Shown here piece by piece: positions 1 to 64,000 of a stretch of 64,000 nucleotides of DNA (position 1 is the first letter of the stretch; every line of letters begins with the position of its first letter). Origin of the DNA: Neomelitea salexigens DSM 19753 (GTDB lineage Bacteria > Pseudomonadota > Gammaproteobacteria > Pseudomonadales > Spongiibacteraceae); NCBI RefSeq assembly GCF_000422345.1, contig NZ_AULP01000001.1, forward strand, positions 62,001 through 126,000. Reading direction: 5' to 3'. The position numbers were made by a program, and so were the translations under genes. A model generated the notes under the pieces. The model saw only the letters and a program-made list of their open reading frames with translations, ran no database searches and had not been told where the DNA came from.

Positions 1-547
1 AGGGACCGCGCCACGATCCCCTGACCCGGTAACGGACAAGGCGAATGCCGAGGCCCTGGAGGCCAGCGAAAAAAATCGCGCGGAAAATGTGATGATCGTT
101 GACCTGCTACGCAATGATCTGGGTAAAAACAGCACAGCGGGCAGTGTGCAGGTCGAGCGTTTGCTTGAGCTGCAAAGCTTTAACACGGTTCATCACTTGG
201 TAAGCACCATTCGCAGTACGCTAAAACCCGAGATCACCGCGCTTCGGGCGCTATTGGATTGCTTTCCGGGTGGCTCCATCACCGGCGCGCCAAAACGACG
301 GGCGATGGAGATTATCGCCGAGCTTGAACCAAACCGACGATCGCTGTACTGCGGAAGCGTGTTCTATTTGTCGGCAAGTGGGCGGCTGGACAGCTCGATT
401 ACCATTCGAAGCTTTGTTTGCCACAACGGGCAGATTCGCGGCTGGGCCGGCGGCGGCATTGTTGCCGATTCTAAGGCAAAGATGGAATTTGTCGAAACGG
501 AAGAGAAGCTCGGCAAGCTCATGGCGGTGCTTGCCGAGCCTGAGTAG
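1..547 (+). CDS. pabB: Aminodeoxychorismate synthase component I, C-terminal part
   Basis: The reading frame is open from the window edge (second base) to the stop, so this is the 3' end of a longer gene. The enzyme makes 4-amino-4-deoxychorismate from chorismate for folate synthesis in the cytoplasm. Visible chorismate-binding family motifs, in order, are GTAPR, AENVMMIVDLLRNDLGK, GGSITGAPKRRAMEII, YCGS and a GWAGGGIVADSK segment near the end. These are shared with TrpE, but the SITGAPK form and the short tail after the GGGIV motif favour PabB. The gene runs convergently into thrH with only a few bases between the two stops. The N-terminal half is outside the window. Confidence 0.93.
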   Translation, partial: GTAPRSPDPVTDKANAEALEASEKNRAENVMIVDLLRNDLGKNSTAGSVQVERLLELQSFNTVHHLVSTIRSTLKPEITALRALLDCFPGGSITGAPKRRAMEIIAELEPNRRSLYCGSVFYLSASGRLDSSITIRSFVCHNGQIRGWAGGGIVADSKAKMEFVETEEKLGKLMAVLAEPE

Positions 548-553
548 CGCTCG

Positions 554-1171
554 TTACAAGCTAAGGTTGCGGTTAGAGGCCTTCAAAAACTCCAACTTCA
601 GCGCTTCATAGTCGTGCACCGCTGGAAATTGAGGGAACTCTTCGATCACATTGCTCGGTGCTTTGAACAAAATACCGGCGTCTGCTTCTGCGAGCATGGT
701 GGTGTCATTGTATGAATCACCAGCAGCGATAATGCGGTAATACAGGGTTTTCAGCGCCAATACCGACTGGCGTTTAGGGTTTACTTGGCGAATTTTATAG
801 TCGACCACCTTTCCGACATTGTCGGTTTCCAGCTTGTGACACAGCAGGGTTGGCCAGCCGAGCTGGGCCATCAATGGCGCAGCAAACTCGTAAAAGGTAT
901 CGGAGAGGATCACCACCTGAAAGCGTGCCCGCAGCCAATCCAAAAACTCGCGCGCACCTTCCATCGGCCGCATATCGGCAATCACCGCTTGAATATCGGG
1001 CAGGCCAAGGCCGTTTTCGTCTAACAAACGAAGACGTTGCTGCATCAGCACATCGTAGTCGGGAATATCGCGGGTCGTCGCTTTTAGCGCCTCAATACCC
1101 GTGCGTTCGGCGAAGTCGATCCAGATTTCCGGAATCAGTACACCTTCCAGGTCCAGGCATGCGATTTCCAC
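554..1171 (-). CDS. thrH: Bifunctional phosphoserine phosphatase/homoserine phosphotransferase ThrH
   Basis: A 205-residue cytoplasmic HAD-superfamily protein. The N-terminal CLDLEGVLIPEIW carries the nucleophile Asp7, motif II is ILSDTF, and motif III/IV is AAGDSYNDTTML. DLEG in place of the usual DxD/DSTL, followed by PEIW, is characteristic of ThrH, which removes or transfers the phosphate of phosphoserine (known from Pseudomonas). Length fits the family. The start codon is GTG, preceded by a GAGGAG-type ribosome site. It may contribute to serine or threonine synthesis; cysB follows on the same strand after about 90 bases. Confidence 0.92.
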   Translation of the reverse strand: MEIACLDLEGVLIPEIWIDFAERTGIEALKATTRDIPDYDVLMQQRLRLLDENGLGLPDIQAVIADMRPMEGAREFLDWLRARFQVVILSDTFYEFAAPLMAQLGWPTLLCHKLETDNVGKVVDYKIRQVNPKRQSVLALKTLYYRIIAAGDSYNDTTMLAEADAGILFKAPSNVIEEFPQFPAVHDYEALKLEFLKASNRNLSL

Positions 1172-1262
1172 GGCGAAAGTCTCCTCAAGTAAAAAAAGGC
1201 GGTCAATCTAACGGCTTGCCCCGCTAAAAGCAACGCCTCAGGTCAACACCGGAGCGATCTCG

Positions 1263-2240
<978 letters not shown>

Positions 2241-2262
2241 TTATTGTCTCCAAATACAACGG

Positions 2263-3174
2263 CTAAGCCTGTGGGGCGTTAGCAATACCGTGCGGGACAT
2301 GCCCGGCTGGCACATGTTCACTGGCTGATTCACAGTGACTTTGCTGATCGTCGAAAAATACATCCGCACCATAGGCTTTCAAGAACTCGCCCTTTTCAAG
2401 GCCACCCAAAAATAGTGACTCATCGATCCGGATATTCCACTCGCGCAGTGTACGTATCACGCGCTTGTGCGCCGGTGCCGACCGGGCGGTCACCAAGGCA
2501 GTTCGAATTGGCGGCGCGTCCGATGGGAATTCTCGCTGTAAGGTATTTAGTGCTGACAGGAAGGGTTTAAAGGGGCCGCCACTCAGCGGGCGGTCCGCCG
2601 CCTCCACTTCACTGGCTGTAAAGGCCTCCAGCCCCTGCTGTTTGTATATCTGTTCTGCCTCATCGGAAAACAGCACTGCATCACCGTCGAAAGCAAAACG
2701 CAGTTCGCGCTGCGTTGACTGCTCAGACTTTTTACTGCGTGGTAACAAGGTCGCTGCAGCAACGCCGTTTTCAAGTGCTCGACGCACGTCTTCGGCATGG
2801 GTGGATAAAAACAGGTGGCAGCCAAACGCCGACACGTAATTGTAGGGACTCGCCCCACCACTAAAGGCGGCACGGCGTATGTTCAAACCGTAGTGCTCGA
2901 TAGAGTTAAATATCCGCAGGCCGGTATCCGCGGAATTGCGAGACAATAAAATAACCTCAACGCGCGGTTCTTTCAGCAAGTCGTTAAGTTTGAGTAAGCG
3001 TTCAACAATATTGAAGGCCTCGCCTTTATCGAGCACCTCATCTTCGCGATCGATTTGATATTGTTGATACGCGTCCAGCCCCTGCGTTTCAAACACCTGA
3101 TGACTGTCATCCAAGTTAAACAGCGCCCGTGATGAAATCGCAACGACTAACTTGTCTTCAAATCCCTTGGGCAT
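2263..3174 (-). CDS. Cytosolic 5'-nucleotidase family protein
   Basis: A 303-residue soluble protein of the bacterial 5'-nucleotidase family (PF06189 type), expected to dephosphorylate nucleoside monophosphates. Seen are LVVAISSRALFNLDD at the N-terminus (HAD-like motif I region, with the Asp just after the Ser-rich strand), VILLSRNSADTGLRIFNSI, FSGGASPYNYVSAFGCHLFLS, FDGDAVLFSDEAEQIY and a final GAEVFFDD-like segment, here GADVFFDDQQ. These strings recur across the family. Length is normal. There is no signal peptide, so it is cytoplasmic. The substrate cannot be told from sequence. Confidence 0.85.
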   Translation of the reverse strand: MPKGFEDKLVVAISSRALFNLDDSHQVFETQGLDAYQQYQIDREDEVLDKGEAFNIVERLLKLNDLLKEPRVEVILLSRNSADTGLRIFNSIEHYGLNIRRAAFSGGASPYNYVSAFGCHLFLSTHAEDVRRALENGVAAATLLPRSKKSEQSTQRELRFAFDGDAVLFSDEAEQIYKQQGLEAFTASEVEAADRPLSGGPFKPFLSALNTLQREFPSDAPPIRTALVTARSAPAHKRVIRTLREWNIRIDESLFLGGLEKGEFLKAYGADVFFDDQQSHCESASEHVPAGHVPHGIANAPQA

Positions 3175-3238
3175 GAATGTCCCTCAATACGTAGCGCCTC
3201 CACTATACAAGATGGCGAAGTGCAGACAAGAGCCGAAG

Positions 3239-4615
3239 CTAGAATTGCAAACGCTGCCAGTTCATCGAGCGCGGCTTGCTGCCCTGACGAATCAAGGCGA
3301 TATCGTCGATTAACGCCTGGGAAAATACAGCCGCTATCGATGTGGCGGCGATGCCCTCGCTACTGACATTCGCCGACAATACCCCAACCGCTTTCATTCC
3401 CTCGCGCAGCATGGCGCCACTTTGGCCCGGCTGATTCAAGCAGTCGAGCCCGACAAGAGCAAGGTCACCACCAACCTCACTGCGCGGACTCGTCTGACAG
3501 CGACTCAACCACAAACCGCCAGAGGACGACGCGCTTGGGTAGGAAACCATCTCTACGGTGGCATCATTTGCAGACAGCGCTGCCAATGGCGCGCCGATAA
3601 AGTGCCCGGTAATCGGCAAGGCAAGCTGTACGAGTGCTACGTCACTACCTGCATAGGCAGCGAGGTCGCCAGCAAGCAATTGTGCATGCTTGTGATCCAA
3701 GGTCCACGCCGCCACCGCCGGGATTCCCGGGTTTTGCGCGCCACCGCGCGCCGGGTAGAACGCCACCGAATGCGCTCTGCGTGCAGGCGAGCGCGGTTCA
3801 AACAAGCAGTGCGCTGCCGTTATCAGCCAGCGCCGTGTTAGTGCCGTGGCAGTACACCAGGCGTCCCCCTTGCGGTACTGGCTGTATAAGCGCCCCACTT
3901 GCCATTGCTGGACGCCAGCCTGTGGCCAAACACGGACTCTTCTGGCCTGCGCGTTAATAAAAAACACCGCACCACTGCTCTGCTCGCGTTGCGGCGTTGC
4001 GGCGCTAAACACCAGTTCAGGTCTGCCCTGCTCCCCCGCTAGCAGGTAATAGCCCGGATGCACAGGCAACGCGAGGCCGCGGCGACCGTCAATGGACACC
4101 CTTGGCAGAAACTCAGCAAGTCGATTGCTTAGCGCCAGGGCTTTATCCCGATAAATCATCGGCTGTCGATGGAATTCCCGGCGCAGGCGGCGCACCGCAG
4201 CCGACACGCTGAAATCTTGCGACGCCCCTAACAAAACATGGGCGACTCTTAAGAGGCGCAGTTGATCGCGGGCCGCCACCGAGGTCGCCAGCGCAGCATA
4301 ATTCGCAGACTTAGCAACGGCCTGTTGCGTTGCGGGCCCACTGAAAAAAGTCGCCCATGCAAAATCTGCCGCCAGAGTCGGGCAGCGCTCGATAAGGCGA
4401 CGTTGTGCCTGCATCGCCTGCCAAGCCGACACACTGATATAAAGCGCATCGTCGGCGTCTGCAGGTGAATAGCGCGGCGGGCATTGATTGTCGGACCACG
4501 CCGGAGAAACACCGAACAGAAACACTGTCAGGGTAAACCAGAGGGCGGTAGAATTACGCGGGACGCGACAGCGATAATCTCTCAACAGGCTTCGGAGCGG
4601 CAACATATCTTGCAT
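3239..4615 (-). CDS. Secreted trypsin-like serine protease
   Basis: A protein of about 458 residues from the chosen ATG. It starts with a basic stretch and a hydrophobic segment ending FGVSPAWS, a credible signal peptide, so export is expected. Residues from about 50 to 230 are a domain I do not recognise. The last 220 residues are a chymotrypsin-fold protease: His269 in LITAAHC, Asp325 in GSDVALVQL and Ser399 in PGQSGAM, with paired cysteines. Reading can be extended upstream to a GTG 14 codons earlier, but that adds a non-signal-like stretch. A second ATG lies three codons inside. The 5' end overlaps the start of the divergent alr gene. Confidence 0.8.
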   Translation of the reverse strand: MQDMLPLRSLLRDYRCRVPRNSTALWFTLTVFLFGVSPAWSDNQCPPRYSPADADDALYISVSAWQAMQAQRRLIERCPTLAADFAWATFFSGPATQQAVAKSANYAALATSVAARDQLRLLRVAHVLLGASQDFSVSAAVRRLRREFHRQPMIYRDKALALSNRLAEFLPRVSIDGRRGLALPVHPGYYLLAGEQGRPELVFSAATPQREQSSGAVFFINAQARRVRVWPQAGVQQWQVGRLYSQYRKGDAWCTATALTRRWLITAAHCLFEPRSPARRAHSVAFYPARGGAQNPGIPAVAAWTLDHKHAQLLAGDLAAYAGSDVALVQLALPITGHFIGAPLAALSANDATVEMVSYPSASSSGGLWLSRCQTSPRSEVGGDLALVGLDCLNQPGQSGAMLREGMKAVGVLSANVSSEGIAATSIAAVFSQALIDDIALIRQGSKPRSMNWQRLQF

Positions 4616-5686
4616 AATACAACCTGGTTGGAATTTGATGCAGCGGCACTGCGCCACAATCTCGCTGTTGTGAAACAGTTAGCGCCGGGCGGCGCAATCT
4701 TAGCCATGCTCAAGGCCAATGGCTACGGTCACGGCGCGAATTGGGTTGCCGACACCCTGGGTGAACGCGCTCAGGGCTTTGGCTTGGCGCGCCTGTGTGA
4801 AGCACTGGCACTGCGCGAACACGCGCCGTCCAAACGTTTGCTTCTGCTCGGCACCCTCGTTGATGACAACACGCTTAAACACTGCGCCAAGGCGCGCCTG
4901 GACTTGGTTATTCATCGCCTCGAGGATGCACAACGGCTTGTCGGCACTCGCTTAACTACCCCCCTGTCAATTTGGCTTAAGCGGAATGTCGGCATGAACC
5001 GTTTGGGCATGAACCATGAGGATTTTGTGGCCGCGCAGCAGCTTCTCGTCGGTAGCAAAAATGTGAAAGAAGTGATTCATATGAGCCACTTTAGTGATGC
5101 CGATACACCTCGGGCGGAAGTCACCGAAGAACAGGCTGAGCGTCTGTTCAGCAGCAGTCGAGCACTGGGCACATTCCCTTTAAGCCTGGCTAATTCCGCC
5201 GCGATTATTGCCCACCCGCACACCCATGCACAGTGGCAGCGGCCAGGCATTATGCTCTACGGCGACGACCCCACGGGGACATTAACGGGCAATAAAGCGC
5301 TGCGCCCAGTGATGCACTTCAAGAGCCGGATTGTCGCGCTTAAAACCGTTCACGCGGGCGACGGCGTCGGTTACGGGCGGCGTTGGCAGGCCAGCGAACA
5401 ACGCCTCATCGCCACTATTGGTGCTGGCTATGCCGATGGCTACCCGCGCCACGCCACTGACGGTACACCGCTAATGGTGAATGGTCAGCGCGCCTCGTTG
5501 GCCGGGCGTGTTTCCATGGACTTACTCACCGCCGACGTCACTGACGTCGACCACGTTAAGGTTGGCGACGAAGTCACCCTTTGGGGCCAGGGCGTGAGTG
5601 CCGCGGAGGTCGCCGAGCGCTGCGGCACCATCAGCTATGAGCTGTTCACTCAGGTATCATCACGGGTTGAGCGCTACTATGACTAA
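4610..5686 (+). CDS. alr: Alanine racemase
   Basis: A PLP enzyme that interconverts L- and D-alanine for peptidoglycan, about 358 residues from the chosen start. The PLP lysine is Lys35 in MLKANGYGHG. Further family motifs are RNVGMNRLGM, HMSHFSDAD, the Tyr-bearing GVGYGRRW, GAGYADGYPR and RVSMDLLTADVT. The frame stays open for 42 codons upstream, but family proteins begin close to the TTWLEFDAAALRHNL segment. A TTG start preceded by GGAG at a suitable distance puts the N-terminus at MHNTTWLEFD. The start region overlaps the 5' end of the divergent protease gene. The last 8 bases overlap the next gene. Confidence 0.93.
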   Translation: MHNTTWLEFDAAALRHNLAVVKQLAPGGAILAMLKANGYGHGANWVADTLGERAQGFGLARLCEALALREHAPSKRLLLLGTLVDDNTLKHCAKARLDLVIHRLEDAQRLVGTRLTTPLSIWLKRNVGMNRLGMNHEDFVAAQQLLVGSKNVKEVIHMSHFSDADTPRAEVTEEQAERLFSSSRALGTFPLSLANSAAIIAHPHTHAQWQRPGIMLYGDDPTGTLTGNKALRPVMHFKSRIVALKTVHAGDGVGYGRRWQASEQRLIATIGAGYADGYPRHATDGTPLMVNGQRASLAGRVSMDLLTADVTDVDHVKVGDEVTLWGQGVSAAEVAERCGTISYELFTQVSSRVERYYD

Positions 5687-6434
5687 ACGCACCGCTGGCA
5701 ACGTTCACCGCCTGCGCAGCGGCGCAAGCAATGGCCTCTACGCCCTATTAACCTTGGTGCTTGCCGCCGGCCTTGCATGGCTGCTATCAGCGCAGCTCAA
5801 CTACTTTTACGGCTTTTTTCACGACCATATCGGCATCGCTGAAACCATCGCGGAATACGGCCCCCAAAATCGCTTTAAGGATGGCTTTGAAACAACTGAC
5901 CGAGCACAGCGCATCACGCTCTTTGCGGAGATTGTTCGCGCCGTGCACAGCGATGGTGAAGGCCTTAAGGAGATAAGCTATCGCGCCGCGGGGCGAACCC
6001 GCGCTGTCGCCCTGTTGCACGAGGCGGAAATTATCCACCTCCAAGATGTTGCGCATCTGATTAGTGCAACTCGCTTGCTCGTTATCCTTACCGCGATGGC
6101 CTGGACCGTTTGGACATTGGCAAAAATACGCCGCAAGGCGCCCTTCCCGCCTCTGACTCAGCAACTGGGTAAATTGCTTGGCGTCTCTGTGTTAATAGCT
6201 GGCCTGCTGGGCGTTTTTGGCTTTGAAGCGGTCTTCTACCAACTGCATATTTGGGTGTTTCCGGCAGAGCATCAATGGTTTTTCTATTACCAAGACTCGC
6301 TGATGTCGACCATGATGCAAGCGCCGGTGTTATTTGCCTATATTGGCGGCAGCATTGCGGCGCTCGGCGTTGCGCTGTTTTGCGCTATAACGGCGCTATT
6401 CCACCGTTATTCGCACAAAAATGCGGGGAAGTAA
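5679..6434 (+). CDS. DUF1461 integral membrane protein (TIGR01906 type)
   Basis: About 251 residues from an ATG that overlaps the end of alr, so the two are translationally coupled. Four hydrophobic segments are visible: ALLTLVLAAGLAWLL near the N-terminus, RLLVILTAMAWTVWTL, LGVSVLIAGLLGVFGFEAVF and the C-terminal APVLFAYIGGSIAALGVALF. Before the second one is the pattern LLHEAEIIHLQDVAHLI, which fits the family signature FxxrExxHMxDV of DUF1461. Function is unknown. The reading frame is open further upstream inside alr, but those residues are low-complexity shadow of alr. Confidence 0.75.
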   Translation: MTKRTAGNVHRLRSGASNGLYALLTLVLAAGLAWLLSAQLNYFYGFFHDHIGIAETIAEYGPQNRFKDGFETTDRAQRITLFAEIVRAVHSDGEGLKEISYRAAGRTRAVALLHEAEIIHLQDVAHLISATRLLVILTAMAWTVWTLAKIRRKAPFPPLTQQLGKLLGVSVLIAGLLGVFGFEAVFYQLHIWVFPAEHQWFFYYQDSLMSTMMQAPVLFAYIGGSIAALGVALFCAITALFHRYSHKNAGK

Positions 6435-6453
6435 GTCGTCGCGTTGGCAGGAT

Positions 6454-7320
6454 TTAAAAGGGCCAAAACGTCTCGGGTATTCGTCCCTGGCGCAGTAAAG
6501 AGGCCACATCCATACCAACCGCGACACCGGCATGAACGAAAAAGCCGCCCCAGATAGATCGCGAGCGCAGTGCCAATATACCCAGAAACAACCCAAACAG
6601 GATGGCACCCACCGCTTCAGGCCACAGCTTCGGAAAGTGGATCATCAGATAGGGAACACACATTACCCAGATTGCGTTCGCGCCGATGGCCGGACGCAAG
6701 CCTTGCAGCACAAAGCCGCGAAAGAAGAACTCCAGGCAGATAAACTGGGTGAGGTACAGAAGCTCCCAACTAATGAAGTCAAACCAGCTTCTACCCGCCT
6801 GTTTATAGAAGGGATAGTGCTGTAAAAAATCGGGCCGAAAGCTGGCCAGGTAGATGAACACAAGAATTGGACTGAGCAACAGCAGATAGCCCTGCCAGTG
6901 CCGGTGGGTGTCCCCCCAGCCCCAGCCAAAATGGCGCATGCGCTCGCCCATTACGCGGCGAATTATCAGCCACGGCAGCAGCACGTAGCCAACCACATGC
7001 CAAGTGGTCCACCACAGGTAGGACAGCAACTCACCGTAGCCACTGCGACGCAGCTCCCACCACCAATAGTTCGGTGTACGCCCCTGCACTTCACTGAGCC
7101 ACTGGAGCAGGGTTTGCAGGCTAGAGGAAAACTTTAAGTAGTGGATGAGCAGCAAGCTCACGGACACACAGGCCAGCACCGCAAAAACCCGCCTGAGCGC
7201 CGCCGGGCGCGATAAACGGTAACTGTCTGCTTCGGCATCAATATCGTCGAGAAGAACGAGAATCCGCCGCGGGTTCAGGCGCTGCAATGCGCCAGATAAG
7301 CTAGCGCCTATACCGCTCAT
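6454..7320 (-). CDS. CPBP-family intramembrane protease-like protein
   Basis: A 288-residue polytopic membrane protein of the CAAX protease/bacteriocin-processing (Abi/CPBP) family. The conserved motifs are present: Glu197-Phe-Phe-Phe-Arg201, then His228 in LMIHFPKLWPE and His263 in GGFFVHAGVA, inside the C-terminal helices. The first motif is usually EExxxR; here the leading position is Leu-Glu-Phe, so one of the two glutamates is missing. The start ATG overlaps the stop of the alanine symporter gene (ATGA), so the two are co-translated. Substrate unknown. Confidence 0.82.
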   Translation of the reverse strand: MSGIGASLSGALQRLNPRRILVLLDDIDAEADSYRLSRPAALRRVFAVLACVSVSLLLIHYLKFSSSLQTLLQWLSEVQGRTPNYWWWELRRSGYGELLSYLWWTTWHVVGYVLLPWLIIRRVMGERMRHFGWGWGDTHRHWQGYLLLLSPILVFIYLASFRPDFLQHYPFYKQAGRSWFDFISWELLYLTQFICLEFFFRGFVLQGLRPAIGANAIWVMCVPYLMIHFPKLWPEAVGAILFGLFLGILALRSRSIWGGFFVHAGVAVGMDVASLLRQGRIPETFWPF

Positions 7321-8675
7321 TCGCGCGCTTCCGCTGAGCCATTGCTACCCAGGCGCTCACGCGTCAACGCAAAAACCACCGGACTGAGCAGTAACAATGC
7401 CAGCAAGTTCGGCAGCGCCATCAGCGCGTTCAGGGTATCGGCCAATAGCCAGATAAAATCGAGCTCCGCCATCGCGCCGAGGGGAATTGCCGCGACCCAG
7501 GCCAGGCGAAAGGCAAAAATAGCGTGAGTGCCAAAAAAATACACCACACAGCGCTCGCCGTAGTAGGCCCAGCCCAGCATGGTGGTAAACGCAAAGACCG
7601 CCAAGCCCACGGACACAATAAAGTCACCGCCGCCGATCAAGCTGTCGAAGGCCAACGCCGACAGCGCCGCGCCACTTTCGTCGCCCTGCCATGCCCCGGA
7701 CAACAGAATGACAAAGCCAGTAATGCTGCACACCAAAATGGTATCGATAAAGGTACCCAGCATGGCGATCAGGCCCTGGTTCACCGAATTGTGTGTTCTT
7801 GCGGCGGCGTGGGCAATTGGCGCACTGCCCAAGCCAGCCTCGTTGGAAAATATTCCCCGCGCCACACCAAAGCGTATCGCCGCCACCACACTCGCGCCGG
7901 CAAATCCACCAACCGCCGCCGCGCCATTAAAGGCGGCATCGATTACCAGTAAAAACAGAGCCGGAATTTCGCTGATATTCATCGCAATAATAACGAGGCC
8001 CATCGCCATATACGCCACCGCCATGACGGGCACTAGCACGCCGGCAACCGAGGCGATGCGCTTCACCCCGCCCAACACCACCAGCGCGACCGCTGTTGCC
8101 AGCACCGCGCCGGTTACCCATACCGGCAGAGAAAACGTGGCGTGAAGCGCATCGGCCACAGAGTTAGCCTGAACCGTATTGCCAATGCCAAAGCCCGCAA
8201 AGACACCGAAAAATGCAAAGGTTGCCGCCAGCCAACGCCACTTTGGCCCCAGACCATTTTTTATGTAATACATCGGGCCGCCACTGAAGTTGCCCTGCTC
8301 GTCTTGTTCGCGATAGTGCACGGCACAGACCGCCTCGGCGTACTTGGTTGCCATACCCACCAATGCTGTGCACCACATCCAAAACAGCGCACCGGGACCG
8401 CCGAGCGCGATCGCTGTGGCAACACCGGCGATATTGCCGGTGCCGATCGTTGCTGATAAGGAGGTCATTAAGGCCTGAAAGGGACTGATATCGCCGCTGT
8501 CCTGCTCGCCTTTGCGACCGCGAAATAACAGACCAAAGGCCTGGGGGATTCTGCGCAGTGGCATAAAGCCCAGCCCCAACATCAGGTAGGCCCCGGTGCC
8601 GAGAATAAGAATAAGCATGGGCCAGCCCCACACCAGACCATTGAGGCCGCCAATGACCGATGTAATTGTTTCCAT
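7317..8675 (-). CDS. Sodium:alanine/glycine symporter (AGCS family)
   Basis: A 452-residue inner-membrane transporter with about ten or more hydrophobic helices. Family signatures include GTGNIAGVATAIALGGPGALFWMW near residues 75-100, FSGGPMYYIKNGLG, IFSNEAGLGSAPIAHAAA and GWAYYGERCV. AGCS proteins import alanine or glycine with sodium. Downstream it overlaps the CPBP gene by four bases, and upstream the D-cysteine desulfhydrase gene ends about 70 bases away, so the three probably form one operon. Alanine racemase lies close by on the other strand, which fits an alanine-related neighbourhood, though regulation is not visible. Confidence 0.92.
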   Translation of the reverse strand: METITSVIGGLNGLVWGWPMLILILGTGAYLMLGLGFMPLRRIPQAFGLLFRGRKGEQDSGDISPFQALMTSLSATIGTGNIAGVATAIALGGPGALFWMWCTALVGMATKYAEAVCAVHYREQDEQGNFSGGPMYYIKNGLGPKWRWLAATFAFFGVFAGFGIGNTVQANSVADALHATFSLPVWVTGAVLATAVALVVLGGVKRIASVAGVLVPVMAVAYMAMGLVIIAMNISEIPALFLLVIDAAFNGAAAVGGFAGASVVAAIRFGVARGIFSNEAGLGSAPIAHAAARTHNSVNQGLIAMLGTFIDTILVCSITGFVILLSGAWQGDESGAALSALAFDSLIGGGDFIVSVGLAVFAFTTMLGWAYYGERCVVYFFGTHAIFAFRLAWVAAIPLGAMAELDFIWLLADTLNALMALPNLLALLLLSPVVFALTRERLGSNGSAEARE

Positions 8676-8747
8676 AGCGCTACCTTATCGTTGTTATTGG
8701 GTCGCGGTGCATAGTCGCTGCTGGCCCGCTAATAGCAGGCCAAATAG

Positions 8748-9758
8748 TCATCTACCCAATGAAGTAAAATGCTGCCGATGCGGGAAGACGCCAAAAATGC
8801 CGCCGGTATGCACAAAGACGATGTCCCCATCGTCACCAAAGCGGCCGTTGTCGCGCTCTTCCAGCAACGCATGAAAGGCCTTCCCTGTGTACACAGGGTC
8901 CAGAATAAGGCCCTCGGTCGCGGCAAGGTCAGCGATGGTTTGATAAACCTTTTCGTCGGCCAACGCATAGCCCGGCCCAACGTAACCATCGATAACACTC
9001 ACCTGTAAGTCGTCCAATGCGACGTCTAAGTCGTAACGGTGCTGCCAATCATGCAGGTCTTGGGCCACTTTATTTAAGAACCACGCTTCATCATCGCAGA
9101 CATTCACGCCCCACACGCGGCTACCGGCCAGATAATAGTGGGCTCCAGCGGTCAAGCCAGCCTGGGTGCCGCCGGAGCCCGTTGCGCAGATAATATGGCG
9201 TGGACGAATGTCGTGGTGGCGAAAATCGTCGGCTAACTCGGCACACGCCGAGAAATAGCCCCAAACTCCCACTGCATCGGATGCTCCGGTGGGTATGATA
9301 AACGCGCGGCGCCCTCTGTCGGCGTAGTACTGCTGCCACTGCGCGAGTAACTGCGGCAGCTGAGCCTGAAATTGCTTTGCGGGATAAGCCGAAATCTGGG
9401 CGCCCGCTAATTGGTCGAGCAGTAAGTTTCCATCGGCATGCTCGGGCTTCTCGCCGCGCAGTACCAGGTGGCATTTCAAACCGAGCTGAGCGCACAGCAA
9501 GGCGGTGGCCCGACAATGGTTGGACTGTAAGCCACCACAGGTAATAATGGTGTCACAGCCCTCTTCCAACGCCTGCGCCAAACTGAATTCCAGCTTGCGT
9601 ATTTTATTGCCAGACAGTGCGCAGCCCGTTAGGTCGTCGCGCTTCACCCAAATGCGTGGACCAGGACGAGCTTCCTGCAGGCGTGTCAGAGGCTGGAGCG
9701 GTGTTGGTAGATTGGCTAGGCCCAGACGTGGGGGCGTGAACTGAGTCGGGATAGTCAT
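8748..9758 (-). CDS. D-cysteine desulfhydrase/ACC deaminase family PLP enzyme
   Basis: A 336-residue cytoplasmic fold-type II PLP enzyme. The lysine that binds PLP is in CALSGNKIRKLEF; the phosphate-binding loop is ATGSGGTQAGL, and TCGGLQSNHCRATA and VHTGGIFG are also typical. Members are D-cysteine desulfhydrases (D-cysteine to pyruvate, ammonia and sulfide) or 1-aminocyclopropane-1-carboxylate deaminases; telling them apart needs active-site residues I cannot assign with certainty. Outside specialised soil bacteria the desulfhydrase activity is more likely. It precedes the alanine symporter on the same strand. Confidence 0.85.
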   Translation of the reverse strand: MTIPTQFTPPRLGLANLPTPLQPLTRLQEARPGPRIWVKRDDLTGCALSGNKIRKLEFSLAQALEEGCDTIITCGGLQSNHCRATALLCAQLGLKCHLVLRGEKPEHADGNLLLDQLAGAQISAYPAKQFQAQLPQLLAQWQQYYADRGRRAFIIPTGASDAVGVWGYFSACAELADDFRHHDIRPRHIICATGSGGTQAGLTAGAHYYLAGSRVWGVNVCDDEAWFLNKVAQDLHDWQHRYDLDVALDDLQVSVIDGYVGPGYALADEKVYQTIADLAATEGLILDPVYTGKAFHALLEERDNGRFGDDGDIVFVHTGGIFGVFPHRQHFTSLGR

Positions 9759-9793
9759 GTGAAACCCGCAATCGCTCGTTTATGACGTGAAAT

Positions 9794-9822
9794 GAAAACG
9801 GGGCGCTTGATGCGCCCCGTTT
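9794..9822 (-). terminator. Rho-independent terminator after yajC
   Basis: A perfect 11-bp stem, AAACGGGGCGC paired with GCGCCCCGTTT around a five-base loop, ends six bases past the yajC stop. On the minus strand it finishes in a short T-run. It separates yajC from the desulfhydrase operon. Confidence 0.85.
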
Positions 9823-9828
9823 ACGGTA

Positions 9829-10167
9829 TTAAATGGCTTTGAGCGTGCCCTTGGGCAGCACTGCATGCACGGCAACGCGCTGGAACTTCAGCTCTACGTT
9901 GTCCGCAACACTCAACACAACATAGTCATCGTCAAGCTTGGTGACTTTGCCGAGAATACCCGCACTGGTGACCACCTCGTCGCCTTTTGCCAGAGCGGCG
10001 ACCATTGCCGCGTGCTCTTTTTGACGCTTGCGCTGAGGACGAATCGCAATGAAGTAAAAAAGGCCGAACATCAGCACCAGAAAGCCGATCTGGAACAACT
10101 CACCGCCCGGAGGGGCGCCTGCAGCGCCAGCAGTTTGTGCGTGGGCTTGAGAGATAAAAAAGCTCAT
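9829..10167 (-). CDS. yajC: Preprotein translocase subunit YajC
   Basis: A 112-residue protein with one transmembrane helix (ELFQIGFLVLMFGLFYFIAI) followed by RPQRKRQKEHAAMVAALAKGDEVVTSAGILGKV, which is diagnostic for YajC. YajC associates with SecDF-YidC at the inner membrane. The start has a good ribosome site (AAGGAA). A strong terminator follows directly, so the gene is monocistronic here, whereas secD and secF usually follow in the same operon; neither is in this window. This could be a relocated or a second yajC copy. Confidence 0.93.
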   Translation of the reverse strand: MSFFISQAHAQTAGAAGAPPGGELFQIGFLVLMFGLFYFIAIRPQRKRQKEHAAMVAALAKGDEVVTSAGILGKVTKLDDDYVVLSVADNVELKFQRVAVHAVLPKGTLKAI

Positions 10168-10264
10168 CGTGTTTCCTTAAACAAAACTAAAAAAGCCGGG
10201 CGAAAGCCCTCAATTTGGGCTGCTCAGCAGATCCCGAGCGAAATATAGTACACAAGGCCCAGAT

Positions 10265-11038
10265 TCAAAGCGAGATGTCATAGTCCATTATAAAAGGCGC
10301 ATGATCGGAAAAGCGTTCTTCGCGGTATACCCAGCCATCGCGAATGCTATCGATGAGCCCGGGGGTGACCACATGGTAGTCGAGCCGCCAACCAACATTG
10401 TTGGCATAGGCCTGCCCTCGGTTTGACCACCAGGTGTATACCGCCTCGGTGTTAATCTGCCGAAAGGCGTCAACAAAACCCGCTTCGTCATAGAGCTTAT
10501 CCAGCCACGCCCGCTCGTGGGGCAAAAAGCCTGAATTTTTGCGATTCGCGCGCCAGTTTTTTAGGTCAATTTCGCGGTGGCACATATTCCAGTCGCCACA
10601 AATGATCAGCTCCCTACCCTGGGCTTTTAGCTCGACAAAATGCGGGTATATCTTTTCCAGAAAATCATCTTTCTTTTGCTGCGCCGCGTCACTGCTTGAG
10701 CCGGAGGGCATGTAAAGAGAGATAACACTGAGCTTGTCGTAATCGGCTCTGACATACCGCCCCTCGCTGTCCAGCGGGTCCCAGCCCAGCTCGCAAACAA
10801 AGCGTTGTGGCGGCGTGCGACAATAAATGGCCGTGCCGCTATACCCTTTCTTGTGCGCATCATTGAAGGCCGATACATAACCCTGGGGGTGGAACAGTGG
10901 GTCACTTAGCTGGTGTTGCTGGGCCTTGGTTTCCTGAATACAAACCACATCAGCCTGCTGAGTTTCCAGCCAGGAAAAGAAACCCTTGCGAGCTGCTGCT
11001 CGAATACCGTTGGTGTTTACGGTAATTACGCGCACCAC
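10265..11038 (-). CDS. xthA: Exodeoxyribonuclease III (AP endonuclease)
   Basis: A 257-residue member of the endonuclease/exonuclease/phosphatase family that cuts DNA 5' of abasic sites in base excision repair. The catalytic residues are present: Glu36 in CIQETKA, Asp and Asn in ICGDWNMCH, and Asp-His in RFSDHAPF. Pseudomonas Crc is a relative in which these are changed (for example QDTRA), so the intact residues argue for an active nuclease and not Crc. Two consecutive GTG codons are possible starts behind a GGAGG site. A weak hairpin with a T-run lies between this gene and yajC. Confidence 0.88.
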   Translation of the reverse strand: MVRVITVNTNGIRAAARKGFFSWLETQQADVVCIQETKAQQHQLSDPLFHPQGYVSAFNDAHKKGYSGTAIYCRTPPQRFVCELGWDPLDSEGRYVRADYDKLSVISLYMPSGSSSDAAQQKKDDFLEKIYPHFVELKAQGRELIICGDWNMCHREIDLKNWRANRKNSGFLPHERAWLDKLYDEAGFVDAFRQINTEAVYTWWSNRGQAYANNVGWRLDYHVVTPGLIDSIRDGWVYREERFSDHAPFIMDYDISL

Positions 11039-11239
11039 GTACCCTCCAAAAAATGGCCGAGCTTAGCAGACCCCGCCTGCCGACAAGTACTGCTGTACAT
11101 TTTTTTTCACCAAATTCAATATTTTGAAGCCATATAACGTCACCCATACAGAGCATGTTGTTCCGCGTCGCTTACCCTAAAATCAGGGTCGATAACAACC
11201 GCATTGCGGCAACATAAAGACCAAACAGGAACATTCGCT

Positions 11240-11719
11240 ATGAACGCCAGCTCCGCTGACCAACTCTTACAGATCGAGGCGATCAAACGTCTCAAATATG
11301 TTTACTTGCGCGCAGTAGATACCCACGACTGGCAATTATTGGAAAGCACGCTCAGTGAAGACTGCGTTGCCCGCTACGACGGCGGCAAGTATAGCTTCGA
11401 CAACCGCAGCGAGCTCATCGCTGGCCTGCGCGGCCACATGGATAGCCCCAATGTACTAACCATGCACAATGGCCACCACCCTGAAATCGAGTTGCTCAGC
11501 GAAAGTGAGGCACGCGGAAAGTGGTACCTGCAGGACCTCGTGTTCAATAAGGAGCAAAACTGGATGCTGTTTGGCACGGCCATCTACACGGATCACTATC
11601 GCCTGGAAAATGGTGAGTGGAAAATTTGCCGAACGGAATATGAGCGGATAATGGAAACCATCAATGCGCCGATTCCATCGACCCTGAGCTTTACCCACAG
11701 TATGTTTGAAAAGAAATAG
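11240..11719 (+). CDS. SnoaL/NTF2-like protein
   Basis: About 159 residues. The pattern IEAIKRLKYVYLRAVDTHDWQLLESTLSEDCVARY at the N-terminus and the later alternating strands fit the SnoaL-like subfamily of the NTF2 fold, a small cone-shaped domain found in isomerases, dehydratases and proteins of unknown activity. The ATG with AGGA nine bases upstream was preferred over an upstream non-ATG start. It is directly followed by an acyl-CoA ligase gene on the same strand, so it may act on the same compound. Its own activity cannot be read from the sequence. Confidence 0.8.
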   Translation: MNASSADQLLQIEAIKRLKYVYLRAVDTHDWQLLESTLSEDCVARYDGGKYSFDNRSELIAGLRGHMDSPNVLTMHNGHHPEIELLSESEARGKWYLQDLVFNKEQNWMLFGTAIYTDHYRLENGEWKICRTEYERIMETINAPIPSTLSFTHSMFEKK

Positions 11720-11731
11720 GCAACCCAGACT

Positions 11732-13450
11732 ATGACCAATATTGCTCAAACGCTTCGCGACTGCCAAAACCAGCTCTGCGCCCCGGGCGCCCCCTATGAG
11801 ATGGAAGACTGTGTGGTAAACGGGCAGCATTTCCGTCAGTTTAAGCAGGCACCATCGAGCATGCGTGAACTGCTCGATGCCGGCCGCCAGCATGGAGACG
11901 GAGAATTTCTGGTGTATGCCGAACCGGGCAAGCCGGAAGAGCGGCGCAGCTTCGCACAATTTTTTCAGCGGGTGGACGCGCTCGCCTACCAGCTTGTCCA
12001 CCACTATCAACTCAAACAGGGCCAGCGTATCGCGATCGCCATGCGCAACTACCCAGAGTGGATGGAGGCCTACACAGCTATCGCGTCACTCGGTGCTATT
12101 GTGGTGCCACTGAATAGCTGGGGCAGCGCTGAAGAATTGGAGTTTGTACTGCGCGACAGCGCCGCTGACATTGTCTTCTGCGACGCTCGCCGTCTCGAGC
12201 TGCTCACACCAATGCTGGCCGATCTGCCCTGCCGCGCCATCGTTGCACGCAGCCAGGCCAGTGAACACGCCGAAAGTATGGAAGCGCTTATCGCCGGCGC
12301 AATGGGCCAAGCCATGCCGCAGCCCTGGCAATGCCAGCTGGATGACCCTGTACAAATCATGTACAGCTCTGGCACCAGTGGTAAGCCCAAGGGAGCACTT
12401 TCAAGTCATCGCAATATCATCCAGGCGATTATCAGCTTTGAGGTACAGGCCATCATGTCAGCGATGGCCAACCCGAAGGCGATCGAGGCGATGTTTGCCG
12501 GCGGCAATGCTCCCTGCTCACTGCTATCAGTGCCGCTATTTCACGTTTCCGGCTGCTATGCGGCCTTTCTGCTGAACCTTCGCGGCGGTCGCAAAATTGT
12601 GATGACCTATAAATGGGACGCCGCCGAGGCCCTGCGTTTGATTGAGCAGGAAACCGTCACGATATTCAGCGCCGCGCCCTCGATGGTGATAGACCTGCTG
12701 CAACACCCGGACTTCGACAAACGCGACACCAGTAGTTTGTTTTCTCTCGGTGGCGGTGGCAGTGCCTGCCCTCCAACGTTTAAACGCGTGATTGACGAGC
12801 GTTTTGAACAAGCCTACGTGGGCACTGGCTACGGCATGACGGAAAGCAACGCGATCTGCTCCAGCTGCACCGGCGCTGCCTACGAAGAAAAACCCGGCGC
12901 CGCTGGAACATTGTCCCCCCTGGTCGACTTTAAAACCTGCGACGAGGAAGGCCGCGACCTCCCGCCGGGGGAAAAGGGGGAAATCTGGCTGCGCTCAGTG
13001 TGCAATATCCAGTCTTACTGGCATCGTCCTGAAGCAACCGCTAGCCAGTTTAAAGATGGCTGGATGGCCACCGGCGATATCGGATTCCTAGACGAAGACG
13101 GCTTCGTTCATCTCGCAGACCGCGCCAAAGACTTGATTATTCGCGGCGGGGAAAATATCTATCCAGCGGAAATTGAGACACTGCTAAGCCGCCACCCAGC
13201 GGTTCTTGAATCCGCAGTTATCGGCTTGCCGGATGAGCGTATGGGGGAATCGGTAGCCGCCCTGGTCAGGCTGAATGACGGCGAAACGCTCACCGAAGAT
13301 GCCCTGCTATCCTTTTTACGCGAGCAATTGGCCGGCTTTAAAGTGCCCTCGGCGCTGCACTTCGTAGCACAGCCCCTGCCCCGCAATGCCGCAGGCAAGC
13401 TGCTGAAAAAGCAAATTAAGGAGGAGTACGCTACACTGGCGAAGGTTTAA
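11732..13450 (+). CDS. AMP-dependent acyl-CoA synthetase/ligase
   Basis: A 572-residue adenylate-forming enzyme that activates a carboxylic acid with ATP and joins it to CoA. Motifs in order: the P-loop-like YSSGTSGKPKG at about residue 209, GYGMTESNA near 367, WMATGDIGFLDEDGF at about 443, the hinge DRAKDLIIRGGENIYPAEIE and the C-terminal catalytic lysine in NAAGKLLKK. The pattern is that of class I fatty-acid or aryl-CoA ligases; the substrate is not determinable. It follows the SnoaL-like gene by about a dozen bases and probably shares its transcript. A GC-rich hairpin without a T-run follows the stop. Confidence 0.92.
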   Translation: MTNIAQTLRDCQNQLCAPGAPYEMEDCVVNGQHFRQFKQAPSSMRELLDAGRQHGDGEFLVYAEPGKPEERRSFAQFFQRVDALAYQLVHHYQLKQGQRIAIAMRNYPEWMEAYTAIASLGAIVVPLNSWGSAEELEFVLRDSAADIVFCDARRLELLTPMLADLPCRAIVARSQASEHAESMEALIAGAMGQAMPQPWQCQLDDPVQIMYSSGTSGKPKGALSSHRNIIQAIISFEVQAIMSAMANPKAIEAMFAGGNAPCSLLSVPLFHVSGCYAAFLLNLRGGRKIVMTYKWDAAEALRLIEQETVTIFSAAPSMVIDLLQHPDFDKRDTSSLFSLGGGGSACPPTFKRVIDERFEQAYVGTGYGMTESNAICSSCTGAAYEEKPGAAGTLSPLVDFKTCDEEGRDLPPGEKGEIWLRSVCNIQSYWHRPEATASQFKDGWMATGDIGFLDEDGFVHLADRAKDLIIRGGENIYPAEIETLLSRHPAVLESAVIGLPDERMGESVAALVRLNDGETLTEDALLSFLREQLAGFKVPSALHFVAQPLPRNAAGKLLKKQIKEEYATLAKV

Positions 13451-13494
13451 GTTCTCACGCCCGGCTAACGGCCGGGCCACCCTTCGGAGCGCTA

Positions 13495-13920
13495 ATGAAA
13501 TTTTTCTCCGAGCGCCGGGCGCGCAAGATTCTTGAAGACGGGGCCGACGATGCCCAGCAAGAACAGCTGGAAGCCACCCTGAAAAACCGGCGGCGCATTC
13601 TCGACAAAGTCCTCACTAACGCTTCACTTGCCCCTTACCTGGAACAAGTGAAAACCCTGTTTCAACTTGTGCAAGACTATGCTCGGGGCAATTATCGGGA
13701 AATACCCTGGTGGTCCATCGGCGCTGTCATTACAGCCCTTGGTTATATTTTAATGCCATTGGACAGCATCCCGGACTTCATTCCTGTAGCGGGCTATCTG
13801 GATGACGCCGTGGTGTTAAAACTGTGTTTAGACATGATCGCACGGGACCTTCAGCAGTACCGTCTGAGTAAAGATGAGGCCGAGCAACAGGGCGAAATAA
13901 GCAACGAAGACACCGATTAA
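13495..13920 (+). CDS. YkvA family protein (DUF1232)
   Basis: A 141-residue protein with the DUF1232 core IGAVITALGYILMPLD followed by SIPDFIPVAGYLDD at about residues 80-115, which is the defining signature of the YkvA family, a small membrane-associated module of unknown function. The rest is charged and partly helical. The ATG has GGAG eight bases upstream. Its end overlaps by four bases the stop of the convergent neighbouring gene. Confidence 0.85.
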   Translation: MKFFSERRARKILEDGADDAQQEQLEATLKNRRRILDKVLTNASLAPYLEQVKTLFQLVQDYARGNYREIPWWSIGAVITALGYILMPLDSIPDFIPVAGYLDDAVVLKLCLDMIARDLQQYRLSKDEAEQQGEISNEDTD

Positions 13921-14357
13921 TCGTCAGGCAGGTCACCGGCGAGAATGAAATTGAGGTCAGCGGGCGGTGGTTCGTCATTGAGCACGCTCTGGCAATAACG
14001 CACTGCCTCCTCCACGGTATCGCAGGCGACATAGGACATCCCCGAGTCGGCGTAGGAAAAGTCCAGCGCTTTTAAGTCAACCGAGTTGCAGCCGACATAA
14101 ACCTGGTCAACACAGCCTTGTAACTGGCACCAGAGCGACAACTTCGGCTGCGCCGCGGTGACTTCCGGGGTATGAAGGTCGTAGTCGCGATAATCCACCA
14201 CTCGACACCACGGCTGCTTGTCATAGCGGGCAACCACGCGCTCCAATTCTTGGAAATACGCCATGGCGCCCTCTATATTCCAGGCCCCGCGCAAGGTGGC
14301 AATAACGATATTGCCCTGAGTTTCTACGGAAAAAGAACCGTGTGCGTCGCTGCTCAT
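13917..14357 (-). CDS. Hypothetical protein, possibly STAS/SpoIIAA-like
   Basis: About 146 residues, soluble, no signal peptide. The beginning (GSFSVETQGNIVIATLRGAWNIEGAMAYFQELE) and a later KALDFSYADSGMSYVACDTVEEAVRYCQ have the strand-helix rhythm of SpoIIAA-like/STAS domains, but I do not recognise a specific family. The start is taken at the second ATG because the AGGAG site sits directly against the first one and six bases before the second. It is convergent with and overlaps the ykvA-like gene. Confidence 0.7.
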   Translation of the reverse strand: MSSDAHGSFSVETQGNIVIATLRGAWNIEGAMAYFQELERVVARYDKQPWCRVVDYRDYDLHTPEVTAAQPKLSLWCQLQGCVDQVYVGCNSVDLKALDFSYADSGMSYVACDTVEEAVRYCQSVLNDEPPPADLNFILAGDLPDD

Positions 14358-14429
14358 CGGCATCTCCTGTGACGTTACCTCTTTATAGCAAGCCCACAGA
14401 ACCTTGCCTATGCGTATTTATGCGCGGTT

Positions 14430-14924
14430 TCAGTCTAAATCCAGCCCATCGAGCAAGCTGATAACGTCGTCGTGATGGCGCTTGGTATTCACTTTTTCCA
14501 TCACATGTTTTAAGCGGCCATCTTTGCCAATAATAAAGGTCGTACGCAAAATGCCATCGTACTCACGGCCCATGAACTTCTTGAGCCCCCAGGCGCCGTA
14601 CTTATCCGCTATGGCGTGGTCTTCATCAGACAACAGGGTAAAGTTTAACGGCGCCTCTTCCTTCTTGGGGTTTTCTTCAAATTTCTTCAATTTCGCAACC
14701 GGGTCGGGGCTAACAGCCAGCACCACGGTGTCCCGCTTAGCAAATTCTTTCTGCGTGTCACGAATACCGCAGGCCTGCACGGTACAACCTGGCGTCTTCG
14801 CTTTGGGGTAGAAATACAAAACCACATTTTTACTACCCTTGAAATCTTTCAAGCTGACTTTGTCGCCATTTTGATCTTGCAACGTAAAGGCGGGAGCCAT
14901 ATTACCGATTTTGGGGAACGCCAT
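14430..14924 (-). CDS. bcp: Thioredoxin-dependent thiol peroxidase (Bcp/PrxQ)
   Basis: A 164-residue peroxiredoxin that reduces hydrogen peroxide and organic peroxides in the cytoplasm. The peroxidatic Cys47 is in TPGCTVQACG, with a second Cys52 five residues on, the arrangement of the atypical two-cysteine Bcp/PrxQ class. VVLYFYPKAKTPGC, DTVVLAVSPDPV and FIIGKDGRL are further family strings. GGAG precedes the ATG. The gene begins 10 bases after rmuC on the same strand, so both may share a transcript. Confidence 0.93.
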   Translation of the reverse strand: MAFPKIGNMAPAFTLQDQNGDKVSLKDFKGSKNVVLYFYPKAKTPGCTVQACGIRDTQKEFAKRDTVVLAVSPDPVAKLKKFEENPKKEEAPLNFTLLSDEDHAIADKYGAWGLKKFMGREYDGILRTTFIIGKDGRLKHVMEKVNTKRHHDDVISLLDGLDLD

Positions 14925-14934
14925 GATTTACTCC

Positions 14935-16383
14935 TCAATCATCTATCGCTGAATTGTCAGTATCGTCGTGTTGCAGATCAGCGCGATCGCTGAGTGCCGC
15001 TGGAATCTGCTTTTTAACCTTCGCGCCCAGAGCCTCCAGTCTGGCAATACGACCGACCACGTTGCCGCGCCCCTCTGTCATACGCTTAAGGGTTTTCTCA
15101 TAGGCTTGTTGGCCTCTCTCCAGGTGCTTACCCAGGTCTTCCAGAGACTCGGACACCAATACAAATTGGTCGTGCAAGGCACCCGCTTCGCGAGCAATTT
15201 TCTCGGCGTTGCGGTTTTGGCGCTCGTAACGCCAGATACTCTGCACCGTGCGCAGCGTCGCCAGTAAGGTTGTCGGCCCGACAACCACAATGTTTTGCTC
15301 ATACGCGCTGCGAAACAGCTCCGGATCATGTTCAAAAGCCGCCATAAACGCGGCCTCCACCGGGATAAAGATAAACACGAAATCCAGGGTTCGCAGGCCC
15401 TCAATATGCTGATAGGCCTTAGTCGACAGGCCCCCAATATGCTGACGCACCGACTGGATATGTTCTTTGAGCGCTGCGCTGCGCTCGCTGTCATCCTCGC
15501 TGCTGCAGTAGCGTTCATAAGCGATAAGAGAGACTTTGGCATCAATAATGATGTCTTTGTCGTCAGGCAGGTGGACGATCACGTCGGGCTGACGGCGGCG
15601 CCCCTGTTCATCGGTAAAGCTTTGCTGGGTGTCATACTCGTGACCCTTGCGCAGCCCGGACTCCTCCAACACCCGCTCCAGAATCACTTCGCCCCAGTTG
15701 CCCTGCGCCTTGTTGTCCCCTTTAAGCGCGCGCGTTAAGTTGTGCGCCTCGCGACTGATACTGTGGTTCATTTCCTGAAGGGTTTTTAACTGCTCGCGCA
15801 ATTCACCATGCTGGCGATTTTCGATGTCGTAAATTTGGTTTACGCGCTCCTGAAAGCCTTTAAGTTGTTCGCGAAAGGGATTCAGCGACTGCTGAAGGCT
15901 CTGTTGATTACTCTCGCTAAAGCGGCGGGATTTTTCGTCAAAGATCTTGTGCGCCAACTTCTCGAACTGCGCACTCAGTTCCTCCTTGGCCTGCTTGAGC
16001 AGGCCAATTTGCTCGGCGCTGGCAGTTTGCAGGTGCTGATAGTCACTCTCTTTGCGTGCCAGCGCCGCCTGAGCGTCCGCCAGTTGCTTGCGGTACGCCT
16101 CGGCTTTTACCAGCTCCTCTGCCTGATGGCGCACTCTGTCCTGAGCAACGGCTTCAGCCCGCTGCGCCTCATTAGCCCGTTGCTCAGCGGCATTCAAGCG
16201 ATGTTGTGCGGTGTCTAAACGCGCGTTAAGGTCTTCGCTCTGTGCACGTAATGCGTCCATTTGCTGGTCCGTTTTTTGTCGCTCAAGCACGGCTATGCGA
16301 TGCCAGATCAGCGCACCAATACCCAGCCCTAGCAGTAGCGCTACCGCGCTGCTAACAAGCAAAATTAGATCTACATTATTCAT
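14935..16383 (-). CDS. rmuC: DNA recombination protein RmuC
   Basis: A 482-residue protein with an N-terminal membrane helix (LILLVSSAVALLLGLGIGAL), a long coiled coil at about residues 30-200 rich in Glu, Gln and Arg, and the conserved RmuC domain with GNWGEVILERVLEESGL, QPDVIVHLPDDKDIIIDAKVSL, FVFIFIPVEAAF and LLATLRTVQSIWRYE. RmuC limits rearrangements at inverted repeats and carries a nuclease-like fold (the DAK motif is present). Length fits the family. It lies directly upstream of bcp on the same strand. Confidence 0.95.
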   Translation of the reverse strand: MNNVDLILLVSSAVALLLGLGIGALIWHRIAVLERQKTDQQMDALRAQSEDLNARLDTAQHRLNAAEQRANEAQRAEAVAQDRVRHQAEELVKAEAYRKQLADAQAALARKESDYQHLQTASAEQIGLLKQAKEELSAQFEKLAHKIFDEKSRRFSESNQQSLQQSLNPFREQLKGFQERVNQIYDIENRQHGELREQLKTLQEMNHSISREAHNLTRALKGDNKAQGNWGEVILERVLEESGLRKGHEYDTQQSFTDEQGRRRQPDVIVHLPDDKDIIIDAKVSLIAYERYCSSEDDSERSAALKEHIQSVRQHIGGLSTKAYQHIEGLRTLDFVFIFIPVEAAFMAAFEHDPELFRSAYEQNIVVVGPTTLLATLRTVQSIWRYERQNRNAEKIAREAGALHDQFVLVSESLEDLGKHLERGQQAYEKTLKRMTEGRGNVVGRIARLEALGAKVKKQIPAALSDRADLQHDDTDNSAIDD

Positions 16384-16460
16384 CGTATTCGGGCTGACCA
16401 GAAAGTGAATGGAGTACTATACACCGAGCGCTGACACCCTACCCGGGTGCCGCGCAGCGG

Positions 16461-17024
16461 CTATTGGTCGAAGTTCCAGTTTACGTGCTTGGCCCAGAGG
16501 GGGCCGGGCTTACCCAGGCGAATGGGGTAATCGTTGCGCCGACGGTCTTCGAAATAATCTATCAAAATATCGGTAACCACCGGAAACGCCAGCTCGGACC
16601 AGGGAATGTCTTCTTCTCGGAAAAGCTTACTTTCCAGGCTTTCCGGACCGACGCCGAAATCGCCGTCGAGTTCACCGCGAAAAAATACATACACCTGATT
16701 GATATGGGGAATATCGAATAATCGATACAGGCTCTCGTCCTTCACTTTGGCGGCCGCTTCCTCACGGGTTTCCCTGAGAGCGCCCTCCAGCATCGTCTCG
16801 CCGTTTTCCATAAAACCGGCGGGAATCGTCCAGAAGCCCAACCGTGGCTCAATAGCGCGCCGGCAAAGCAGAACCTGATCGCCGATGGTGGGCAGGCAGC
16901 CCACCACCACACGGGGGTTTTGGTAATGAATAATGTCGCACTGAGTGCATGTATAACGTGGTCGGTCGTCTCCTTCCGGCACACGGAGTTCAACCGGCGC
17001 ACCACACTCACTGCAAAACTTCAT
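16461..17024 (-). CDS. NUDIX hydrolase with N-terminal zinc ribbon
   Basis: A 187-residue protein with four zinc-ribbon cysteines in MKFCSECGAPV and YTCTQCD, followed by a NUDIX domain. The NUDIX box GFMENGETMLEGALRETREEA is complete, with the REExxEE-type metal-binding glutamates. This pairing resembles NudC-type NADH/NAD-capped RNA hydrolases, but the protein is shorter and lacks the NudC SQPWPFP element, so the substrate is probably another nucleoside diphosphate derivative. Cytoplasmic. The flavin reductase gene follows on the same strand after about 30 bases. Confidence 0.88.
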   Translation of the reverse strand: MKFCSECGAPVELRVPEGDDRPRYTCTQCDIIHYQNPRVVVGCLPTIGDQVLLCRRAIEPRLGFWTIPAGFMENGETMLEGALRETREEAAAKVKDESLYRLFDIPHINQVYVFFRGELDGDFGVGPESLESKLFREEDIPWSELAFPVVTDILIDYFEDRRRNDYPIRLGKPGPLWAKHVNWNFDQ

Positions 17025-17055
17025 CTATACCGCTACTCCGCTGAGAGGCAAAGTC

Positions 17056-17532
17056 CTAGCGCAGTTCCTGATAGCCACCACCGTGGAAAACAAGAGGTTT
17101 ACCAGTGGGACTCAGGTCCATTTCAGTAACTTTACCAACAAGAATCAAATGATCCCCGCCATCATAGCGCTGCCAGATATCACATTCAAAGCTAGTGAGT
17201 GCACCGCGCAGAACCGGCAGGCCACTTTTACCAATGCGGTAGTGATCCTTATCCAGTTGGTGAGCATCTTTCTTCGCATATTGGTTGGACAGGCCAACCT
17301 GCTCTTGGCTCAGTACGTTGACCGTAAAGCCATCGGCCGCTTCAAAGGCCGGGTAACATTCGGAGTCGTTACGCAGGCTCCACAACACCAGAGCCGGGTC
17401 CAGCGACACCGAGGCAAATGAATTAACCGTCATACCGAAAGGCTCATAGCCGCGTGGATTGGCGGTAATTACGCACACACCTGTCGCGAACTGACCGAGG
17501 GCATTGCGGAAGTTACGGGGATCGAAGCTCAT
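17056..17532 (-). CDS. Flavin reductase family protein
   Basis: About 158 residues with the split-barrel FMN-binding fold. Typical strings are FRNALGQFATGVCVITA at the N-terminus, GMTVNSFASVSLDPALVLWSL, FTVNVLSQEQ and DHLILVGKV. Such proteins supply reduced flavin to partner monooxygenases or act as NAD(P)H:flavin oxidoreductases. The ATG chosen has an AGGAT site upstream and gives MSFDPRNFRN, matching family N-termini; an upstream in-frame start adds 27 unlikely residues. No monooxygenase partner is adjacent. Confidence 0.87.
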   Translation of the reverse strand: MSFDPRNFRNALGQFATGVCVITANPRGYEPFGMTVNSFASVSLDPALVLWSLRNDSECYPAFEAADGFTVNVLSQEQVGLSNQYAKKDAHQLDKDHYRIGKSGLPVLRGALTSFECDIWQRYDGGDHLILVGKVTEMDLSPTGKPLVFHGGGYQELR

Positions 17533-17652
17533 AAATATCCTGTTATCTGTGATTCGCCGCCGACCTGCGTATGGGCCGGCGTGAGGAGCGCGTAGTATAC
17601 CGTGGGAATGCATTCACCGATGCTGTTACAGCTCGTCCGAACGGCTGACGCC

Positions 17653-18099
17653 CTACCACCGCGCGGCGGCCCTATCGTCGCTTTCCCTGGCGTCCACCCA
17701 ACGGCTCTCACCGTTGTGCAATTGTTCTTTTTTCCAAAATGGCGCCTGGGTTTTAAGGTAGTCCATAACGAACTCACAGGCTTGAAATGCTGCGTGACGG
17801 TGCGCCGCGCTCACCGCAACCAGTACAATCTGCTCGCCGGGCAGCACGGTACCAACTCGGTGGATAACGGTGCAGCCAAGCAAGGACCAGCGCTCACTCG
17901 CCTCTACCAAAATGCGCTCGATGCTGGACTCGGTCATACCGGGGTAATGCTCCAGGTGCATCGATGCTACTGTATCGCCCTGGTTGTTATCGCGCATTAC
18001 GCCTACAAACTGCACAATTGCGCCGCTGGCGGTGCTGCGCAGTTGCGCTACTTCAGCGCCTGCATCGAAATCCTCAACCTGAACTAAAACTTTAATCAC
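17653..18099 (-). CDS. moaE: Molybdopterin synthase catalytic subunit MoaE
   Basis: A 148-residue subunit that inserts sulfur into precursor Z with MoaD to make molybdopterin. Family motifs are GAIVQFVGVMRD, LEHYPGMTESSI, HRVGTVLPGEQIVLVAVSAAHRHAAFQACEF and the catalytic lysines in DYLKTQAPFWKKE. The start codon is GTG behind GGAGG. moaD ends six bases upstream, so this is the last gene of MBL-moaC-moaD-moaE. The extreme C-terminus (ESDDRAAARW) is slightly long and polar. Confidence 0.94.
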   Translation of the reverse strand: MIKVLVQVEDFDAGAEVAQLRSTASGAIVQFVGVMRDNNQGDTVASMHLEHYPGMTESSIERILVEASERWSLLGCTVIHRVGTVLPGEQIVLVAVSAAHRHAAFQACEFVMDYLKTQAPFWKKEQLHNGESRWVDARESDDRAAARW

Positions 18100-18104
18100 T
18101 TAAC

Positions 18105-18347
18105 TTAACCTCCTGTAACTGGAGGAAAAAAAGCAACCTCATCACCCTCGGAAACAGGGCTTTCGTCGGCAGCAACTTGCTGATTAATCGCGCATAGCAA
18201 ATTTTCCTGGGCGAACTGCTCGGCCCAACAATCATTACGCATGGACAGCTGTGCCTTAAGGTCGGCTACGGTGCCGGCGTAGTCAATTTCCAAGTCAGAG
18301 GTGCCCAAGGTTTCACGCAGTTTGGCAAAGAACAAGACCTTAATCAT
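18105..18347 (-). CDS. moaD: Molybdopterin synthase sulfur carrier subunit MoaD
   Basis: About 80 residues with a ubiquitin-like fold, from [15 protein letters not shown] to the obligatory C-terminal Gly-Gly (FFPPVTGG), which becomes the thiocarboxylate used by MoaE. The ATG was chosen because GAGGGG is a proper distance upstream; another ATG two codons earlier sits too close to it. The start lies inside the end of moaC in another frame, indicating translational coupling. moaE follows after six bases. Confidence 0.93.
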
Positions 18348-18849
18348 GGTCATGCCCCTCCGCCGACCACTCGCCGGAACGCCCGCCTCGCTTGCTGAGA
18401 AGGCGGATGCCCTCAATGCACATGCCTTTATCAACAGCCTTACACATGTCATAGATCGTCAATGCAGCCACAGATACAGCCGTTAGGGCTTCCATCTCGA
18501 CGCCGGTTTGCGCAGCTAATTTACACCGCGCACGAATGTGCACGCACTGCCCTGCACTGTCGATGTCAAAATCGACCTTGACTGAAGACAGCATCAGCGG
18601 GTGGCACAGGGGGATCAAATCGCTGCATTTTTTTGCCGCTTGGATGCCAGCTAACCTGGCTACACCGAGCACATCACCCTTTTTATGATTGCCAGCGGCA
18701 ACCATAGCCAGCGTTTCTGCTTGCATCACCACACGGCCTGTCGCCTCGGCTTCCCTGGCCGTTACCGCTTTATCGGTGACGTCGACCATGCTCGCCTGGC
18801 CCTGGGCATCAAAATGCGTGAACTGTTTTTCTTCCACGTGATCACCCAT
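18340..18849 (-). CDS. moaC: Cyclic pyranopterin monophosphate synthase MoaC
   Basis: About 169 residues. MoaC converts the MoaA product to cyclic pyranopterin monophosphate. Diagnostic segments are [43 protein letters not shown] and [28 protein letters not shown], with the catalytic Lys and His-Pro in these strings. The start overlaps the end of the preceding metallo-beta-lactamase gene by eight bases. moaA, moaB and moeA are not in the window. The product feeds the molybdenum enzymes, such as the IorAB-like pair further along. Confidence 0.95.
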
Positions 18850-19486
18850 AGCGACTGTCAGCAACGAAGGGATTGGTCTGGCGTTCCTCGCCGAATGTCG
18901 AGGTCGGGCCATGGCCGGGGATGAAAGTGACATCATCCCCCAGCGGCCAGAGTTTTTCTCGAATGGACGCAATCAGGGTGTCGTAATCACCGCGCGGGAA
19001 GTCGGTGCGACCGATCGAGCCTTGAAATAACACGTCACCGACAATCGCCAGCTTACTCGGCGCATGAAAAAACACCACATGCCCCGGGGTGTGCCCCGGG
19101 CAATGACTGACCGCCAGCTGCTGGTTCCCGAAACTAACGGACTCACCGTCATCCAGCCAGCGGTCCGGTGTGAAGGCCTCCGCATGGGGAAAGCCTGACA
19201 TCTGGCACCATTCAGGCAATTTGTCGATCCAGAATGCATCGTCCTTATGCGGCCCGATGATCTGCACCCCGTATTTCTGGCGCAAGGTATCTGCCGCCGC
19301 GCAATGATCCATATGGCCATGGGTCAGCAAAATCACTGACAGTTTGCCGCCCAACTGCTCCAACGCTGCCTCGATGCGGTCTATATCGCCGCCTGGATCA
19401 ACCACCGCGGCCTGCCCCGTTTCTTCACAGAGCAGCACCGAGCAATTTTGCTGATATGCCGTTACCGGCACCATCGCACACTTCAT
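18842..19486 (-). CDS. Metallo-beta-lactamase-fold hydrolase (YcbL/glyoxalase II-like)
   Basis: About 214 residues from an ATG preceded by GGAAG. The metal ligands are all visible: [36 protein letters not shown] and the final FIPGHGPTS. The [14 protein letters not shown] start resembles YcbL, a small type II glyoxalase-like thioesterase. It overlaps moaC by eight bases and is first in the moaCDE operon, although a role in molybdenum cofactor synthesis is not known for this family. Confidence 0.85.
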
Positions 19487-19711
19487 TTTTTCTTCCACTT
19501 CGTTATTCCACATCTGGCGACAATGATAAGCAGTCGACTGGCAACTTCATAGCGCAAGCGGCGATAAATCGATACTGGCACGCTGTTTGCTGCTGTTTGG
19601 TGACTGTTACTGAGAAACCACAAACGTCGCAAACACTAGCCTAGCTAGCCATTTACACAGGGAGGTGAGCAGTTCGCCAGGAAGCGATACATTATTAGAG
19701 GTAATTTCACT

Positions 19712-21550
19712 ATGCAGCGTGCATTCGCATACACCCTAGCCCCCATCGTCCTCGCACTTGCTGCGTGCGGCGGCTCGTCCAGCTCATCAAGTACCAGCGC
19801 GCCGCCCACGCCGCCTACCACTCCAGGTGGGGAATTTGTGCTGGAGGAAGCCACCACGGCGGACGTCCACGCGGCGCTTCGCGGCGATCTCAGCCTTGCC
19901 GATGGTCAGCGACTCACCTGCGAAGCCCTCGTTAATATGTATATCCAGCGAATCTTCGCCTATAACGACACCCCTCAACCAAACGGTGGACTGCCTATTC
20001 GCGGCGTGCTTGCTGTTAACCCCGACAGTATCGACCAGGCCAAGGCGCTGGATGCCCTCTATGCACGTGACGGTGGCATCGGCGACCGCCCGCTGCACTG
20101 TATGCCCGTTTTATTGAAAGACAACTACGACACCTACGATTACCCAAGCACACAGGGCTCCTACAGTATGCTCGGCCATCAGGCCGGGGTAGATGCCCAC
20201 TCGGTTGCGGGCTTGCGACAGGCTGGAGCAGTCATTCTCGGCAAGGCCAATCAAGACGAATTCGCCTTTTTTACCACTGGCTTTTCCAATCGCGCCATCC
20301 AGGTAAGCAACCCCTATAACACCTCAGAAAGCCCCGCTGGTTCATCCTCTGGCACCGGCGCGTCTATCGCCGCCAACTTTGCCCTTGGCGGCACCGGTAG
20401 TGACACCTGCCAGTCAATTCGGCATCCCTCCTCAGTTAACGGCTTAGTGGGCATCCGCCCCAGTTTAGGTGTTATCTCTCAGCACGGTATCTTCCCTCTC
20501 AGCCACGAGCGCGACACCGGTGGGCCAATGACAAGAACGGTGCGTGACGCAGCGTTAATGCTCGATGCAATGGCGGGTGTTGATCCCCGCGACCCGAAAA
20601 CCCTTCTCTACCCTGCCGAATTGCGGCCCGAAAGCTATATGAGCTTTCTGGACCGGGAAAAATATGGCCTGAAGGGAAGAAAAATTGGCGTGGTAAAACA
20701 GCTGGGTAGCAACAGCGATGCGGCAGGTACCGGCGCCCAGGGCGAACTGATTAGCGCCGCTGTTGAAAAAATGCGCGAATTGGGCGCAGAGGTCTATGAC
20801 ATCTACCTCCCCGATTTTGAGAGCCGCGGCGCGGGTTCACGGCACTATGATATGAACCAATACTTCCTCACCTTCGAGGAAGAAGGCGGAGACAGCCCCA
20901 GAGCCTGCGTAAGCAGCCTGGCGATTGCCACCAACGGCTCCGACTCCATCGCCCATGAGCGCGAGGCCTGCAGTGGCCTGGACGGCATACTTGAAACAGG
21001 CAGAGTGGGACCGCGCACGGCCGCGCTATTCGCGCTTGTTGCCGCAGACGACCCAAATCTTGCACCCAGCGAAGCCCAGCTCAACGGTCTGATAGAAATG
21101 CGTGACTACACCACCTCACTTATGGACGCCTTGGTCGATGAGTCAGGCGAACCGGTACTGGACGAAAGTGGTGCACAGGTACGCTTGGATGCGCTGATTT
21201 TGAGCCCAGGGCCGACCGGCGGCAGAACCTGCGATTTCGGCTCGACCACTCAAATGGGCTCAATCGTCGTGCCAGTCGGCTTTGACGACAGCGTTGGTGT
21301 ACCACGAGGCATGGAAATATTCGTTCGTCAGTATGACGAGGGAACCGGACTTGCCATCGCTTACGACTACGAACAGGCAACTCTGCACCGTCAGCCCCCC
21401 AGTATTTCGCCCTCTCCCCTGACAGCGGACCAGAGCATTGCAGACTTCAATGCACGCATGCAGCAGGCCTTATCAGAGGCAATGACCGAAGCCCCTGAGA
21501 ACCTGCCCATTGAGCATTACATTGAAGTTCTGGGAAATATTGGCGGCTAA
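19712..21550 (+). CDS. Amidase-signature family lipoprotein
   Basis: A 612-residue amidase with a lipoprotein signal: hydrophobic APIVLALAAC with the lipobox cysteine at residue 19, then a Ser/Pro/Thr linker, so it is anchored to a membrane in the periplasm. The Ser-cisSer-Lys triad is visible: Lys136 in VLLKDNYDT, the serines in SPAGSSSGTGAS at 208-218 and the nucleophile Ser235 in GSDTCQSIRHPSS. The common GGS around the nucleophile is CQS here. Amidase-signature enzymes hydrolyse amides, and some act on peptides; the substrate is unknown. GAGG precedes the ATG. The gene stands alone. Confidence 0.87.
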   Translation: MQRAFAYTLAPIVLALAACGGSSSSSSTSAPPTPPTTPGGEFVLEEATTADVHAALRGDLSLADGQRLTCEALVNMYIQRIFAYNDTPQPNGGLPIRGVLAVNPDSIDQAKALDALYARDGGIGDRPLHCMPVLLKDNYDTYDYPSTQGSYSMLGHQAGVDAHSVAGLRQAGAVILGKANQDEFAFFTTGFSNRAIQVSNPYNTSESPAGSSSGTGASIAANFALGGTGSDTCQSIRHPSSVNGLVGIRPSLGVISQHGIFPLSHERDTGGPMTRTVRDAALMLDAMAGVDPRDPKTLLYPAELRPESYMSFLDREKYGLKGRKIGVVKQLGSNSDAAGTGAQGELISAAVEKMRELGAEVYDIYLPDFESRGAGSRHYDMNQYFLTFEEEGGDSPRACVSSLAIATNGSDSIAHEREACSGLDGILETGRVGPRTAALFALVAADDPNLAPSEAQLNGLIEMRDYTTSLMDALVDESGEPVLDESGAQVRLDALILSPGPTGGRTCDFGSTTQMGSIVVPVGFDDSVGVPRGMEIFVRQYDEGTGLAIAYDYEQATLHRQPPSISPSPLTADQSIADFNARMQQALSEAMTEAPENLPIEHYIEVLGNIGG

Positions 21551-21568
21551 CACCGCCAGCAGAAAACC

Positions 21569-21895
21569 TTACTTATAAAACACCCGTCCCCGGTACACAT
21601 GCTTTTTAGCGCCGGGGGCCGGGTTTTGCTGCTCATCAGTAGAGGGAATCTTATGTCCCCGGTAGGTAATCTCGGTAATAGCCTCCAGCGATTTTTTCTC
21701 CGCCGACTCTCGACCAGCGAGGCTGAGTAGCTCGCCGATGGTGTTTTTCGAGATAGGGTCGCGGGTGCGGGGCGCCAACGCCGACAAAATATCTAGCAAT
21801 TCCGGATCGGCCAAACGAATACGAATGCCAAACTCGGCATACAATCTGGAGCGCAGCTTCTGAAGGCGCGACACCATCTCCGGGGTATACAACAT
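21569..21895 (-). CDS. Hypothetical protein, 108 residues
   Basis: A small, basic, soluble protein that I do not recognise. The N-terminal half (MLYTPEMVSRLQKLRSRL to LADPELLDILSAL) looks helical. The C-terminal half ends in GAKKHVYRGRVFYK, and two YRG segments (TYRGHKI and VYRGRVF) suggest a short strand pair. An AAGGAT site precedes the ATG, and codon use looks like that of neighbouring genes, so it is probably a real gene. It is convergent with the amidase gene. Confidence 0.65.
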   Translation of the reverse strand: MLYTPEMVSRLQKLRSRLYAEFGIRIRLADPELLDILSALAPRTRDPISKNTIGELLSLAGRESAEKKSLEAITEITYRGHKIPSTDEQQNPAPGAKKHVYRGRVFYK

Positions 21896-22066
21896 TGGAT
21901 ATCCTTAGCCGCACAAGGCGTAGCGTGAATAAGCAGCAACGTCGACGCAAGAAATGTTCCACTCTTAGCGCAGCCGCATGCGTCAATGTAAATTCACAAT
22001 TGCCAAGGCGTAGAAAATCCCTTAGAGTGTCGGCCCTCAAAACGCAGCCTCGGCTGTACCTGTTTT

Positions 22067-22154
22067 GGTGAGGTGTCTGAGTGGTCGAAAGAGCACGCCT
22101 GGAAAGTGTGTGTACGGCAACGTACCGAGGGTTCGAATCCCTCCCTCACCGCCA
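22067..22154 (+). tRNA. tRNA-Ser(GGA)
   Basis: An 88-base cloverleaf with encoded CCA. Acceptor GGTGAGG pairs with CCTCACC. The anticodon arm is CACGC-CTGGAAA-GTGTG with GGA in the loop. There is a long variable arm and the T arm GGGTTCGAATCCC. tRNA-Ser genes are common integration sites, and the accessory restriction-modification block starts just beyond it. Confidence 0.96.
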
Positions 22155-22166
22155 TAAAAAATCATT

Positions 22167-22193
22167 AAAGCCCTGTTTTTACAGGGCTTTTTT
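22167..22193 (+). terminator. Rho-independent terminator after tRNA-Ser
   Basis: A perfect 10-bp stem, AAAGCCCTGT with ACAGGGCTTT around TTTT, followed by a T-run, 12 bases past the tRNA. Confidence 0.88.
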
Positions 22194-22232
22194 GTTTTCG
22201 CTAATTGTTCAGACCGTCGCTCGACCCGTCAC

Positions 22233-23111
22233 TTAATTAGAGGCTATTCGCCGAAACACCGTATCGTATACTTCATTCAATGCAGGGGTACGGCGTATCA
22301 GAGAGAGGTGGTCATCCATAGTCCAAGTCTCAGCGTCAACAGGCTTTCCGTCATGTGTTTCCAGAGCAATCCCCGCAATCGCGTATCGCCTAAAGACCTC
22401 CTTGAAGCTTTCATCATGCCCCGACTTAGTTAACTTCGCTTCAGCCAGGCGTCGGTCGGAAATCTTGCTAATGAGTGACACGGGAAAGAAAGCTAGATCA
22501 ACAAAAGGCATACCCCTCTCAAACAGCTTGACCAGAGCAGATACAGGTATCGCGTGCTCTGCAATGAACGGCTCCGCTTCATCAAGATTTTTTTCAATAT
22601 AAAGACAACCAAACCGCCTTGAGCCCGCAGCCATGCCGAGCACATTGTGAACTGCACGGAGGCGCCTATTGATTTCGTCTCTGATCTCTCGCTCGGCATT
22701 AAACTGAGATATACGCCGGATGGTGGCAATGTTCGCCTCACAAAGGGAGTTTATCTCTTGCACTAAATCTGCCGTAGACGCCCCTTTTTTCCCTCTGACG
22801 CCCGGCAGCCTATAGCGCTTTTCTTGCACAAATTTTCTAATTAGCGCAAGCAACTTTAGGGCCTCCGCCCTATCCCATCCAATGTCAGACTGGCGCCCTC
22901 GTCGTTGCTCGAAGAACAAGCACGCTCTTACCCTGCTAAGGCTTCTATGATCCTTGCTATTCGCAATCACCGCACAGCTGTCCCTACCAGAATCATCAGG
23001 AAATTCCGCGTAACCATTGAATGTAAGGGCGAACTCCTGCAGTTCAAAATCAGGTGCATCATCACCTGGAATATCAGCTAAGCGTAATTCTTGATTTGAT
23101 ATTTCTCTCAT
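22233..23111 (-). CDS. Hypothetical protein next to hsdR
   Basis: A 292-residue soluble protein of unknown function. N-terminal segments ALTFNGYAEF (about 28-37) and LSRVRACLFFEQRRGR (about 58-73) remind me of uncharacterised proteins with an LTFxGY...LRxxLFFEQRR pattern in other phyla, an impression from memory only. The middle is helical and charged (residues 100-160). The C-terminal part ends with a polar helical run. It begins 15 bases after the hsdR stop on the same strand, so it is probably the last gene of the hsdR transcript and may be an accessory of the system. The ribosome site is weak. Confidence 0.7.
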   Translation of the reverse strand: MREISNQELRLADIPGDDAPDFELQEFALTFNGYAEFPDDSGRDSCAVIANSKDHRSLSRVRACLFFEQRRGRQSDIGWDRAEALKLLALIRKFVQEKRYRLPGVRGKKGASTADLVQEINSLCEANIATIRRISQFNAEREIRDEINRRLRAVHNVLGMAAGSRRFGCLYIEKNLDEAEPFIAEHAIPVSALVKLFERGMPFVDLAFFPVSLISKISDRRLAEAKLTKSGHDESFKEVFRRYAIAGIALETHDGKPVDAETWTMDDHLSLIRRTPALNEVYDTVFRRIASN

Positions 23112-23126
23112 GCGCCCCGCTAAACC

Positions 23127-26100
23127 TCAGTTAGTGATGTCGTGCTGCTTAAAATTCTCCGCCTGCTCAAAGATCTCCTTGTAGACCTCATCGCGGTCTA
23201 CCGGCGGGTAGCCGTGTTTGGCCAACACCAGTATCAGCCCGACCTTTAGCTCTGCCTTGATGTCATCGCGCTGGTTCCAGTCGGTGTATTTGACCTTGTC
23301 TTTCACTACGGCCTTCACTTCCTGAGCCAGTGGCAGCAGTTTGTCTTCGGGATAGCTGAAGTCGTACTTCACCGCTAGGCGCTTTAGGATGTCGTAGAAG
23401 GCCTTTTCTTCGATGTCGATACCCAGGTCTTCAAAGGAGGCGTACTCGTCCTTGAGGGCGTGGATCATGTCTATGATCTCAACCGAGAAGTCTTCGAGCA
23501 CATCGCTGACCAGAACATCGTCTTCCTTGCGCTCGTTGTAGGCATCTACCAGTGCCTTGAAGCGCTTGGAAAAGTCTTGCGCCTGCACCTTGTTGACCTT
23601 CTTGAAGTCTTCAATGGCTTTGGCCAGTAGTTGCTGGAGGAGCTTGATTTTGGTGTTGGGCAGTTTGATCTTGTCGATCTTAGCCAAGTAATCAGGGTCG
23701 AACAGGTCGGAGACGCCCTCGCTTTCCTCGCCCATTTTGAAAATTTCTTCCACGCCATCGGCTTGCAGGGCGTCTTTAATCATTTCCCGCACTTTGGCAT
23801 TCATCTGCGCGGTATCGGGTGCATTGCCCTTGGTGAGCTTAAAGACGATAGAGCGCACCGCCATATAGAAGTGGATCTGATCACGCTCAGCCTGAGTGAT
23901 GCCCTCTGAGCCACTGCAGATGTCATAGGCTGCTTTCAGGCGCTTTACCAAGGCCATAAAGCGCTTCTCGATCTTATCGGTGACCTGCACAAACTCAGCA
24001 GCACGATTCAGGCAGTGCAGCTGCTGCACCGGGCTGCCGTGGTAGTAGTCGTTGGCATCAAACTTATGGAACAACTTGTTGAGCAAGTCCAGGTGGTCTT
24101 TCACCACCACAATGGAGTGGTTGATCTCTTCGATGTTCTGCTGATCAGCTTTGTTGTAGTGGGCCAGCGCCAGATTCATCTGCTTCTTGATGCCGATGTA
24201 GTCCACCACCAGGCCTTTGTCTTTGCCCTCGTACTTACGGTTCACCCGAGAAATGGTCTGAATAAGGTTATGGCGCTGGATGGGCTTGTCGATATAGATA
24301 GTGTCGAGGAACGGCACATCAAAGCCCGTCAGCCACATATCCACCACAATGGCGATCTTGAAGTTGGACTTGGGGTTCTTAAACTGGCGGTCCAGCTCTT
24401 TGCGGTATTCAGCGGTGCCAAGCATATCGTAGAGCGCTTTGGGGTCATCCTTGCCCCGGGTCATAATCATCTTCACCCGCTCTATGGGCTTGACCTCTTT
24501 CTGCTCTTGCTCGGTCAGCGTAGCGCCCGCCTCGCAGGCCAGCACCTCGTTCCACTCCGGCCGAAGGGCTATCACCTCCTGCCAGAAGTCGTAGGCGATC
24601 TCACGCTTGCTGCACACAAACATCGCCTTACCTTTAACGGTGGAGCCCTCTTCTAGCCGTGTTTCATAGTGCTGAACAAAGTCCACGGCCAGTGCCCGCA
24701 AGCGGTCGGGGTCGCCCAATATGGCGCTCATATTGGCGCTGGCTTTCTTGCTCTCTTCTATTTGGTAGTCGCTGGCGCCCTCTTCGGCGCACTCAGCGTA
24801 ATACTGCTCGATTTCTTCCAGTTTGCTGTTGTCCAGCAGCACCTTGGCCGCGCGGCCCTCGTACACAATCCGTACGGTGATCTCATCTTTCACCGACTCG
24901 GTCATGGTGTAGCTGTCGATCACCTCGCCAAACACATCCAGGGTGGCGTCGATGGGGGTACCGGTAAAGCCCACATACGTGGCATTGGGCAGCGAGTCAT
25001 GCAGATACTTGGCAAAACCAAACGTCCGACTCACGCCCTTCTCAGTGACCCGCACCTTTTGGTCCAGGTTCACCTGGCTTCTGTGCGCCTCGTCTGAAAT
25101 ACAGATCACATTGCTGCGGTCGGTGAGCAGCTCGGCATCTTCGGTGAACTTGTGAATGGTCGTCAGGAATACCCCGCCACTGCTGCGCCCTTTTAGCAGC
25201 TCTCGCAACTTGGCGCGGCTCTCCACACTCACGATGGTCTGATCGCCCACATAAGTTTTGGCATTGGTGAACTGCTTGGAAAGCTGATCGTCCAGGTCGG
25301 TGCGATCGGTAATCAGCACAATCGTCGGGCTCTCAAAGGCCAGGCTCTTCATCAGCAACCGGCTAAGAAACAACATGGTGTAGCTTTTACCGCAGCCGGT
25401 GGCACCAAAGTAGGTGCCGCCCTTGCCATCACCCTCTGGCTTGCGGTGACGCAGAATGTTCTCGTAGAGCTTGGTGGCCGCGTAGAACTGGGGGTAGCGG
25501 CAAACGATCTTCTCTTCTTTCTTGGACACATCCGGGAAGTAGATAAAGTGACGCAGCACCTCCCGCAAGCGACGCTGGTCGAACAAGCCTTCCAACATGG
25601 TGTGCAGAGCATTGATGCCATCTTGCTCGATGGTTTCATCGCCGGTGACTTTGCGCCAGGTGTAATAGAAGTCGTAAGGTGCAAACAGTGAGCCCACCCG
25701 GCTGTTCACGCCATCACTGATGACACACAAGGCGTTGTACTTCATCAACTCGGGAATATCGCGCTTGTAGCGGGTGGTCAGCTGCACATAGGCATCATGG
25801 ATTGTTGCCTCTTCTCGCACCGCGCTCTTGAACTCAAACACCACCAAGGGCAAACCATTGATGTAGAGCACCGCATCGGGAATACGCGTCTCGTTGCCCT
25901 CAACCGTTAACTGGCTGACTACCCGGTAGGTATTCCAGTCATCGCGCTCCAGGGCATAGCCTTCTTCGTCATGTGCTATTACGGCATCCAGCGAGTCGGG
26001 GTCAGGCATTCTCGCCTCGGGCAGCCCCACGTAATCAATGAGCTGAATGTAGAGGTCTTTCTGGCTTTTGTGCCGGGCATCAGCCACGGCTTCGCGTTTG

Positions 26101-26375
26101 AGCAAAAAACCATCAGCCACCAAGCGGTGAATCGCCCGGTTAGAGTCATACAGGTCAGCCGCAGAGAAGGCCTCAAGCTTGCGAATAATGGCGTCGATTT
26201 CACCTGAGGTGATGTTGTCGCTGGCATAGCGGCGCATCAGATACGCCCGCAGGTCGTCTTTAAGCAACACCTCCCTCGTGTCGCGGGCTAGCTCACCACC
26301 CAGGCTATGGGGGTAACCCTGCTCACCCAGCAGGTCGATAATGGCTATCTCCAGCATGGCTTCATTAAAGCTCAT
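23127..26375 (-). CDS. hsdR: Type I restriction enzyme subunit R (HsdR)
   Basis: A 1082-residue endonuclease and translocase subunit. The nuclease core of PD-(D/E)xK type has Asp167 (RIPDAVLY) and Glu181/Lys183 (VVFEFKSA). The SF2 motor has Walker A GATGCGKS at 324-331 and DEAH at 428-431, followed by motif III-like GFTGTPID and motif VI-like QTISRVNRKY. The helical C-terminal part, which binds HsdM, is present and the gene is intact. It cuts DNA unmodified at the HsdS recognition sequence after translocation. It is separated from hsdM-hsdS by about 3 kb of other genes, so it must use its own promoter. Confidence 0.97.
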   Translation of the reverse strand: MSFNEAMLEIAIIDLLGEQGYPHSLGGELARDTREVLLKDDLRAYLMRRYASDNITSGEIDAIIRKLEAFSAADLYDSNRAIHRLVADGFLLKREAVADARHKSQKDLYIQLIDYVGLPEARMPDPDSLDAVIAHDEEGYALERDDWNTYRVVSQLTVEGNETRIPDAVLYINGLPLVVFEFKSAVREEATIHDAYVQLTTRYKRDIPELMKYNALCVISDGVNSRVGSLFAPYDFYYTWRKVTGDETIEQDGINALHTMLEGLFDQRRLREVLRHFIYFPDVSKKEEKIVCRYPQFYAATKLYENILRHRKPEGDGKGGTYFGATGCGKSYTMLFLSRLLMKSLAFESPTIVLITDRTDLDDQLSKQFTNAKTYVGDQTIVSVESRAKLRELLKGRSSGGVFLTTIHKFTEDAELLTDRSNVICISDEAHRSQVNLDQKVRVTEKGVSRTFGFAKYLHDSLPNATYVGFTGTPIDATLDVFGEVIDSYTMTESVKDEITVRIVYEGRAAKVLLDNSKLEEIEQYYAECAEEGASDYQIEESKKASANMSAILGDPDRLRALAVDFVQHYETRLEEGSTVKGKAMFVCSKREIAYDFWQEVIALRPEWNEVLACEAGATLTEQEQKEVKPIERVKMIMTRGKDDPKALYDMLGTAEYRKELDRQFKNPKSNFKIAIVVDMWLTGFDVPFLDTIYIDKPIQRHNLIQTISRVNRKYEGKDKGLVVDYIGIKKQMNLALAHYNKADQQNIEEINHSIVVVKDHLDLLNKLFHKFDANDYYHGSPVQQLHCLNRAAEFVQVTDKIEKRFMALVKRLKAAYDICSGSEGITQAERDQIHFYMAVRSIVFKLTKGNAPDTAQMNAKVREMIKDALQADGVEEIFKMGEESEGVSDLFDPDYLAKIDKIKLPNTKIKLLQQLLAKAIEDFKKVNKVQAQDFSKRFKALVDAYNERKEDDVLVSDVLEDFSVEIIDMIHALKDEYASFEDLGIDIEEKAFYDILKRLAVKYDFSYPEDKLLPLAQEVKAVVKDKVKYTDWNQRDDIKAELKVGLILVLAKHGYPPVDRDEVYKEIFEQAENFKQHDITN

Positions 26376-26501
26376 CTATCACTTCATCCTTGTGCCAATT
26401 CGCCATTCCTGCACCGATTTATTAGACGTACGGCTCAGCGTTGGTGCAAAGCTTGGATGTTACCGCGACTTCGATTACCCGTGGAAGGAAAGCCCTTATT
26501 T

Positions 26502-26537
26502 TTCATTTTGTTTATTTCGTTTATTTCGTTTATATTG
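26502..26537. repeat. Four 9-bp direct repeats upstream of the PIN antitoxin gene
   Basis: Two exact copies of TTTATTTCG lie back to back, flanked by one degenerate copy on each side (TTCATTTTG and TTTATATTG). The array ends about 55 bases before the antitoxin ATG and overlaps a candidate promoter, a position suitable for an operator. Confidence 0.6.
26508..26536 (+). promoter_or_regulatory. Candidate sigma-70 promoter of the PIN toxin/antitoxin pair
   Basis: TTGTTT and TATATT are separated by 17 bases, upstream of the antitoxin gene and within the 9-bp repeat array. Binding of the antitoxin to the repeats would block the promoter; this is inference from position. Confidence 0.45.
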
Positions 26538-26591
26538 AGCAGACAATAGGCCACTGGCCGTGCGGCAATCTTGCCACGTAGGAGGAAAACC

Positions 26592-27038
26592 ATGAACAAT
26601 GTATTGCACATGCCTAATCCAACGGAGGTTGAGCAAGCTAAAGAGAGCAGCCGGACTCTTTCTAAGTACACCGATGCTGAGCGAGTACAGCTATCGTTAA
26701 AGGGCAGTAACGGCGAGTCCGATGACTTGGTTTTGCCCGGTCATGTCCTGCAAATACTGCTGGATGTGCTGGCAGAGATGTCCAAAGGTAACGCAATCAG
26801 CCTTGTCCCCCATCACCAAGAAATCAGTACTCAGGAAGCGGCAAATCTACTGAACGTCAGTCGCCCCTTTCTGGTGGGCTTGCTGGAAAAGGGTGAGATC
26901 CCCTTCCGGAGGGTCGGCGCGCACCGCCGGGTACTGCTCACAGACCTTATGGCGTACAAGGAGCAAACACAGCAAAAGCGGAACGACGCACTGAATCAGC
27001 TAACAGCACTATCTCAGGACGAAGGTATGGGGTACTAG
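26592..27038 (+). CDS. Helix-turn-helix antitoxin (excisionase-type) of a PIN system
   Basis: About 148 residues from an ATG behind a perfect AGGAGG. Residues 78-115 form an excisionase-type (MerR-like) DNA-binding domain: ISTQEAANLLNVSRPFLVGLL followed by the wing FRRVGAHRRV. The N-terminal 60 residues are charged and hydrophilic. The PIN gene starts six bases after the stop. This pairing of an excisionase-type DNA-binding antitoxin with a longer PIN toxin is known in bacteria. By analogy it neutralises the toxin and represses its own promoter. It is transcribed divergently from hsdR. Confidence 0.85.
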   Translation: MNNVLHMPNPTEVEQAKESSRTLSKYTDAERVQLSLKGSNGESDDLVLPGHVLQILLDVLAEMSKGNAISLVPHHQEISTQEAANLLNVSRPFLVGLLEKGEIPFRRVGAHRRVLLTDLMAYKEQTQQKRNDALNQLTALSQDEGMGY

Positions 27039-27044
27039 AGACCC

Positions 27045-27614
27045 ATGAGCAAGTTTACCGTGGTATTTGATGCTTGCGTGCTGTATCCCGCACCGCTGCG
27101 GGATACCTTAATGCGGTTGGCAATGATTGACCTATTCAAGGCACATTGGACCGATCATATCCACGAGGAATGGATTCGCGGACTGCTCCGCACAGGCCAG
27201 CACAGCCGAGACAAACTGGAAGCCACTCGTCAGCTGATGGATACACACATCTTGGACGCGAAGGTAAGCGGTTATGAAGGCCTGATAGACACCTTAGAAC
27301 TGCCAGATCCAGACGACCGTCATGTATTGGCTGCGGCTATCCGCTGCAATGCAGATGCCATAATCACCATGAACCTAAAGGACTTTCCGGAACACAAACT
27401 TCGCCCCTTTGGCATTGAAGCCCTGCATCCGGACGAATTCATCTTCTACCAAATTGATATGGCACCTGGGCCATGCTGCTCAGCCCTTCGCCAACAACGT
27501 CTGGCGCTAAAAAGCCCAACAATGAACGTTGAGACCTTTTTGGCGACACTACAAAGACAGCAACTCCCGCAAACAGTGTCTTTGCTTAAAGACTACATCT
27601 CACTGCTCGACTAA
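27045..27614 (+). CDS. PIN-domain toxin (VapC-like ribonuclease)
   Basis: A 189-residue protein with a PIN nuclease fold. The acidic residues that bind metal are Asp9 in VVFDACVLYP, Glu42 in HIHEEWIRGL, Asp91 in LPDPDDRHVLAAA and Asp113 in MNLKDFP, all in the expected order. It is longer than typical VapC (about 130 residues), with a helical C-terminal extension from about residue 130 (YQIDMAPGPCC onward). Presumably it cleaves RNA when freed from the antitoxin; the target is unknown. It lies within a restriction-modification locus and may help keep the locus stable. Confidence 0.85.
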   Translation: MSKFTVVFDACVLYPAPLRDTLMRLAMIDLFKAHWTDHIHEEWIRGLLRTGQHSRDKLEATRQLMDTHILDAKVSGYEGLIDTLELPDPDDRHVLAAAIRCNADAIITMNLKDFPEHKLRPFGIEALHPDEFIFYQIDMAPGPCCSALRQQRLALKSPTMNVETFLATLQRQQLPQTVSLLKDYISLLD

Positions 27615-27731
27615 CAGCACTAAATAATGACAGTTCTTCCAATTTTTCTTCCTTAAAGAACCTTCCGTTTATACCGATCCCTATGGCTAGCTTCTTACAA
27701 CCGCCCCACTAGCGCGCTTACATCGTACTTA

Positions 27732-28340
27732 TTATCTGTGAGCGTCCAAACTAATCACATTGTCTGGTATCGGGCCAGACAACGCTGCCTGATCCAGTAA
27801 CGCAAAAAACTCCCGGTCCGGCCAAACACAGTCTTTTCGTCCTTTGACGCTACAAGGCCGGTGGGCTAGCCAAGCACTAAGCCGATAGCCTGTAATTTCA
27901 GCAAGGTTAATCGAATCGTAGTAGAGCATATGCTCGATATCACTCGCCATCCGATTCATTGTGCCCTGCACCGAGCGGTCGCAGACCGAATCCACCTGCA
28001 ATCGATGCAGCATTTCGGCGGCCAGCGCCATCTGTCGGTCGTTGGCGCCACATTTCAGCAAAGTATTCATCAAGGCATCACTAAACCACCAATCCAGGTT
28101 CGCCAAGTCTGCTTTTTTCAAGGCGGGAATAAATACCGGAAAGCGCGTTTGATCATGCACCAGTAATACGCAGTTGCGCCGCTGTAGCGTCAACAGATTC
28201 GCATGCCAGCTACCCAATGGGCTGGGAGCAGCATCATCCCGCTCGGCAAGGTAAATCGTCTTTTCCCTCAGTGGTAATAGGCCCGCCTCGTTCACCGGCA
28301 GCTTCGCCATTAACTTCTTGGTGGCATGAATGGTCATCAT
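27732..28340 (-). CDS. DUF6933 domain protein
   Basis: A 202-residue soluble protein. The pattern TIHATKKLMAKL, then GSWHANLLTLQRRNCVLLVHDQTRF at about 42-66 and NLDWWFSDALMNTLLKCG, fits the DUF6933 family as I recall it, in which SWHAN is followed by a strand carrying a conserved Arg-Arg/Lys and Asn/His-Asp. Function is unknown. The gene lies inside the restriction-modification block, on the strand of the hsd genes, without a good ribosome site. Two ATG codons in tandem are possible starts. Confidence 0.7.
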   Translation of the reverse strand: MMTIHATKKLMAKLPVNEAGLLPLREKTIYLAERDDAAPSPLGSWHANLLTLQRRNCVLLVHDQTRFPVFIPALKKADLANLDWWFSDALMNTLLKCGANDRQMALAAEMLHRLQVDSVCDRSVQGTMNRMASDIEHMLYYDSINLAEITGYRLSAWLAHRPCSVKGRKDCVWPDREFFALLDQAALSGPIPDNVISLDAHR

Positions 28341-28615
28341 AGTGACAGTTTCCCGAGCAACTACCCGGTTTTTACAGATAGTTGGATTTGCAATGAAATA
28401 AGATAGTCTTTATTTTTCAACCGGTTAGAAGGCTTCGCGCACCACCATGGGGTTTGCTATGAAATACCTTTAGGCCCAAGCGGGAATGTAGCGAGCCTAT
28501 CGCTTGGATTCTATTGGGTTTTGGCCTCTTTAAGCCCCAGAATCTTCGATTCCGATGATGCCGTTCGCCAAAGATCAACTTGTTCAGCACTGATATTCAT
28601 GGGCTAAATTGCCTT
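28341..28615. other. Non-coding stretch within the R-M block
   Basis: No convincing gene. It holds two similar sequences, TTTGCAATGAAATA and TTTGCTATGAAATA, about 65 bases apart, which may be remains of a small repeat. The promoter of the DUF6933 gene must lie at its left end. Otherwise nothing is recognised. Confidence 0.4.
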
Positions 28616-29403
28616 TTAATGATAACGATGAACTACCGAGAAGTGCTCGGCAGTTGGCGCAAAATTGGCGACAACTGCCCCGAGATCCAGCTCGTCTTCC
28701 TGGAACACCATGTTCATGTGCTTACCTACGGTTTCCACACTCCATCCAAACAAAGTGCTGGCTTCGCCTTTGGTGATCAACTGCTGCTTTAACGCCAGCA
28801 AAGCCTGCATACCCTCTGGCAGGGCAATGTGCCGCCGCTCTGCCCATCAGGCTCTTCCAGTAGCCCCTCGTCATAGCGCTGCAGCCAGAGAAAGGTCTGG
28901 GTATAGCGAGAGACAATATCCACCAAGCCACGGCCCGCCTCACTGCTCAGCTCCGGGCGCTTCGCCGTGCGCTGAATCAACAACAAGGCCTGCTCTAACT
29001 CGGCCGCATTGCGCTCAAAGCGCGCCTTATCCAGCGCATAGCCTTGAGTCAGGTATTCCCGCAGCACACGAGTAGACCACTGCCGAAAACGCGTGGCTTG
29101 ACTGGAGTTTACCCGGTAACCCACAGAAATAATGGCATCGAGATTGTAGTGCGTCAGAGTTCGACGTACCTGCCGCTTACCTTCCTGACGAACTACCGAG
29201 AAATCCTCGGTAGTTGCCCCCTCATCCAACTCCTTGTCTTGATAGATGTTCTTCAAGTGAAGACCAATATTGTCGGTAGAGGTGGCAAACAGCTCCGCCA
29301 TCTGGCTCTGAGTTGCCCAAAGGGTCTCGCCCTGCAGGCGCACCTCCACTTGCTGTTGGTCGGTTTCAAAGATAAGCAGTTCATTCATCGGATTGGTGCT
29401 CAT
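28616..29403 (-). pseudogene. rhuM family gene, frameshifted and fused to a second rhuM fragment
   Basis: The first 190 or so residues are a clear RhuM-family protein (virulence RhuM, often found in type I R-M loci): VEVRLQGETLWATQSQMAELF, THYNLDAIISVGYRVNSSQ, FRQWSTRVLREYL and WLQRYDEGLLEEPDGQ. Just after GGTLP the frame is lost and the first reading frame ends in a short unrelated tail. The continuation is in another frame (EGMQALLALKQQLITKGEAS then TLFG). There it runs into VETVGKHMNMVFQEDELD, which is not RhuM C-terminus but resembles the RhuM N-terminal segment (compare DNIGLHLKNIYQDKELD), and then stops. The product lacks the normal C-terminal half, so it is probably inactive. It lies just downstream of hsdS. 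Confidence 0.75.
29192..29216. repeat. 10-bp perfect inverted repeat inside rhuM
   Basis: AACTACCGAG, a five-base loop and CTCGGTAGTT. A second copy with one mismatch in the stem lies about 560 bases away (28631-28655) in the fused rhuM fragment. In rhuM it encodes the TTEDFSVV segment, so it may simply reflect coding, but the hairpin is perfect. Confidence 0.6.
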
Positions 29404-29465
29404 ATCGCCGCCCTGCGATCGCTACACAGGCAAAACACCATCATGCCCAACGCCCAACCCATACG

Positions 29466-30827
29466 CTATAGCGCCTCGGCCAGCTGCTTTTCTGCCTCGG
29501 GAATGCGGAGTTCACCGGAAAGGAGTTTGGGGAGAAGGGTGTCCCTAATTTTAACCAACACCCGAAGTTCCTTATAATTTCCAACAAGTCGTCCATGCAT
29601 CGGGCCAGTGATCTTGGAGAACGCACTAATCGCAGAATGACTAGCCTTGAGGGTGACAAACTTATCAATGTCCTTTTTCCCTAGATGGGCAACCGTCGTA
29701 CCCACCTGAGCTAACTCTTCAAGCGCCAAAAGGGGGGAAAGAGAAAATTGCACATAAAAGCTATTTATATAGTCTGCTCGAGGCCTAGCCAAAAACAATC
29801 GCTGGTTGAGATAGCCATCTTCTCCGGACCACAGTACAGGCCTAAACTCCGCATCCATGCCCACTACGACATCACCACCTGTTATAAGAGTTGCCTTCGG
29901 ATGCAATTCCTCACTCCACATCTGCGGAGTCCCCGTCTTTAGGTCTCTGATCCGAATAATCGGCCGCCCCTGTCTATCCTCATTAAACTGCTTTGAGGAA
30001 AAAGGGGCGCCATAAACAACTTCTGCCAACTCGTAGATGCTGCCAACCTCCCACCCCTCCGGCACCCACCCCATTTCCTCGGTAAACACAAAGCGATCGG
30101 GGAATTGCTGTTGTAGGCCATCTGGCAGGGGTTTGCGCTTATCTCCCAGGGCTTGGCGCTTGGCAGCTTTCGCTTGCAGAGCGTCGGGGATGTCATTGCC
30201 CGCCGCCAGCGCGTTGTCGATAACGGGGTCAAAGTCCACAAACCAACTTTTGAAGAGAGCCTGCGCCATGGACTCCAGCGTGGTGTTGATCTGGCGATTG
30301 AGTTCGATTTTGTCGTCTAAGGACTTCAGGTATGAAGCAATTACGCGCTGTTGTTCCCGCGCGGGAAACTCGATGGCCAGCTTACCTATCATTTCGTTGT
30401 TCAAGCTGGCTCTAGTGGACATAGTTGAGAAAGACAGCATTGTCTGCCGAAACATAGGGCTACGCAGATAGTAACCAACGTACTCCGGCACCAGGTCGTT
30501 CGACTCTTTCGGTCTCAGGCGTTTAGTAAAGCCATTGAATGTGGCATTAGGATAGTCTTTTAAGGCCACTGAGCTCATACCTAACTCGTCCATCGTTTCG
30601 CTGGTACGAGTTAGAAAAACGTCTCCGTATAAGACCGAGCACTTTACCTGTTCCTTCTCATTAGACTGCACTAATTGCGACAGGTTGGAGGGCACAAAAG
30701 CGTTGTTAAAAACGTCCTTGAAAGCCAAAAAAGGGAACCCTGAACCAAAGTCCTTTGCTGGCTTGGAAAGACCTGAACTAACATCATACAGATCAAGAAG
30801 CCGAGCTGATTGCCACTCACCGCCCAT
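29466..30827 (-). CDS. hsdS: Type I restriction enzyme specificity subunit S (HsdS)
   Basis: About 453 residues with two target-recognition domains separated by helical conserved regions. The central repeat is FPAREQQRVIASYLKSLDDKIELN, followed by TLESMAQALFKSWFVDFDPV; the C-terminal one is LRVLVKIRDTLLPKLLSGELR. The first domain spans about 1-150 and the second about 245-400. HsdS sets the bipartite DNA target of the methylase and restriction complex. The ATG was preferred over an upstream TTG. It overlaps the end of hsdM by 11 bases, as usual for coupled hsdM-hsdS. The target sequence cannot be predicted by eye. Confidence 0.95.
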   Translation of the reverse strand: MGGEWQSARLLDLYDVSSGLSKPAKDFGSGFPFLAFKDVFNNAFVPSNLSQLVQSNEKEQVKCSVLYGDVFLTRTSETMDELGMSSVALKDYPNATFNGFTKRLRPKESNDLVPEYVGYYLRSPMFRQTMLSFSTMSTRASLNNEMIGKLAIEFPAREQQRVIASYLKSLDDKIELNRQINTTLESMAQALFKSWFVDFDPVIDNALAAGNDIPDALQAKAAKRQALGDKRKPLPDGLQQQFPDRFVFTEEMGWVPEGWEVGSIYELAEVVYGAPFSSKQFNEDRQGRPIIRIRDLKTGTPQMWSEELHPKATLITGGDVVVGMDAEFRPVLWSGEDGYLNQRLFLARPRADYINSFYVQFSLSPLLALEELAQVGTTVAHLGKKDIDKFVTLKASHSAISAFSKITGPMHGRLVGNYKELRVLVKIRDTLLPKLLSGELRIPEAEKQLAEAL

Positions 30828-32436
30828 ACCCAAGCCCCGCCAAATTCTCCCGAATCACCCCATCCAGCGTCGAAGCCTCATCCATCTGTTTATAAAGCGT
30901 CTGGGTAAGCTCCGCCATCTTCACCTCAAAGGGAATGCCGTCATCTTCGATCTCAGCCGCGCCCACATAGCGCCCTGGCGTTAGCACATAGTCATTGGCT
31001 TTGATGTCGTCCAGCGTGGCAGCTTTGCAGTAGCCGGGCTTGTCTTCATAACTGGCATCCTTCGCTTCACCGCGCCAGGCGTGGTAAGTGCGGGCAATCT
31101 CAGCAATGTCATCACCGGTGAGTTCTTTGTGGGTGCGGTCGATCATGCTGCCCATATTGCGGGCGTCGATAAACAGGGTTTCACCCTGGCGGTCACGGTG
31201 GTTACTGTCTGGGTGGCCGGGTATGGCCTCCGCCTTTTTGTTTTTGGTGATAAACCACAGGCAAACGGGAATCTGGGTGGTGTAGAACAGTTGGCCCGGC
31301 AGCGCGATCATGCAGTCCACCAAATCGTTCTCGATCAACTTTTGGCGAATGGCGCCCTCGCCCTTGGTATTGGTGCTCATAGAGCCATTAGCCAATACAA
31401 AGCCCGCGACGCCGCGATCAGACAGTTTGGACACCATATGCAGTATCCAGGCGTAGTTGGCGTTGCCCACCGGCGGCACGTCGTAACCTGACCAGCGCGG
31501 GTCGTCGGTGAGTTCATCGGCGCCGCGCCACTGATCCAGGTTAAAAGGCGGGTTGGCCATAATGAAGTCGGCCTTGAGGTCCGGGTGCTGATCTTTAAAG
31601 AAGGTATCGGCGGGCACCTCGCCCAAGTTGGCGGAGATGCCCCGAATAGCCAGGTTCATCTTGGCCAGCTTGTAGGTGGTGCTGGTTTGCTCCTGACCGT
31701 AAATGGAGATGTCTTTCTTGTTGCCCTGGTGGTTGTCGATAAACTTAACGGACTGCACGAACATACCGCCCGAGCCACAACAAGGGTCGTAGATTTTGCC
31801 GTGGTAGGGCTCGATCATTTCCGCCAGCAGGTTAACCACGCACTTAGGGGTATAGAACTCGCCCCCGCCCTTGCCCTCGGTGGCGGCAAACTTGCCCAGG
31901 AAGTACTCATACACCCGCCCGACAATATCCAGCTCGCTGGCAGCCTGCTGCTCCGGGCTGGCCATATCGCTGCGCACCAAAGTGTCGATATTGTTGATGG
32001 AGTCGATCAGCGCCGACAGCTTGCTCACATCAATACCCAAGCGTGAGAAATAGTTGTCGGGCAAGGCGCCTTTCAGTGCAGGGTTGCTCTTCTCCAGAGT
32101 GTGCAGGGCAGTGTCGATTTTCACCGCGATGTCGTCTTGCTTGGCCTGCTTCTGGATAGATGACCAGCGGGCTGCTTCTGGCAGGTAGAACACGTTTTTC
32201 ATGGTGTAGAACTCCACCATGTCCACGTAGTCGCCCTGCCCCTCGTCAATGAGCTGCTGCTTGCGCTGCTCGAAGGTGTCACTGACAAACTTGAGGAAGA
32301 TCAGGCTGAGCACCACGTGCTTGTACTCAGAGGACTCCACCGTGCCGCGCAGCTTGTCGGCGGTGTCCCACAGGGTTTGCTCAAAGCTCTTTTGTTTAGC
32401 GGGGGCTTTCTTTTTGGCAGTTTTTGTCCTGGCCAT
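30817..32436 (-). CDS. hsdM: Type I restriction enzyme methylase subunit M (HsdM)
   Basis: A 539-residue N6-adenine DNA methyltransferase. SAM-binding motif I is DPCCGSGGMF at 217-226 and the catalytic motif IV is NPPF at 295-298. The N-terminal helical HsdM domain (TLWDTADKLRGTVESSEYKH) and GGEFYTPKCVVNLL are typical. The extreme N-terminus is rich in Lys and Ala. With HsdS it methylates the target; with HsdR it forms the restriction complex. It is first in the hsdM-hsdS transcript. A 13-bp tandem repeat lies just upstream of the start. Confidence 0.97.
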   Translation of the reverse strand: MARTKTAKKKAPAKQKSFEQTLWDTADKLRGTVESSEYKHVVLSLIFLKFVSDTFEQRKQQLIDEGQGDYVDMVEFYTMKNVFYLPEAARWSSIQKQAKQDDIAVKIDTALHTLEKSNPALKGALPDNYFSRLGIDVSKLSALIDSINNIDTLVRSDMASPEQQAASELDIVGRVYEYFLGKFAATEGKGGGEFYTPKCVVNLLAEMIEPYHGKIYDPCCGSGGMFVQSVKFIDNHQGNKKDISIYGQEQTSTTYKLAKMNLAIRGISANLGEVPADTFFKDQHPDLKADFIMANPPFNLDQWRGADELTDDPRWSGYDVPPVGNANYAWILHMVSKLSDRGVAGFVLANGSMSTNTKGEGAIRQKLIENDLVDCMIALPGQLFYTTQIPVCLWFITKNKKAEAIPGHPDSNHRDRQGETLFIDARNMGSMIDRTHKELTGDDIAEIARTYHAWRGEAKDASYEDKPGYCKAATLDDIKANDYVLTPGRYVGAAEIEDDGIPFEVKMAELTQTLYKQMDEASTLDGVIRENLAGLGYGR

Positions 32437-32453
32437 TCGGCTTCCTTACTTGG

Positions 32454-32479
32454 ATTGGCAGTATCTATTGGCAGAATCT
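32454..32479. repeat. 13-bp tandem repeat upstream of hsdM
   Basis: ATTGGCAGTATCT is followed directly by ATTGGCAGAATCT, one mismatch. It ends about 18 bases before the hsdM start, so it would overlap the leader or promoter and could bind a regulator. Confidence 0.55.
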
Positions 32480-32606
32480 AGGGGCTCTGATTGTAGCAGG
32501 CAGGCGGGCATTTTATCCGTTGAGTCTCCGCGGTATCACCGTTATTATCGCGCCCAACTGCCTGTTGGCCAATAACCCTTCGTTTTAATACAGAGTCTTT
32601 ACCGCC

Positions 32607-33101
32607 ATGGAAAAAATGTTTGAAAAACTCATGTATTCATCCCGCTGGATCATGGCGCCGATCTATCTCGGCCTCAGCCTGGTCTTGCTTGCTCTTGGCA
32701 TCAAATTTTTCCAGGAAATTTTCCATGTGTTTCCGCATATTCTCTCGATGAAGGAAGCAGATTTAATTCTCGTCACCCTGTCGTTAATCGACATCGCCCT
32801 GGTGGGTGGCCTGATTGTGATGGTGATGTTTTCCGGTTACGAAAATTTTGTTTCCCAGCTGGATGTCGATGATGACGCCGATAAGCTTGGCTGGCTCGGC
32901 AAGTTGGATGCGGGCTCACTTAAGAACAAGGTCGCGGCTTCTATCGTGGCAATTTCGTCTATTCATCTGCTTAAGGTATTCATGAACGCCAAGCAGATCG
33001 ATAACGATAAAATTATGTGGTATTTATTGCTGCACATCACCTTTGTGGTGTCTGCTTTTGCGATGGGCTATCTGGACAAGATCACCCGCAGCGGCAAGTA
33101 A
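32607..33101 (+). CDS. YqhA family membrane protein (UPF0114)
   Basis: A 164-residue inner-membrane protein with three to four helices: [50 protein letters not shown] and a C-terminal [19 protein letters not shown]. The [14 protein letters not shown] start, [11 protein letters not shown] and [21 protein letters not shown] are hallmark strings of the UPF0114 (YqhA) family, whose function is not established. It is divergent from hsdM and convergent with rdgC. Confidence 0.9.
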
Positions 33102-33104
33102 GGC

Positions 33105-33133
33105 AATGCGCTGGTCTGCATGATCAGCGCATT
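33105..33133. terminator. Hairpin between convergent yqhA and rdgC
   Basis: A perfect 9-bp stem, AATGCGCTG with CAGCGCATT around an 11-base loop, directly after the yqhA-like stop. There is no T-run, so it may be a weak bidirectional terminator. Confidence 0.4.
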
Positions 33134-33151
33134 ACTGCATGCTATGGCGCA

Positions 33152-34069
33152 CTATGCGGCGCCCTCTTCCACCTCTTCGCCGCCAAAGGCGGCAATGACT
33201 GCCGGGATAAATTTCGCAAATTCGCCCGCCATAATGCTGAAGTCTGCATCGAATTGCTCGGCCATGGTATCGGCATTGATGTCGTCGGCGCGCTCACGGA
33301 TCAAGTCACCAAACGCAATACGCTTTATACTCAGCTGATCATCAACCACGAAATCGATCCCGCCGGTCCATGTCATGGCCAACTTGCTGACAAACATACC
33401 AGACTGCAAATGGCTTTGAATTTGCTCCGAGGACAAGTCTTGGTTTTTGGCGCGAATGACGGCCGTTTCATCAGCGCGATCACGCAATTCACACTCTCCG
33501 CCTAATTCAAAACCGGTTGGCGCTGCGCCGGCAACCCATTCGGTCAGACAATGCTGAGCAGTGTTCTTAGCTTTCAAAGGAATGACGGGCAAACTGCCAA
33601 GGGTCTCGCGCAACAGGGTGAGAAGCTCCTCGGCCTTTTTGTGGGAGGCGCTGTCGACAAACAGCAAGCCCGCTTCAATGTCGATATAGGCGTACAGCTT
33701 TCTGGATCGCGAAAAAGCGCGCGGCAGCAGGTCGAAAACAATCTCTTCCTTCATATCCGTTCGCTCTTTTCGGCCCGGCTTGCGCCCGTCAGCTTCTTGA
33801 ATTTCGCGAATTTTTTCATCGAGCACTTCGTTAACCACGGCGGCAGGCAAGACTTTTTCCTGCTGTTTAACACACAACATGACGCAGCCGTTTGCCGCGT
33901 GCAGATACTCGCTGCCGGCGTCGCCTAGGGGCTTGCTCCATCCATAGCTCGACTGCTCCTGGCTCGAACAAGGGTGGAATGCCGCGGCACTGAGCTTTTC
34001 ATTAAGTTCTTCCAGGCTGGTGCTAAAGGGACGGGTAAAACGGTAGACGAGCAGATTTTTAAACCACAT
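33152..34069 (-). CDS. rdgC: Recombination-associated protein RdgC
   Basis: A 305-residue cytoplasmic DNA-binding protein that forms a ring around double-stranded DNA and restrains RecA. The MWFKNLLVYRFTRPF start, LLPRAFSRSRKLYAYID, WVAGAAPTGFELGGECELRD and MTWTGGIDFVVDDQLSIKRI are characteristic of RdgC, and length matches. Monocistronic by context: a terminator separates it from the upstream lipoprotein gene. Confidence 0.96.
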   Translation of the reverse strand: MWFKNLLVYRFTRPFSTSLEELNEKLSAAAFHPCSSQEQSSYGWSKPLGDAGSEYLHAANGCVMLCVKQQEKVLPAAVVNEVLDEKIREIQEADGRKPGRKERTDMKEEIVFDLLPRAFSRSRKLYAYIDIEAGLLFVDSASHKKAEELLTLLRETLGSLPVIPLKAKNTAQHCLTEWVAGAAPTGFELGGECELRDRADETAVIRAKNQDLSSEQIQSHLQSGMFVSKLAMTWTGGIDFVVDDQLSIKRIAFGDLIRERADDINADTMAEQFDADFSIMAGEFAKFIPAVIAAFGGEEVEEGAA

Positions 34070-34087
34070 AAAATCGATAATTCCAGT

Positions 34088-34113
34088 ATAAAAAAGGCGG
34101 CAAAAAGGCCGCC
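34088..34113 (-). terminator. Rho-independent terminator after the 541-residue lipoprotein gene
   Basis: On the minus strand GGCGGC and GCCGCC pair around a T-rich loop and are followed by a run of six T and then TATA. It lies between the lipoprotein gene and rdgC. Confidence 0.8.
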
Positions 34114-34150
34114 CATTGTAGAGTTTTTTGCCGCCGACACCAGCGCTAGC

Positions 34151-35776
34151 TTACTGGCTATTGGCGCCAAACTCGGCCTGCATTGCGTCGCATCGGTTAA
34201 TACCGTAGGCCTGCTGACATATCTGCGCAATGGTCACATCGGCCTGTAGGCGGCACTGCCAGCGCAATGCATCAAAGCTCTCACCCTGACTCCGGCAAAA
34301 GCGCAGCGCCTGCTCTGCATGCAGCGCTTCCAGTTGTTCGCTGTAGTGCTGGTGTTTGGCAAGCAGCGCACGGCGCAGGGTTGAGATATCCTTCGCACTG
34401 CGGCGCGATGCCCAAGGCCAACGGGAGAGCAGCGCATTAGAGTCTTGCTGCCAGCGCTGATAAAGGCTCAAGGCGCCGGGCAATTGCTTGACGGCATCCG
34501 CCGCTGGTTGCTGATAGGCTTTCACCAGTGCAGATTTCAGCGCTTCCGCCCGGCGCGTGTTTAGACTCCCTACCCCCTTGGCTTTAAATATCTGCTCCAG
34601 GCGCTCAGCGTCGTTGGCTGTTAGGCCATTGAGCGCGGCGTGCTGACTTTCAGATGGCGCGCTTCCCTCGCTGCCTTCGAGCCGGTGGCTGATAAAACGC
34701 GGCTCGCCAGCACTAAGCTGCTCAATACCTACGCCAACAGCTTGCCCGTGCTGTGCGTGGTGGGCGGCGCGCAATTGACCGTAATGCCAGTCTAAATACA
34801 GACCGTGGGGGCGCAATACCCCCTGCAATAAGGCCTCGGCATCCACCTCAAATTCTGAGGTATTACCGTGGTGCATGATGCGTACTTTGTGGAAGCGGCC
34901 GCTGTTATCGATCTGGCTGCTGGCAATACTGAGCACAGAGGCCGGCAGGCTTTCACTCAATGCATAGAAATTGCCACTGTCGCAGTCGTAGGCATAGACG
35001 TTGATCAGTTGCTGGGGGACGGTGAGGTTTGGCGCTTCGCAACCGCCGATAATGCTAACCCGCTCAAAGCTGCCCGGTTCAAAGTAAAAGTAGTGACTGC
35101 GCTGGTCGGGTAATTGATAGTTAAAATACTGGCGCTCAATAACATAACGCTGGCCGCTACTGAGTTCACGGCGAATTTGTGCAACACCGCGCGGCAGGCC
35201 GTCTTGATAGTTGGCTTTGACAATGAAGGGCCCCGACACGGGACGGTAGATACTCAACAGTCTGCGGGGGGCGTTAGCGGGGCTGATATCGCGGCGATAC
35301 TGGCGATACTGCTGTTTGCCCTCCATGGCAAACAACGGCGGCGATATGCGAAACACCGCTGCCGGATATTGGCTCACCCATTGGCTCTTGTGTGACTCAG
35401 CCAATACGCGTTGTTTGCTATCGCTCAAAACAAACGCGCCGCGAAAGCGTAACTGCCGCTCGCTGGCGTTATACCGAAACCGGCCATCCAAAGTGAGTGT
35501 GAGCGGCTCCCCGAAGCGATCAGAATACACCTGGGTCAGCACACCTTCTTTTGGAAAGCCAGCATCGTCAAAGCGACCGCTAAATTCGCTGCGACTGGCG
35601 CTAAACACCAATTTCCCCTCGCGCGGCATGTCGCCATTCATCCGGCCTTCAAACACTACGCTGCCCGCATCACCATCGAACAGCACGCGCTCCTGAGTAG
35701 GCAGAGCACAGGCCGACACGAGCAATACACTGGCTAAAAAGCTGTTGCGAAAAACACCCAAGGAACTACATTTCAT
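34151..35776 (-). CDS. Hypothetical large lipoprotein with MORN-like repeats
   Basis: A 541-residue protein with a lipoprotein signal ending LASVLLVSAC (Cys23), so it should be lipidated in the periplasm. Residues about 37-130 contain Gly/Phe-rich repeating strands (VVFEGRMNGDMPREGKLVF, EFSGRFDDAGFPKEGVLTQV) that resemble MORN repeats; the rest to about 330 continues with strands, and the last 200 residues are helical and charged with several Ala/Gln/Leu-rich segments and Cys pairs. I do not recognise the full protein. It is monocistronic, with a strong terminator behind it. Confidence 0.75.
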   Translation of the reverse strand: MKCSSLGVFRNSFLASVLLVSACALPTQERVLFDGDAGSVVFEGRMNGDMPREGKLVFSASRSEFSGRFDDAGFPKEGVLTQVYSDRFGEPLTLTLDGRFRYNASERQLRFRGAFVLSDSKQRVLAESHKSQWVSQYPAAVFRISPPLFAMEGKQQYRQYRRDISPANAPRRLLSIYRPVSGPFIVKANYQDGLPRGVAQIRRELSSGQRYVIERQYFNYQLPDQRSHYFYFEPGSFERVSIIGGCEAPNLTVPQQLINVYAYDCDSGNFYALSESLPASVLSIASSQIDNSGRFHKVRIMHHGNTSEFEVDAEALLQGVLRPHGLYLDWHYGQLRAAHHAQHGQAVGVGIEQLSAGEPRFISHRLEGSEGSAPSESQHAALNGLTANDAERLEQIFKAKGVGSLNTRRAEALKSALVKAYQQPAADAVKQLPGALSLYQRWQQDSNALLSRWPWASRRSAKDISTLRRALLAKHQHYSEQLEALHAEQALRFCRSQGESFDALRWQCRLQADVTIAQICQQAYGINRCDAMQAEFGANSQ

Positions 35777-35912
35777 TTCATTATCTCTTTACCCTGCGTC
35801 ATCCTAGCCCGGTATTTGTGCGTAGACGTTGATCGCTGTCGCGTCTTTACTGTCTACCTCGCTTCATGCCAATGTGGCGGGCTGTAACGCAAGTTTTTAA
35901 TTTTGGTGGTTT

Positions 35913-37763
35913 ATGACCCTTACTCTGGTCAGCATTCTGGTTTTAGGTATTTTCTGTCAATGGCTGGCGTGGCGGTTCCGCCTGCCGGCCATTGTACTAC
36001 TCGCTGCGGGTGGCCTGATACTTGGCCCACTCAGCGGCTGGATCTCGCCGCTGGACGACTTTGGCGACGGTTTAAAAGCCGTTACCTCACTGTTTGTAGC
36101 GATCATCCTCTTTGAGGGGGGACTGAACCTTCAGTTCCACGAATTGCGAGAAACCGCAAAAGTTACGCGGCGACTCACGTCCCTCGGGGTGATTTTTGCG
36201 TGGCTGCTGGGCACCGCCGCCGCCCATTGGGTTGGCCAGCTCAGTTGGGGCGTCTCGGCGCTACTCGGGGCGATTTTAGTGGTCACTGGCCCCACGGTAA
36301 TCATGCCGCTGTTAAAACACGCCAAACTAAACCGGCGCACCGCGTCTTACCTGAAGTGGGAAGGTATTATCAACGACCCCATCGGGGTGCTGCTCGCGGT
36401 GCTGGTTTACCAGTACTTGCTGTACTCGGGTGAAGGCCCAGCGATCGGCCACGTATTAACCAGTCTGGGCCTGGCCATCAGTGTATCGCTGCTATTGGGC
36501 GGCGGCATTGCCTACGGCCTGGGAGTGAGCTTTCGTCAGGGCTGGATACCGGAATACTTGAAAGCGCCAGTAATCATCGCGTCGGTACTGGCGGTATATG
36601 CTCTGGCGGACTTGGTGCAGCACGAATCCGGCCTGCTGGCGACAACCCTGATGGGCATTGTGATGGGCAATATGCGCCTGCGCAGTCTGGATGAAATGCG
36701 GCGCTTTAAAGAGTATTTAACACTGATACTCGTGTCATTTTTGTTCGTGGTCCTCACCGCCTCACTCACCATGGAATCCATTCGCGCGATACACCCTCCG
36801 CTGATATTTATGGTGCTGGCGTTTCTGTTTGTGGTGCGCCCTCTCGCGGTGTACCTGGCAACGATCGGCGCGGGTGGCGACTGGCGCGACCGATTGTTAA
36901 TTGGCTGGATCGCCCCTCGCGGAGTGGTGGCGGCGGCCTCTGCAGGTGCATTTTCACCAGCGTTGATCGATGCCGGCTTTAGTGATGCTCAGTATCTGGT
37001 ACCCGCCGTCTTTATGTTGATATTTGTGACGGTACTTGCCCACGGCTTCTCATTGGGACCCCTCACCCGCCTACTGAAATTAGGCTCGCCGGGCAAAGGC
37101 CGCATCTTGATTGTCGGCGCCTCACCGTGGGCCATAGAACTCGCACTGGAGCTGAAGAACCTAAAGCAGGATGTGATCATCGCCGACAGCGAGTGGGCGC
37201 GATTACAAACGGCCCGTCAGCGCGGTATTGAAACCTGGTTCGGCGAAGTATTGTCCGATATGGCCGAGGAAGCGATGGCGCTGGACAACATATACACCGT
37301 GCTGGCGGCCACAGGTAACAACCATTACAACTCCATGGTGTGTAACCACTACGCCCCCCATATTGGACGCCACCGCGTTTTTCAGCCCCACGACAGTGGC
37401 AGCGAGCGCGAAAAACACCAAGTCCCCGAAACCCGTCGCGGAATCACCGCATTTTCAAGCAATGTATCCTACGCCGAAATGTGGACCCGGCTCATTCGCG
37501 GTTGGGGCTTTCGTAAAACCAGTATCACGGAGAGCTTCGACGAGTCCCAGTTTCTCAGCAGCCTGCCAGACGAGGCAGTGCAACTGGCCCTAATTCCGGA
37601 AAGTGGCAAGCTGGAGTGGTTGAGCAAATCCAGTCGCCGCTTGCAAAACGGCGACACAGTGATCAGCTTCGTGCCGCCGGATGCAAAGAAACTGACGACT
37701 AAACCCGAGGTGGTAACCAGTACTAAGCGCGACGGCGGCGCACCTGTGGACCTTCCGGCCTAG
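35913..37763 (+). CDS. Cation:proton antiporter (CPA1/NhaP) with TrkA-N domain
   Basis: A 616-residue protein. Residues 1-390 are a transporter with about twelve helices including FEGGLNLQFHELRETAKVTRRL, VVTGPTVIMPLLKHAKLNRR and the ion-site Asp in GIINDPIGVLLAV. The C-terminal part has a Rossmann TrkA-N domain starting GRILIVGASPWAIELALEL at about residue 396, which binds NAD(H) or nucleotides and regulates transport. Family members exchange sodium or potassium for protons at the inner membrane. It is not linked to neighbouring genes. Confidence 0.9.
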   Translation: MTLTLVSILVLGIFCQWLAWRFRLPAIVLLAAGGLILGPLSGWISPLDDFGDGLKAVTSLFVAIILFEGGLNLQFHELRETAKVTRRLTSLGVIFAWLLGTAAAHWVGQLSWGVSALLGAILVVTGPTVIMPLLKHAKLNRRTASYLKWEGIINDPIGVLLAVLVYQYLLYSGEGPAIGHVLTSLGLAISVSLLLGGGIAYGLGVSFRQGWIPEYLKAPVIIASVLAVYALADLVQHESGLLATTLMGIVMGNMRLRSLDEMRRFKEYLTLILVSFLFVVLTASLTMESIRAIHPPLIFMVLAFLFVVRPLAVYLATIGAGGDWRDRLLIGWIAPRGVVAAASAGAFSPALIDAGFSDAQYLVPAVFMLIFVTVLAHGFSLGPLTRLLKLGSPGKGRILIVGASPWAIELALELKNLKQDVIIADSEWARLQTARQRGIETWFGEVLSDMAEEAMALDNIYTVLAATGNNHYNSMVCNHYAPHIGRHRVFQPHDSGSEREKHQVPETRRGITAFSSNVSYAEMWTRLIRGWGFRKTSITESFDESQFLSSLPDEAVQLALIPESGKLEWLSKSSRRLQNGDTVISFVPPDAKKLTTKPEVVTSTKRDGGAPVDLPA

Positions 37764-37772
37764 GGCTGCCTC

Positions 37773-38216
37773 TTACAAGCCCATAAAGTCGGGCACATTA
37801 AATACCCAGCTGCGCTCTTCACGGCGGCTGGAAATTTGCCAACCATTGTCGCCACGGCGGTATTCATCTACGTACCAGAGGCCCAGCATAAATACTTGGC
37901 TTTCTTCACCCAGCGGCATTTCCATCGGGTTAAAGCACATTACCCGCCCGGTTGCGCGGTCACCGTCAACGCGTATCTGAATGTTCGCGTTCAGGTGTTG
38001 GGTATTACTGAAGGCAGGCAGCGCTTCCTTCAAAAACGCGATTGTGGTCTCCACATCACCCACTGAGCCACCAAAAGCGCTGTAGTCTATCGCCGCGTCC
38101 GGCGTGAACACGTCACGCAGCTCGTCGGCCGCCTGCCGGTCGATAATATCGGCGTAATGGAATAGCAGGTCCTGTATTTCAAGGCGGTCAGAAATCTCTT
38201 GCAAGCTCAAGCTCAC
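37773..38216 (-). CDS. SnoaL/NTF2-like protein
   Basis: A 147-residue protein with the start LQEISDRLEIQDLLFHYADIIDRQ, followed by ELRDVFTPDAAIDYSAFGG and a GEESQVFMLGLWYVDEYRR segment, the standard SnoaL-like NTF2 fold of small putative isomerases or dehydratases. The start is GTG behind GAGGG. It lies downstream of the amidohydrolase gene but a terminator separates them, so it is probably transcribed on its own. The catalytic residues are not assignable. Confidence 0.8.
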   Translation of the reverse strand: MSLSLQEISDRLEIQDLLFHYADIIDRQAADELRDVFTPDAAIDYSAFGGSVGDVETTIAFLKEALPAFSNTQHLNANIQIRVDGDRATGRVMCFNPMEMPLGEESQVFMLGLWYVDEYRRGDNGWQISSRREERSWVFNVPDFMGL

Positions 38217-38265
38217 GGCAATGCCCTCTTATTGTTATCGTTAAAAATATAACGCCAGTACAACG

Positions 38266-38295
38266 AAAAACGGCAGTCTAGTGACTGCCGTTTTA
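38266..38295 (-). terminator. Rho-independent terminator after the amidohydrolase gene
   Basis: A perfect 8-bp GC-rich stem, CGGCAGTC with GACTGCCG around TAGT, flanked by A-runs and T-runs on both sides, so it could work in either direction. It closes the MBL-HIT-amidohydrolase run. Confidence 0.82.
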
Positions 38296-38319
38296 TCGCG
38301 CATGACCCAAGCGGGTGAA

Positions 38320-39189
38320 TCAGTCGAGCTTGAACACACGGCGTGCGTTTTCACTCAGGAACTTCGGCCATACTTCGTCTTTCAGCGGGACATTGGGCAG
38401 ATCTTTGAAGATGCGGTCCAGTGACAGCCCCATGGGGAAGTAGCCCGCGTACATCACCTTGTCGGCGCCACGGGTGTTGGCGAACTTGATGATTTCTTCC
38501 GGGTAGTGCTTGGGCGCAAACGCGGTGGTCATGTAGTACAGGTTGGGGTACTTGAGCATGAGCTTCCACGCCAGTTTTTCCCAGGGCTCGGCGCCGTGAC
38601 GCATGACCACTTTCAGCTCGGGGAAGAACCAGCAAATTTCGTCCAGCAGCTCCACTTTTTGCGGAGCCATGGGCAGACGCGGCCCGGGCACGCCCACACA
38701 GGGACAGAACGGAATATCCAGCTCTACCAGTTTGGCGTAGATCGGATACCATTTTTTGTCGTTGTAAGGCACTTGCGGACACAGGCCCGAGGCGAAGCCC
38801 GTAACGGCCTTAATGCCGTACTCTTCGTGCAGCCGCACGATTTTACGCACTTCTTCCATGCCATTGTTGGGGTTGGCTTCGTAGCTGCAAATAAAGCGGT
38901 CGGGGTGACGGCGCAGCGCTTCCTTGGCGACTTCGTTGTGATCGTCAATGCCGGTCATGGCAATTTCGATATTGTGCTTGTCCATCTGTTCGATGGTGTA
39001 AGCGATGTAATCTTCTTTTTTGCCGGTATCCGGAATGTCTTTAAACATGTACTGAGCGGGCATCTTGAACAGATTGCGGCTCTCTTCGTCCATCAGCAGT
39101 GGCTTCATGAACTCGTACCACTGGCTATTGTCTTCGCCGGGCACACTCAGCATCAGGTCGACTACCTTAACGTCACTGGGCATTGGCAT
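38320..39189 (-). CDS. Amidohydrolase family protein (TIM barrel)
   Basis: About 289 residues from an ATG behind AAGGAG. Fold pattern is that of amidohydrolase family 2: VVDLMLSVPG at the N-terminus, MTGIDDHNEVAKEALRRHPDRF, AVTGFASGLCPQVPYNDKKWYPIY, ELDIPFCPCVGVPGP, VVMRHGAEPWEKLAWKLMLKYPNLYYMT, and FANTRGADKVMYAGYFPMG near the end. Related proteins include decarboxylases and lactonases. The usual N-terminal HxH is not present as expected (DLML), which weakens a metal-dependent mechanism. Neighbours suggest a catabolic operon; the substrate is unknown. Confidence 0.82.
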   Translation of the reverse strand: MPMPSDVKVVDLMLSVPGEDNSQWYEFMKPLLMDEESRNLFKMPAQYMFKDIPDTGKKEDYIAYTIEQMDKHNIEIAMTGIDDHNEVAKEALRRHPDRFICSYEANPNNGMEEVRKIVRLHEEYGIKAVTGFASGLCPQVPYNDKKWYPIYAKLVELDIPFCPCVGVPGPRLPMAPQKVELLDEICWFFPELKVVMRHGAEPWEKLAWKLMLKYPNLYYMTTAFAPKHYPEEIIKFANTRGADKVMYAGYFPMGLSLDRIFKDLPNVPLKDEVWPKFLSENARRVFKLD

Positions 39190-39283
39190 GGCATGGCTCC
39201 TTGTTTTCGTTGTGTGCACACATTCTCGGGGCAAGGCATCATCGCCTCAATAGCATTAGACGCCAGCGCATGGACAAAATCGG

Positions 39284-39703
39284 TCAATTACCCGTGGCCA
39301 GCGCCTCACGTAACGCCGTCGCGTTATCAGCCAATTGCTGTGGGTCACCCTGGGCGCGACCGTGTATTTGAATGCTTTGCCCCGGATACGCGGGAATCAA
39401 ATGCATGTGGTAATGAAAAACGGTTTGCCCGGCAGCGGCGCCGTTTAGCTGATGAACACCAATGCCATCTGCTTGGCAGTGCGCCTTTAAAATGGGCGCA
39501 AGGCGTCCAGCGAACTGGTTTACTGCCGCCAGCAAAGTGTCTGACATGGTAAAAATGTCATCGTGGTGCTCATGCGGAATTATCAAGCAGTGGCCATTAC
39601 TGGCCGGTGCGATATCCATAAAACACAGTAACTGATCATCGCGATACACTTCGTGACAGGGAAGTTGGCCCGCAACAATTTGGCAAAAAATACAATCGCT
39701 CAT
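39284..39703 (-). CDS. HIT-family nucleotide hydrolase/transferase
   Basis: A 139-residue histidine-triad protein. The zinc-site start SDCIFCQIVAGQLPCHEVY, the mid CLIIPHEHHDDIF and the triad QTVFHYHMHLIPAYPG (HxHxHxx) are complete. Such proteins hydrolyse dinucleoside polyphosphates or AMP-amidates in the cytoplasm. GGAGG precedes the ATG and overlaps the stop of the MBL gene, so translation is linked. Length is typical. Confidence 0.92.
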   Translation of the reverse strand: MSDCIFCQIVAGQLPCHEVYRDDQLLCFMDIAPASNGHCLIIPHEHHDDIFTMSDTLLAAVNQFAGRLAPILKAHCQADGIGVHQLNGAAAGQTVFHYHMHLIPAYPGQSIQIHGRAQGDPQQLADNATALREALATGN

Positions 39704-39705
39704 TT

Positions 39706-40809
39706 CTATACCTCCATCGGGCCATCATCGGGCTGATGCGGGCAGCGCGAGTAAGGGCTGCCATCCGGGTCTAAACTGCTGTAGCGATAAACGCCTTGCT
39801 CGTCGAGATGACGCTGTAAGCGCCCCTGGTAATACAAGTAATGCAGGTGGGCAATGGACTCACCGAGGGCCAGCGTTAATTGGCTCATCTCGACCTTGCG
39901 CGCGAACAAAACATCGAAAAGCTCAATGGCACATTTGGGCTGTTCACAGGCCTTCTCAACAGCTGCTAAGTGCCCTTTGTGATGATCAATCAAATATTCT
40001 AGGCGGTAATGCACACCATAGAACGGCGCGTTGTGGGCGGGCATCACCAAGGTGTCGGCAGGTAATGCTTCACGAAAGCGCGTGAGGGCGGCAAACCAGT
40101 CCGCAAGGGGGTTGGCCTCTGGCTCGCTGGGCATCACGCTAACATTTGACGTGATGCGCGGAATAATTTGGTCGCCGGAAAGCAACAGTTTATCGTCGGC
40201 AGAAAACAGGCTGACATGCTCCGGCGAATGCCCACTGCCTGTCATTACCTGCCATCGTCGGCCACCAATCTTCAGCGTTTGACCGTCTCTCAGGCGCTGG
40301 TAGGCCTTGGGCATTGGCTCAACGATATTGCCGAAGCCGCGGAATTTATTGCGCATTTTCTCGATGACGTCCGCGGGAATGCCGGCGTTCTGAAAATAGC
40401 GCTCAGTGGTCCATTCCAGATCACCCTGCCCCATCGAGCTAAACACGCGCGAGCTGATATATTCGCCAAAGCTCATATACAGGGGCACGCGGTGCTCGCG
40501 GCAAAGCCAACCCGCCTGACCAATATGATCGGGGTGCATATGGGTACAGATAACCCCCTTGAGCGGCTTGCCCGCCATCGGGCCGTCGAACAATAACTGC
40601 CAGCGCTCCTGGGTATCCCCTGTTTTCATGCCAGTATCGACGATATACCAACCGTCGCTGTCGTCCAGCACATATAAATTAATGTGATCCAAGGCCATGG
40701 GCAGCGCCATCTGCAACCAAAAGACGCCGGGCGCAACTTCAATCCACTCCCCTTTAGCAGGCGCTTGGGAGAACGGATAACGAATAGGGTTTTGGGATTC
40801 GGAACTCAT
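39706..40809 (-). CDS. Metallo-beta-lactamase-fold hydrolase
   Basis: About 367 residues from the ATG giving MSSESQNPIRYPF; reading continues upstream but the extra 26 residues are not family-like. Metal ligands are visible: CTHMHPDHIGQ, GSGHSPEHVSL, LSGDQIIPRI and the C-terminal MPAHNAPFYG. The C-terminal quarter is a helical cap like those of MBL hydrolases acting on CoA- or lactone-type substrates. It is followed at three bases by the HIT gene and then the amidohydrolase gene on the same strand. Confidence 0.87.
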   Translation of the reverse strand: MSSESQNPIRYPFSQAPAKGEWIEVAPGVFWLQMALPMALDHINLYVLDDSDGWYIVDTGMKTGDTQERWQLLFDGPMAGKPLKGVICTHMHPDHIGQAGWLCREHRVPLYMSFGEYISSRVFSSMGQGDLEWTTERYFQNAGIPADVIEKMRNKFRGFGNIVEPMPKAYQRLRDGQTLKIGGRRWQVMTGSGHSPEHVSLFSADDKLLLSGDQIIPRITSNVSVMPSEPEANPLADWFAALTRFREALPADTLVMPAHNAPFYGVHYRLEYLIDHHKGHLAAVEKACEQPKCAIELFDVLFARKVEMSQLTLALGESIAHLHYLYYQGRLQRHLDEQGVYRYSSLDPDGSPYSRCPHQPDDGPMEV

Positions 40810-40937
40810 AGATACGGTCCATCGTTGCCGTGAAGAGAGGCAAAAACACCAGTTTGGCAGAAGATTGGCGAAGATGCAGCTAAACACGCCGCCAAAGCGG
40901 CGGCGGTTTAATTAGCCTTTATCAGTTCACTGCAGAC

Positions 40938-43100
40938 TTAGCTCAAACGCAAAGGAAGCTCGCGCAGACGTTGCCCGGTCGCCGCAAAAATGGCATTGGC
41001 CAGCGCCGGTGCCACGGGTGGCGTACCTGGCTCACCGACGCCGCTGGGCGGGTTGGTACTCGGCAGAATATGAACGTCAATTTCTGGGGATTCGTTAATC
41101 CGCAGCAACTGATAATCGTGGAAGTTACTCTGCTGGACAGCGCCGTCCTCAAGAGTGATTTCGCCTTTCAAGGCCGCCGTCAAACCAAAGTTAATGCCAC
41201 TTTGCATTTGCCCGACGACAATATCCGGGTTAATCACTTGGCCGCAGTCAACAACACACGTCACCTTGTGCACCCGAATGCGCCCACCGTCAGCTGACAC
41301 ATTCACCACTTCTGCCACCACACTGCCAAAGGATTCATGCACCGCTAAGCCCTGATACTGACCGGCAGGCGGGTTACCCCAATCAGCCAGTTCAGCGGCC
41401 TTGCTCAACACCGCAAAGTGGCGAGACTCCGGATCCATATTGGCCAGACGAAAATCCAGCGGATTTTTGTTGGTTTGGTGAGCCAGTTCGTCGATAAAGC
41501 CTTCCATAAAGAACGCATTCTGCGAATGGCCCACTGAGCGCCAGTAACCCAGCGGCGCAGACACGTCCTGCATCACGTAGTTACTGCGCTTGTAGGCAAA
41601 ATTATACGGAGTATGAATCAAGCCTTCACTGGCTGAGGGGTCTGACCCAGCCGCCATGTCACCAATGCCATCGTGAATACCTGAGGGTAGCCAGCGAGGC
41701 AACAAACTGCGGGTCATTAGCGGTAAAAACTGGCCAAAGATACTCGGTGCGACCGCTTTAATCTGCATGCTACTAATGCTGTCACCGTCGATGGTCGCCG
41801 CCATCAGCGCCGTCGCGTCAGGCCGATAGAAGTCGTGGCGAGTGTCGTCTTCACGACTCCATACCAACCTGACCGGCTTGCCAGAAAGTTGGGCAATACG
41901 CGCTGCTTCAACCACATAGTCATTTTGAATGCGTCGCCCAAAGCCACCACCTAAAAAGTGGTTATGCAGACGAATCCGCGAACGCTCGATCCCGGTGGCA
42001 CGTTCTACCGCATCAAGTGCCAACTGCACACCCTGCATACCAGACCAGATTTCTATGCCATCGTCACTGGCAACGGCCAGCGCATTCATCGGCTCCATCG
42101 TAGCGTGTGCCAGGAGTGGCACGTCGTAGAAAGCTTCAAAGCGCTCCCCTACCGCGGCACTTGCCTCACCGACCTCTTCAACTTGTTTGCCTTCTTCAGT
42201 CTTTGCCAGTTCGTGCCGCTGGGCGCGCAGTGCTCGACTACTCACACCAGCCAGCGGCCCCTTGTTCCACTCAACGCTGATTTTGTTTGCCGCCTGGCGC
42301 GCTTGCCAATAATTACCGGCCAATACCGCCACGGCACCGTCGACTTCAAGCACCTGCTCAACACCGGGGCTGGCCAGCGCAGCGCTGGCATCAAAGCTTT
42401 TTAAGCTGCCGCCAAAATGTGGACAGCGCACCAGCACGGCGCTCAGCGCGCCAGGATACTGGGCATCAAGACCGAAGTCGGCCTGCCCTGTCACTTTTGC
42501 CCGAGCATCTAAGCGCGCATTGTGCTTGCCAATAAAACGGTAGTCGCGCGCGGCTTTGAGCGGCACCTCCTCGGGTAATTCTTGTTGACGAGCCCGATCA
42601 ATCAGGCTGGCCGGCTTAACCTCTAAATCACCGATATAAACATTTCCATCGCGCAACATCACTGTCGCAATATCCACGCCCGCCTGCTCCGCCGCGGCGC
42701 TGCGCAGCAAATACGCAAGGCTGGCGGCAGCTTTACGCAAGGGCTCAAAACTGGTGCGAATCGATGAGCTGCCACCGGTAAGCATTACGTAGAAATCGGG
42801 GTCGATAAAATCCGGATGGAATTGAGCTTGTTCGATATGCAGCATGCTTGGCGGCATGTTCAGCTCTTCGGCGGCCATCGTCGCCATTCCTGTGTAGGTT
42901 CCCTGACCCATTTCCGATTTGTGCAGCTGCAAGGTTATCTGCCCGTCGGGGCTCAGCTGCAAAAACGCATTGGGTTGAAGGTCTGCTGACGCGGCATGCG
43001 GCAGCGGCGTTGGCCCACAACCGGTGAGATTAACGCCCAGAACCAGGGACCCGCCGACGGCGGCACTACCTTGGATAAAACGGCGACGACGAATACTCAT
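40938..43100 (-). CDS. Molybdenum hydroxylase large subunit (isoquinoline 1-oxidoreductase beta-like)
   Basis: A 720-residue member of the xanthine dehydrogenase family that carries the molybdopterin cofactor. A twin-arginine signal ([21 protein letters not shown]) with a following cysteine suggests export. Molybdopterin-contacting segments include [15 protein letters not shown] and the catalytic Glu690 in [19 protein letters not shown]. Proteins of this shape (IorB, also aldehyde dehydrogenases) hydroxylate N-heterocycles or oxidise aldehydes. Its start overlaps the small-subunit stop (ATGA). No FAD subunit is in the cluster, typical of the Ior type, which hands electrons to a cytochrome. 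Confidence 0.9.
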
Positions 43101-43603
43101 GACGCCACCTCCGCTTTATTTGCCTGGGGGTCATAATGTTGCACGCCCGCTGCTGCAGCGTGAATCGCCGCGCGAATTTTTGAATACGTACCGCAGCGGC
43201 AGATATTACCGGACATGGCCGCATCGATATCGGCATCGCTCGGTTGCGGATTGCTTTCCAACAAGGCCACCGCCGACATAATTTGACCGGACTGGCAATA
43301 TCCACACTGGGGAACATTGTGCTCGATCCAGGCTTCCTGAACCGGGTGGAGGCCACCCTGCTCGTCAACCAAGCCTTCAATCGTGGTGATTGCCTGGCCT
43401 ACGGCCCCCTGAACAGGGAAGCTACAGCTGCGAATAGGGTTGCCGTTTAAGTGCACCGTGCATGCGCCGCACAGCCCCATGCCGCAACCGAACTTGGTGC
43501 CGGTCATTGCCAGCTCGTCGCGAATGACCCATAACAGCGGTGTGCTCGGGTCAACATCAAGTTCAACGGCCTTACCGTTTAGCGTAAATGCCAGACTGGT
43601 CAT
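43097..43603 (-). CDS. Molybdenum hydroxylase 2Fe-2S subunit (isoquinoline 1-oxidoreductase alpha-like)
   Basis: A 168-residue iron-sulfur subunit with two clusters. The plant-ferredoxin-type site uses Cys40, Cys45, Cys48 and Cys60 ([16 protein letters not shown]); the second uses Cys100, Cys103, Cys135 and Cys137 ([10 protein letters not shown] and NICRCG). It passes electrons from the molybdenum centre. GGAGAAAAT precedes the ATG. It is coupled to the large subunit by a four-base overlap. Confidence 0.93.
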
Positions 43604-43767
43604 ATTTTCTCCGTACTAGATCTGCATGCTCAGCAGCGAGCATACGACTATTTTTTATAAACGACGATTATGGAGAAAAGATGCTGACAACCCCATTACA
43701 GCTTGTTCATAATTCGCAGAACATGCGGCGAAAATGCATTATTATCGGGTTACATGGCCGTAACTTG

Positions 43768-44442
43768 CTAGAAGCTCATCACCACATCCAGCGACAGCAC
43801 ATCGGCTGCTGAGTCGAAGGAGCGGCGGTCGTCTTCCAGAGGATAGTAATCATAGGAAAGCGATACCGCAGCGGCGGGCGAGATCGCCATCATAAAGCCA
43901 ACGCCCACGTAGGGATCGCTACCCTCAAGGGTGAATTGGCCGCGGCGATCGCTGTCGTCCACCCAGCCCTCCATTGTCCAGCCATACATCCCCGCTCGGA
44001 AAAAGGCCGACGCCGGTTCTGACATTGGCGTATGAAAGCGCACACCAAAAAACGCGCCGTCTACGTCGCCATCGATCGCAACCGGCCCGGGCGCATAGCC
44101 ATTATTTAACACCTGACTGCCGTCGGATTGCGCTCTGGCGCTGAGCTCGCCTAAGTGCGCGTAACCCAGCTCCAGCGACAGCGCCTCACTGAGCACAATC
44201 CCAAATCCAAAACGCCCAGCGGTAGACTGGTTATCCACCTCGATATCTCTCAGTGAGCCGTCGCCAAAACTGTAGCGAATATCACCGGCATCGGTGGTGA
44301 ACTCAGAGGCTCCCAGGCCTCCGAATAAATAAAAATTAGGGGAGCGGCTATAGGAAGAATAATGCCCGCCAGCGTGGCCGGCCATCGCAACACCTGAGGT
44401 AGTAGAAAGTAAAAGCGCCCAGCCCATCAGTTGTGGCTTCAT
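43768..44442 (-). CDS. Outer-membrane beta-barrel protein
   Basis: A 224-residue protein with a signal peptide (WALLLSTTSGVAMA) and a following Gly/aromatic-rich, alternating-strand sequence that ends in DVLSLDVVMSF, the typical C-terminal aromatic strand. Repeated GFGIVLSEALSLELGYAHLG and VGVGFMMAISPAAAVSLSYDYY fit OmpA/OmpW-like eight-strand barrels. It probably sits in the outer membrane. No partner genes are adjacent. Confidence 0.82.
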   Translation of the reverse strand: MKPQLMGWALLLSTTSGVAMAGHAGGHYSSYSRSPNFYLFGGLGASEFTTDAGDIRYSFGDGSLRDIEVDNQSTAGRFGFGIVLSEALSLELGYAHLGELSARAQSDGSQVLNNGYAPGPVAIDGDVDGAFFGVRFHTPMSEPASAFFRAGMYGWTMEGWVDDSDRRGQFTLEGSDPYVGVGFMMAISPAAAVSLSYDYYPLEDDRRSFDSAADVLSLDVVMSF

Positions 44443-44517
44443 TGCAGTACTCCAAGAGTGAACAGTGAAGCCAGTGTGGCGCGCTCAGCCTGAATCGAGC
44501 CTGAATAACGACCTTAG

Positions 44518-45795
44518 CTAGTGGCGCCGTTTTGCAATTTCCACAATGCGCTCACGTAAATCGACTTGCGCTTCCAGCCTGCGCAGCAACCAGTAGCCAC
44601 CACTGAGAGAACGAGCGACGAAGGCCAGGTCAGGAACCGGCTTAAATTGCCCCCATACCGGCAGTGCGCGCCGCGCGATCGCCCGGGCGTCGGTAATAAA
44701 ACTCGGATCTGCAAAATCGAATGGTGGCTCGACAATCATCCGCTCATGCAAAAATTCGGTGCTTTCCGTGTATGCGCGCTCCAGGCCAGCAGAGGGCTGA
44801 CGGCCCGGCTTGGCCAAACTTCCCATCTCACCCAGCGATTGATGCAGCGCCGCCATATTGCGCTCAACCACCGCACGCACTTGCTCGGCGATCAGCCGTT
44901 GGTCTTTGCCATTAACGCGCTTCACGCAACCAAAATCGAAAACAACAATGCTGCCGTCTTTGCGGAAACTGTAGTTACCAGGGTGCGGATCGGCGTGGAC
45001 AATACCATGATCAAATATCTGCGCCACCATCCAGTCGACATAGCGCTCACCAATGCGATCGCGCACAGCCTGAGGCCAGCGTTGCGCCACCTCAATGCCG
45101 CTACCGCTGACAAACTCCGTTACCACCACCGATGGACTGCAGAGCTCAGTGACGACGTCGGGAACGATGATGCCATCGCGATTTGGCAAGCCGGCAAAAA
45201 TTTCTAAATGTTCTCGCTCGCGCTGGTAATCCATCTCCTCGGCCATCCGCTCGCGAACCTCTTCCAGCACGGCCTTCAGGCTGGCGCCATCAAAGGGCAA
45301 AATGCCCGCCATGCGCAGCATTCTGCCTAGGTTATTAATATCAGCGTCCATCGCCGCAGCAACACCAGGGTAGCGTACTTTTACTGCCACTTTTCGCCCG
45401 TCACGAAGTGTTGCCACATGCACCTGACCAATCGAGGCACTGGCCAGTGGCGCGTGTTCAATCTCTGCAATCAGTTGCCACTGATGTGCTGACCACTGTC
45501 CATCAAGTACTTCCCGGATGCGCTCCCAGGGCAACGGCGCGGCATCGGCCTGCAGCCGTGCCAACTGCTTAGACAACTCCGGGGGCAGCACATCGTGATA
45601 CTGGGATGCTAGCTGGCCAAGTTTCATTGCCGCACCTTTAAGCTCCCCCAGGGTTTCGTACCAGTCGCCTCCTACTCGCGCCCAGTGTGCCCCCGCATCT
45701 GATCGGGTAACGGTGCGCAAAATGCCGCGCCCTAAGGTACGCGCCCCCGCCGCCAGGATGCGCCGCCCGCGCTTTGTAGAATTCGGCAATGCCAT
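44518..45795 (-). CDS. ABC1/AarF (UbiB-like) atypical kinase family protein
   Basis: About 425 residues from an ATG directly behind GGAGGGAA; an upstream in-frame start adds 22 residues. The ABC1 signature KLGQ is at residues 58-61 (AAMKLGQLASQYHDVLPPEL), with the Ala-rich loop SASIGQVHVA, VAVKVRYPGV, DWMVAQIFDHGIVHADPHPGN and the metal-binding VFDFGCVKRV. Such proteins support ubiquinone synthesis or lipid homeostasis through ATP binding. No ubi genes are adjacent, and it is not the typical UbiB because the C-terminal two membrane helices are missing. Confidence 0.88.
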   Translation of the reverse strand: MALPNSTKRGRRILAAGARTLGRGILRTVTRSDAGAHWARVGGDWYETLGELKGAAMKLGQLASQYHDVLPPELSKQLARLQADAAPLPWERIREVLDGQWSAHQWQLIAEIEHAPLASASIGQVHVATLRDGRKVAVKVRYPGVAAAMDADINNLGRMLRMAGILPFDGASLKAVLEEVRERMAEEMDYQREREHLEIFAGLPNRDGIIVPDVVTELCSPSVVVTEFVSGSGIEVAQRWPQAVRDRIGERYVDWMVAQIFDHGIVHADPHPGNYSFRKDGSIVVFDFGCVKRVNGKDQRLIAEQVRAVVERNMAALHQSLGEMGSLAKPGRQPSAGLERAYTESTEFLHERMIVEPPFDFADPSFITDARAIARRALPVWGQFKPVPDLAFVARSLSGGYWLLRRLEAQVDLRERIVEIAKRRH

Positions 45796-46087
45796 TTCCC
45801 TCCGATATAGGTTGGCGATATCCCGACGCCGATAAAATTCACCCGCCACGGCGGTGATCACATCACTACTGCGCCGTTTGTTACGGTATACGATGTTACA
45901 GCGCGTATTTGGATTACGGTTTATTTAGTCGCCCCACAGTCGCGCGGCTGCATTCCCGCCCGCCCCGGTCTATCACTGTGCACCCGTACAGTACAAAATG
46001 TATGATGAGCGAAGACCGATCGACGCAGTATCGCCAGTCGCTTTCCTCTAACTGCTAAGGCCCCTGCTTCATTCACAAACACCCTCT
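45796..46087. other. Divergent intergenic region
   Basis: Holds the promoters for the ABC1 gene and the nuclease gene on opposite strands. No gene, repeat or terminator is recognised. Confidence 0.4.
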
Positions 46088-47798
46088 ATGAAAACAGCGC
46101 CCCCGGATAAACGCCATCACAACGCAGAAATTCAGCGCGCCTCGCTGAACGATCCGCTGTACTACCTGGCGAATCTGGAAACGGTTATTCACTGGGTACG
46201 CAGCCACCACAGTGACCTATTGGAGACGGCAGAACGATCGATACTCGACCAGTTTATCGCGCTACCGAAGCACAGCCGCGCATTACTCGCCAGACTAAGC
46301 ATGCGCAGTGGCACACTATTTCGTGGCGACGCGCTGCGCTATCGAGAGATTCCGTCTATCGATGACGCGCTACGGCCACTGGTCGACGCTGGCTGGGTGG
46401 CGCTAAACCCGACATTAACGGCCAACGACGTTCACAAGCTGTGCCGCCGAGCGGAATTACTGCAATTACTGACCAGCCGCGGCGTTGACTGCCCACGAAC
46501 ACTGCGCAAAAGCGAGATGCTGGCGCCGCTGCAAACCCTGGTTGCCAATCACTCCGCACAAACCATGCAGCAGTGGTGGCCCGAGGGCGCTATTAACACG
46601 ATCAGCCTACTTCGCGACGCGCTATTGCAGCGAATTCGATTGATGTTCTTCGGCAATCTCTACCAAGACTGGTCGGAATTTGTGCTCGCCGAGCTGGGCT
46701 ATCAGCGCTACGAGGCAGTGAGTTTCACGCCACAATCGCGCGCGTTTTCAGACCGCAATGACGTCGACGATTACCTCGACATCTACCACTGTCAAACAGC
46801 CCTGGCAGAGGGCGTTCCCGTCAATGAGCTTCAGGTGCCTGGCCCCAGCACAAATAACTGGCTGGAACACCGCCGACAAAAACTACTCTTTCAGCTCGCC
46901 CATCACGCTGAGCGCTGCGGTGATATCGATACCGCACTACAGCTCTACCGCGACAACCCCTTAGAAGAAGCACTGGTCAGGCAGTTTCGCGTGTTGGAAA
47001 AATCCACACCCTTACCCGAGCAACTGCTGCCGCGTTTGGATGCGTCACTTCACAACGTGCAGCGCCCGGAAACTCGACTGCACTTACAACGGATTCAGCA
47101 TCGCCTTCGGCGCAAGGCCGGTCAGTCCAGCCCGGTCCGGCGCGTGCAGCCCGGTCCGGCGCGTGCAGCCTATTCCCAGCCAGACCCTGCTATTACGTAA
47201 ATCTGAACACAGCGTGGAAATTGCAACGCTAACCGCGCTAACCGAAAATAGCGCGCTTACCGGCTTCTATAGCGAAAACACCTTATTCACTGGGCTTTTT
47301 GGATTGCTGTTCTGGCCGGTGTTATTTGAACCACTGCCCGGCGCCTTCTTTCATCCTTTTCAGGCCGGCCCCGCCGACTTATTTCGAGCCGATTTTGTCA
47401 CTCGCCGGCAAACACTAATCGACCAGCGTTTACGCTTACTCGAAACCAAGGCCTATCAGCAGGAAATATGGAAAATCTGGCAGGCCAAGCACGGCGTTTC
47501 CTGCGCATTGATACACTGGCCGGCAATGAGCGAAGCGCTGGTCCAAGCGGCGCTACGCTGTATTCCTGCCGAGCATTTGCGCATCGTTTTCCGCCACCTA
47601 CTCAGCGATCTTCGCCACCACCGGCGCGGTATGCCGGATCTGGTGATATTCGATACCGCCCAATGCCGCTATCAACTGATTGAAGTCAAAGGCCCCGGCG
47701 ACCGCCTGCAAGACCATCAGCGCCTGTGGATTGAAACCATGCTTCAGGCCGGTTTGCCCGTATCCGTTGCAGAAGTCGATTGGGAGAGCAAATCATGA
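46088..47798 (+). pseudogene. VRR-NUC domain nuclease (FAN1-like), frameshifted
   Basis: The sequence is in two overlapping reading frames. The first (370 codons) holds SAP-like and helical parts of a FAN1-like bacterial nuclease: LYYLANLETVIHWV, LSMRSGTLFRGDALRY, LYQDWSEFVLAELGYQRYE. The second supplies the C-terminal VRR-NUC domain: HRRGMPDLVIFD, QLIEVKGPGDRLQDHQ, with the metal Asp, Glu and Lys. They are joined by an exact 19-bp tandem duplication which shifts the frame by one base. Deleting one copy gives one continuous frame of 563 residues (SSPVRRVQ joined to PIPSQTLLLRK). As read, the product stops before the nuclease domain. The helicase gene overlaps the last bases (ATGA). Confidence 0.82.
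47131..47168. repeat. 19-bp tandem duplication that frameshifts the nuclease gene
   Basis: CCCGGTCCGGCGCGTGCAG occurs twice directly, both copies identical. 19 is not a multiple of three, and the frame after the array differs from the one before by exactly this shift. A recent duplication is the simplest explanation; a sequence assembly error is the alternative. Confidence 0.93.
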
Positions 47799-50083
47799 TT
47801 GAGGTATCGGTGCGCAACCTCTGCGAATTTGCCGCGCGAAGCGGCAGCCTGGAATTTCGCTACACCCCCGCACCGAGCGCCGATGAGGGCATTATCGGCC
47901 ACCTCACCGTTCAACAACGCCGTCCCGATCCCTATGTCGCGGAATACCGGTTAACCGGAGAGTGCGAGGGCATTGCGATAAGCGGGCGCGTAGACGGCTA
48001 CTACGCGAACCCCGACAAATGCTATCTGGAAGAAATTAAAACGCATCGGGGAAATATCAACCGCATTGGACCCGGGCGGCGAGCCTTACACTGGGCGCAG
48101 CTAAAAGTGTACGGCGCTCTACTGTGCATGCGCGACAAACGCGACAATATCGACCTACGGCTCACCTACTTTGAAGTCCGCGACGAACAGGAAACGCAGG
48201 ACACGCAAACCTTCGAGGCCGCGTCACTGACCCAGTTTTTAACCATACTTTGCGACCGCTATCGGCACTGGGCGGAAAGTGAAACCGGACACCGCCACGC
48301 GCGGGACGAGGCCCTCACGGCACTGCGTTTCCCCTACCCGGACTTTCGCACCGGCCAACGGGCACTGTCCGAAAACGTTTATAAGGCCGCAAGGCGCGAC
48401 ACGCCACTGTTACTCCAAGCCCCGACCGGCATCGGAAAAACCGTTGGTGTTTTATTCCCGGCGCTAAAGGCTATGCCAGCCAGCGACCTCGATCGCGTGT
48501 TTTTTCTAAGTAATCGCAACACCGGGCGCCAGCTCGGCTTAGATGGCCTTCGCAGCATCCTCGACCACCAAGACACCACAGTGCCCCTGCGATTCGTGGA
48601 GCTCTCTGCCAAAGAAGCCAGCTGTGACCATCCAGACAAAGCCTGTCACGGCGATTCCTGCCCCCTGGCCAATGGTTTTTTCGACAGGCTTAGCGCAGCG
48701 CGCCAGCAGGCGACCCAGACGCGCTGTCTCGACCAAACAACGCTGCGCCAGATTGCCGCGGAGCACGACATTTGCCGCTACTTTCTCGCCCAGGAAATGG
48801 CGCGCTGGTCAGATATTGTGGTGGGCGATGTGAATCATTATTTCGATCAATTCGCCCTCCTATACAGCTTGGCCCAGCAACATCTGTGGCGAGTAATGCC
48901 GGTGGTCGACGAAGCCCACAACCTTATCGACCGGGCCCGCGGCATGTACAGCATGGAGCTTTCCGAGGCCGAGTTACTTTACACCGTGCGCAAGGTTCCG
49001 GCACCGCTACTCAAACCGCTCTCTGAGCTGGAAACCGCCTGGGCCGCGTTGATTCGCCCCTATCTTGAGGACAGCGAGTTCGAACTTCACCACCAATACT
49101 ATCTCGACGAGGTGCCAGAGGCGCTCAATAGCGCGCTGTACAGCGTCATTGCCGCCATTACCGACTACCTCACTGACCACCCGGCCGCCGCCGATGTACA
49201 GCAGGTACTATTCACCGCCCTCGCCTTTCTGCGCCTGGCTGAAAGCTTTGCAGACCACTCCCTGTGTACGCTCAGCTTTGAAACCGTAAGTGGTAGTCTT
49301 CAAGCCAAGCCGGGAAGTGGCAAACTGTGTATCGACAACCTCATTCCCGCCGACCATTTGCGGCCTCGCTTTGACGCCGCCGCCTGCACCGTGTTGTTCT
49401 CCGCCACCCTGTCCCCTCCTAAGTACCACCAAGACCTGCTGGGACTGCCCGCCGATACGGTTTTTAAGGATGTGGAGAGCCCATTTTCTCGCGAGCAAAT
49501 AGACCTGAGACTCATCACCTCAATCAACACGCGTCAGCAGCAGCGCCAGCACTCACTCGCGCCAATTTGCGACCGTATCGTGCAACAAATGACCGCAATC
49601 CCTGGCAACTACCTGGTGTATGTCAGCAGTTTTGACTACCTAAACGCCCTGTTTGAATACCTTCGGGAGCACGCCCCCACATTGCGGCTATTGCGCCAAC
49701 GCCCAGGCATGCCTCCCACTGAAAGAGACAGTTTTATCACTGAAGCCGGCGATGCCACCCCCAGTGTCGGGTTCGCGGTATTAGGCGGGGTATTTGGCGA
49801 GGGCATAGATTTGCCAGGAGAACGGTTGATCGGCGTGTTTGTTGCCACCCTCGGCCTTCCTCCCCACAACGACTTGTACGAAGTTCTCCGGCAACGGCTT
49901 GAAGCGCGCTACGGCCGCGGCTATGACTACACCTACCTCTACCCCGGCATACAAAAAGTGGTACAAGCGGCAGGGAGATTAATTCGCACCGAGGAGGATC
50001 GCGGCGTTATCGAGTTAATCGATGATCGCTTTAGCCGGCCCGCAGTCCGGGCACTACTGCCCAAGTGGTGGGGCCTGCGTTAA
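47795..50083 (+). CDS. ATP-dependent DNA helicase, XPD/DinG-like, with N-terminal nuclease-like domain
   Basis: About 762 residues, the ATG overlapping the nuclease stop. Residues 1-160 resemble a RecB/Cas4-type PD-(D/E)xK domain: Asp67 in GRVDGYY, Glu80 and Lys82 in YLEEIKTHR, then HWAQLKVYGALL. The helicase motor has Walker A QAPTGIGKT at about 208-216 and DEAH at 372-375. Between them, five cysteines from 277 to 327 (CDHPDKACHGDSC, later RCLDQ and DICRYF) suit the Fe-S cluster of the XPD/DinG group. The C-terminal QAAGRLIRTEEDRG is helicase motif VI. It is paired with the VRR-NUC gene, suggesting joint action in DNA repair. Confidence 0.88.
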   Translation: MIEVSVRNLCEFAARSGSLEFRYTPAPSADEGIIGHLTVQQRRPDPYVAEYRLTGECEGIAISGRVDGYYANPDKCYLEEIKTHRGNINRIGPGRRALHWAQLKVYGALLCMRDKRDNIDLRLTYFEVRDEQETQDTQTFEAASLTQFLTILCDRYRHWAESETGHRHARDEALTALRFPYPDFRTGQRALSENVYKAARRDTPLLLQAPTGIGKTVGVLFPALKAMPASDLDRVFFLSNRNTGRQLGLDGLRSILDHQDTTVPLRFVELSAKEASCDHPDKACHGDSCPLANGFFDRLSAARQQATQTRCLDQTTLRQIAAEHDICRYFLAQEMARWSDIVVGDVNHYFDQFALLYSLAQQHLWRVMPVVDEAHNLIDRARGMYSMELSEAELLYTVRKVPAPLLKPLSELETAWAALIRPYLEDSEFELHHQYYLDEVPEALNSALYSVIAAITDYLTDHPAAADVQQVLFTALAFLRLAESFADHSLCTLSFETVSGSLQAKPGSGKLCIDNLIPADHLRPRFDAAACTVLFSATLSPPKYHQDLLGLPADTVFKDVESPFSREQIDLRLITSINTRQQQRQHSLAPICDRIVQQMTAIPGNYLVYVSSFDYLNALFEYLREHAPTLRLLRQRPGMPPTERDSFITEAGDATPSVGFAVLGGVFGEGIDLPGERLIGVFVATLGLPPHNDLYEVLRQRLEARYGRGYDYTYLYPGIQKVVQAAGRLIRTEEDRGVIELIDDRFSRPAVRALLPKWWGLR

Positions 50084-50095
50084 CCGCCATGAATA

Positions 50096-50740
50096 CTATG
50101 GTGTGAAAGAATTGGGAAAGACCTTCAGCCGGGCATTATTGAGTTGGGGATCAACCGCCCTGGCCAACAGCGGAACACTTGCGCCAGACACAGCCGCCAG
50201 CACGTCTTGTGGCGCAAGCCGGTGGTCGAGCCAGTGGTTTATTTGCTCGCCCGACAGCATAACCGGCATACGCGGGTGATAGCGGGTAAAATTGCTATCG
50301 GCGGGCTGCGTGAGCACCGATACCGACAGTAATTCCCCGCCCCACTCCTCCCAGATAGCCGCCAGCGCTAGCGGCGTTGGGTCACCGATAAAATAATAGG
50401 GCTGCTTCTTGCCCGCTACCGTCTGCCACTCCATGAATGCTGACGCCGGAACAAGCCCGCGCCGGTATTTGAGCGGCCCCTTGTAGGCCCGGCTAGTTAG
50501 TACCGATTCGATCCTGGCGTTGAACATTGCAAACTTCGTGCTTGGCCCGTCTGACCAACCTGGCACCAACCACCAACGCATAGGGCTGATCGTCAACTGC
50601 CCTTCTAGAAAATGTACAACAGGCACGGCCTCAGTCGGTGCCACATTGGGCAACGACGGCATTTGAAAGTCATTAAACCCCAGCGTTCTGACTAACATTT
50701 CAACCAACGCACTGTGTTCAAAAAACAAGCGACCACACAT
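50096..50740 (-). CDS. yedK: SOS response-associated peptidase YedK (HMCES)
   Basis: A 214-residue protein that crosslinks to abasic sites in single-stranded DNA through Cys2, which is in place (MCGRLFF). Typical segments follow: NVAPTEAVPVV, MRWWLVPGW, TKFAMFNARIE, KYRRGLVPASAFMEW and HPRMPVML with the catalytic His. Length is normal. It is convergent with the helicase gene and lies among DNA-repair genes. Confidence 0.93.
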   Translation of the reverse strand: MCGRLFFEHSALVEMLVRTLGFNDFQMPSLPNVAPTEAVPVVHFLEGQLTISPMRWWLVPGWSDGPSTKFAMFNARIESVLTSRAYKGPLKYRRGLVPASAFMEWQTVAGKKQPYYFIGDPTPLALAAIWEEWGGELLSVSVLTQPADSNFTRYHPRMPVMLSGEQINHWLDHRLAPQDVLAAVSGASVPLLARAVDPQLNNARLKVFPNSFTP

Positions 50741-50864
50741 TTAACGCTACCCAAACAAAGCGGCGGCACTCAGCCAAGCGCTGCCGCATTTTTAAAACAC
50801 GCTTGTTGTAATCGACAACAAACCTCCGAGTGCTACTCGTCGCACCCCATACATTGGCAGCAAC

Positions 50865-52913
50865 TTACAGCGCTAGCGTTAAGTCCGACTTTGGCCTCGC
50901 TGAGCAAAGTAGGATTTTGTTTTTGCCTCCCGGCGGCTGAACATCGTCGGGATAGCTGACCTCGCCGGAAAGCAAGGTACACTCGCAAGCCTGGCAGGCG
51001 CCGTAGCGACAGCCCGAATTGGCATCAATGCCCTGCTCTTCGGCAAAACTAAGCAAACTCTCCTGTGCAGGATTCCAGTTTACTGTTTGCTCGCTCTGGC
51101 TAAAGTGGATGCGATACACGGTTTGGTCGCCGTCATCGACGCCGAGGCTAGCACCGAAACTCTCGAAGTGAAGACGTTCTGCGGCGATTCCGCATGCCAA
51201 CAAGCCGTCGTGGAAGGTCTTACTGAATGCCGGTTTTCCGCAGATCAGAACGTCATATTTGTTGACATCGGGTAGTGCAGCGCACACTCGCTCAGGGGTC
51301 ATGCGACCCGCATGGCTGCCAACAGGCCGCTCGCCCCCCTGCCCCGTTACAAAAAGCTGTAAGTGGAAATTGGCTAAATGCTGCTTCAGCGCCTCGAGTG
51401 CACCCTGGAAAGCAAAATCCTGCGGGTCGCGAATGCCGTGAAATAAGCGCACATCCCGTTTAGGGTTTTCTTTGGCGACACTCTGCAGGATCGATAGCAT
51501 GGGCGTAATACCGATGCCGGTACTAATTAAGGCGAGCGGCTGGGAATCTGTCGGGACGGCACCAAACTGCCCATTCGGATCTTTAATCGCCACGCTATCA
51601 CCGACGGCGAGTTGATCATGCAGCCAACCGGAGCCTCTGCCCACCGCTGATTCACCGCTCACCGTGCCGACCTCGCGCTTCACGGATATGCGAAAACTAT
51701 CCAACTGATCGCCAGGGCTGGACAGCGTGTAGGGCCGATAAACTAGGCCGCCATCAATCTGCGGTATGGCCAGCACGATATGCTGACCGGGTACAAAGCG
51801 CGGCAGCTCGCTGCGCTCCGGGTCTTGAAACCACAGCGAGATAATGTCGCTGGATTCCTGCTCCCGTTTAACCAGAGTAAAAGGACGGAACCCCCTGGGA
51901 TAAGGCGATTTTACCGCTGACGACGGAGCCCGCTCCTGCTCCTGCCATTGGGCAATACGATTCCCTGCCTTAACGATCTGCGACTTGAATCGACGCCCAA
52001 CGTCATCAAACCAGACGTAGAGTTTTGTGCTTGCCTGGTCGACCAGCTCAACGCTATCACCGAGTTGAATCGCCGCGCGATTGCGCGGGCTCGCGTACGC
52101 CCCCAGATGCTGACCGGCATGCCGCATAACCGTGAGGGGAACATTTGGGTCTTGATGAATACCGGGCTGCTGCGTGCCGGGCATAGAACAGCGGATAGTT
52201 GGATGATTACAGCGAATGAGGGCATCGCCGATACGCAGGTCACGGCCGCGCCAGCTGTTCTCCACTATGCCCGTTAACTCGGGGTTAGTTTCGATAACAA
52301 AACTCGGCCGGTAGCGCTGGGGGCAAAAGTTTCCCTCAGGGTAAATGGCGTTCATGCTATCCAGTGCGGCACTTGTGATGAAATGCAGTGGATAGACATC
52401 GTAGAGTGCGCCTGGCGGCGTTGTGTATTTGGACAAATTGGTGAGTACTTTGAGCGAAAACCAAGAAAAATCCGGGTCTGGATCATCCGCCGCCATGCCC
52501 AATATATAGCGAATCTCTCGCGGGCTCATCGGCTGAGTCAGGCGGTAGGCAGCCTTGTCTCGCGCAGCCGGTCGCGGTATCAGGGTAACGCGTTTGCCGA
52601 GATACATCGACAAAATCGCCGACGCATAGGGATCATCCGAAGTCACGCGGCGCCCATCTGGGAATTCGATCTCTACCCGCGACGCTGCAACCGGACCGAA
52701 GCCGGTCGTCGGCTCAGTGAGGTAGCGGGCCTTTAGCATCATTAGTTTGGGAATACGCCGAGCCGTGGCAATCTCATTAGTCTCGTCATCGCGAACCGCC
52801 CAGGTGCGATCATCCGCAAAGCCCGCATAGTCAATGTTGGCTGCGCTGATGCGCTCACCGCCCATCGATTTCACAGGAAAACGCCATATTTCCTTAATCG
52901 TGCCGACATGCAT
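50865..52913 (-). CDS. MOSC domain - ferredoxin reductase - 2Fe-2S ferredoxin fusion protein
   Basis: A 682-residue three-part protein. Residues 1-290 are a MOSC N-terminal and MOSC domain, start GTIKEIWRFPVKSMGG and RDLRIGDALIRCNHPTIRCS. Residues about 350-590 are a ferredoxin-NADP reductase with RPYTLSSPGDQL (FAD) and ISTGIGITPMLSIL (NAD). The end is a plant-type ferredoxin with Cys635, Cys640, Cys643 and Cys670. This looks like YcbX fused to its reductase, and would reduce N-hydroxylated compounds with the molybdenum cofactor. A flavoprotein gene lies 35 bases upstream on the same strand. Confidence 0.9.
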   Translation of the reverse strand: MHVGTIKEIWRFPVKSMGGERISAANIDYAGFADDRTWAVRDDETNEIATARRIPKLMMLKARYLTEPTTGFGPVAASRVEIEFPDGRRVTSDDPYASAILSMYLGKRVTLIPRPAARDKAAYRLTQPMSPREIRYILGMAADDPDPDFSWFSLKVLTNLSKYTTPPGALYDVYPLHFITSAALDSMNAIYPEGNFCPQRYRPSFVIETNPELTGIVENSWRGRDLRIGDALIRCNHPTIRCSMPGTQQPGIHQDPNVPLTVMRHAGQHLGAYASPRNRAAIQLGDSVELVDQASTKLYVWFDDVGRRFKSQIVKAGNRIAQWQEQERAPSSAVKSPYPRGFRPFTLVKREQESSDIISLWFQDPERSELPRFVPGQHIVLAIPQIDGGLVYRPYTLSSPGDQLDSFRISVKREVGTVSGESAVGRGSGWLHDQLAVGDSVAIKDPNGQFGAVPTDSQPLALISTGIGITPMLSILQSVAKENPKRDVRLFHGIRDPQDFAFQGALEALKQHLANFHLQLFVTGQGGERPVGSHAGRMTPERVCAALPDVNKYDVLICGKPAFSKTFHDGLLACGIAAERLHFESFGASLGVDDGDQTVYRIHFSQSEQTVNWNPAQESLLSFAEEQGIDANSGCRYGACQACECTLLSGEVSYPDDVQPPGGKNKILLCSARPKSDLTLAL

Positions 52914-52948
52914 TTTTCACCCATACCCTCAGAGAATCACCTACCGTT

Positions 52949-54319
52949 TCAACGCAAAGTCTCGATCACTTGAGAAGCGGCGCGCTTACCCGCGCGCACC
53001 GCCCCTTCAAAATAGCCATTCCACTGCGTCGCCGTTTCCGTTCCCGCCCAGAACACCCGCTCGTGCGGCGCACGAATGCTATGCCCAACGGACGTCCAGT
53101 GACCCGGACCGGCGACTCCGGCATAGCAACCACGCGCCCAGTCATCATTTCGCCAACTGTGGTCGTAGTAATCCAGAGGGGTTGCTGCCTCATCGCCAAA
53201 CCAATTTGTCAGCGCTTCCAAGAAGGCTTTCCGACGCGCCGATTCACCCAATTCCGTGTATTTGACGCCTTCGCGCCCCTCGATAAAGCCCATGAGAATG
53301 CCGCGCGTTTCATCGGGAGGCGTTACGTCAAAACACACATGCACCGGAGGCACATCCGAGACCGCCGAGCCAGACCAACCCTGTTTGCGCCAGAATGGCC
53401 TTTCATAAATAGCGAAACACTTAATGGCGCAGCCCGGTTGTAGATTGTTCAGCAGCGCCTTCTTGGCCTCCGGCAAGGGCGGCGCAAATACAATGTCATG
53501 GGCCAATATTGGCGGCGCGGCGCATATTGCTGCCTCGGCCTGCCACTCTCGGGTATCGCTTTTTACTGTTACTGCGCTCCCCGTCTGCTCCATGCTGCGC
53601 ACAGGAGCATTGAGGAAAATCTGCACACCGCGCTGCTGCAAGTCCTTAGCGTAGGCCTCGGCCAAGGGTTGCACGCCTCTCTGCAAGCGGTCTTGCTGCG
53701 CACCACCCTCGGATTCCACCAAGGAGAAAAAGCCCCCACCACTGCGAAAATAGAACAGCGCATGCAGCAGGCTGATATCGTCCGGGTGAGCCGCGAAGAT
53801 ACTTTCGACAGCAATACGAAAAACACTGAATGCATCGGGGTGACGCACATGCGCGCGCATCCACTCCCCCATGCTTTGGCTATCCAGCTCCTGTGCCCTC
53901 GGCGACAGCCACGGGCTATTTTTATCGACCCTTCGCATCAGGCGCAGCAAGCGTAAGTAGGCATAGCCTAAGCTAGAGAGTGCACGCAGTGACAAGTTAA
54001 GGGGAATGGTGCCGCGATAAGCCCCGAGCCGCCCGGAAAACAAGGTGCGGTGCTTGCCAGCGGTATACATCGGCCAGGTGCTATGGCCCAGGCGCTTTGC
54101 CAGCGCATACATTTCGTCTTGCCCGGGCCCCAGCCATTGACCGCCATAATCCAACCAAATGCCATTTTCCTGTTGTTCTGTGCGCGCCCGTCCACCCACG
54201 CGGTCACGCGCTTCCACAATGGTTACCGCCAGGCCCGCTGCATTGAGTGCATCAGCCGCCGCCAGTCCAGAAAAACCAGCTCCGATGACAATGACATTGT
54301 TTGCGTTAATAGCGTTCAT
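52949..54319 (-). CDS. FAD-dependent amine oxidase-like flavoprotein
   Basis: A 456-residue flavoprotein of the monoamine oxidase group. The dinucleotide motif is VIVIGAGFSGLAAADAL (residues 9-25), followed by TIVEARDRVGGRARTE and WLDYGGQWLGPGQ. The C-terminal WAGTETATQWNGYFEGAVRAGKRAA is the FAD-tail motif. No signal peptide, so cytoplasmic. The substrate is unknown. The a/b hydrolase gene stop overlaps the ATG by one base (TGATG), so the two genes are translationally linked. Confidence 0.92.
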   Translation of the reverse strand: MNAINANNVIVIGAGFSGLAAADALNAAGLAVTIVEARDRVGGRARTEQQENGIWLDYGGQWLGPGQDEMYALAKRLGHSTWPMYTAGKHRTLFSGRLGAYRGTIPLNLSLRALSSLGYAYLRLLRLMRRVDKNSPWLSPRAQELDSQSMGEWMRAHVRHPDAFSVFRIAVESIFAAHPDDISLLHALFYFRSGGGFFSLVESEGGAQQDRLQRGVQPLAEAYAKDLQQRGVQIFLNAPVRSMEQTGSAVTVKSDTREWQAEAAICAAPPILAHDIVFAPPLPEAKKALLNNLQPGCAIKCFAIYERPFWRKQGWSGSAVSDVPPVHVCFDVTPPDETRGILMGFIEGREGVKYTELGESARRKAFLEALTNWFGDEAATPLDYYDHSWRNDDWARGCYAGVAGPGHWTSVGHSIRAPHERVFWAGTETATQWNGYFEGAVRAGKRAASQVIETLR

Positions 54320-55248
54320 CAGCGCTCTCCTTCATCTTCTGCGCGACGACAGCGGTACTGGGATGCAATATCGTTAACAGCGCCTTCTATGGCGGCCATG
54401 CAGACCTCGGTACTCTCCATAAACAGCATATGACCAACATTGCGGAACACGACCGTTTTTACCTGCTCAATCGCTCCCGCCAACAACAGAGATTGCTCGG
54501 CTGGCACAACTGGGTCGTGAGTACCGGCGAGCAGATAGCACGGTATGGAAATGTCATTCAGCTGCTCAGCAATCTCCAGACGGTTGATACCTCGGAATAA
54601 ATAAAACAATGCCGAGGAGTCTTGGCTGCGAACATTAGGCCGAATATTGTCGATCATCTTCTGACTCAATGGGCTTGCCAGGTAAGCATGTCGGTCATAG
54701 GCCAGCAAACTGGCAAACAGGCGCTGAACGAATGCGCTTTTTTTGGCCAACCAGATATTTACTGCAAACAAGCCTCTTGCCCAGCTCCCCGCAGCCGCCA
54801 GTTTAACGAGCAAGCCTTCCACTCCGCCCCAGTTACCGTTGTGAAAGCCAGCAATACTAACAACACCAATCACATTCGGCGCCCGACGGATCGCCAGATT
54901 TAACGCGCAGAAACCGCCAGTGGAGTGCCCGATAACAATCGCCTTTCCGCTACCTAGCAAGGCTGCAATTGCGCCCTGAGTAATGTCGTAAAACCACTGT
55001 TCATCCAGCACTTGCGAAGCAAAGCCTTCGGACACTGTAGAGGGGTGATGGGCGGGCAAACTTAAGGCATACCACGCGCGCTTATCACGGAAGCTGGCTG
55101 GCACACAGTCTCGCCAAAAATTGACTGAGGCCAGCACTCCATGAATAAAGATAATCGCCGGCTGATCATCGCTCGCGAAGTGTTCATTGACCGCCAAATA
55201 AGCGAGGCGATGGCCATGCGACTCAACGAAACCCTCTCTGACCTTCAT
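54319..55248 (-). CDS. Alpha/beta hydrolase
   Basis: A 309-residue alpha/beta hydrolase. The nucleophile elbow is VIGHSTGGFCALN, the acid is in LLAGTHDPVVPAE and the His is in NVGHMLFMEST. An oxyanion-type IFIHGVLASVNFW is near residue 35. The substrate is not inferable; lid residues are helical and hydrophobic. It is followed directly by the amine oxidase-like gene and preceded by the AraC regulator, all on the minus strand. Confidence 0.9.
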   Translation of the reverse strand: MKVREGFVESHGHRLAYLAVNEHFASDDQPAIIFIHGVLASVNFWRDCVPASFRDKRAWYALSLPAHHPSTVSEGFASQVLDEQWFYDITQGAIAALLGSGKAIVIGHSTGGFCALNLAIRRAPNVIGVVSIAGFHNGNWGGVEGLLVKLAAAGSWARGLFAVNIWLAKKSAFVQRLFASLLAYDRHAYLASPLSQKMIDNIRPNVRSQDSSALFYLFRGINRLEIAEQLNDISIPCYLLAGTHDPVVPAEQSLLLAGAIEQVKTVVFRNVGHMLFMESTEVCMAAIEGAVNDIASQYRCRRAEDEGER

Positions 55249-55330
55249 GCCAGCACTCCCCTATCAGCCGCAGATTATTCTAAAAGAACCATTCTACTCT
55301 GTGAGTTGGCAGAGGTATTGAACGAAACAG

Positions 55331-56068
55331 CTATACCAAGGTTGATTGGGCCATCGCGCGCATCGCATCGGAATAGGTAAAGCCAAAAGACGCTGAAAAC
55401 ACACGGCTCATATGAGCCAGGTCACTAAAACCTGCCTGCATTGCCGCCTCCATTGGCGGCTGGCCCGCCAACACCGCATCCACCGCCAGCCTCAGCTTGA
55501 GCCATTTTTTGTAGCTCCGCAGTGGCACGCCAGAACACTCAACAAACCAATGCGAAAAACGACTAGGAGATAAACCCGCGACCGCCGCCAGGGCATCTCG
55601 ACTAATATCCCGTCCCAAGGTCAGTTGCTCGCTGATTTCTTCGGCGACTAAAGCAAATCGCGGATCTGTCGTTTGACGTGGCCTGAGCAAGTGCCCCGAT
55701 TCCACTAGCGCCCGTAAATCCGTATCCCGGTCAATTCCCGATAGCCACGCAGGTAAGCCATCCAATGGCAACGTCGCCCAGCCATCAACCAGCTTAAAAT
55801 CGACACTATCGCGAAGCGGCGCTGCCAGCGGATCAGGATAGATCGAACAGACAAAGCCCGACTCAAGGCGATGCTCTGTCTTTGAAGAGAAATACACCGC
55901 CCCGGCACTGCGCCGACCCGCGCGCGTTTCAAAAATGAGCTCAGAATCCAGCGCTATGGTTAACTGCGACGCCCAGTGGCTATGCAAACGATTATCGCCG
56001 ACGCGACCTCGGTATATCGCCACACCTTGGGAAACAACAATATCGCCACCCCAGTTTCTATTCGTCAA
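55331..56068 (-). CDS. AraC-family transcriptional regulator
   Basis: A 245-residue protein. The C-terminal 100 residues hold two helix-turn-helix motifs, ISRDALAAVAGLSPSRFSHWF and PPMEAAMQAGFSDLAHMSRVF, ending FSASFGFTYSDAMR. The N-terminal cupin-like part contains GDNRLHSHWASQLTIALD. The start is TTG behind GAGG at the usual distance, giving MTNRNWGGD; no upstream ATG exists. It is placed upstream of the a/b hydrolase and flavoprotein genes and could regulate them. The ligand is unknown. Confidence 0.88.
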   Translation of the reverse strand: MTNRNWGGDIVVSQGVAIYRGRVGDNRLHSHWASQLTIALDSELIFETRAGRRSAGAVYFSSKTEHRLESGFVCSIYPDPLAAPLRDSVDFKLVDGWATLPLDGLPAWLSGIDRDTDLRALVESGHLLRPRQTTDPRFALVAEEISEQLTLGRDISRDALAAVAGLSPSRFSHWFVECSGVPLRSYKKWLKLRLAVDAVLAGQPPMEAAMQAGFSDLAHMSRVFSASFGFTYSDAMRAMAQSTLV

Positions 56069-56376
56069 CTAGCCTGCCTCGACAGTATTTTTTATTGAAG
56101 GGCATCTTAACGGCATTTGCACAGAAAAATAGGTCGGGAGGCAAACAAAGAGGAGTGTGATGACCTAGGAATACGACGTGTTGTTCTAGAAACGGTCAGT
56201 ATTGATGCCGTAAAGGCACTGCAGGCGCATTCTGGCGTAATTTGTGCGTAATACGAAACCATATTACACCATATTGTGTCGGTTAAAGGAGTGTAACAAT
56301 ACGCCTAAATAACGCTTATAAATCAAGGATATGCACCCTTAATCTATACTACGCTACAGCGTGTTAAATTGGGGAT
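56069..56376. other. Intergenic region between tRNA-Leu and the AraC gene
   Basis: AT-rich. It must contain the AraC promoter (minus strand) and the end of the tRNA-Leu transcript. CCATATTA and CCATATTG form a short direct repeat near the middle. No gene and no clear terminator are seen. Confidence 0.4.
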
Positions 56377-56463
56377 TGGTGCCCGGAGCCGGAATCGAAC
56401 CGGCACGACCGTGAGGTCGAGAGATTTTAAGTCTCTTGTGTCTACCAATTTCACCATCCGGGC
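56377..56463 (-). tRNA. tRNA-Leu(TAA)
   Basis: An 87-base tRNA with encoded CCA. Acceptor GCCCGGA pairs with TCCGGGC; the anticodon arm is AGAGA-CTTAAAA-TCTCT with TAA in the loop; a long variable arm is present; the T arm ends in GGTTCGATTCC. In enterics leuZ (UAA) is the third gene after glyW and cysT. Here it lies about 4 kb from tRNA-Cys on the same strand. Confidence 0.96.
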
Positions 56464-56569
56464 AAAAGGCCGACGAGGCTATTGCAGCCGTCGCGGTTTT
56501 TGTAGAGGCGGCAGATTCTACTGCCTACCCCCCTCAAAAACAATGCCTTAGCGCTGTTCTACACTTGAA

Positions 56570-58939
56570 TCAGCGCTTTTTTTGACGCCGGATGTGCAAC
56601 GCCAGCAGCAATAGCAGTAAGCCTGCCGCGCTGCTAAGCGGGTAGCGAATAGAAAGCACCATTGGGTACAGGCCAGCTCGAACCACTGATTTTGCCCATT
56701 CTCGCCCGGCAATGGCGTTGGCGAGTTTTGGCGAGTGCTGGTAGTAAAAAGCGACAAATTGTCTGCCAAGGCCGAACTGCAACAGCACGCGGTCTCTGAA
56801 GTCCCGCAACAGCTCAACATCTTCGGCAATAAAGCTACCGTAGGCGGCCGTGGCGATAAAACACCCGCCACCACCGCCGCCTCCGCCGGAGCTGCCTCCG
56901 ACACTACCTCCGCTGCCGCCACCGGTATTGCCGCCGTCATTATCTTGCGGCGGAGTGTCGTCGGTATTGTCATCTTCGCCAACACGCTGCGCTAATAAGT
57001 CGGCCGCTGCGCTGGCGTTTAATAAGCCGGGGCCGGTTACATCGTCGTTGCCCGATACGGCGCGAAATCCGGTGACATCAATGGCACTATCGCGCGCGGC
57101 ACTGATTAACTGCGCGGGCGTTGCGGCCGGAAACGCTTCCAACATCAGCGCAAAAACCGCAGCGACATTGGGGGCAGCGGCCGAGGTGCCAAAGAAATTG
57201 GGGAAACCATCGGGCTCGCCGTCTTCGGGGGCTGCACTACTGGAGGGTGAACCCAGGAAGGTTGTGTTATTGCCATCCACCCCGGCGAAGGCAGGCGGGT
57301 TGCGGCTGCTGGGCTGGTAGTTACCCTGGGAATCGAATTGTATGGTTTGGCTGCCACCGCGAGAGGTGAACGGCTCGGGATCAATATCCGGGGTGGTGTA
57401 ACGGCTGGGTGCAAATTCCGGCGACTCCCACCACGGCACAGCCGCCACGGCGGCAATGCCCGCTGTAAGCGCGTGCCCCCACGTACTGGGGCCGTTGTAG
57501 TCGTACTCAACAGAGTCAGGCGATGTACCGGTAAATAGCAGCCGGAATTCCAAGGGCACGCCACTCTGTTGCGGGATATCTCCCTGGCTGCCGGCATAAT
57601 GCTCAACGGCCAGGTAAAATGTCTGGGCAGTACTGCCGGTTTCAAGCAATAAAAACTCGACGGCGTCGCCACGCGGGTTATTGGTGGTGCCCTGTGTATT
57701 GGCGCCGCGCGCATAAAAACTGGCATGAGTGGTGGTGAGAGCACTGATATCCGCGCGGGTTGTCGCGTAAAGATCTAAGTCGACTTGCGCGCCGTTGGTT
57801 GGGTTTACACTGGCACTGGGTTGATTCCAGTTAAGCAATACAAACGTTGAGGCCCGGGGTGGCAAGGTCACCGCCATAAAGCGGTCAGTGCCACTCTGCG
57901 ACCAGCTGTGAAGGTCGCTGCCGGTCGGTGCGTTGCGATTACCGCCCTCTTCATCGACCAAACGGTTGCTGTCGCGATAAACAAAGCGATGCCCTTGGTC
58001 GCCGTCGTTACCGACCGCACTTACATAGGGAACCCCATTGGCGACGCAATTACTGGCCGCAATTGCGGGTAAATCGTCCTGGTAGCTGGACTCGGTTAAA
58101 AATAGAACATCGTCGACAACGATGCTGGCGCCACCATTACAAAGGTTGCTGATCGCATCGGCGAACTCGCTGCGGTTGCCTCCGGCGGTGTGAAAGAGAA
58201 TGTCGGCACCGGGGGCGATGTCGTACACCAACTCCGCCATAGCGGCGCCTTCATCCGTACCGTCGAAATTACCCCCTTCGTCTCGGCTGCCATCGGCGAG
58301 GATGCGCACGGTTTGCGGTAAATCGCCACTGTCTTGCGGCCGACTCCCCATTAGTGTGCCGGCCTGACCCACTGCTGGCGTGGTATTGGCGTCGCGGACA
58401 TTGCTGGTGTGCGAGAAACTGTCTGAGATAATACCAATCGCTTGACCGCTGCCATCAACGGTATAGCTTGCCGCCAGTTGCTCGCTACGCAGCGCAACGC
58501 CTGCCCGGCTTCGGGCTTCGCCACGGCGAAGAATGGCCGGCGGGGCAAAACTTGCTTCACTCAGCCACGGCTGCTGACTAAGCTGATCGAGTACATCCAG
58601 GTTGGAAACACTGATGCGCGCCCAGCGCCTATCGTCGCTCAGATAGCGCAGATCAACGCCCGCCAGGCTGTTTATTTCGCGGCGCAAAGCCTCGTCCGTG
58701 ACATTCTCCGGGTTGATACGCAACGTGATGAACAAGCGCGTTTGCTCCATGCTGCTGCGCATCAAGCGCGTTAGCCCGGTGCTGTCGCGTTGGCCGACGC
58801 CTGCGCGAATATCCCGCAAATGGCTGCCCAATCGCTCGCTAACCGCGGTGTCTGCCCCCTGACTTAATGTTGCTGAGCTCACGCCCAGGCATAGTATTCC
58901 CGCGATCGCACATCCGATTTTTGCTGGGGATAAGGTCAT
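56570..58939 (-). CDS. S8-family serine peptidase with an atypical His site and CFI-box C-terminus
   Basis: A 789-residue secreted subtilase with a signal peptide (AIAGILCLGVSSATLS). Residues about 65-140 look like a propeptide with an inhibitor-I9-like fold. Asp173 is in IGIISDSFS, the oxyanion Asn311 in SAVGNDGDQ, and Ser586 in FGTSAAAPNVAAV. The position of the catalytic HGT reads Asp229-Glu230-Gly231 (GTDEGAAMAELVYDIAPGA), so no His is present there; a Glu-based mechanism, as in sedolisins, or inactivity are both possible. A Gly/Ser/Asp linker (655-692) leads to C693-FIATAAYGS, the CFI-box C-terminal motif, then a helix and a basic tail. The adjacent upstream lipoprotein gene is probably co-transcribed. 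Confidence 0.87.
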   Translation of the reverse strand: MTLSPAKIGCAIAGILCLGVSSATLSQGADTAVSERLGSHLRDIRAGVGQRDSTGLTRLMRSSMEQTRLFITLRINPENVTDEALRREINSLAGVDLRYLSDDRRWARISVSNLDVLDQLSQQPWLSEASFAPPAILRRGEARSRAGVALRSEQLAASYTVDGSGQAIGIISDSFSHTSNVRDANTTPAVGQAGTLMGSRPQDSGDLPQTVRILADGSRDEGGNFDGTDEGAAMAELVYDIAPGADILFHTAGGNRSEFADAISNLCNGGASIVVDDVLFLTESSYQDDLPAIAASNCVANGVPYVSAVGNDGDQGHRFVYRDSNRLVDEEGGNRNAPTGSDLHSWSQSGTDRFMAVTLPPRASTFVLLNWNQPSASVNPTNGAQVDLDLYATTRADISALTTTHASFYARGANTQGTTNNPRGDAVEFLLLETGSTAQTFYLAVEHYAGSQGDIPQQSGVPLEFRLLFTGTSPDSVEYDYNGPSTWGHALTAGIAAVAAVPWWESPEFAPSRYTTPDIDPEPFTSRGGSQTIQFDSQGNYQPSSRNPPAFAGVDGNNTTFLGSPSSSAAPEDGEPDGFPNFFGTSAAAPNVAAVFALMLEAFPAATPAQLISAARDSAIDVTGFRAVSGNDDVTGPGLLNASAAADLLAQRVGEDDNTDDTPPQDNDGGNTGGGSGGSVGGSSGGGGGGGGCFIATAAYGSFIAEDVELLRDFRDRVLLQFGLGRQFVAFYYQHSPKLANAIAGREWAKSVVRAGLYPMVLSIRYPLSSAAGLLLLLLALHIRRQKKR

Positions 58940-58948
58940 ATTAGGGTC

Positions 58949-59353
58949 TCATTTAGAAATTGGGGATTGCGTTGGCGCGAGAGATACCGCCGTTATTGCA
59001 TCGATTTGTTGCAGTTGGTGTAGCTTATCTTCACTGTTTAAGCGCAGCGTAATCTGCAGAAATGTCGCATTTGTCTTCTCCACAGCGTAGTCGTAGAGTT
59101 TTAAGCGCTCAAGTACAGAAGCCAGACTTCCCGCCCGGTAATGAAGCAGAAAGCGCTGCTCTGTGTTAAACAAAACCTCCTCGCTACCCCGTTCTATATA
59201 TTCTCGTAATCGCGGCCCGTAAAAGGTTTCCGCTCGCCATTGTACGTCGCCAGCATGGAACTGATGCTCTGGTCTTTCGGAACACGCTAATAACAACGCG
59301 CTGGGTAGCGTTATAGCGCAAAGCAAGCAATGTATTACGCGCAGCTTCCCCAA
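58949..59353 (-). CDS. Small lipoprotein resembling a free-standing protease propeptide
   Basis: About 134 residues from a TTG start behind GGAGAGG; an upstream GTG would add 27 residues that break the signal peptide. The start is MGKLRVIHCLLCAITLPSAL followed by LLAC, a lipobox with Cys24. The last 60 residues (LLHYRAGSLASVLERLKLYD, then ATFLQITLRLNSEDKLHQL and QQIDAITAVSLAP) have the strand-helix-strand order of subtilase propeptides/I9 inhibitors, as does the N-terminal part of the protease next door. It lies 10 bases upstream of that gene, so the pair is an operon. A chaperone or inhibitor role is inference. Confidence 0.65.
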   Translation of the reverse strand: MGKLRVIHCLLCAITLPSALLLACSERPEHQFHAGDVQWRAETFYGPRLREYIERGSEEVLFNTEQRFLLHYRAGSLASVLERLKLYDYAVEKTNATFLQITLRLNSEDKLHQLQQIDAITAVSLAPTQSPISK

Positions 59354-59703
59354 GATCGCCCTCTCCACCGGGTATGACACAAACTGAGCAAAAAGGATAA
59401 AACGAAGGCTGGCGAGGGGCAGTAAGGGATTCACGCAGTGTTCAGCGCTCCGGCGCTATGTCTGCACGGGCTGGCATAAAGGCCAAAGACTACTGCACAC
59501 TTTTCTGCAGATACATGGTTTAACACTAGTTAAGTTAGGGGTTTTCGCGTCATTTCGCAGCAAAATAGCCGCAGCAATACCATTAGAAAAGGAGACACAC
59601 TGCACGTTTTTCTGTAACAATAGGGAAAAATACGTATCTGGATTTGTTCCTACGCCAGACCAGAGACATAATAAAACCGTTAGAGCACAGAGGCGGATAA
59701 ACC
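59354..59703. other. Divergent intergenic region
   Basis: Separates the lipoprotein/protease operon from the recombinase-like gene. It contains a candidate promoter for the latter near its right end. No small gene with a credible start was found. Confidence 0.4.
59644..59672 (+). promoter_or_regulatory. Candidate sigma-70 promoter
   Basis: TTGTTC and CATAAT separated by 17 bases, about 30 bases upstream of the recombinase-like gene start. Sequence resemblance only. Confidence 0.42.
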
Positions 59704-60288
59704 ATGCGATTTTCAGACCTGAATTGCTTTGTGGACCTAAGCTGTTTTAAACAAACATGCTTTTATGACCTACGACTGGAGGAAGTCGCTCTTAAGGATG
59801 TTGCGGAAGCCCTTAACCGCATTGAGCTAATGGACGGTGCAAGCGCTAGGCACGACGCTTTCCACCGTTTACAAATTTCCGCCGAGCAAGCGGAGCAAAA
59901 CGGTTGGATTGCAACCGCTAACAGCTTGCTGCCAGACCCATTAAGCAATGTGTCAGAAACGGGGTATATGATCTCGCGCTTTGAGCGGGGTGAGCGAGCT
60001 GCCATCTTGTTTGCCTTGAGCGAAAACCTGTCGCTACTCGAAGCCATTACCATGAAACGCAGTGACTTGCGTGGCGTCAAGCTAAGCCCCGCGGCCGCGC
60101 AAATTGCCAGCCGCCTGACACCGCATTTACACTGTGACTGGCTGTTCTGGCGTGACAGCGACGGTATTGCGGTGCCGCTGAGCAACCTACCCGGCCGCTG
60201 GCGCCAAAAAATGCCAATGAGTTGGGAACACTTTAGCCAGGCGCACCGGGGTCATTACGACACTACCCGCCATGTCGGCATTGCCTGA
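59704..60288 (+). CDS. Uncharacterised protein with weak tyrosine-recombinase resemblance
   Basis: A 194-residue soluble protein. The middle (RAAILFALSENLSLLEAITMK, then RSDLRGVKLSPAAAQIASRL) follows the pattern of the tyrosine-recombinase catalytic domain (LxLxTGxRxxExxxLxWxDI), and NLPGRWRQ also fits, but the catalytic Arg is not seen in the usual place (ENLSLLE) and the end has HYDTTRH with no clear Tyr context. It would thus be a degenerate or repurposed recombinase if the resemblance is real. GAGG precedes the ATG. It lies between tRNA-Cys and the protease operon, with a strong terminator behind. Confidence 0.6.
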   Translation: MRFSDLNCFVDLSCFKQTCFYDLRLEEVALKDVAEALNRIELMDGASARHDAFHRLQISAEQAEQNGWIATANSLLPDPLSNVSETGYMISRFERGERAAILFALSENLSLLEAITMKRSDLRGVKLSPAAAQIASRLTPHLHCDWLFWRDSDGIAVPLSNLPGRWRQKMPMSWEHFSQAHRGHYDTTRHVGIA

Positions 60289-60320
60289 TTTCAGATAAAG
60301 AAAACGTAAAGAAACACTAC

Positions 60321-60349
60321 AAAACGGCTGATTATTCAGCCGTTTTTTT
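60321..60349 (+). terminator. Rho-independent terminator after the recombinase-like gene
   Basis: An 11-bp stem, AAAACGGCTGA with TCAGCCGTTTT around TTAT, followed by further T. It lies about 33 bases after the stop and 29 before tRNA-Cys. Confidence 0.88.
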
Positions 60350-60377
60350 ATGTCTGGGAATTATGTCTGGAGAAAAA

Positions 60378-60451
60378 TGGAGGCGCGGGTCGGAATCGAA
60401 CCGGCGTACACGGAGTTGCAGTCCGCTGCATAACCACTCTGCCACCGCGCC
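60378..60451 (-). tRNA. tRNA-Cys(GCA)
   Basis: A 74-base tRNA including CCA. Acceptor GGCGCGG pairs at the 3' end; the anticodon loop is CTGCAAC with GCA; the T arm is GGTTCGATTCC. It is the second of a conserved tRNA pair after pgsA. Confidence 0.96.
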
Positions 60452-60482
60452 TTTAATACTCCAACCGACTGGTTACAAGTAT

Positions 60483-60558
60483 TGGAGCGGGAAACCGGGT
60501 TCGAACCGGCGACCTCAACCTTGGCAAGGTTGCGCTCTACCAACTGAGCTATTCCCGC
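60483..60558 (-). tRNA. tRNA-Gly(GCC)
   Basis: A 76-base tRNA with acceptor GCGGGAA and encoded CCA; the anticodon arm contains TTGCCAA with GCC; the T arm is CCGGTTCGAACCCGG. It follows pgsA and precedes tRNA-Cys by about 30 bases on the same strand. Confidence 0.97.
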
Positions 60559-60664
60559 ACTTTGAGATGCCAGACAAGAACCCAACAGGGCGGCAACTCA
60601 AGAAGGCGCCTATTCTAGCTTCTCGCCGCTTGCTGTCAAGGAAAGTTGCTGATTTATCGCAGTT

Positions 60665-61231
60665 TTATCTGTTTTCTTCCGCTTTGCCGCGCAAATCAGG
60701 CCACGCCGCATGAAGATAGATCAACATTGACCAAAGGGTTAATACCGCCGCAACATACAAGCACAGCATATTTGCTTGGTACCACAAACTGCCCTCCACT
60801 GGCGGCATCATCAGCAGGCCGATAATCGCGACGATTTGCGCCGTCGTTTTAACTTTGCCTAAGTAAGAAACGGCTACACTGGTGCGCTTGCCCAATTCCG
60901 CCATCCACTCACGCAGAGCGGAAATTACAATTTCGCGACCAATGATGACGATGGCAGGCACGGTAAACCAGAGGGTGTTGTAGCGCTCTATCAACAGCGC
61001 CAAGGCAACGGCGACCATAAGCTTATCGGCCACGGGGTCTAGAAACGCGCCCAGCGGGGTGGACTGCTCAAGCTTGCGGGCAAGGTAACCGTCGAGCCAG
61101 TCGGTCATGCCGGCTATCGCAAATACCGCGGCCGTTGCGATGTAACTACCGGGAAAGTCCAGATAGAACAGGATTACAAACACGGGAATCAATCCAATCC
61201 GGAATAGCGTCAAGGCGTTGGGTATATTCAT
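60665..61231 (-). CDS. pgsA: CDP-diacylglycerol-glycerol-3-phosphate 3-phosphatidyltransferase
   Basis: A 188-residue inner-membrane enzyme that makes phosphatidylglycerol phosphate. The CDP-alcohol phosphotransferase motif is complete: [20 protein letters not shown] followed by LDPVADKL, with the Asp residues that bind metal. Four to six helices are seen. [18 protein letters not shown] is the standard N-terminus. It follows uvrC on the same strand, the conserved order. Confidence 0.96.
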
Positions 61232-61273
61232 GGGGCTCTCATTTCTTTGAATTGGCGCTATTTTAGGCTTTTT

Positions 61274-63109
61274 CTAGGCGCTACGCAGTCCTTCATAGAT
61301 ATCACGGGCAATTTTTTCGCTAATACCCGACACGCGACACAGGTCGGCAATACTCGCCTGGCGTACCCCTTGTAAACCGCCAAAATGGCGCAGCAGCTCT
61401 CTGCGACGCTTGGCGCCCACGCCGGGAATCGCCTCCAGGCCCGACTGTCGACGCGCCTTGTCGCGACGGGCTTTGTGCCCACCAATCGCAAACCGGTGTG
61501 ATTCATCGCGGATATGCTGAATAAGATGCAGCGCGGGACTGTTGTCTGGCAAGCTGAGTTCGCGACCATTATCGCCGCGAATCAGCACTTCTAATCCCGC
61601 GCGGCGATCGGAGCCCTTGGCAACGCCCACGGTCAGCAGGTCGCGAATGCCGAGCTCATGCAAAACCGTAAGCGCCTGGTTCAACTGTCCTTTACCGCCA
61701 TCGATGAACAGGATGTCGGGTTTGGGGACTTCGCCGCTGGCGATACGTTTGTAGCGGCGACTCAGCGCCTGGTTCATAGCCGCGTAATCATCCCCCCCGG
61801 TAATACCCTCGATATTCATCCGGCGGTAATCCGACTTCAGTGGTCCGTTATCGTCAAACACGACGCAGGAGGCGACCGTTGCCTCACCACTGCTGTGACT
61901 AATATCAAAACACTCCAGTCGCGACGGCGGCGCGTCCAAATCAAGCAGCTCCTGCAGGGCTCGATAGCGGCCAGCCATACTCTCTGTTGCAGCCAAGCGA
62001 TTCTGCAGGTTCTGCTCGGCGGCGGTAATTGCCAGCTGCAACCATTTGGCGCGCTGGCTACGCACCCGGTGCGCGATGGAAACACTGCGCCCTGCTTGCT
62101 CACTTAAACTGCTGGCCAGCAACGGGGCATCGTTGAGCTCGATATTGACTACCAGCTCCTTCGGCAAATCCATTGCGCCGCTACCCGTCAGGTAGTGCTG
62201 AGCGATAAACGCTTCCACGTGATCTTGGACGCCCTCCTCCAATGCGCTTTTGGGAAAATAACTGCGACTGCCAAGCACCCGCCCACCGCGGACCGATAGT
62301 AGTTGTATGCAACACAGACCCGCGTTGATAACACCGGCCACGATATCCAGGTCGCCGGTTTCTCCCTCAATACATTGGCTGGCTTGAACTTGCTGCAGAT
62401 AACCGATGCGGTCGCGCAGCTCCGCCGCTTTTTCAAACTCCAGGGCCTCGGCACTGCGCTCCATTTCATCGGCCAGTGAGGCCTGCAAATCGGCACTTTT
62501 CCCGCTGAGGAACATTTCTGTGTAGGCGACGTCGCGCCGATACTCGTCATCGGAAATTTTGCCGACGCAGGGCGCAGTACAGCGACCAATTTGATATTGC
62601 AAGCAAGGCCGACTGCGATTGCGGTAGTAGCTGTCCTCACACTGGCGGACTTTAAAGACTTTTTGCAGCCAGCTCAGGCTCTCTCGCACCGCGCCGGCAC
62701 TTGGGTAAGGGCCAAAATACGTGCCCTTGGCGCGTTTGCTGCCGCGGTGCAGACTCAGGCGAGGATGACGATGATCGCTGCTCAGGTAGATATAGGGGTA
62801 GGATTTATCGTCACGCAGCAGGATGTTATAGGGCGGCCGGTACTGCTTGATGAGGTTTTGCTCCAACAGCAGAGCTTCTCGCTCTGTGCCGGTTACGGTC
62901 ACTTCAATTTGATGAATGCGCGCCACCAACGCCATCGTTTTATTGGTCAGCCCGGCGCTGCGGAAATAGCTACTCAGCCGGTTTCGCAGATTTTTGGCTT
63001 TACCGACATAGAGAATATCGGCCGCTTCGCTGAGCATCACATAGACACCCGCTTTTTGGGTGACCGTCTTTAAAAAGCGCTGGTGGTCAAAACTCTGCGA
63101 AGACGCCAT
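61274..63109 (-). CDS. uvrC: Excinuclease ABC subunit C (UvrC)
   Basis: A 611-residue nuclease of nucleotide excision repair. The N-terminal GIY-YIG domain has GVYVMLSEAADILYVGKAKN; the UVR motif is around ADEMERSAEALEFEKAAELRD; the C-terminal RNase H-like domain has LECFDISHSSGE and VVFDDNGPLKSDYRR, with the acidic residues in DILFIDGGKGQL. A helix-hairpin-helix pair ends the protein (LEAIPGVGAKRRRELLRHFG). Length fits. It lies between gacA/uvrY and pgsA. Confidence 0.97.
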   Translation of the reverse strand: MASSQSFDHQRFLKTVTQKAGVYVMLSEAADILYVGKAKNLRNRLSSYFRSAGLTNKTMALVARIHQIEVTVTGTEREALLLEQNLIKQYRPPYNILLRDDKSYPYIYLSSDHRHPRLSLHRGSKRAKGTYFGPYPSAGAVRESLSWLQKVFKVRQCEDSYYRNRSRPCLQYQIGRCTAPCVGKISDDEYRRDVAYTEMFLSGKSADLQASLADEMERSAEALEFEKAAELRDRIGYLQQVQASQCIEGETGDLDIVAGVINAGLCCIQLLSVRGGRVLGSRSYFPKSALEEGVQDHVEAFIAQHYLTGSGAMDLPKELVVNIELNDAPLLASSLSEQAGRSVSIAHRVRSQRAKWLQLAITAAEQNLQNRLAATESMAGRYRALQELLDLDAPPSRLECFDISHSSGEATVASCVVFDDNGPLKSDYRRMNIEGITGGDDYAAMNQALSRRYKRIASGEVPKPDILFIDGGKGQLNQALTVLHELGIRDLLTVGVAKGSDRRAGLEVLIRGDNGRELSLPDNSPALHLIQHIRDESHRFAIGGHKARRDKARRQSGLEAIPGVGAKRRRELLRHFGGLQGVRQASIADLCRVSGISEKIARDIYEGLRSA

Positions 63110-63118
63110 ATTGTCCTA

Positions 63119-63772
63119 TCAACTACTGCTTGGAGCCTCGATGAGGCCGTGGCGAATGGCCAGTAGCGTCAGTGCCACATCACCATTGACATCAAGCTTT
63201 TCAAAGATGCGATAGCGGTAACTGTTCACGGTTTTCGCCTGAATATGCAAGGTATCGGCAATATCCTGCACGCGTAAGCCATTGCCTATCATGATACTGA
63301 TCTGAATTTCTCGCTCAGACAGGCTGTCAAAGGGCGACGCCGAATGCTCGTCATAACCCCTCAGCGCCAGGGCCTGGGCAATACTGGGGCTTAAATAGCG
63401 CTTGCCGCTGGCCACTTGGCGCACGGCGGTCAGCACCTCTTGTCCGCTGTCGTCACCACCCTTCGTCAGGTAGGCCCAGGCGCCGGCTTTCAATAAGCGG
63501 CTAGGCATCGGCTCCTGTTCGCAGGCGCTGACGGCGATAATCCGGGTATCCGGCGCAACCTGCTGAAGTTTTCGGGTGGCTTCAAGGCCACCCATGCCCG
63601 GCATTCGTATATCCATCAGCACGATATCAGGCCGAAGTTCGCGGCAACGTTGAATAGCCTCTTCGCCATTTGCCGCCTCGCCAATGACACTGATATCGTC
63701 CGCGTCGTCTAGCATCCTTGCTATGCCCGTCCGCACCATGGCGTGGTCATCTGCAACCAGCACTGTGATCAT
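63119..63772 (-). CDS. uvrY: Response regulator GacA/UvrY
   Basis: About 217 residues from the ATG giving MITVLVADDHAMVRTG, with GGGAG upstream; another in-frame start adds 12 residues. A REC domain with acidic Asp8 and Asp9, phosphoacceptor Asp54 in VLMDIRMPG and conserved Lys in AYLTKGG; a LuxR-type helix-turn-helix follows (LSEREIQISIMIGNGLRVQD and VNSYRYRIFEKL). The uvrY-uvrC order identifies it as the GacA/UvrY regulator (partner GacS/BarA, controlling small regulatory RNAs). The symbol gacA is equally valid. Confidence 0.94.
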   Translation of the reverse strand: MITVLVADDHAMVRTGIARMLDDADDISVIGEAANGEEAIQRCRELRPDIVLMDIRMPGMGGLEATRKLQQVAPDTRIIAVSACEQEPMPSRLLKAGAWAYLTKGGDDSGQEVLTAVRQVASGKRYLSPSIAQALALRGYDEHSASPFDSLSEREIQISIMIGNGLRVQDIADTLHIQAKTVNSYRYRIFEKLDVNGDVALTLLAIRHGLIEAPSSS

Positions 63773-63836
63773 AGTGTTACTCCCTGTGTAAGACGCAAAC
63801 GATACCATTTAGGGATATATTCAGGCTACAGGGAGC

Positions 63837-64000
63837 TCAGCGAATCAGCTGACGAAAAGTGATATTTATCCGTGGGCCGCGTTTTGCACGCTTGGGGAGA
63901 CTGTGCTGCCAGTGGGATTGTGTCGGCGGCAGCATCAGCAGCAGCGAACCGTGCTCCAGTGCGATACTCATGGGCGGACGGCCCGCCGCACACCCCTTGG
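63837..64000 (-). CDS. AlkB-like 2-oxoglutarate/Fe(II) dioxygenase, C-terminal part
   Basis: Only the last 54 or so codons are in the window. The tail MSIALEHGSLLLMLPPTQSH and WQHSLPKRAKRGPRINITFRQ matches the end of AlkB family proteins: HWQHxxPK followed by RxNxTFR with the two 2-oxoglutarate-binding arginines. AlkB proteins repair alkylated DNA bases by oxidative demethylation. It lies upstream of uvrY on the same strand. The Fe-binding HxD lies outside the window. Confidence 0.82.
   Translation of the reverse strand, partial: KGCAAGRPPMSIALEHGSLLLMLPPTQSHWQHSLPKRAKRGPRINITFRQLIR

Follow-up and report, generated by a model that had tools for sequence, protein, structure and literature searches.

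A putative lipid-anchored copy of a protease propeptide encoded beside a subtilisin-fold protease in Neomelitea salexigens

Introduction

The propeptides of subtilases both assist the folding of their enzymes and inhibit them. The lipase-specific foldases (Lif), which have an unrelated fold and enzyme, are membrane-anchored steric chaperones encoded together with that enzyme. Trans-acting propeptides are known in a few systems. In the available parts of the reports, three proteins are described that resemble the one studied here. SUB1-ProM of Plasmodium is a stand-alone propeptide-like protein, and is a potent and selective subtilase inhibitor (PMC6993865). ORF2 of Aeromonas sobria is the chaperone and temporary inhibitor of the protease ASP, and its C-terminal Lys reaches the catalytic centre (PMC5638518). 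PrcB of the Treponema denticola dentilisin is a lipoprotein encoded first in its operon; it is required for PrtP, and is proposed to help anchor the dentilisin complex (PMC8167434).

The window analysed here is a stretch of 64,000 nucleotides from N. salexigens DSM 19753 (contig NZ_AULP01000001.1, positions 62,001 to 126,000). It encodes a small lipoprotein directly ahead of a subtilisin-fold protease. The locus differs from these systems in having a lipid-anchored, putative trans partner, which is a recognizable paralogue of the propeptide still carried by the enzyme. No description of such a lipid-anchored paralogue of a retained propeptide was found among the matches listed in the open-access literature. 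These lipoproteins also appear to have originated repeatedly beside one protease family.

Results

Organization of the locus

The features of the locus are collected in Table 1. A first-pass annotation, made from the sequence alone, had placed a lipoprotein ORF before the protease gene; its coordinates were confirmed, and the ORF lies on the minus strand and carries a lipobox. The lipoproteins were scored with the PROSITE lipobox pattern PS51257. The pattern was found in 22 of 26 lipoproteins, including that of the window; the other four have no lipobox by this pattern. A single copy each of the lipoprotein and the protease was found in the window's genome (G000), where the profile search matched only these two places. 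Promoter and terminator scans gave chance-level results, and searches of viral contigs and plasmids gave no match. A divergent gene of 194 aa (window 59704-60285, plus strand) has no Pfam match at E <= 0.1, and is kept beside the lipoprotein/protease pair in the loci L002 and L003.

Table 1. Features of the lipoprotein/protease locus (positions in the window).
Feature	Position	Strand	Basis or detail
Lipoprotein gene, 134 aa, putative detached propeptide copy	58949..59353	-	TTG start 59353, TGA stop 58949-58951
GGAGAGG, likely ribosome-binding site, 6 nt 5' of TTG	59360..59366	-	printed sequence
Signal peptide and lipobox to Cys24 (SALLLAC, Ser at +2)	59282..59353	-	pattern PS51257
Propeptide-like domain, residues 64-130, beta-alpha-beta-beta-alpha-beta, predicted; short tail to K134	58964..59164	-	predicted structure, homology
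Gap from lipoprotein stop (TGA) to protease ATG, 9 nt	58940..58948	-	sequence
Subtilisin-fold serine protease, 789 aa, own propeptide retained	56570..58939	-	ORF, Pfam, predicted structure
Protease's own propeptide, residues 66-138	58526..58744	-	model; 3whi_B aligned over model 67-647
Catalytic domain, residues 140-650	56990..58522	-	model and alignment
CFI-box-CTERM domain, residues 693-761, then C-terminal hydrophobic stretch	56657..56863	-	NF041770, E 3.4e-26

The neighbouring protease

The protease consists of an N-terminal hydrophobic stretch, the propeptide, a subtilisin-fold catalytic domain, and the CFI-box-CTERM domain. The term "CFI-box" was not found in the open-access literature searched. 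The nearest named relative among the matches listed is Spongiibacter marinus (L046), whose protease is 95% identical. All 21 members of the alignment A1 have a Pfam S8 match, and the window's protease matches only around the active Ser. The first-pass label "S8 gene" holds for the subtilisin fold (VIA Z up to 32.5) and for the GTSxAxP serine motif; it fails at the position of the catalytic His, which is occupied by an invariant Glu230. The HGTHxxG motif with the catalytic His is absent, and an Asp-Glu-Gly triplet (D229-E230-G231), invariant in 41 aligned protease rows, stands in its place. The G291 protease, which belongs to the family (E 3.6e-31), has Ala instead of D229. Among the relatives searched, HG[TS]H is present in 23 of 24 I9-bearing S8 proteins, and the remaining one is a fragment of 95 residues.

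The candidate catalytic residues D173, E230 and S586 and the candidate oxyanion residue N311 are invariant in the 41 rows. A His residue, His489, is also invariant and lies away from the E230 site. In the predicted model, E230 begins a helix at the place of the subtilisin His; the equivalence of the two residues is one of position in the fold, and the S8 profile alignment is gapped there. Judged by this model, the protease is possibly a Ser-Glu-Asp type enzyme, which presumably resembles the "S53-like" group of CDD. Classical S53 peptidases have a catalytic Glu with an Asp four residues on. Membership of S53 itself was rejected, since the residue four positions after E230 is M234, so that the S53 Glu-(3)-Asp spacing is missing.

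Homology between the lipoprotein domain and the protease propeptide

Profile-profile comparison (hhalign) of the lipoproteins (18 sequences) and the pro-regions of the window's family (20 sequences) gave P 4.4e-9 over 70 columns. The controls were clean: six windows of the catalytic domain gave P >= 0.27, the reversed profile gave 0.11, and the smallest of 30 column shuffles gave 0.13. HMM searches agreed in both directions. Among the 12 intact lipoproteins of the loci listed, a propeptide-only HMM matched four at iE < 0.001 (best 5.9e-6) and six at iE < 0.02. The lipoprotein HMM in turn matched protease pro-regions, with the best value of 8e-9 in L066. The profile A4, which was built from proteases only and includes no lipoprotein, matched the lipoproteins of G742 (iE 7.2e-11), G352 (6.5e-7) and G291 (4e-6) when 16 ORFs were searched. 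On account of the profile-profile P value, the clean controls and the agreeing HMM searches, the C-terminal domain of the lipoprotein and the protease propeptide are regarded as paralogues. Searches of Pfam, NCBIfam and PDB sequences with the single lipoprotein or the alignment A2 gave only chance-level matches.

The profile alignment pairs lipoprotein residue 129 with protease residue 135. We infer from this alignment, when it is lengthened by several residues, that the lipoprotein, with 134 residues, ends near the end of a processed propeptide. The last strand is followed by seven or more residues in 19 of the 20 lipoproteins aligned, which takes the chain to about the end of the protease pro-region; L020 has only two such residues. 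In L033, L061, G291 and L077, the chain stops right at the seventh residue, the position at which an Arg precedes the mature start in the pro-regions of the window's family. A C-terminal Lys or Arg, as in ORF2, is present in the window's and several other lipoproteins, but is not universal.

When ranked by raw pairwise score, the lipoprotein comes nearer to the propeptide of its own protease than to that of any other lineage in six of 18 pairs (strongly in L065, G291, L106 and L077), and in none of the ten pairs of the window's family. The duplication within the window's family is therefore probably old, as far as these scores indicate. Outside the window's family, the identity between lipoprotein and propeptide is higher for cognate than for non-cognate pairs, both in the last block (0.38 vs 0.27) and in strands 2-3 (0.37 vs 0.17). 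Since likeness is not markedly greater in the C-terminal tail than elsewhere, the tail was not used as proof of binding at the active site.

Predicted structures and the I9 fold

The AlphaFold2 model of the lipoprotein has a mean pLDDT of 77.9, with 81-94 per ten-residue block in residues 41-130. The model was built on the alignment A3, a mixture of 12 lipoproteins and 22 protease pro-regions; because A3 presupposes homology, the model supports rather than proves the fold. Its elements are E67-72, H77-86, E90-95, E100-104, H108-114 and E120-125. In the VIA-align comparison, 18 of the best 20 rows were subtilase propeptide chains or regions, as judged by title and range. The best match was 3cnq_P (Z 7.4, 2.5 A, 68 residues), and the free-standing inhibitor POIA1 gave Z 5.7. 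The other two of the best 20 rows were NapD (Z 6.8) and a mitoribosome chain (Z 6.2). All of the Z values are below 8, the fold is a common one, and the unrelated NapD scores nearly as high. Foldseek found no match to the PDB at E <= 0.001; its best rows were 8c4z_A (E 1.3e-3), a chain of 112 residues from the entry of a protease, together with two prosegments of subtilisin, 3cnq_P and 1spb_P.

The first-pass annotation had also noted, at the end of the lipoprotein, a domain with the strand-helix-strand order of an I9 propeptide/inhibitor. The fold part of this claim is supported, as an I9-type E-H-E-E-H-E order (strand-helix-strand-strand-helix-strand) is predicted. Membership of the I9 sequence family is not. 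Pfam I9 (PF05922) gave no match to the window's lipoprotein at E <= 10, and none to any of the 18 lipoproteins at E <= 1. A PF05922 search of 57 genomes, including that of the window, found 25 other I9 domains, and the lipoprotein was not among them. The lipoprotein profile reached only P 0.014 against 24 I9 domains. The lipoprotein domain is I9-like by fold, and is no I9 member by sequence.

The protease model (residues 1-650, alignment of 41 rows) has a pLDDT of 85.7 and a pTM of 0.87. It retains a propeptide-like region, as had been noticed at first pass, with the predicted elements E69-75, H82-91, E95-100, E106-111, H116-121 and E126-131. The model aligned with unprocessed pro-subtilisin E (3whi_B) with Z 29.8 and 3.7 A over 318 residues. 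Since this alignment spans model residues 67-647, the protease's own propeptide is predicted to sit on the catalytic domain about as in unprocessed pro-subtilisin. In many VIA rows, residue 143 of the model is paired with subtilisin residue 4, which places the mature N-terminus near residue 140.

Distribution of the gene pair

In the window's family, the protease was found in 20 genomes among 145 relatives, each time as a match of at least about 600 residues; in one further genome, which is 70% complete, it was not found. The lipoprotein gene lies directly 5' of the protease gene in 19 of the 20 loci. It is intact in 18 of them, and has an in-frame stop in the other. With the first possible start codon taken as the beginning of each ORF, 14 of the 18 intact pairs overlap by 4-20 nt, and the other four are separated by 4-29 nt. 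The broken gene is that of S. marinus DSM 17750 (L002, L017 and L046 are one assembly), in which a TAA interrupts the lipoprotein reading frame and the protease is intact. In S. pelagi (L035 and L051 are one assembly), the protease is present and an adjacent lipoprotein gene was not seen; the S. pelagi protease alone among the 20 lacks a CFI-box. The stop in S. marinus and the absence in S. pelagi suggest that the lipoprotein is not always needed.

A genome scan listed 80 related protease loci, 13 of which have an adjacent short ORF that matches a combined model. Eight of the 13 belong to the window's family (one of them broken), mostly from genomes already counted in the family survey. The five remaining pairs listed are outside the family: L061 (an Oceanospirillaceae MAG), L062 (an Oleispira MAG), L065 (an Ectothiorhodospiraceae MAG), L077 (an Actinomycetes MAG), and L106 (a MAG labelled just "bacterium"). 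The combined model itself included L061, L062, L065 and L106. A model built from the window's family only matched L062 (1.8e-6), L065 (1e-5) and L106 (0.01); it did not match L061, whose lipoprotein was found by inspecting the upstream sequence. The lipoprotein gene is downstream of the protease in L077 and L106, and upstream in the other pairs. The C-terminal parts of the L106 and L077 proteases match calcium-binding RTX-type repeats. No such lipoprotein was found at the remaining 67 of the 80 loci listed, some of which have short flanks.

When 369 genomes of the class were searched with the profile, 11 gave a match. In six of them (G000, G298, G320, G352, G408 and G291), the match is a separate small ORF; in the other five, it lies in a longer ORF only. 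The lipoprotein and protease sequences of G408 are the same as those of L065, and therefore add no new pair. In G352 (L175), the lipoprotein is intact and the protease frame is split into the overlapping ORFs 2057-3559 and 3550-4122. In a sample of the phylum, four of 398 genomes matched: G000, G742 (a pair), G663 (a lipoprotein at a contig end), and G552, whose match looks like chance. Every lipoprotein found with a visible neighbour adjoins such a protease. Some weak early matches (L005-L010 and L012-L015) proved to be no relatives by the later profiles, and L168 in G352 (E 3e-4) did not match them either; L011, also a weak early match, was confirmed by them as a real pair member.

Selection and origins of the lipoproteins

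The lipoprotein gene is under purifying selection. In four pairs of relatives, its dN/dS was 0.09, 0.10, 0.09 and 0.07, of which the fourth value is near saturation; the protease gave 0.09, 0.08 and 0.06 in the first three of these pairs, and was not measurable in the fourth. In the comparison of the window with S. marinus, the dN/dS was 0.23 for the lipoprotein vs 0.07 for the protease.

A phylogenetic tree was reconstructed from 20 lipoproteins and their 20 pro-regions (111 columns, with some long branches). The L077 and L106 lipoproteins group with pro-regions at 100/99, and the G291 lipoprotein pairs with its own pro-region at 100/98. The well-supported branches force at least three changes of label between lipoprotein and pro-region, and the best tree needs six. 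A single origin of all the lipoproteins was rejected with the 20 pairs (p-AU 3.75e-19), an exact value not to be leant on because it comes from a two-tree test on about 110 columns. With 18 pairs it was likewise rejected (p-AU 0.0025); the rejection was weaker when the L077 and L106 pairs were left out (p 0.033). A single origin was not rejected (p 0.22) for the 15 lipoproteins that remain without L077, L106 and G291, namely those of the window's family and other gammaproteobacteria. The rejection of a single origin suggests that the lipoproteins arose by repeated duplication, or by gene conversion inside a genome, which would leave the same trace in the tree. In the Pseudomonadota pairs the lipoprotein gene is upstream, and in two actinobacterial-like contigs (L077 and L106) it is downstream. 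It might be that surface or secreted Glu-type subtilases have, on several independent occasions, passed a second copy of the propeptide to an adjacent membrane lipoprotein, as a recurrent tethered safety catch acting in trans, with the cis propeptide kept; we hold the chances for and against this broader proposal to be even.

Discussion

The lipoprotein is probably a lipid-anchored, separately encoded copy of the pro-region, which would bind the neighbouring protease in trans, both to aid its folding as a steric chaperone and to inhibit it reversibly. In the available parts of the reports, separately encoded subtilase propeptides act in trans (SUB1-ProM, PMC6993865; ORF2, PMC5638518) and PrcB is needed (PMC8167434), so that docking would be expected by analogy. 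The lipoprotein would be made just before, or with, the protease, and then be anchored in the membrane. It may dock on the surface of the catalytic domain where the protease's own propeptide is placed, with the C-terminal tail pointing towards the active-site cleft. By analogy with SUB1-ProM, ORF2 and PrcB, it could do so in place of the cis propeptide, or after the cis propeptide is lost. As such a chaperone and inhibitor, it might fold the enzyme, or hold it in check, at the cell envelope until release. As the copies apparently emerged on more than one occasion in different bacteria, they may serve cells in folding or restraining the protease at the surface. The lack of such a lipoprotein at 67 of the 80 related protease loci listed, some with short flanks, speaks against this role, as do the defects in S. 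marinus DSM 17750 and S. pelagi, the higher dN/dS of the window/S. marinus pair, and the raw pairwise scores.

Other explanations have to be weighed. The lipoprotein might be only a steric foldase, needed because the protease's own propeptide is insufficient. This is conceivable but doubtful: ASP is described as needing ORF2 (PMC5638518), and the lipoprotein gene comes first with overlapping ORFs, yet the propeptide here is apparently complete, unlike that of ASP, which is propeptide-deficient by a title cited in that report, and an intact lipoprotein is missing beside the proteases of S. pelagi and S. marinus DSM 17750. It is less likely still that the lipoprotein is mainly a tether, which would keep the processed protease, or its complex with the propeptide, at the membrane without regulating its activity. 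The lipid anchor indicated by the lipobox would fit such a tether, as would PrcB, the proposed anchor that is encoded first in its operon and required for PrtP (PMC8167434, available part). However, in the window's family all but one of the 20 proteases have a CFI-box and C-terminal hydrophobic stretch of their own, a possible anchor. The same defects in S. marinus DSM 17750 and S. pelagi, together with the dN/dS of 0.23 in the window/S. marinus pair, could also indicate duplicated propeptide fragments that persist by chance without a function. This explanation is highly improbable in view of the dN/dS of 0.07-0.10 in the four other pairs, the 18 intact genes in 20 loci, the lipobox retained in most of the lipoproteins, and their repeated origin.

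If the lipoprotein inhibits or folds the enzyme, the locus would show cell-envelope control of a secreted protease. It also offers many natural cognate pairs for the study of propeptide-protease recognition and specificity.

Comparison with known systems

The predicted fold of the lipoprotein domain is like that of the I9 inhibitor POIA1 (PDB 1v5i_B; 3.1 A over 68 residues at the Z of 5.7). Unlike POIA1, the window's lipoprotein has no Pfam I9 match, is lipid-anchored by motif, and is genomically paired with a protease. PrcB is likewise a lipoprotein encoded ahead of a subtilase (PMC8167434); the available part of that report gives no propeptide relationship and states no homologues beyond oral Treponema. 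SUB1-ProM is also encoded by a separate gene beside a subtilase with its own propeptide, and combines little sequence similarity with a conserved fold (PMC6993865). It differs in being eukaryotic and located in the parasitophorous vacuole, and the available text mentions no lipid anchor; inhibition was measured for SUB1-ProM, whereas the lipoprotein here would be an inhibitor by analogy.

The ASP-ORF2 system shares the bacterial two-gene arrangement, with the partner encoded beside the protease (PMC5638518). In the available part of that report, the ORF2 gene is downstream and the ASP triad includes His, whereas in the window the lipoprotein gene is upstream and Glu is found instead. ASP is called propeptide-deficient in a title cited there; the window's protease, in contrast, keeps its propeptide, and its partner appears to be a paralogue of that propeptide.
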